17,089 bases of DNA from Ignavibacteria bacterium (lineage in GTDB: Bacteria > Bacteroidota > Ignavibacteria > Ignavibacteriales > Melioribacteraceae): assembly GCA_027347545.1 (NCBI GenBank), contig DAIEQT010000143.1:1-17089 (forward strand), read 5' to 3'. Under the pieces are notes generated by a model, which saw nothing but the letters and a program-made list of their open reading frames with translations, ran no database searches and was not told where the DNA came from. Shown here one piece after another: positions 1-17,089 of the stretch; positions within the stretch are counted from its first letter, which is position 1, and every line of letters begins with the position of its first letter. The translations under genes and the position numbers were made by a program.

Positions 1-1464
1 CCTTTCGAATATTTAGTTGAACGACTAGGGTTCAAACCGGAGTCAATTGATTGGGCAATGATTCCCGAGTACGCAAACCATAAATGGGACGGAACAATAA
101 ATCCTCTTAAAACAATTTTAGATTGTCTGGCGCTTGGTGTAAGAAGGATTGGTGTTGAATCGGCCACGGGTACTGGTAAAACGAAAATTGGCGCCGGAAT
201 TGTTTTGTGGTTTCTTGAATGTTTCAAGAATGCTATGGTTGTAACAACTGCACCAAAAGCTGATCAGCTGAAGCTTCATATCTGGAAAGAGATTGGAATA
301 ATGTTCAATGATTTTGGCAAGGGCGAATTATTGTCTTCATTAAAACTTAGAATGGTCCCTGGTGAAGATAGTTGGTTAGCAGTTGGTTTTGTCGCCGGTG
401 TTGTAGCCAATGAAGAGTCATCAACAAAAGCACAAGGTTTTCACGCTGAGCATTTGCTTATAATTTTTGAAGAGACACCCGGAGTACCAAAACCAATTAT
501 GGAAGCTTTTCAAAACACAGCAGATGGAGCTCACAACATTATTTTAGCTTTCGGCAATCCTGATCATCAGCTAGATAATCTTCATAAGTTTTGTGGTCTT
601 CCAAATGTTACAGCAATTCGTATATCCGGAAAAGATCATCCAAATGTTGTTCTGAATAATCCGGCATTTATCCCGGGCGCCGTTACTGTGGATGGATTGA
701 GAGATAAAGAACTTCGTTACGGAATTGATTCACCGCTCTACAATTCACGCGCGTTAGGTATTTCTTCCGGACAATCAGTAAGTGCACTAATAAAACTTGA
801 GTGGATTAATTCAGCGATTGAAAGAGGGAAATTATTTCAGTTCGAGAACGGAAGATTTGATGAGACAAAAATTGAAGGCGCAAAAGCTTTAGGAGTTGAC
901 GTTGCAAATAGTGAGACCGGAGACAAGGCAGCAATTGCGAAAGGTAAAGGAAGCGTATTGTTAAGTGTAGTTGATTTTCAATGTCCGGATTCGAATCAAC
1001 TAGGCAAGCGTGATGTTTTACAAATAATGAATGATGAATTAATAAGTCCTGACAAAGTTGGCGTTGACAGTGTTGGAGTTGGCGCCGGAACAGTAAACGC
1101 ACTGAAAGAAATGGGGAAAAAAGTTATTGCCCTGGGAGGTGCTGACGCACCTATTAAAATTAAAATTGAAAAATCTAATGAGAAGAAAGAAGAGGACTTT
1201 AAAAATTTACGTTCTCAAATGTGGTGGCAACTTCGGGAAGATTTAAGAAATGGAATTCTTTCCTTTCCTAATGATCAAGAACTTGTTGCAGATCTGATCA
1301 CTCCGGAATGGGAGACAAAAAACGGAAAAATAATTATTGAGTCCAAGGAGACAATCAAGAGTCGTCTTCAGCATTCACCAAACAAGGGCGATGCAGTTGT
1401 TTATTGGAATTGGGTAAGGCAAACTAAAAAACCGGAATTAAAAGCTGTTCAACGGCCATATTAA
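1..1464 (+). CDS. terL: Phage terminase large subunit (5' end cut by window edge)
   Basis: ATPase and nuclease motor that packages DNA into the prohead through the portal. The reading frame is open back to base 1 without a stop, so the ATG at 58 is probably internal and the true start lies outside the window. Visible motifs: a Walker A-type loop (ESATGTGKTK, about nt 157-186), a Walker B strand ending in acidic residues (LLIIFEE, about nt 454-474), and a C-terminal RuvC/RNase H-like nuclease with acidic residues in GVDVANSETGD (Asp codon 898-900), VGVDSVG (Asp codon 1066-1068) and NKGDAV (Asp codon 1390-1392). All three metal-ligand positions expected of the TerL nuclease are present, so it looks intact. 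The portal gene follows after 13 bases, the usual order. The small terminase would lie upstream. Family call is firm; subfamily not determined. Confidence 0.95.
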   Translation, partial: PFEYLVERLGFKPESIDWAMIPEYANHKWDGTINPLKTILDCLALGVRRIGVESATGTGKTKIGAGIVLWFLECFKNAMVVTTAPKADQLKLHIWKEIGIMFNDFGKGELLSSLKLRMVPGEDSWLAVGFVAGVVANEESSTKAQGFHAEHLLIIFEETPGVPKPIMEAFQNTADGAHNIILAFGNPDHQLDNLHKFCGLPNVTAIRISGKDHPNVVLNNPAFIPGAVTVDGLRDKELRYGIDSPLYNSRALGISSGQSVSALIKLEWINSAIERGKLFQFENGRFDETKIEGAKALGVDVANSETGDKAAIAKGKGSVLLSVVDFQCPDSNQLGKRDVLQIMNDELISPDKVGVDSVGVGAGTVNALKEMGKKVIALGGADAPIKIKIEKSNEKKEEDFKNLRSQMWWQLREDLRNGILSFPNDQELVADLITPEWETKNGKIIIESKETIKSRLQHSPNKGDAVVYWNWVRQTKKPELKAVQRPY

Positions 1465-1477
1465 AAGTGAGGATGAA

Positions 1478-2875
1478 ATGACTAGTCAAGAAGTAATAAA
1501 ATTGCTCGAAATGTACAGTAATCAAATCAACAGTAAAATTATTAAGGATTTGATTTCTGATCATTTACCAATAAAACAAAAAACACAAAAGTTATATCAG
1601 TCATACTCCGGTGATGTGGCTATTAAGACTCGAACTTTCGATGATGTGAATAAAATAAACAGCAAACTTCCGAATGATTACCGTGGAGATATTGTTGACG
1701 GAATCACGGGCTATATGTTCGGTGAAAACATTAGCTATGTGATTGATAAATCCAAATTATCAGAGACAGAATATAAGAACGCATCCGAAAGGTTGAATAC
1801 TTTCTTAATAAAAAATAACATTGAGGATCTCGATAGTACGACCGGCGAGATGATGTCAATTTGTGGTCATGCTGCACGCTTACTTTATATCGACAAAGAA
1901 GGCAATGAGAAAGTAATGAGCATCAATCCATGGGAAGTGGTTTTTGTAATGAACCAGACCATTGATGAAGTACAGTTCGCAATGATCTATTATGAAATTG
2001 AGATTATTGAAAATGGAGACAGAAAAAAGAGAACACGTGTTGAGTGGTATGATTCTACTACTGTAACATTTTTCATTTCCAATGATTCCGGGGATTATGA
2101 TCTCGATCTTAGTGAAACTAAAAATCCATTGCCTCACATGTTCAAATATGTCCCGGTAGTTCGTTACACGAATAACAATTTGCTGAAAGGTGATTTTGAA
2201 AAAGTAGAAGAATTGATTGATGCTTATGACAGATCACTAAGTGATATTCAAAATGAAGTTGAGGAATTCCGGTTAGCATATTTTGCATTCTACGGAGTAG
2301 AACCGACACCAGAAGTAATCAAGGCTGCCAGACAGACCGGAGCGTTTAATTTCCCCGAAGGTTCCAAGGGTGAATTCTTAACAAAAGATTTGAATGGAGC
2401 TGTTGAGTTTCTAAAGGATCACAAAAAGACACTCAATGAGAATATTTACAAATTTGCGAAAGCTGTTGACATGAGAGATGAGCAGTTTTCCGGATCAGCG
2501 ATGAGTGGTGAAAGTCGGAAATGGAAACTCGTTGCTCTTGAGAACCGGGCAAAAACAAAAGAGAGGAAATTTGTAAAAGGATTGCGTGAAATGTTCAAAG
2601 TTATTTGTTCAGCGTGGGAAACGAAACAAATCAAATTGAATTATGAAGATATCAGTTTTCAATTTAAGCGTAATCTTCCGGTTGATCTCAGTTACATCGC
2701 AGATGTACTCAGTAAACTAAATGGTCAGATCAGCGATGAGACACGGTTAAGTCTCGCTCCATTTATCAAAGATGTTGAAGGTGAAATTGAAAAGATAAAA
2801 GCAGAGCAAGAAGGCAAAGTGAATTTTGATACTCTCCCTATAGTAAAGCCAAATGATGGGAATATTCAACAATGA
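1478..2875 (+). CDS. Portal protein, SPP1 gp6-like family
   Basis: Forms the dodecameric ring at one capsid vertex through which DNA is packaged and ejected. The 465-residue length, the position between TerL and MuF, and the N-terminal segment RGDIVDGITGYMFGENISY (about residues 68-86) are typical of the SPP1 gp6-type portal family. The middle has the usual portal pattern of an aromatic and Asp-rich wing followed by a long helical region (DAYDRSLSDIQNEVEEFR, near residues 248-265) and a late helix carrying MSGESRKWK. The start is supported by a GTGAGG ribosome site just upstream (about 1468-1473) and by the short gap after the TerL stop. Its stop overlaps the next ATG in an ATGA motif, which implies translational coupling. 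Confidence 0.92.
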   Translation: MTSQEVIKLLEMYSNQINSKIIKDLISDHLPIKQKTQKLYQSYSGDVAIKTRTFDDVNKINSKLPNDYRGDIVDGITGYMFGENISYVIDKSKLSETEYKNASERLNTFLIKNNIEDLDSTTGEMMSICGHAARLLYIDKEGNEKVMSINPWEVVFVMNQTIDEVQFAMIYYEIEIIENGDRKKRTRVEWYDSTTVTFFISNDSGDYDLDLSETKNPLPHMFKYVPVVRYTNNNLLKGDFEKVEELIDAYDRSLSDIQNEVEEFRLAYFAFYGVEPTPEVIKAARQTGAFNFPEGSKGEFLTKDLNGAVEFLKDHKKTLNENIYKFAKAVDMRDEQFSGSAMSGESRKWKLVALENRAKTKERKFVKGLREMFKVICSAWETKQIKLNYEDISFQFKRNLPVDLSYIADVLSKLNGQISDETRLSLAPFIKDVEGEIEKIKAEQEGKVNFDTLPIVKPNDGNIQQ

Positions 2876-3108
2876 CAGATGAGCAGTTAGAAAAGGAAAA
2901 CGCAGAATTGTCGGAAGTTATGCACGAGAAGGTAAAAGAACTTGCCAAATATTTTGACAGTGTTCAGATATTTTGTACAAAGCATGAGTCTGATAAAATT
3001 GGTACATCACATCTGACGGAATGTTCTGGAAATTATTTTGCACGTTATGGCCAGATTAAGTTATGGGTAGAGAAACAATCATTGAACGGAGAAGAGATTG
3101 ATTCGTGA
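2872..3108 (+). CDS. Small conserved phage protein between portal and MuF
   Basis: A 78-residue protein of unknown function. It starts with a charged helical stretch (residues 1-27) and continues with a compact segment containing IFCTKHESD, a second Cys, and GNYFARYGQIKLWVE. This FARYGQ-type motif is one I associate with short proteins next to portal and MuF genes in other phages, but I cannot name a role. The gene overlaps the portal by 4 bases (ATGA) and the following MuF gene by 11 bases, so it looks like an integral part of the head operon. Two Cys and two His are present but are not spaced as a classical zinc finger. Confidence 0.75.
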   Translation: MTDEQLEKENAELSEVMHEKVKELAKYFDSVQIFCTKHESDKIGTSHLTECSGNYFARYGQIKLWVEKQSLNGEEIDS

Positions 3109-4882
3109 AGAAGTAAATATCCGTCTGGCAAAATTACTCTCAAAAGCTGATGCTGATGTTGAGAAGATTTTAAAAGAGTTCGAACCAAATTTAATTCGCG
3201 CTTATAAAAGTTCTCTTGAAAACATAAAAAAAGAAATTGCATGGATCTTTGAGAAGTACGGTGCGAAGGTTACTTACGGCCAGATGCAAGCTTATAATCG
3301 TTTAACAGGAATTGAGAAAGAGATTGCTCAAGAGTTGAAAAATCTAACCGGAGAAACAGTTAAGCTTACTACAAAAAAATTCAAAGAGACATTCACTGAA
3401 GGATATTACAGAACCGCTTTTGCTCTCGAAGTTGGAACCGGATTCAAACTTGGTTTTGGAACATTGAATAAAAGTTTAGTCGAAGCAGCTATACTAAATC
3501 CGTTGGACCGTTTGAAGTGGACTGAACGGATGGGAATAACAACAGAAACTTATACTAGAGTTATCAATCAAGAAGTTGCGACTGGGTTAAATCAAGGGAC
3601 CGGTTATGTGAACATTGCCAGAGCGATAACAGATAAATTTGGAGGCAAGGGTTTAACCGAACCTGGTTTGTACCCGCGGATGTTGAGAATTGTACAAACG
3701 GAAGGACACCGGGTTCAAAATGCTGCTCGAGTTACGGCGTTTGATAAATCTGAAAGAGCAGCGGAACTGTTAGGAGTGGAAACAGAGCGTGTTTGGTTAC
3801 ATCCGGATGGTGTGAAAGAGCCACGTGAAGATCATATCAAGATGAATGATAAACCAGCCAACAAAGAAGGGAAATTTATTCTTCCGGATGGAACTGTTAC
3901 CGATGGACCTGGACTGACAGGGAAACCAGAACATGATATAAATTGTTTTCCAGGTTATATAAACGTTAACACACCAACGCAAATCAAGGGATTGACAAAA
4001 AGATATTATGAAGGTGAATTAATTGAGATTACTACAGTTGGTGGCATAAAGCTCGCCGGAACCCCGAATCACCCAGTACTTACGCAACATGGTTGGGTTG
4101 CTTTGAATTCGCTTAATGAGGGAAGCCACATATTCAGCGCAGGATTTCGTAATGTAATGTCTTCCCGAGATCCAAATATAGATAATACTCCAATTGCGTT
4201 TCGCGAGATATTTAATTTTGCGAACATCATTTTTCCGCACAAGAGGGCTGCCATCATCACAGAGAATTTCCACGGCGACGGGATCATAGGCGATGTCAAG
4301 ATTATAACGCCCAAAGGCTTTCTGAGGAACTCCCTCCAAATCATATTTAGCAAGCCATTTTTCAAAAACAGTTTCCTCTTTACCGAGTTTGGAAAGAGTT
4401 CGTTCTTTAGTTATCGCTTTTTTATGCATCTCCTCCTCTGGTATTACTCTACCTTTAACCGCCTCGTGAGCCTTTGCGTAGAGTTTTTGTCTCTCACTTT
4501 TAGAAAGGCTTTCCCATCTATTGATCAAAGCTTCACTAAGATTACGAGGAGTGATATTGTTCTCCCTCAAAATTCTATAAATAATCTGTCGGCTGACTTT
4601 GAATCTCTTTGCAAGAGCATGGACAGAAATTCCCTTGTTGTAAAGGACGACAACATTCTTACTATTAATCGAAGTGTTTTTAGAGGGCATGTTTATAATC
4701 TCGAAACAATTAATAATTATTACCTTGTAAATATAGACAAAAACAATGACAATATGATAATTGCTCACAATTGTCATTGTACTTCTTTTCTGAAAATCAA
4801 AATGATGCCTAAAAGAGGGCGGCAGATAAATCCGGATGTGAATTATACCGACTGGTTCCAGTTGAGAATAGCCGCAAACTAA
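3098..4882 (+). CDS. MuF/SPP1 gp7-like head morphogenesis protein, intein-containing precursor
   Basis: Minor head protein of the MuF (SPP1 gp7) type, which binds the portal and takes part in early head assembly and DNA ejection. The precursor is 594 residues. The N-extein (1-282) has a long helical region and then the MuF domain with RIVQTEGHRVQNAA and EREDHIKM-like blocks (PREDHIKMN, near 241-249). The C-extein starts at residue 559. Joining the exteins gives a 318-residue protein with the sequence HDIN|CHCTSF, which restores the conserved INCxC motif at the end of the MuF domain. The start codon is TTG at 3098, preceded by GGAG at 3089-3092. No in-frame ATG gives a better start, and it overlaps the upstream gene by 11 bases. 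The insertion carries splicing motifs (see the intein entry), so it is a spliceable element, not a domain fusion. Confidence 0.92.
   Translation: MIREEVNIRLAKLLSKADADVEKILKEFEPNLIRAYKSSLENIKKEIAWIFEKYGAKVTYGQMQAYNRLTGIEKEIAQELKNLTGETVKLTTKKFKETFTEGYYRTAFALEVGTGFKLGFGTLNKSLVEAAILNPLDRLKWTERMGITTETYTRVINQEVATGLNQGTGYVNIARAITDKFGGKGLTEPGLYPRMLRIVQTEGHRVQNAARVTAFDKSERAAELLGVETERVWLHPDGVKEPREDHIKMNDKPANKEGKFILPDGTVTDGPGLTGKPEHDINCFPGYINVNTPTQIKGLTKRYYEGELIEITTVGGIKLAGTPNHPVLTQHGWVALNSLNEGSHIFSAGFRNVMSSRDPNIDNTPIAFREIFNFANIIFPHKRAAIITENFHGDGIIGDVKIITPKGFLRNSLQIIFSKPFFKNSFLFTEFGKSSFFSYRFFMHLLLWYYSTFNRLVSLCVEFLSLTFRKAFPSIDQSFTKITRSDIVLPQNSINNLSADFESLCKSMDRNSLVVKDDNILTINRSVFRGHVYNLETINNYYLVNIDKNNDNMIIAHNCHCTSFLKIKMMPKRGRQINPDVNYTDWFQLRIAAN
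3944..4771 (+). mobile_element. Intein inserted in the MuF domain (276 residues)
   Basis: Self-splicing protein element, residues 283-558 of the precursor. Block A: Cys1 with CFPGYINVNTPTQIKG. Block B: GTPNHPVLT with the TxxH signature at intein residues 40-43 (nt 4061-4072). Block F: HVYNLETINNYYLVN from residue 249. Block G: IIAHN with penultimate His and terminal Asn, followed by Cys as the +1 nucleophile (4772-4774). All residues needed for the standard class 1 splicing pathway are visible. Residues about 70-240 on the sense strand are rich in Phe, Ser and Leu, with no LAGLIDADG, HNH or other recognisable sense-strand endonuclease. This fits antisense translation of a Lys/Glu-rich gene, and such a gene (an endonuclease) is encoded on the - strand. 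The boundaries are set by Cys1 and HN/C and are exact if splicing is canonical. Confidence 0.93.
4019..4690 (-). CDS. HTH plus Vsr-like (EDxHD-type) homing endonuclease, antisense inside the intein
   Basis: Likely homing endonuclease that spreads the intein by cutting intein-free MuF genes. The 223-residue protein has a helix-turn-helix (about 12-48: KGISVHALAKRFKVSRQIIY, then RNLSEA), a basic linker of the kind seen in phage homing enzymes (NRWESLSKSERQKLYAKAH, 57-75, then VKG), and a Vsr-like nuclease core: Glu candidates at 105-110, RYNLDIAY with Asp132, VAVEI with Glu141, DDG at 145-147, and RKIKYLAKRNWSIIYIW (157-173). The start chosen is the ATG at 4690. An ATG at 4777 gives a 29-residue longer form, but that extension is hydrophobic, Ile/Val-rich and antisense to intein block F, and it precedes the HTH. 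A GAG lies about 9 bases before the ATG; no convincing promoter is seen. The codons pair in exact register with the sense intein codons. A His expected after the DG turn is not seen, so activity is uncertain. Confidence 0.85.
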   Translation of the reverse strand: MPSKNTSINSKNVVVLYNKGISVHALAKRFKVSRQIIYRILRENNITPRNLSEALINRWESLSKSERQKLYAKAHEAVKGRVIPEEEMHKKAITKERTLSKLGKEETVFEKWLAKYDLEGVPQKAFGRYNLDIAYDPVAVEILCDDGSPLVRKNDVRKIKYLAKRNWSIIYIWISGRHYITKSCAEYVASLIKRIQSNPTMLRKYWVIRGSGELYATNCSNLN

Positions 4883-5021
4883 GAAAAATTATTTTTTTTC
4901 ATCTCCCACTTTTTCCCATGACAAAGCAATTCTGAAAAATTACGTTACATCAAGATTTTTAATCACTCATAACAAAATTGAACTTGTAGGCTCGTACTAC
5001 AAGGGCGAGGAGAAAAGGATC
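4883..5021 (+). promoter_or_regulatory. Non-coding gap before the scaffold gene with A/T tract and hairpin
   Basis: The longest clear gap in this otherwise compact cluster. Just after the MuF stop there is an A5-TTA-T8 tract (about 4884-4899), which could form a weak AT-only terminator hairpin. At 4983-4989 (CTTGTAG) and 4997-5003 (CTACAAG) there is a perfect 7-bp inverted repeat with a 7-base loop, ending a few bases before the ribosome site GCGAGGAG (5006-5012... through AAAAGGA) of the scaffold gene. The hairpin could stabilise the 5' end of a scaffold/coat transcript or modulate translation. A promoter here is plausible because scaffold and coat need high expression, but I see no convincing -35/-10 pair. 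Confidence 0.35.
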
Positions 5022-5618
5022 ATGGATTTTAAGACAATCATCGCTAAAATAAAAAAAGGCGAAGCTCTCACAGCCGACGAAATTTCTTTCATAGAAGGAC
5101 TTAAGACGCTCACACCAGAGAGTGTTAAGGATTATCTAGAGAAAGATGAAGCTGGTAAGAAGTATCTGCAAGGTTTGAACGATGCAGCTGTCACAAAAGG
5201 TATTGCAACTTTCAAAGAGAAAACAATGCCTGGTTTGATTGAAGAAGAAATCAAGAAAAAATTTCCGGCAGAAACGGAATCTGAGAAGAAACTTCGATTG
5301 CTGGAAGAAGATCACAACAAGACAAAAGCAGAATTGAAACGTAAGGATCTACTCAACAAAGCAACATCAATAGCTGTTGAGAAAAAACTTCCGTTAAAAC
5401 TTGTTGAAAAATTTCTTGGTGATGATGAAGAAATGACAATCAAAAATATGGAGTTGCTGGAAGCAGAATATAACAGCGCCGTGACTGCAGCTGTAGATGT
5501 GAAGTTTAAAGAAAATGGCAGAGAACCGGGAGGAAGCGGTAATCCTAATCCAGGGCCTGATTACAGTAAAATGAGTGACGATGAATATTTCAAACACAAA
5601 ACAGCAGATAAAAAATAA
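5022..5618 (+). CDS. Phage capsid scaffolding protein
   Basis: Internal scaffold that directs coat assembly and leaves before or during packaging. The 198-residue protein is acidic/basic, almost wholly helical in character and predicted coiled coil in its middle (about residues 65-115, rich in E, K and L). It is followed by a disordered Gly/Pro/Asn linker (EPGGSGNPNPGP, near 168-179) and a short C-terminal charged helix (YSKMSDDEYFKHKTADKK). This layout, with a helical body and a short C-terminal coat-binding helix, is that of phage scaffold proteins of the gp20/DUF4355-like kind. It sits immediately upstream of the coat gene, as expected. A strong Shine-Dalgarno region (GAGGAG and AAGGA) precedes the ATG. 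No protease domain is visible. Confidence 0.85.
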   Translation: MDFKTIIAKIKKGEALTADEISFIEGLKTLTPESVKDYLEKDEAGKKYLQGLNDAAVTKGIATFKEKTMPGLIEEEIKKKFPAETESEKKLRLLEEDHNKTKAELKRKDLLNKATSIAVEKKLPLKLVEKFLGDDEEMTIKNMELLEAEYNSAVTAAVDVKFKENGREPGGSGNPNPGPDYSKMSDDEYFKHKTADKK

Positions 5619-5630
5619 CGGAGATGTAAA

Positions 5631-6875
5631 ATGAAAAAGTTTTTATTCAAACACTCATTTGTAGCGGCAATGATTGCACTTGTGTTAGTTGCGGTTACAG
5701 CAGCTTTCCTTCACCCGGTATCAATTAAGGGCGGAATTATTTTAGCGAACACGTTTCTAACAACGCAGTTGATTGCTCGTGAAGCATTGGTGCGTTTGAG
5801 AAACATGTTGGTTATGAAGGCACTCATTCATAATGATTATTCTTCAACTTTCCAGAAACAAGGTGATACAATCCGCGTAAAGAAACCAGCCACTTATGTA
5901 GCTGATGAATTTGGCGGTACAATTAACCTTCAAACAATTGGTGAAGATTCGGTAAATGTTGTGTTGAATCATATAGCAGATGTTTCAATCGCTATCACTT
6001 CAAAAGAGAAAGCATTGAACATTGATGACTTTGGTGATCAATATTTGAATCCGGCAATGGAAGCAATCGCTCAAAAAGTTGATGCTGATATTATGAGTGA
6101 AGTTTATAAAGAAGTTCCTTTCTTTGTCGGAGTTTCAGGTACAACTCCGAGCGCACTTGATGATTTTGCAAATGCAAGAAAAATTTTAAATATCAACCGT
6201 GTACCTCAGGCAATGAGACGCGCTGTTTGGGATCCGAACGCGGATGCTAAGTTCACTGTAATTCCATCAATCGTTAATGCAGAAAAATCCGGAAGTACAT
6301 TAGCACTACGTGAAGGTTCAATTGGCAGGATCCAGGCGCTTGATAACTACATGAGCCAGAACGTTGTTACACACGCAGCCGGAACATTTACGGCAGTTGC
6401 CGCACCAAAAGTTAACACGCTCGCAGTGGTTGACAGTAATACAATCATTCTCAAGGGCGGAGCTGGTACTGAGACAATCAAAAAAGGTGATTGTTTCTAT
6501 GTGACATCCGCGGGCAAGAATTACTATTATTCAGCCGCCGCAGATGCTGCAGCTGTTGCTGGTGTTGTCTCTGTAACCACATTCCAGAAAGTTCAAGCAG
6601 CTCATGCTGTTGATGATGTGATTGTTTTTCCAGATAAGACAGCTGGCGGACACGTATCAAATTTAGCATTCCATAGAAACGCATTCGCATTTGTTCAGAG
6701 ACCTCTTGAGGCTCCAGCCGGCGGAGCGACAGGTTACACAGTAAACTTTGAAGGTTTATCACTTCGCGTTGTTCAGGGTTATAATATCTCTACGAAGGTT
6801 GAAACACTTTCGATGGATATTCTTTACGGAATTAAAGCAATTTATCCACAGTTAGCCACCAGGGTACTTGGATAG
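5631..6875 (+). CDS. Major capsid protein, P22 coat (gp5)-like, with hydrophobic N-terminal leader
   Basis: Main shell protein. From residue 39 (ANTFLTTQLIAREALVRL) the sequence follows the P22 gp5-type coat family: a GDTIRVKKPATY block near 79-90, a central beta-rich insertion region with KKGDCFYVTSAG (about 283-294), NLAFHRNAFAFVQRPL, and a terminal SLRVVQGYN...DILYGIKAIYPQLATRVLG. The length of 414 is normal for this family. The odd part is the first 38 residues: MKKFLFKHS followed by a roughly 17-residue hydrophobic stretch to AAFLHP, which reads like a Sec signal peptide or membrane anchor. The ATG at 5631 has a good ribosome site (GGAG about 8 bases upstream). An internal AAGGGCGGA lies just before the conserved fold, but the nearest codons there are ATT and TTA, not a standard start. 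Confidence 0.9.
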   Translation: MKKFLFKHSFVAAMIALVLVAVTAAFLHPVSIKGGIILANTFLTTQLIAREALVRLRNMLVMKALIHNDYSSTFQKQGDTIRVKKPATYVADEFGGTINLQTIGEDSVNVVLNHIADVSIAITSKEKALNIDDFGDQYLNPAMEAIAQKVDADIMSEVYKEVPFFVGVSGTTPSALDDFANARKILNINRVPQAMRRAVWDPNADAKFTVIPSIVNAEKSGSTLALREGSIGRIQALDNYMSQNVVTHAAGTFTAVAAPKVNTLAVVDSNTIILKGGAGTETIKKGDCFYVTSAGKNYYYSAAADAAAVAGVVSVTTFQKVQAAHAVDDVIVFPDKTAGGHVSNLAFHRNAFAFVQRPLEAPAGGATGYTVNFEGLSLRVVQGYNISTKVETLSMDILYGIKAIYPQLATRVLG

Positions 6876-6884
6876 CATCGTCGT

Positions 6885-6921
6885 AATGGAGAGTGTGACC
6901 GGCGCTCTCCATTATTTTTTT
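6885..6921 (+). terminator. Intrinsic terminator after the coat gene
   Basis: A perfect 9-bp inverted repeat, AATGGAGAG (6885-6893) and CTCTCCATT (6905-6913), is extended inward by G-C and G-T pairs. It is followed directly by an A and a run of seven T (6915-6921). It starts 10 bases after the coat stop codon. Such a structure probably ends or attenuates scaffold/coat transcription and keeps downstream connector and tail genes at a lower level. Confidence 0.88.
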
Positions 6922-6945
6922 CAACTTTAATTCGTGGAGAGAAAA

Positions 6946-7176
6946 ATGAAGTGTGAAATTTGTGGTTGTGATTATAGCGATTCAGTTTACCATCTGCATA
7001 TCCAAAGATGCAAGCCGATACCTTCCGAGGAAGAATTGAAGCTTCAAGAAGAATTAAAGCTTCAAGAAGAATTAAAGCTTCAGGAAGAGAACACATCTAG
7101 GCCTGTTCCTATAGAAGATCAAAATCAGCCAGCACCGGATATTGATTTTCCAAGAAAGAAAAAAGCAGGTAAGTAA
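6946..7176 (+). CDS. Small Cys/His-rich protein with EELKLQ repeats, unknown function
   Basis: A 76-residue protein I do not recognise. The N terminus MKCEICGCDYSDSVYHLHIQRC has a CxxC pair followed by HxH and a further Cys, a plausible one-zinc finger of C2HC or C2H2 type. Then come three exact copies of the hexapeptide EELKLQ (charged, helix-forming) and a Pro-rich tail ending in a basic patch (PRKKKAGK). The ATG at 6946 is chosen over an in-frame GTG at 6934 because GTGGAGAG then serves as the ribosome site 5 bases away. It lies between the coat terminator and the head-tail connector gene and overlaps the latter by 1 base. A role in head completion or host takeover is possible, but neither is shown. 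Confidence 0.7.
   Translation: MKCEICGCDYSDSVYHLHIQRCKPIPSEEELKLQEELKLQEELKLQEENTSRPVPIEDQNQPAPDIDFPRKKKAGK
7030..7083 (+). repeat. Three tandem 18-bp repeats (EELKLQ)
   Basis: Three head-to-tail copies of an 18-base unit of the form GAAGAATTRAAGCTTCAR at 7030-7047, 7048-7065 and 7066-7083, differing only in synonymous third positions. They encode EELKLQ three times in frame inside the small Cys/His protein. A variable copy number between relatives would be expected from slippage. Confidence 0.95.
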
Positions 7177-7508
7177 TGGCCATCATTGAAAACACTGATG
7201 TGTTCACCATTCTACAAATTGAAAAAACTCCTGACCAGATGGAGCTTGTGGATCTTATTATCCCGGAGATAGAGGGAGATTACAAACGGATTCAGAACAA
7301 AGAATTTGATGTTGACGGTGAAGGCAATATTGTTTATCCGGAAGGATCCAAATTAACGGCCGGATTGATGATCGGTTATGTCCTCAATAAACAGTACGGA
7401 ATACAATCGCAAAGTATTTCCAAATATTCACAGTCAAACGAAGCAACTGTTCTTGGTTATCCGAAAAGTATAACAGACAGAATTAAAAAATATCCAAAAT
7501 TTATGTGA
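7176..7508 (+). CDS. Head-tail connector (adaptor) protein, gp6/gp15-like
   Basis: Adaptor that builds the neck below the portal. The 110-residue protein has the pattern of the HK97 gp6/SPP1 gp15 family: an N-terminal helix MELVDLIIPEIEGDYKRIQN (about residues 21-40), a YPEG turn, a central helix LTAGLMIGYVLNKQYGIQSQSISKYSQS, and a C-terminal YPKSITDRIKKYPKF. The start overlaps the preceding stop by one base (TAATG), and the product is followed by a stopper-like gene in the standard order. Identification rests on pattern and position. Confidence 0.82.
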   Translation: MAIIENTDVFTILQIEKTPDQMELVDLIIPEIEGDYKRIQNKEFDVDGEGNIVYPEGSKLTAGLMIGYVLNKQYGIQSQSISKYSQSNEATVLGYPKSITDRIKKYPKFM

Positions 7509-7822
7509 TGATTGATCGATTCTACAGACAAATAATTACCATCAAACGTAAAACGCTAACAGATGATGGCGGTGGAGCGAAAGCAGAGAATTGGGCTACA
7601 CTTAAAACAATAAAAGGTTTGATTGTGCAAAACAGCGGTAATGAAAGAAGAGTGAACGAAAAGAAAACAGAGACATCTTCTCATACTCTTATATGCACTA
7701 AGACCGACATAAAAGCAGTTGATAGAATTGAGTATAACGGAAGTGTCTATGAGGTGTTACCGGTTGATAATCCTCTTGAGATGAATCACCACATGGAAGT
7801 TGATTTACAACTAATCAGATAA
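7508..7822 (+). CDS. Head-tail joining (stopper) protein, SPP1 gp16-like
   Basis: Small beta-rich protein that closes the connector and gives the tail its docking surface. The sequence starts MIDRFYRQIITIKRKTLTDDGGG and continues with WATLKTIKGLIVQNSGNERRVNEKK, HTLICTKTDIKAVDRIEYNGSVYEVLPVDNP, all typical of phage head-tail joining proteins of the gp16/HK97 gp7-like family. The ATG at 7508 (TGATG overlap with the previous stop) is preferred to the GTG one codon earlier. No own ribosome site is evident, so it is probably translationally coupled to the adaptor gene. Confidence 0.82.
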   Translation: MIDRFYRQIITIKRKTLTDDGGGAKAENWATLKTIKGLIVQNSGNERRVNEKKTETSSHTLICTKTDIKAVDRIEYNGSVYEVLPVDNPLEMNHHMEVDLQLIR

Positions 7823-7832
7823 GGGTTTAGTA

Positions 7833-8075
7833 ATGACTGACGAAAAATTTAACCAACTATGCGAAGACGTTGCAGTCATTAAATCGAAGTTAGAAAACTT
7901 GCCAAAGTCGTTTTCGTGCCAACTCCACGGGGAAACGATTGAAGACCATGAAACTAGGTTACGCAAACTAGAGAATTATGTTGCGCGTTTTATCGGTGCG
8001 ATTGTTCTTGGCAATCTTCTAACCGGAATTATTGTGGCGTTGATAGTAGCATACATAACAACAGGTAGAATATGA
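7833..8075 (+). CDS. Small XhlA-like membrane protein (lysis-associated)
   Basis: 80 residues: a charged, probably coiled-coil N-terminal half (MTDEKFNQLCEDVAVIKSKL, and HETRLRKLENYVARF) and a single C-terminal membrane segment (about 53-75, IGAIVLGNLLTGIIVALIVAY). This layout matches XhlA/hemolysin-type small proteins that accompany holins in phage lysis cassettes. It overlaps the next membrane protein gene by 4 bases (ATGA), which places it in the lysis group. The two Cys in the N-terminal half are not explained. Function by analogy only. Confidence 0.65.
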   Translation: MTDEKFNQLCEDVAVIKSKLENLPKSFSCQLHGETIEDHETRLRKLENYVARFIGAIVLGNLLTGIIVALIVAYITTGRI

Positions 8076-8362
8076 ACGCAATAAAAGATTTTTTCAAGAA
8101 CTCAGCATTAAAGACAGTTGCGGCAGTTACCTTCTTCGCAGTTGTCTTCATCTTCATCACTTTCAATTGGCTTGTCGAACTATCTTCTTTCGCGGTTGGC
8201 ATTGCGAAAGGTGCACTTGGATTATTCCTGGTGTGGGTGTTTGATAAGTACGCAATGAAAGAGATTGATACAGTTAATGAACTTAAAGAACGGAATATAT
8301 CATATGCGATTTTCTTTCTTGGTTTGTGCATTGTCGTTGCTGCTGCTATCATCAACAGTTAG
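8072..8362 (+). CDS. Candidate holin (three membrane segments)
   Basis: 96 residues with three likely membrane helices, at about 12-34 (TVAAVTFFAVVFIFITF), 39-58 (AVGIAKGALGLFLVWVF) and 75-94 (ISYAIFFLGLCIVVAAAI). The size, the number of helices and the location directly before a CHAP endolysin fit a holin that permeabilises the inner membrane. No family-specific signature is recognised, so holin is inferred from topology and context. It overlaps the endolysin gene by 59 bases, an unusually long overlap in this cluster. Confidence 0.6.
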   Translation: MNAIKDFFKNSALKTVAAVTFFAVVFIFITFNWLVELSSFAVGIAKGALGLFLVWVFDKYAMKEIDTVNELKERNISYAIFFLGLCIVVAAAIINS

Positions 8363-8852
8363 CGCTCAGAAACATCTACAAATAGCACAGACTTACATCG
8401 GCACAAAAGAAGCAACCGGTCACAATGATGGTGAGCCGATTGAGTCATTTCTTAGAAGTGTTGGCCGTCATAAGGGAGATTCCTGGTGCGCAGCGTTTGT
8501 AAGTTATTGCTTGACTGTTGCGAATGCAAAGCAACCCGCAATTCGTTCCGGTCTCGCGCGTGAGTTCAAACGCGGCAAAGGGATGATAAAAGCAGTTGAT
8601 GTACTTCGTGGGACAAAAAAAGTTGATAAAGGTTTTATCGTTGGCTGGGAAAAAGGTGAAACGATCTCCGGGCACATCGGATTTGTATTCACGAAGTGGA
8701 ATAAACAGTACGGTACAACGATCGAAGGTAATACTTCCTCCGGAGAGAAGGGAAGCCAGGCGGATGGAGATGGAGTTTACATTCGTGCAAGATCAATCCA
8801 ACCAGCTAATTACTTCCGGATTTGTTGGTTTGTCCCGGTGAGTTATAAATGA
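8304..8852 (+). CDS. CHAP-type endolysin with Sec signal peptide
   Basis: Cell-wall hydrolase (amidase or endopeptidase). Starting at the ATG at 8304 the protein is 182 residues. Residues 1-21 form a classical signal peptide: MRF, a Leu-rich core to LLLLSS, and a VSA|Q cleavage site. The CHAP/NlpC-like core has the nucleophile in GDSWCAAFVSYC (Cys62), the His in SGHIGFV (His124) and an EGNTSSG block with Glu141/Asn143. An in-frame TTG at 8265 would add 13 residues before the signal peptide and is less likely. A short GGA lies 9 bases upstream of the ATG. The enzyme would reach the periplasm through the Sec system, so the neighbouring holin may act only in timing. The leader is not Gly/Ala-rich, so it looks like a cleaved signal more than a SAR anchor. 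Confidence 0.85.
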   Translation: MRFSFLVCALSLLLLSSTVSAQKHLQIAQTYIGTKEATGHNDGEPIESFLRSVGRHKGDSWCAAFVSYCLTVANAKQPAIRSGLAREFKRGKGMIKAVDVLRGTKKVDKGFIVGWEKGETISGHIGFVFTKWNKQYGTTIEGNTSSGEKGSQADGDGVYIRARSIQPANYFRICWFVPVSYK

Positions 8853-9346
8853 AAGCCCAGGAGATTCTAAATATTGTCCTAGGTTTAGCGGTTCTGATAA
8901 TTATCGGTCTGGCCGTAAAAATGATTTTCTTCGCTCCGGATCCGGTTCATGTAGTTGATACGGTTACCGTAAGAGATACAACCACCGTACACGACACCAC
9001 CTTTGTTCCCAAGAGTGTGAATATCTCAAAGCTCAAAGCAAAATTGAGCCAGCAAATAAAAGATTCGTTGACAATATATTTTAACCAATCGGGCAAAGAT
9101 ACAGCACATGCACTATTCGCTATGGCAGACACAACATTCAAGAAAGATTCGAGCAAGATTAGCATTCGTTATTATTTCCCTCCGCTGAATTTTTTCGCGG
9201 CTACATTTGATCTGAAAGAAAAAATTATTCACGAGCTTCAAACGGTTACTGAAACAAAAACAATTACAATCGAACAGCCGTTTTATAAACTACCAACGTT
9301 CTGGACTACAGTAGCAGCAATTATATTATTCTTTTTGGTGAAATGA
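8849..9346 (+). CDS. Two-TM envelope protein, spanin candidate
   Basis: 165 residues with a hydrophobic helix at each end: about 7-28 (LNIVLGLAVLIIIGLAVKMIFF) and about 149-164 (FWTTVAAIILFFLVK). Between them is a polar extracytoplasmic domain beginning with a Thr/Val/Asp-rich stretch (VDTVTVRDTTTVHDTT). Position right after the endolysin (ATGA overlap) is where Gram-negative phages keep their spanins, which disrupt the outer membrane. It lacks a lipobox Cys, so it is not a standard unimolecular spanin, and the two-anchor topology is not that of Rz/Rz1. It could instead be a neck- or envelope-associated protein. Confidence 0.5.
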   Translation: MKAQEILNIVLGLAVLIIIGLAVKMIFFAPDPVHVVDTVTVRDTTTVHDTTFVPKSVNISKLKAKLSQQIKDSLTIYFNQSGKDTAHALFAMADTTFKKDSSKISIRYYFPPLNFFAATFDLKEKIIHELQTVTETKTITIEQPFYKLPTFWTTVAAIILFFLVK

Positions 9347-9747
9347 TGGCAACAGCAAGTTTCGATTTCGCAAAAGCAAAAAAGGTCATTCGGGAGACTG
9401 AAGAAGCTCGGATGTTGTTAGCATGTGAGATTGTAGAAACGGAAGCGAAATATTTATGTCCGGTTGATAAAGGGAATTTAGTGGGAAGTTTTTCACACGA
9501 AGTAGTAACTAATCAGAATGAAATAGTTGGCACTGTAAGAAACAGCGCGGAGTATGCAGCAGCTGTTGAGTTTGGGACGAAGCCGCATACCATAGAACCG
9601 AGGAACAAACCAAATCTAAAATTCAAAGTTGATGGTAAATGGATCTCGACAAAAAAAGTTAATCACCCGGGTACTCAAGGAATTCCATTTTTACGCGGTG
9701 CAATGATCGGGAAGAAACGTGAAGTAATGGAAATTTTGGATCTATAA
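9343..9747 (+). CDS. Tail completion / minor tail protein, HK97 gp10-like
   Basis: 134 residues with the HK97 gp10-type signature: an N-terminal helix, YLCPVDKGNLVGSFSHEV (about 38-55), a VGTVRNSAEYAAAVEFGTKPHTIEP block (about 65-89) and the terminal PFLRGAM segment. Members of this family sit at the head-proximal end of siphovirus tails and help join or terminate the tail. Overlaps the preceding gene by 4 bases; an ATG one codon later (9346) is an equally possible start. Overlaps the following gene by one base (TAATG). Confidence 0.85.
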   Translation: MMATASFDFAKAKKVIRETEEARMLLACEIVETEAKYLCPVDKGNLVGSFSHEVVTNQNEIVGTVRNSAEYAAAVEFGTKPHTIEPRNKPNLKFKVDGKWISTKKVNHPGTQGIPFLRGAMIGKKREVMEILDL

Positions 9748-10133
9748 TGATTACCAGTTTGAGAAAAGCAATTTATTCAACAGGACTAACGGTTACCGGA
9801 CTGAACGCGGCTAATTTCTTTTTTAAAGAAGCGCCTCAAAATATTCCCGGTAGTTATTGTGTGTTCAGTGAAGTATCTAATCCGTATGCAGGCAGAACTA
9901 CAATGAGCAAGTTTGAAGAGAGTTACGTACAGTTCACTCTATATGGAATGAACCAGGAAGAGCTTGAGACATTGGTGAAGAATTTAAGAGCAACATTCGA
10001 CGATGCGGAATCAAGTTTTAGTTTATCAGACTATTACGTTTTAAGAATTGACTGGTCCTTAAGTAGAGACGTGCAGCTGGAAGATGTCAAACAATTGATC
10101 GTTCAATACAAGTTTAGATTACAACAGAAATAA
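9747..10133 (+). CDS. Tail completion protein, gp17-like (DUF3168-type)
   Basis: 128 residues with the arrangement of the SPP1 gp17 or DUF3168 tail-completion group: short N-terminal helix (ITSLRKAIYS), a beta strand block ending in GSYCVFSEV, a strand with ESYVQFTLYGMNQEELETLVKNLRATFDD (about 60-88), and a C-terminal strand pair ending in QLIVQYKFRLQQ. It precedes the tail tube gene, the standard place. Such proteins terminate tail tube growth and bind the neck. Call rests on pattern plus synteny. Confidence 0.75.
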   Translation: MITSLRKAIYSTGLTVTGLNAANFFFKEAPQNIPGSYCVFSEVSNPYAGRTTMSKFEESYVQFTLYGMNQEELETLVKNLRATFDDAESSFSLSDYYVLRIDWSLSRDVQLEDVKQLIVQYKFRLQQK

Positions 10134-10148
10134 AAAAGGAGAAATGAA

Positions 10149-10904
10149 ATGTCACTCATTAACGGAAAAACAATAAAATTTTACTTTGGCGATATTGTAG
10201 CGCCGGCAACCAAACCACCGGAAGTTGAGATCACCGGATTCACGCCCAGTGTGCAGTTCGATGAGAGCCAAACAACCACATCCTCAACCGTTGGAGATGG
10301 AAAAGCCATAACGCTTATTCGTAAAAAAGTTTCAGCAAAAGTTGAATCAATTTTAAAGGACACGCCCGGCGGTCCCGAGATTACAGGCAACACATTAGCC
10401 ATGACTGTTAACGGAGTTGCGGTGCCTATTACTAAGGTTGATTATAGTGTCGCTTATGACGAGCACAAAATTACCAGTTCAAGCTCACCAGCTGGATTTC
10501 ATGAGTTTGATTCCGTGCGGGCAGAAAGGAAAGGGAAACTTGATGTTTATATGGAAGGCACTGCGGATTTAGCATTAAGCAATACAGCCGTGCCCGTTGT
10601 AATTACACTTGAGACCGGAAATACAATTACCGGAGATGCAAAATTTAAGAATAAAGCACCGGTTGGAGATGTAAATGAATTTTCAAAAAATAGTTATGAT
10701 TATTCTTATCAGGGTGCACCCGTGGAAGTTGGAGTTGGTTTAACCGCCGGTGTAAAGACGGATTGTCTGATTGAGTTTGACAATGGAAAATCCATTGCGG
10801 GCAAAGCGATCATCTTCACTAAGGATGTATCTGCTGAAGTTGATAAAGAAGTAAAAATTAGTTACGGAATTACATTTACCGGAACAGTTACCGAGTTGCC
10901 ATAA
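10149..10904 (+). CDS. Major tail tube protein
   Basis: 251-residue, beta-rich protein that would polymerise as hexamer rings to make the tail tube. It begins MSLINGKTIKFYFGD and has many short alternating polar/hydrophobic segments with Gly/Thr turns, lacks Cys except one near the C terminus, and ends in ISYGITFTGTVTELP. It is followed by the frameshifting chaperone and the tape measure, the conserved siphovirus order, which is the main support. Strong ribosome site AAGGAG at about 10136-10141. A five-base-earlier out-of-frame ATG gives only a short peptide. Its gene overlaps the chaperone start by one base (TAATG). Confidence 0.82.
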   Translation: MSLINGKTIKFYFGDIVAPATKPPEVEITGFTPSVQFDESQTTTSSTVGDGKAITLIRKKVSAKVESILKDTPGGPEITGNTLAMTVNGVAVPITKVDYSVAYDEHKITSSSSPAGFHEFDSVRAERKGKLDVYMEGTADLALSNTAVPVVITLETGNTITGDAKFKNKAPVGDVNEFSKNSYDYSYQGAPVEVGVGLTAGVKTDCLIEFDNGKSIAGKAIIFTKDVSAEVDKEVKISYGITFTGTVTELP

Positions 10905-11275
10905 TGAATCAGAGAGTAGTTGAAATAAATAAGAAAAGGATAACACTAACTGAGCGCCCGGCTTCGGACGTTCAGGACGTGTTTGATTATTACGAACGCT
11001 TTGAGGGTGTGGAGAAAGGCGATTACAAAGTGAGCGCTCGTGTGGCTGTCTGGATGACATGCCAATCGTTGAGATCCACGAAGAGGAACATTCCTCTCTG
11101 GTTGTTTTGGAAGAAGATTCGATATGTGAAATACACGACTAAGTATTTATCTAAGAATGTAGCTCCTCATGTTCTGTTCGACTGCCAAAAAATCATTCTT
11201 GAGCTAGATGAGTTGAATAAAAAAAAAGTGGAAGCGGAGGAGAAAAAATCTCCCGGCTCAAATGTAAACTCTTAA
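10904..11275 (+). CDS. Tail assembly chaperone, short (G-like) form
   Basis: 123 residues, unframeshifted product. It lies between tail tube and tape measure and ends in a Lys/Glu-rich tail (LNKKKVEAEEKKSPG), as lambda gpG-type chaperones do. These proteins coat the tape measure during tail assembly and are absent from the virion. The N terminus (RVVEINKKRITLTERPASDVQDVFDYYERF) is a short strand pair plus helix. The gene contains a run of nine A at 11219-11227 that would serve as a -1 slippery site, giving a longer fusion. No family signature is strong on its own; the call is from context and the frameshift structure. Confidence 0.8.
   Translation: MNQRVVEINKKRITLTERPASDVQDVFDYYERFEGVEKGDYKVSARVAVWMTCQSLRSTKRNIPLWLFWKKIRYVKYTTKYLSKNVAPHVLFDCQKIILELDELNKKKVEAEEKKSPGSNVNS
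11219..11227 (+). promoter_or_regulatory. Slippery A9 run for -1 frameshifting
   Basis: Nine consecutive A, read AAA AAA AAA in the zero frame, so a canonical A AAA AAA heptamer is available at 11221-11227. After a -1 slip the frame is open until the TGA at 11491. In this frame there is an in-frame TAA at 11218-11220, directly before the run, so frame -1 can be entered only at or after the slip site, as expected for a programmed event. Downstream is a GC-richer stretch (GGAAGCGGAGGAG and CTCCCGGCTC) that could form a stimulatory structure; not folded here. Confidence 0.8.
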
Positions 11276-11493
11276 TCAATCACTTTTTCAAAGTCCCATT
11301 AAACAAGGTTGAGCAGATGCCTTACACACTTTACAAAGAATACTTAACCGAGTGTTTCAATATCCCAAAACTTTTTAACGGTTTAGCAAAGTACGAGACT
11401 TTAACGGAAGCAGACAAACAAGCATCCCTTGAAAGAGAATTTAGAATTCACGTATTACCAAGACTGAAGAAACCCGTCTCAAAAAATAATTGA
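11227..11493 (+). CDS. C-terminal (T-like) extension of the tail assembly chaperone, -1 frame
   Basis: Read after a -1 slip, this frame adds 88 residues to the first 108 of the chaperone, giving a fusion of about 196 residues, as in the lambda G/GT pair. The extension contains KVPLNKVEQMPYTLYKEY, CFNIPKLFNGLAKYETLTEADKQ and REFRIHVLPRLKK, which read like a real folded domain. There is also an ATG at 11317 that would give a free 58-residue product, with no good ribosome site (only GGTTGAG upstream). The tape measure starts 16 bases after the stop. The fusion form in known phages recruits tail tube subunits to the tape measure. Confidence 0.78.
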   Translation, partial: SGSGGEKISRLKCKLLINHFFKVPLNKVEQMPYTLYKEYLTECFNIPKLFNGLAKYETLTEADKQASLEREFRIHVLPRLKKPVSKNN

Positions 11494-11509
11494 GCCGAGG
11501 CAAGGGAAA

Positions 11510-13936
11510 ATGGCAACAAACGTAAGCGGTGAAAAAATAGGCGAAATCTTCGCTGAGATCAAACTAAAACTTGATAAGATTGATTCTGATTTCAAAGATT
11601 TGGAAAAGCGAGGATTGAAAGCAGCCAACAAACTTGAAGATCAGTTCTCAAGAGCGAAGGTCTCCGTCAACACAAAATTAATGGAGAAGTCATTTGCGGA
11701 CGTTGAGAAGATGCAAGCGAAGTTACGCGCGAAGTTGGAGCAGAAACTTTCAATGAACGCTGATATGACTTCTATCAACCGAACAAAGTCGGCATTAGAT
11801 ACGATCAACAGTTCGCTCTCCGGATTGAAGAGGAATCAAGAGGATGTAGTTAATCAGGCAAGCAAATGGGGAATGATAGCAACCGGTATAAACCAATCTG
11901 TTCAAGCTGTAAAAGATTTTGTTATGCAGATGAAACAGTTGGTCGGTCAATCTGTCAACTCAGCGGCAGAGTTAAATGTATTGCGTGAAAATTTTACAGG
12001 CAGCGCTGAAGATTTAGATCTCTTCAAAAAAGCAACAGCCGGGACGGTTAGTGAAGCAAAGCTTATAGAACTTTCAAATCAATCAAGTGCTTTAGGTTTA
12101 TCTCTACAGCAACAAGCAATATTCTTTTCACTCGCAGAAGATGCGGCTGATAAGTTTGGCGGCGGTGTTGAAGCCGGGATGGAAGGAGTAATTAGAGCAA
12201 GCGAAGGATCGGCTCGCGCTATTGGTGAGCTGGGTATTCAGAAAAAAGCGTTTGAAGAAAGAACCAAAGAACTTGCCAAAGCAGAGGGCGATTCAATTCA
12301 GAACCTTGATGCAGAGACTCAGAAAAGAATCCGGTTAAGAGCGATAATTGAACTGAGTGGAATAACTCTTGACGATGTTAAGAAAAAAACAAAAGACGAG
12401 AAAGATTTAATCGAAGCCGCGGGTGTATCCTTTGAAGAAGCAAAAATAAAACTTGGTAACTTCATTCTTGGTGGATTGACACCACTTCTAAAAAGTTTTG
12501 ATGAAAGCAACAGTGGAATAAAAAATTTAATCACCGGGATTCTTTCCCTTGGCGGAATAATTATCGGCGCGATTCCGATTGTTGTTCAACTTTATTCAGC
12601 GAAGAAAATATTCGCAAGCGCTTCATTAATGTCGGCTAGTGCGGTTGCTGTAGAGACTAAAGCTGTGATAGATAATACAGTTGCAAAAACTGCAAATCTT
12701 GGATTGATGGCAAGATTTGCGGGTGCATTAGGAACGATAGGATTGACAGCGTTGGGCATTGGTGCTGTCGGCGCTGTTGTTTTGTCCCTTTCAGAAAACA
12801 TAAAAGGTTTAGATGTTAAAAAAGCTGAAGATATGGCCAAGGCGTTAGATCAATTGGCGAAGGATAGAAGCAGCGCGAAGGCGCTTGGATTCGATGGCGA
12901 AGTTGGAACATCATCTAACAAAATACAGTCGGGCAGTATAAACAGCGGAAGTTTGATTAGAACTTCGCAATTGAATAATAGAGGATCTGGATTAATCACT
13001 CCCCATCTATGGGCGCACGAGATAAAAGAAGTCGTTGAACGTTGGACGATTGCCGGAAAGACAGTTCAGCAAGTAAGAGATAGAATTGATGAACTCACTA
13101 AAACACAGAACAATCTAGTCGTTGGTTCATCATCTTGGGTAAACAATCTTAAGGAGATTGCAAGACTTTCAAAAGCGTTGAGTTTGCCGAATACTTACGG
13201 AAAATCTGTTGATACATTAACACTGGGCGGATACAAACCAAATTTCGCAGTTAGCGGAAGTTTCAAGAATCCAACAGAAAAAAAAGGTAATTATGCACCA
13301 GATCTAAAGTTAGGGACTGGTGCTGAGATTATGGAAGATTGGGTTAGACAAAGCGAAGTAGCCGGTGCAGCGATGGATGGATTTATTAACGGCGTTTCGC
13401 AAGGATTGGATGTGTTAAAGATAAAAGTTGCAGAGAATGCAAATTTTATGGCGCAAGCTTTTGTTGGTTTCGCCAATGCTGCAATGCAAGCTATAGAGCA
13501 GATTATTGCAAAGTGGGCTGTGTTGAATCTAATATCCGCGATAGGCGGATATGGTGGGATAAATTTATTTTCAATGTTAGGTCTAGCTAAGGGACATTCC
13601 GGAGGAAGTTTCGTTGGCACATCTTCCGGAGTAATGAAGATGGCAGGCGGTGGATCGTTTATGGTTCCTTTCGGCTATCCAAATGATTCATTCCCGCTCA
13701 TGGTTGAGACCGGGGGAAGAGTAACAGTTACGCCAGCCGGGGCAAATAATTTTAATGATCAAGCGATTGTGAACAAATTAGATCGAGTTGTTAACTCAAT
13801 TCATGCGCTATCAAAAATTACTCTTCAGAACAGAGAGGTGATTTCGAATTTTTATCTGGACAGTAAATTATTGGCAACATCCGTAACACAAAATCAAAAT
13901 GATTCCACAAGAGGAAATGTTAAGGTTAATCCATAA
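11510..13936 (+). CDS. Tape measure protein
   Basis: 808-residue protein that sets tail length and is ejected ahead of the DNA. The N-terminal 120 residues are mainly coiled coil. About 120-330 is a helical TMP core (LNVLRENFTGSAEDLDLFKKA). Hydrophobic helices follow at about 341-362 (GILSLGGIIIGAIPIVVQLY), 400-427 (LGTIGLTALGIGAVGAVVLSL) and 646-690 (MAQAFVGFANAAMQAIEQII... AIGGYGGINLFSMLGLA). The C-terminal GHSGGSFVG, GGGSFMVPFGYPNDSFPLMVETGGRV region is typical of tape measures. With the usual scale of about 1.5 angstrom per residue the tail would be near 120 nm. Ribosome site CAAGGG precedes the ATG. Its length suggests a mid-size siphovirus tail. Confidence 0.92.
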   Translation: MATNVSGEKIGEIFAEIKLKLDKIDSDFKDLEKRGLKAANKLEDQFSRAKVSVNTKLMEKSFADVEKMQAKLRAKLEQKLSMNADMTSINRTKSALDTINSSLSGLKRNQEDVVNQASKWGMIATGINQSVQAVKDFVMQMKQLVGQSVNSAAELNVLRENFTGSAEDLDLFKKATAGTVSEAKLIELSNQSSALGLSLQQQAIFFSLAEDAADKFGGGVEAGMEGVIRASEGSARAIGELGIQKKAFEERTKELAKAEGDSIQNLDAETQKRIRLRAIIELSGITLDDVKKKTKDEKDLIEAAGVSFEEAKIKLGNFILGGLTPLLKSFDESNSGIKNLITGILSLGGIIIGAIPIVVQLYSAKKIFASASLMSASAVAVETKAVIDNTVAKTANLGLMARFAGALGTIGLTALGIGAVGAVVLSLSENIKGLDVKKAEDMAKALDQLAKDRSSAKALGFDGEVGTSSNKIQSGSINSGSLIRTSQLNNRGSGLITPHLWAHEIKEVVERWTIAGKTVQQVRDRIDELTKTQNNLVVGSSSWVNNLKEIARLSKALSLPNTYGKSVDTLTLGGYKPNFAVSGSFKNPTEKKGNYAPDLKLGTGAEIMEDWVRQSEVAGAAMDGFINGVSQGLDVLKIKVAENANFMAQAFVGFANAAMQAIEQIIAKWAVLNLISAIGGYGGINLFSMLGLAKGHSGGSFVGTSSGVMKMAGGGSFMVPFGYPNDSFPLMVETGGRVTVTPAGANNFNDQAIVNKLDRVVNSIHALSKITLQNREVISNFYLDSKLLATSVTQNQNDSTRGNVKVNP

Positions 13937-15183
13937 TGAACAAAGTTGAACATTATCATAGTGGTGCGTGGGTAGACATCTCCGATTATATACTCGGCGG
14001 AATTGATAAGATACCGCGCTCATTAAGCAATCGAGATTTTACGCTTAGAGCTGACATGTTCAATTTGCAAGTCGCACATACAATTAAAGGTTTGTATTCA
14101 GATTCTGCTTTCAAATTTTTAGCCGGTGATAAACTAAGATTCTCGCTTGGTACTGATTTTATCTTTGAGGGCTCTGTTGCGGTTAGTGATTATAAATATT
14201 CACAGATGATCTTTGATGTTAAAATAAAGCCATTTGTGTTGACGTTAGAGAATGTCATTATTGATTACGCCACAATGCACGCTCAATTTGCTACCGGGAC
14301 AAATTGGTACGACTATACTGCTGTTGATTATTATGGTTATCCAATTGTTGGAATTCTTTGGGCGATGAAATGTGTGTTTGCTGTTGCCGGATATACGCTA
14401 GACAGTTCAGCAGTAGATGCAGTCGCATTGTTCTCAAAAGCAGAATTAGCAATACCGGGCACACCTTGGGGAGTTACTGTTACTTATCAAGATTTAATTC
14501 TGGAAGAAGATAGAATCTGGTGTATTGGTCAAACAGTATCTACCAATCACACGCAAATTGACGCACTCTATGCAGATAAAAAAATCAATGGATTTACATT
14601 CATATCCGAATGCTTAAGCTCTTTGAATTTGTCGTTAAAGCAAACCGGAGATACTTCTTTCGCCTTGATTTCAGCAACGAATAATTACGCCCCGGCAGAT
14701 GATCTCAAATTTGATTATCAAACTAAAAATGTTGAGAAGATTAAAACAATTGATTCGATTAGTGTAAAGGTAATGAGCAGCGCCGGGTTAACGGTTGCGG
14801 CTAATCTGCTTGATAAATGTGTGTCATCTACAATTACCGATATAGAGACTTGGACACTTGGTAAAGGCGGCGGAGTTGATTATCTGTCAAATTTTGTAAT
14901 TCTGGCAACAGACGCTAAAAAATTCACAGATAAATATTTGTTCCACTACTCAACAACATTTCTAACGCCGGTTCCATCTCTCACGTGGACTGCGAATGAT
15001 GATGGGATAGATACTTATGGTGTGAACATGAACACGGCTTATAGGAAAATATTATCGGCAGTTTCAAATTTAGCCGAAGAAACTATTCTTACAAATTATC
15101 AACCAACGGTTAAGACTGTTACAGAGCACAATATTGATCTTGAATGGGATAACTCTGAAATAGTTCAAGAGGTGTATGAATGA
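13936..15183 (+). CDS. Tail-tip / hub-like protein, function not certain
   Basis: 415 residues, starting 1 base before the end of the tape measure gene (TAATG). The N terminus (KVEHYHSGAWVDISDYILGGIDKIPRSLSNRDFTLRAD) reads like a distal tail or baseplate beta domain in which the first strands carry a GAWVDIS motif. The middle has Trp/Tyr-rich segments (TGTNWYDYTAVDYYGYP) and the C-terminal half is mixed. Position after the tape measure is that of the distal tail or tail-associated hub protein. I do not recognise a lysozyme, peptidase or carbohydrate-binding signature. Overlaps the next gene by 4 bases. Confidence 0.6.
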   Translation: MNKVEHYHSGAWVDISDYILGGIDKIPRSLSNRDFTLRADMFNLQVAHTIKGLYSDSAFKFLAGDKLRFSLGTDFIFEGSVAVSDYKYSQMIFDVKIKPFVLTLENVIIDYATMHAQFATGTNWYDYTAVDYYGYPIVGILWAMKCVFAVAGYTLDSSAVDAVALFSKAELAIPGTPWGVTVTYQDLILEEDRIWCIGQTVSTNHTQIDALYADKKINGFTFISECLSSLNLSLKQTGDTSFALISATNNYAPADDLKFDYQTKNVEKIKTIDSISVKVMSSAGLTVAANLLDKCVSSTITDIETWTLGKGGGVDYLSNFVILATDAKKFTDKYLFHYSTTFLTPVPSLTWTANDDGIDTYGVNMNTAYRKILSAVSNLAEETILTNYQPTVKTVTEHNIDLEWDNSEIVQEVYE

Positions 15184-15644
15184 TTTGCGGAGTTGGTGAA
15201 CCAAAATTTACGGGTACAGGAGACCCGGACATCAATACAGTAATTCTTTATCATGCAACGCTGGAGCCAAAATACCAAGAAGCATTGCTGAAAGTTTTTG
15301 AAAGTATTCTAACAGGGCATAGAACTTATAAAATAAAATGGGTTCATGCTCTCTTTACTGTAACTGTAAATTTATTTGAATACACAACGAGCCCAACACC
15401 ATTGGAAAAAGCGAAGACAATTTATTCTTACTTGTTCAAGGATGTTATTTTCTATCCGTTCAAAGATGGGTTGGTCTATGGAGACGGCTTGGGCAAAGCA
15501 ATTAAAAACAGCAGTTTAGCTAATGTTAACTGCCGAATAATTGATATTCAGCCGGGAGAACTTGAGCTTAATTCCGGCAAAGATGTTTTTGTTATAACAA
15601 TACAAACAAATGATCCTTACGATTTTTCAAAATTGATGCAATAA
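15180..15644 (+). CDS. Baseplate-like protein, first of two paralogues
   Basis: 154 residues of unknown function. It shares with the next gene the motifs FESILTGHRTY (residues 40-50), a VNLFEYTTSPTP strand, and ELELNSGKDVFVI (near 131-143), in the same order. A tandem duplication is therefore likely. A GDGLGKA segment near residue 100 resembles the C-terminal YGKAYGLKYGDSL of the second copy. The location between the hub-like protein and the fibre protein fits a baseplate or tail-tip adaptor; no catalytic residues are visible. Translationally coupled to the previous gene by an ATGA overlap. Confidence 0.6.
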   Translation: MICGVGEPKFTGTGDPDINTVILYHATLEPKYQEALLKVFESILTGHRTYKIKWVHALFTVTVNLFEYTTSPTPLEKAKTIYSYLFKDVIFYPFKDGLVYGDGLGKAIKNSSLANVNCRIIDIQPGELELNSGKDVFVITIQTNDPYDFSKLMQ

Positions 15645-15645
15645 T

Positions 15646-16101
15646 ATGAATAGTATTTTTGGACAAGAGAATCCGCAGTTTAAGGTAGGCGCCATCACGG
15701 TTGATCTTCCGCATAGTACGCTACAACCAAAATGGATAATGCCTAAACTAATACCGTTCGAATCGGTTTTGACCGGACATAGAAGTTATGCGAGAGAAAG
15801 AGCGGTAGCGGAATTTCCGCTATTTATAAATTTATTCGATTATGCCGATCCGAAAGCAAAACAGAGCGAGATTGAAAGTTACAAATATCAACTTGTTGAA
15901 TTCTATGCGCATAAAGATGCTGCCCCGTTGAATTCTAAATTTTTTATATCAAAGGTAGAAGTGCATGAACTTGAAATGAATTCCGGTTTAGATATTTGTG
16001 AGATAATTTTTATGAATGAAGATTACTGCATTCTTCCTTTTGTTGTTATTGTTTATAACTACGGTAAAGCTTACGGCTTAAAATATGGAGATAGTTTATA
16101 A
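15646..16101 (+). CDS. Baseplate-like protein, second of two paralogues
   Basis: 151 residues. Contains FESVLTGHRSY (38-48), FINLFDYADPKAK and HELEMNSGLDICEI, each matching a motif in the preceding protein, but it differs elsewhere and ends in a different C-terminal tail (VVIVYNYGKAYGLKYGDSL). It starts one base after the preceding stop without a clear Shine-Dalgarno sequence, so translation may depend on re-initiation. Overlaps the fibre gene by one base (TAATG). The pair may form a hetero-oligomer at the tail tip. Confidence 0.6.
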   Translation: MNSIFGQENPQFKVGAITVDLPHSTLQPKWIMPKLIPFESVLTGHRSYARERAVAEFPLFINLFDYADPKAKQSEIESYKYQLVEFYAHKDAAPLNSKFFISKVEVHELEMNSGLDICEIIFMNEDYCILPFVVIVYNYGKAYGLKYGDSL

Positions 16102-17089
16102 TGCCAACACCACCTTATGCAACTACACCACATTATGGACTTGGTAAATGGCTCGATGGAGATAATCCGGGTGCAGCGGCTCTAAATTTAAATTGGGATA
16201 CGATTGATACAAAAATTTATGATGCCTACCAACATGCCGGAAGTGCGCTAACATTTTCTCTGCCGTTAAAAAATACCGCGGGCGTTATCTCTTTGGATTA
16301 TGAAACGAATCTAAAATTAACAAATTACAAACTTGATACGATTCAGGACATCAAAGCAACAAGCACGACAATTAAGTTCGAGAGAATCGGATTCGGCGGT
16401 GACCCGGATTTAACATATAAAGTAAAAAATTACGGTGACGAGTGGATTGTTGGAAATCAGAAAATTGATGGCGTTCAATCAATCGGCGGTGCGGCAGATA
16501 CGAATTTCAAACAGAAGATTTATGGCGCAGCAAAGATCACCGGCGATCTAACTGTCGACGGCAATTTTTACATTGGCGGGGCGATCAATCAAGTTAATGT
16601 TGTAGATCTCAATGTAAGTGATCATGCAATTCGATTAAACAAAGGTGGAGATAATACCACTGCTCTTGACGGTGGAATTGAGATGCTGGGCACAAGTGAT
16701 GCACTTCTCGGTTCGATAAAGTACAATGGCACTGCATGGCTTTCAGATCTCAATTTCGATATTGTAACCGGGAAGACATATAAGATTAATAATGTTGATG
16801 TTCTTTCAGCAACCGCGCTCGGAATGACTGTGTTGAGTTCATCTTTGACAGGCGTTGGAACTCTCACCACAGGTGTATGGAATGCAACTGCGATTAACGG
16901 GCAATATATTAATTACAATACAACGAATCTAAAAGTAACAACTAATCAACTGGACACGATTCAAAATATTGCAACTACTTCTTCCCCGACTTTTACGAAT
17001 ATAACATTATCCGGAAAGATTGATCAGCAAGGAACGACTAATTCCGAATTCGGTTCTCAGTCATTACTTCCGAAACAAAATTATTATGG
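16101..17089 (+). CDS. Tail fibre / receptor-binding protein, 3' end cut by window edge
   Basis: Open from the ATG at 16101 to the right edge (about 329 residues seen). The start is MPTPPYATTPHYGLGKWLDGDNPGA, followed by LNLNWDTIDTKIYDAY, a short N-terminal tail-binding domain of the kind found in many phage fibre proteins. From about residue 145 it has ITGDLTVDGNFYIGG, then VVDLNVSDHAIRLNKGGDNTT and GGIEMLG, a strand-turn pattern common in beta-helical tail fibres. Two related segments near residues 69-85 and 275-290 (TNLKLTNYKLDTIQDI and TNLKVTTNQLDTIQNI) show internal repetition. Role in host recognition is inferred from type and position. The receptor-binding end lies beyond the window. 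Confidence 0.8.
   Translation, partial: MPTPPYATTPHYGLGKWLDGDNPGAAALNLNWDTIDTKIYDAYQHAGSALTFSLPLKNTAGVISLDYETNLKLTNYKLDTIQDIKATSTTIKFERIGFGGDPDLTYKVKNYGDEWIVGNQKIDGVQSIGGAADTNFKQKIYGAAKITGDLTVDGNFYIGGAINQVNVVDLNVSDHAIRLNKGGDNTTALDGGIEMLGTSDALLGSIKYNGTAWLSDLNFDIVTGKTYKINNVDVLSATALGMTVLSSSLTGVGTLTTGVWNATAINGQYINYNTTNLKVTTNQLDTIQNIATTSSPTFTNITLSGKIDQQGTTNSEFGSQSLLPKQNYY

Follow-up and report, generated by a model that had tools for sequence, protein, structure and literature searches.

Inteins are usually described as one polypeptide that carries both splicing and endonuclease domains, and in those of the PI-SceI type an in-frame LAGLIDADG or HNH endonuclease domain lies between blocks B and F. 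Homing endonucleases of the EDxHD / Vsr-like kind, with a full catalytic set of E, D, H and D, are also known: I-Bth0305I belongs to a group I intron and is encoded on the same strand as the host gene, and the EDxHD / Vsr-like endonucleases of fractured-gene split inteins, reportedly described by Dassa et al. in 2009, are said to have the same orientation. In addition, there are nuclear rDNA group I introns whose homing endonuclease genes are antisense. The ShiLan domain, as presented in a recent paper (Arsenault, Gosselin and Gogarten 2025, PMC11855218), is a hidden HNH gene that runs in the direction of its host gene and comes without splicing domains. Here, we describe a locus that is very probably a mobile intein whose splicing element and homing endonuclease are separate, codon-aligned genes that share one piece of DNA, each on its own strand.

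The window, that is, the whole stretch of 17,089 nucleotides analysed, is a tailed-phage structural operon, and its recognised genes, which encode a terminase, an SPP1-type portal, a MuF-like minor head protein, a DUF4355 scaffold and a P22-type coat protein, are all located on the + strand. The open reading frame of the MuF-like minor head protein (3098-4882, +) is broken by 276 residues within the motif NCHC, between its N and the following CHC. These residues constitute the intein (3944..4771, +, 276 aa), which is thus inserted before the first Cys of CHC and is flanked by the N-extein (3098..3943, +) and by a C-extein that begins with CHCTSF and includes the stop codon (4772..4882, +). The N-extein alone matched the minor head protein family phrog_115 (E=6.9e-37), and the whole precursor matched Phage_Mu_F below the cut-off (E=4.7e-4). 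Elsewhere in the window, a short ORF with a tandem LQEELK-type repeat (6934-7176) was observed after the coat gene and ahead of later structural ORFs.

The splicing motifs of the intein can be read directly as Cys1, TPNHPVLT, HVYNLET and AHN followed by Cys. Block B (TPNHPVL, 4061..4081, +) is dual-coded with the C-terminal part of the antisense nuclease, block F (HVYNLET, 4688..4708, +) begins with a His codon, CAT, that is the antisense ATG start codon, and block G (IIAHN, 4757..4771, +, then Cys+1) lies opposite an extended -10 sequence in part of the relatives. With the single window sequence, Pfam and NCBIfam recognised the intein weakly (PF14890, E=3e-7, below the cut-off), and a PHROG 'head protein' family, phrog_15127, spanned most of it (E=9.7e-29). 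A profile of 20 relatives (A2) matched solved inteins with a best E-value of 2.1e-8; in Pfam searches of the 20 sense inteins (E<=0.1), 19 matched PF14890, each of the other Hint models was seen in 2 and Fpg-like_C once, and no LAGLIDADG or HNH model was found in the sense frame. The two splicing halves were modelled as a Hint fold with pLDDT of about 90 or more, and the centre (residues 101-229), mostly under 50, was predicted to be mostly disordered. Inteins occupied the top rows of a Foldseek search with this model, the best being the Mtu RecA intein (E=1.4e-3, prob 1.00), with no match at E<=0.001. These results bear out the first-pass annotation, which had proposed an intein at this position without a sense-strand endonuclease in its centre. 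Across the family, C1 was present in 96/96 resolved loci (5/101 were unresolved) and a terminal Asn then Cys in 85/101 rows, with 9 unresolved and 7 reading otherwise; from its intact motifs, the intein would be expected to splice. A group I intron was also considered and rejected, as no Rfam family reached its gathering score in the window and the sense frame is open throughout.

The candidate homing endonuclease is encoded on the opposite strand by a gene of 223 aa (4019..4690, -) and consists of an HTH at about residues 10-45, linker helices and a Vsr/I-Bth0305I-like nuclease domain at about residues 100-219. An HTH plus a Vsr-like endonuclease had been suggested for this strand beforehand, and both were recovered: the HTH of ORF 4690-4019 was of resolvase type in the window search, and the confident model of the product (pLDDT 93.9) matched Vsr/I-Bth0305I and thus has the nuclease fold of the EDxHD / Vsr-like homing endonucleases. 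The nuclease half went unseen in single-sequence searches of Pfam, NCBIfam, PHROGs and the PDB, and profiles and the model were needed to recognise it. Its Foldseek E-value was weak (0.096), the stronger Z coming from a re-alignment of Foldseek's own list, and 3r3p was absent from the matches listed by the larger profile A3. Three conserved residues, E106, D132 and E141, were all kept in 140/142 sequences. In the annotated phage records examined, the nuclease was unannotated or 'hypothetical'.

Because the two frames are codon-aligned, with position 1 of the nuclease codon paired with position 3 of the sense codon, the differences between related pairs can tell the two strands apart. Both frames are open in the identical phase in the window and in 20/22 phage loci examined. 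We compared pairs of 60-98% intein identity, leaving pairs with small counts out of the fastest-position tallies of some segments; the 96 pairs share members and the loci are related, so that neither the pair nor the locus counts are independent. In the extein, sense position 3 was the fastest in 96/96 pairs, and the same was true of intein residues 1-26 (84/85 informative pairs) and of the block F-G segment (65/69 pairs). In the intein centre, sense position 1, which is the antisense wobble position, was the fastest in 96/96 overlapping pairs; with a slightly different overlap boundary, it was the fastest in 95/96 pairs and in 14/15 pairs without a common member. Within residues 27-70, where block B lies over the C-terminal part of the nuclease, positions 1 and 3 were both slowed across relatives. 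Between the window and its nearest relative found (L135, a contig binned as Melioribacter roseus), the values for the centre were 0.48, 0.22 and 0.35 at positions 1, 2 and 3, respectively, and identity was 134/223 for the antisense protein and 43% for the sense centre. Given the nuclease protein and the codon usage of 13 window genes, 11.9 sense-frame stops were expected in the window and 0 were found (P=5e-7). The pattern of codon positions and the missing sense stops together indicate that both strands are coding and both frames are kept; in the centre, one of them is maintained for the function of its protein and the other so that it stays readable. The earlier proposal of a separate gene in reverse orientation is supported.

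The signals for starting the nuclease were counted in 81 loci: 96 of 101 inteins had a resolved first residue, 82 of these remained below 92% identity, and one (L043) had no recognised block F. An UNVERIFIED record with broken frames (L021, GE_vB_HIL) and a free-standing copy (L010) were left out of the codon and start-site counts, and as the 81 loci are related, the counts below do not represent independent events. The nuclease start codon (ATG in 66 loci, GTG in 14, TTG in 1) falls on the residue before V-Y-N-L in 69/81 loci and three codons on in 10/81. GGAGG or GAGG occurs opposite block F in 58/81 loci, compared with 13.7 expected when the sense protein was kept and codons were redrawn from the same gene, and 10/81 loci have no tested Shine-Dalgarno word at all. 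A perfect extended -10, TGnTATAAT, lies opposite block G in 21/81 loci, compared with 0.6 expected, and is missing in the other 60; in 19 of the 21, the distance to the start codon is exactly 45 nt. This sequence was found opposite 1/1248 extein windows and 0/26 control block F-G stretches. These 26 control stretches came from 25 loci, several being the same intein in related genomes; the residue preceding block F was His in 1 of them, GAGG was seen by eye in 5, and the third block-F residue was Asp in 26/26, while it is mostly Asn in the antisense-nuclease intein family.

In the window itself, neither GAGG nor a perfect -10 is present. Ahead of the nuclease start there is just GAGAT (4698..4702, -), which weakly resembles a Shine-Dalgarno sequence and leaves the window in the class without a Shine-Dalgarno word. 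The edge of block G carries TATCAT (4754..4759, -), possibly a weak -10, which taken by itself in the window does not exceed chance. A general sigma-70 promoter scan gave 3 sites with 3.5 expected, which is at chance, and was set aside as evidence; the window's own expression signals may thus be weak or of another type. The first-pass annotation had held that the nuclease would need its own promoter, which agrees with the codon-selected extended -10 and Shine-Dalgarno sequences of part of the relatives and less well with the weak copies in the window. Start signals are conserved in part of the family and can be seen there directly, and from them we infer antisense transcription from an embedded promoter. 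This promoter, together with the ribosome site, is the least expected part of the arrangement. It is likely, with somewhat less assurance than for the two-strand organization itself, that these loci represent a widespread class of inteins in which block G doubles as an extended -10 and block F as the ribosome-binding site and start codon of a codon-aligned antisense homing endonuclease, so that any host gene the element enters would receive a promoter along with it.

Comparison of related phages indicates that such inteins have moved. In a relative of the window, phage Snoke, an 816-nt precise insertion is seen in comparison with K1ind2, with flanks that are 89% (729 nt) and 92% (315 nt) identical; this empty site is that of the relative, not of the window's own MuF. 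PMC6776784 states that K1ind2 is without the insertion. Snoke and LSPA1 differ at 141/1092 extein bases and at 15/615 bases of the overlap, and Vivi2 and Angelicage differ at 84/2376 extein bases and at 111/747 of the overlap. Divergence of intein and extein is thus out of step, which points to separate histories of the intein and the host gene, as homing predicts. Side by side, Gordonia phage Kewpiedoll (L014) and Vivi2 (L002) have alike MuF exteins near the site and two clearly different inteins of the family there, which suggests repeated invasion of the same site.

Natural controls were also found. Acinetobacter phage IME285 (L010, 455-1348) carries a free-standing nuclease that is convergent with an intein-free MuF gene and overlaps its 3' end, and the strand opposite this nuclease is full of stops; the free-standing gene is possibly an ancestor of the intein form or an escapee from it. 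Phage P1068 carries a copy 100% identical to it. Conservation of the antisense frame in relatives, the check proposed initially, gave a mixed outcome: the frame is under selection generally, but the result named beforehand as a refutation did occur in 2/160 loci kept from the sense-profile searches. These two, L173 and L175, keep C1, TPNH and HN followed by C and have a nuclease that is truncated or disrupted. Such a small number of damaged copies beside many intact ones agrees with the decay expected of homing endonucleases. In both of them the His before block F is replaced, by Val or Tyr, which fits the view that this His serves the antisense start codon; it is not essential to intact copies, since 12/81 intact loci start elsewhere, mostly three codons on. 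In another locus, L179, the nuclease is partial and the intein frame is incomplete as well. Copies with decayed nucleases could help to separate the residues needed for splicing from those kept for the hidden gene.

Among 50,697 phage records, 128 matched the antisense protein, 126 of them over >=80% of its length. A search of viral contigs with the sense profile yielded at least 566 relatives, and the nuclease was found, always antisense, in 80/80 kept loci; in species genomes it was found in 64/80 kept loci, again always antisense, and the 16 without such a nuclease all ranked with the weakest matches, at E-values of 1e-7 or worse. The layout is that of a widespread family, which the first-pass annotation had not noticed. 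As the search profiles span the overlap, kept loci favour intact copies, and these counts are not estimates of prevalence. The titles of the records with nuclease loci name Ignavibacteriota, Bacteroidota, Actinobacteria, Chloroflexi, Planctomycetes, Proteobacteria, Spirochaetes, Chlamydiae and a cyanobacterium. The nuclease as a query found one homologue in a search of 5.8 billion proteins and no DNA match in viral contigs or in 295 other genomes of the phylum; with a single sense intein as the query, viral contigs gave no relative, and many more were reached with sense alignments. One of 29 control intein loci (L130) gave a weak match to the nuclease profile (13.2 bits, E=0.0025).

The family is common in the capsid genes of tailed phages. 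The N-exteins of 62/82 non-redundant loci share one BLAST cluster with the window MuF, and the common site is N followed by C(R/K/H)C. Other host genes encode RtcB, with exteins matching PF01139 at positions 1-265 and 278-426, the terminase large subunit (L099), a head maturation protease (L036) and, in virus Rctr197k (L008, 616-1968), a deaminase (PF00383; the N-extein matched cytidine/deoxycytidylate deaminase). The Rctr197k gene is annotated as 'putative head morphogenesis protein', a name that probably derives from the intein. In Escherichia phage KMB36 (L017) the intein occupies a second MuF site, before CRARDG, unlike that in Snoke, and in Mycobacterium phage Sejanus (L004) it lies before CTIDG, seemingly upstream of the usual site.

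We propose that the sense strand is translated within MuF, and that the two splicing halves would then fold together, excise the intein and ligate MuF. The sense centre would be a linker, for the most part disordered, in which the absence of stop codons is the main constraint to be seen. From the other strand, the HTH plus Vsr/I-Bth0305I-type nuclease probably cuts intein-free MuF alleles, and repair would copy the intein in. In much of the family, blocks F and G carry, on the other strand, the Shine-Dalgarno site, the start codon and the extended -10, so that the element would bring its own expression signals into the host gene. Splicing would be uncoupled from homing, the nuclease being independent of the MuF message. 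Since the recognised window genes are on the + strand, an antisense transcript would meet that of the operon; early expression of the nuclease and late splicing is plausible.

Several alternative explanations were weighed against this proposal. A codon-aligned antisense phase makes spurious long ORFs relatively easy, and the sense motif FHGD is well conserved, as would be expected if the sense centre were a real domain and the antisense frame were an artefact held open by codon bias. However, the fast position 1 of the centre in all 96 pairs, on which this hypothesis was rejected, leaves it next to no probability: the antisense model is confident and that of the sense centre is not, the FHGD codons of the window are the reverse complement of the nuclease VAVE codons, and the free-standing IME285 gene persists opposite a strand full of stops. 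Loss of splicing is another hypothesis. Under it, MuF was invaded by a nuclease gene, and what is left of the sense frame would be tolerated as a loop, the situation suggested for ShiLan, whose insertions are in frame and have no splicing domains (PMC11855218). The splicing ends, however, are under sense constraint with position 3 the fastest, the halves model as a Hint fold, C1 and the terminal Asn-Cys are kept as given above, and L173 and L175 keep their splicing motifs despite decayed nucleases, making this loss very improbable.

Expression of the nuclease by read-through from oppositely oriented early genes rather than from an intein promoter is unlikely overall but deserves more weight than the other alternatives, as 60 of the 81 loci have no perfect extended -10. 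In RCIP0015 (L009, 1892-2238) and MSW-3 (L011, 1500-2198), moreover, the nuclease is directly preceded by small genes on its own strand and might be co-transcribed with an oppositely oriented operon. On the other hand, no recognised window gene is oriented in this way, and in 21 loci codon choice builds a promoter inside the intein, at a fixed spacing in 19. Finally, convergent transcription across MuF would be expected to oppose MuF, so that the antisense transcript could mainly regulate this gene, by interference or RNA duplex, with the nuclease secondary. The constraint at the protein level, the intact E/D/E triads and the presence of the family in RtcB, terminase and deaminase genes make such a role highly doubtful. 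The most likely explanation is thus still an intein with its homing endonuclease encoded antisense. If this is true, one DNA stretch holds two unrelated functional proteins plus regulatory signals, the intein must keep the codes for its protein, the antisense protein and their regulation in that stretch, and separate overlapping genes could allow homing to be regulated apart from the host protein.

In the literature searched, an antisense endonuclease gene in an intein was not found described, the nearest case being ShiLan (PMC11855218); there is about an even chance that a 2025 preprint by Gosselin on non-canonical actinophage inteins, cited there, already covers the element, which Gordonia phages carry. 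ShiLan resembles the present element in having an endonuclease out of frame in a host gene whose frame stays open and differs in that here the gene is antisense, the nuclease is of another family and a splicing domain is present. The likeness to IME285 is closer in one respect, the same nuclease family convergent with MuF, but there the MuF gene is uninterrupted and no intein exists. With the PI-SceI type, the element shares Hint blocks A, B, F and G, a conserved site in the host protein and an endonuclease between B and F; in contrast, its endonuclease lies outside the translated precursor, is encoded separately on the opposite strand from a start codon of its own, to which much of the family adds a ribosome-binding site and a promoter-like site, and has another nuclease fold. 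With I-Bth0305I and the split-intein endonucleases associated with Dassa, it shares the Vsr-like fold and the tie to splicing elements, whereas here the gene is antisense and overlaps the splicing sequence itself; compared to the full EDxHD set, the E, D and E residues named above are kept and no His equivalent is established. With the group I introns that hold antisense endonuclease genes, it shares the antisense orientation inside a splicing element, but splicing here is at the protein level, so that the opposite strand must also stay open. Taken together, the parts are of known kinds, and it is their arrangement that sets this element apart from the systems described in the literature searched.
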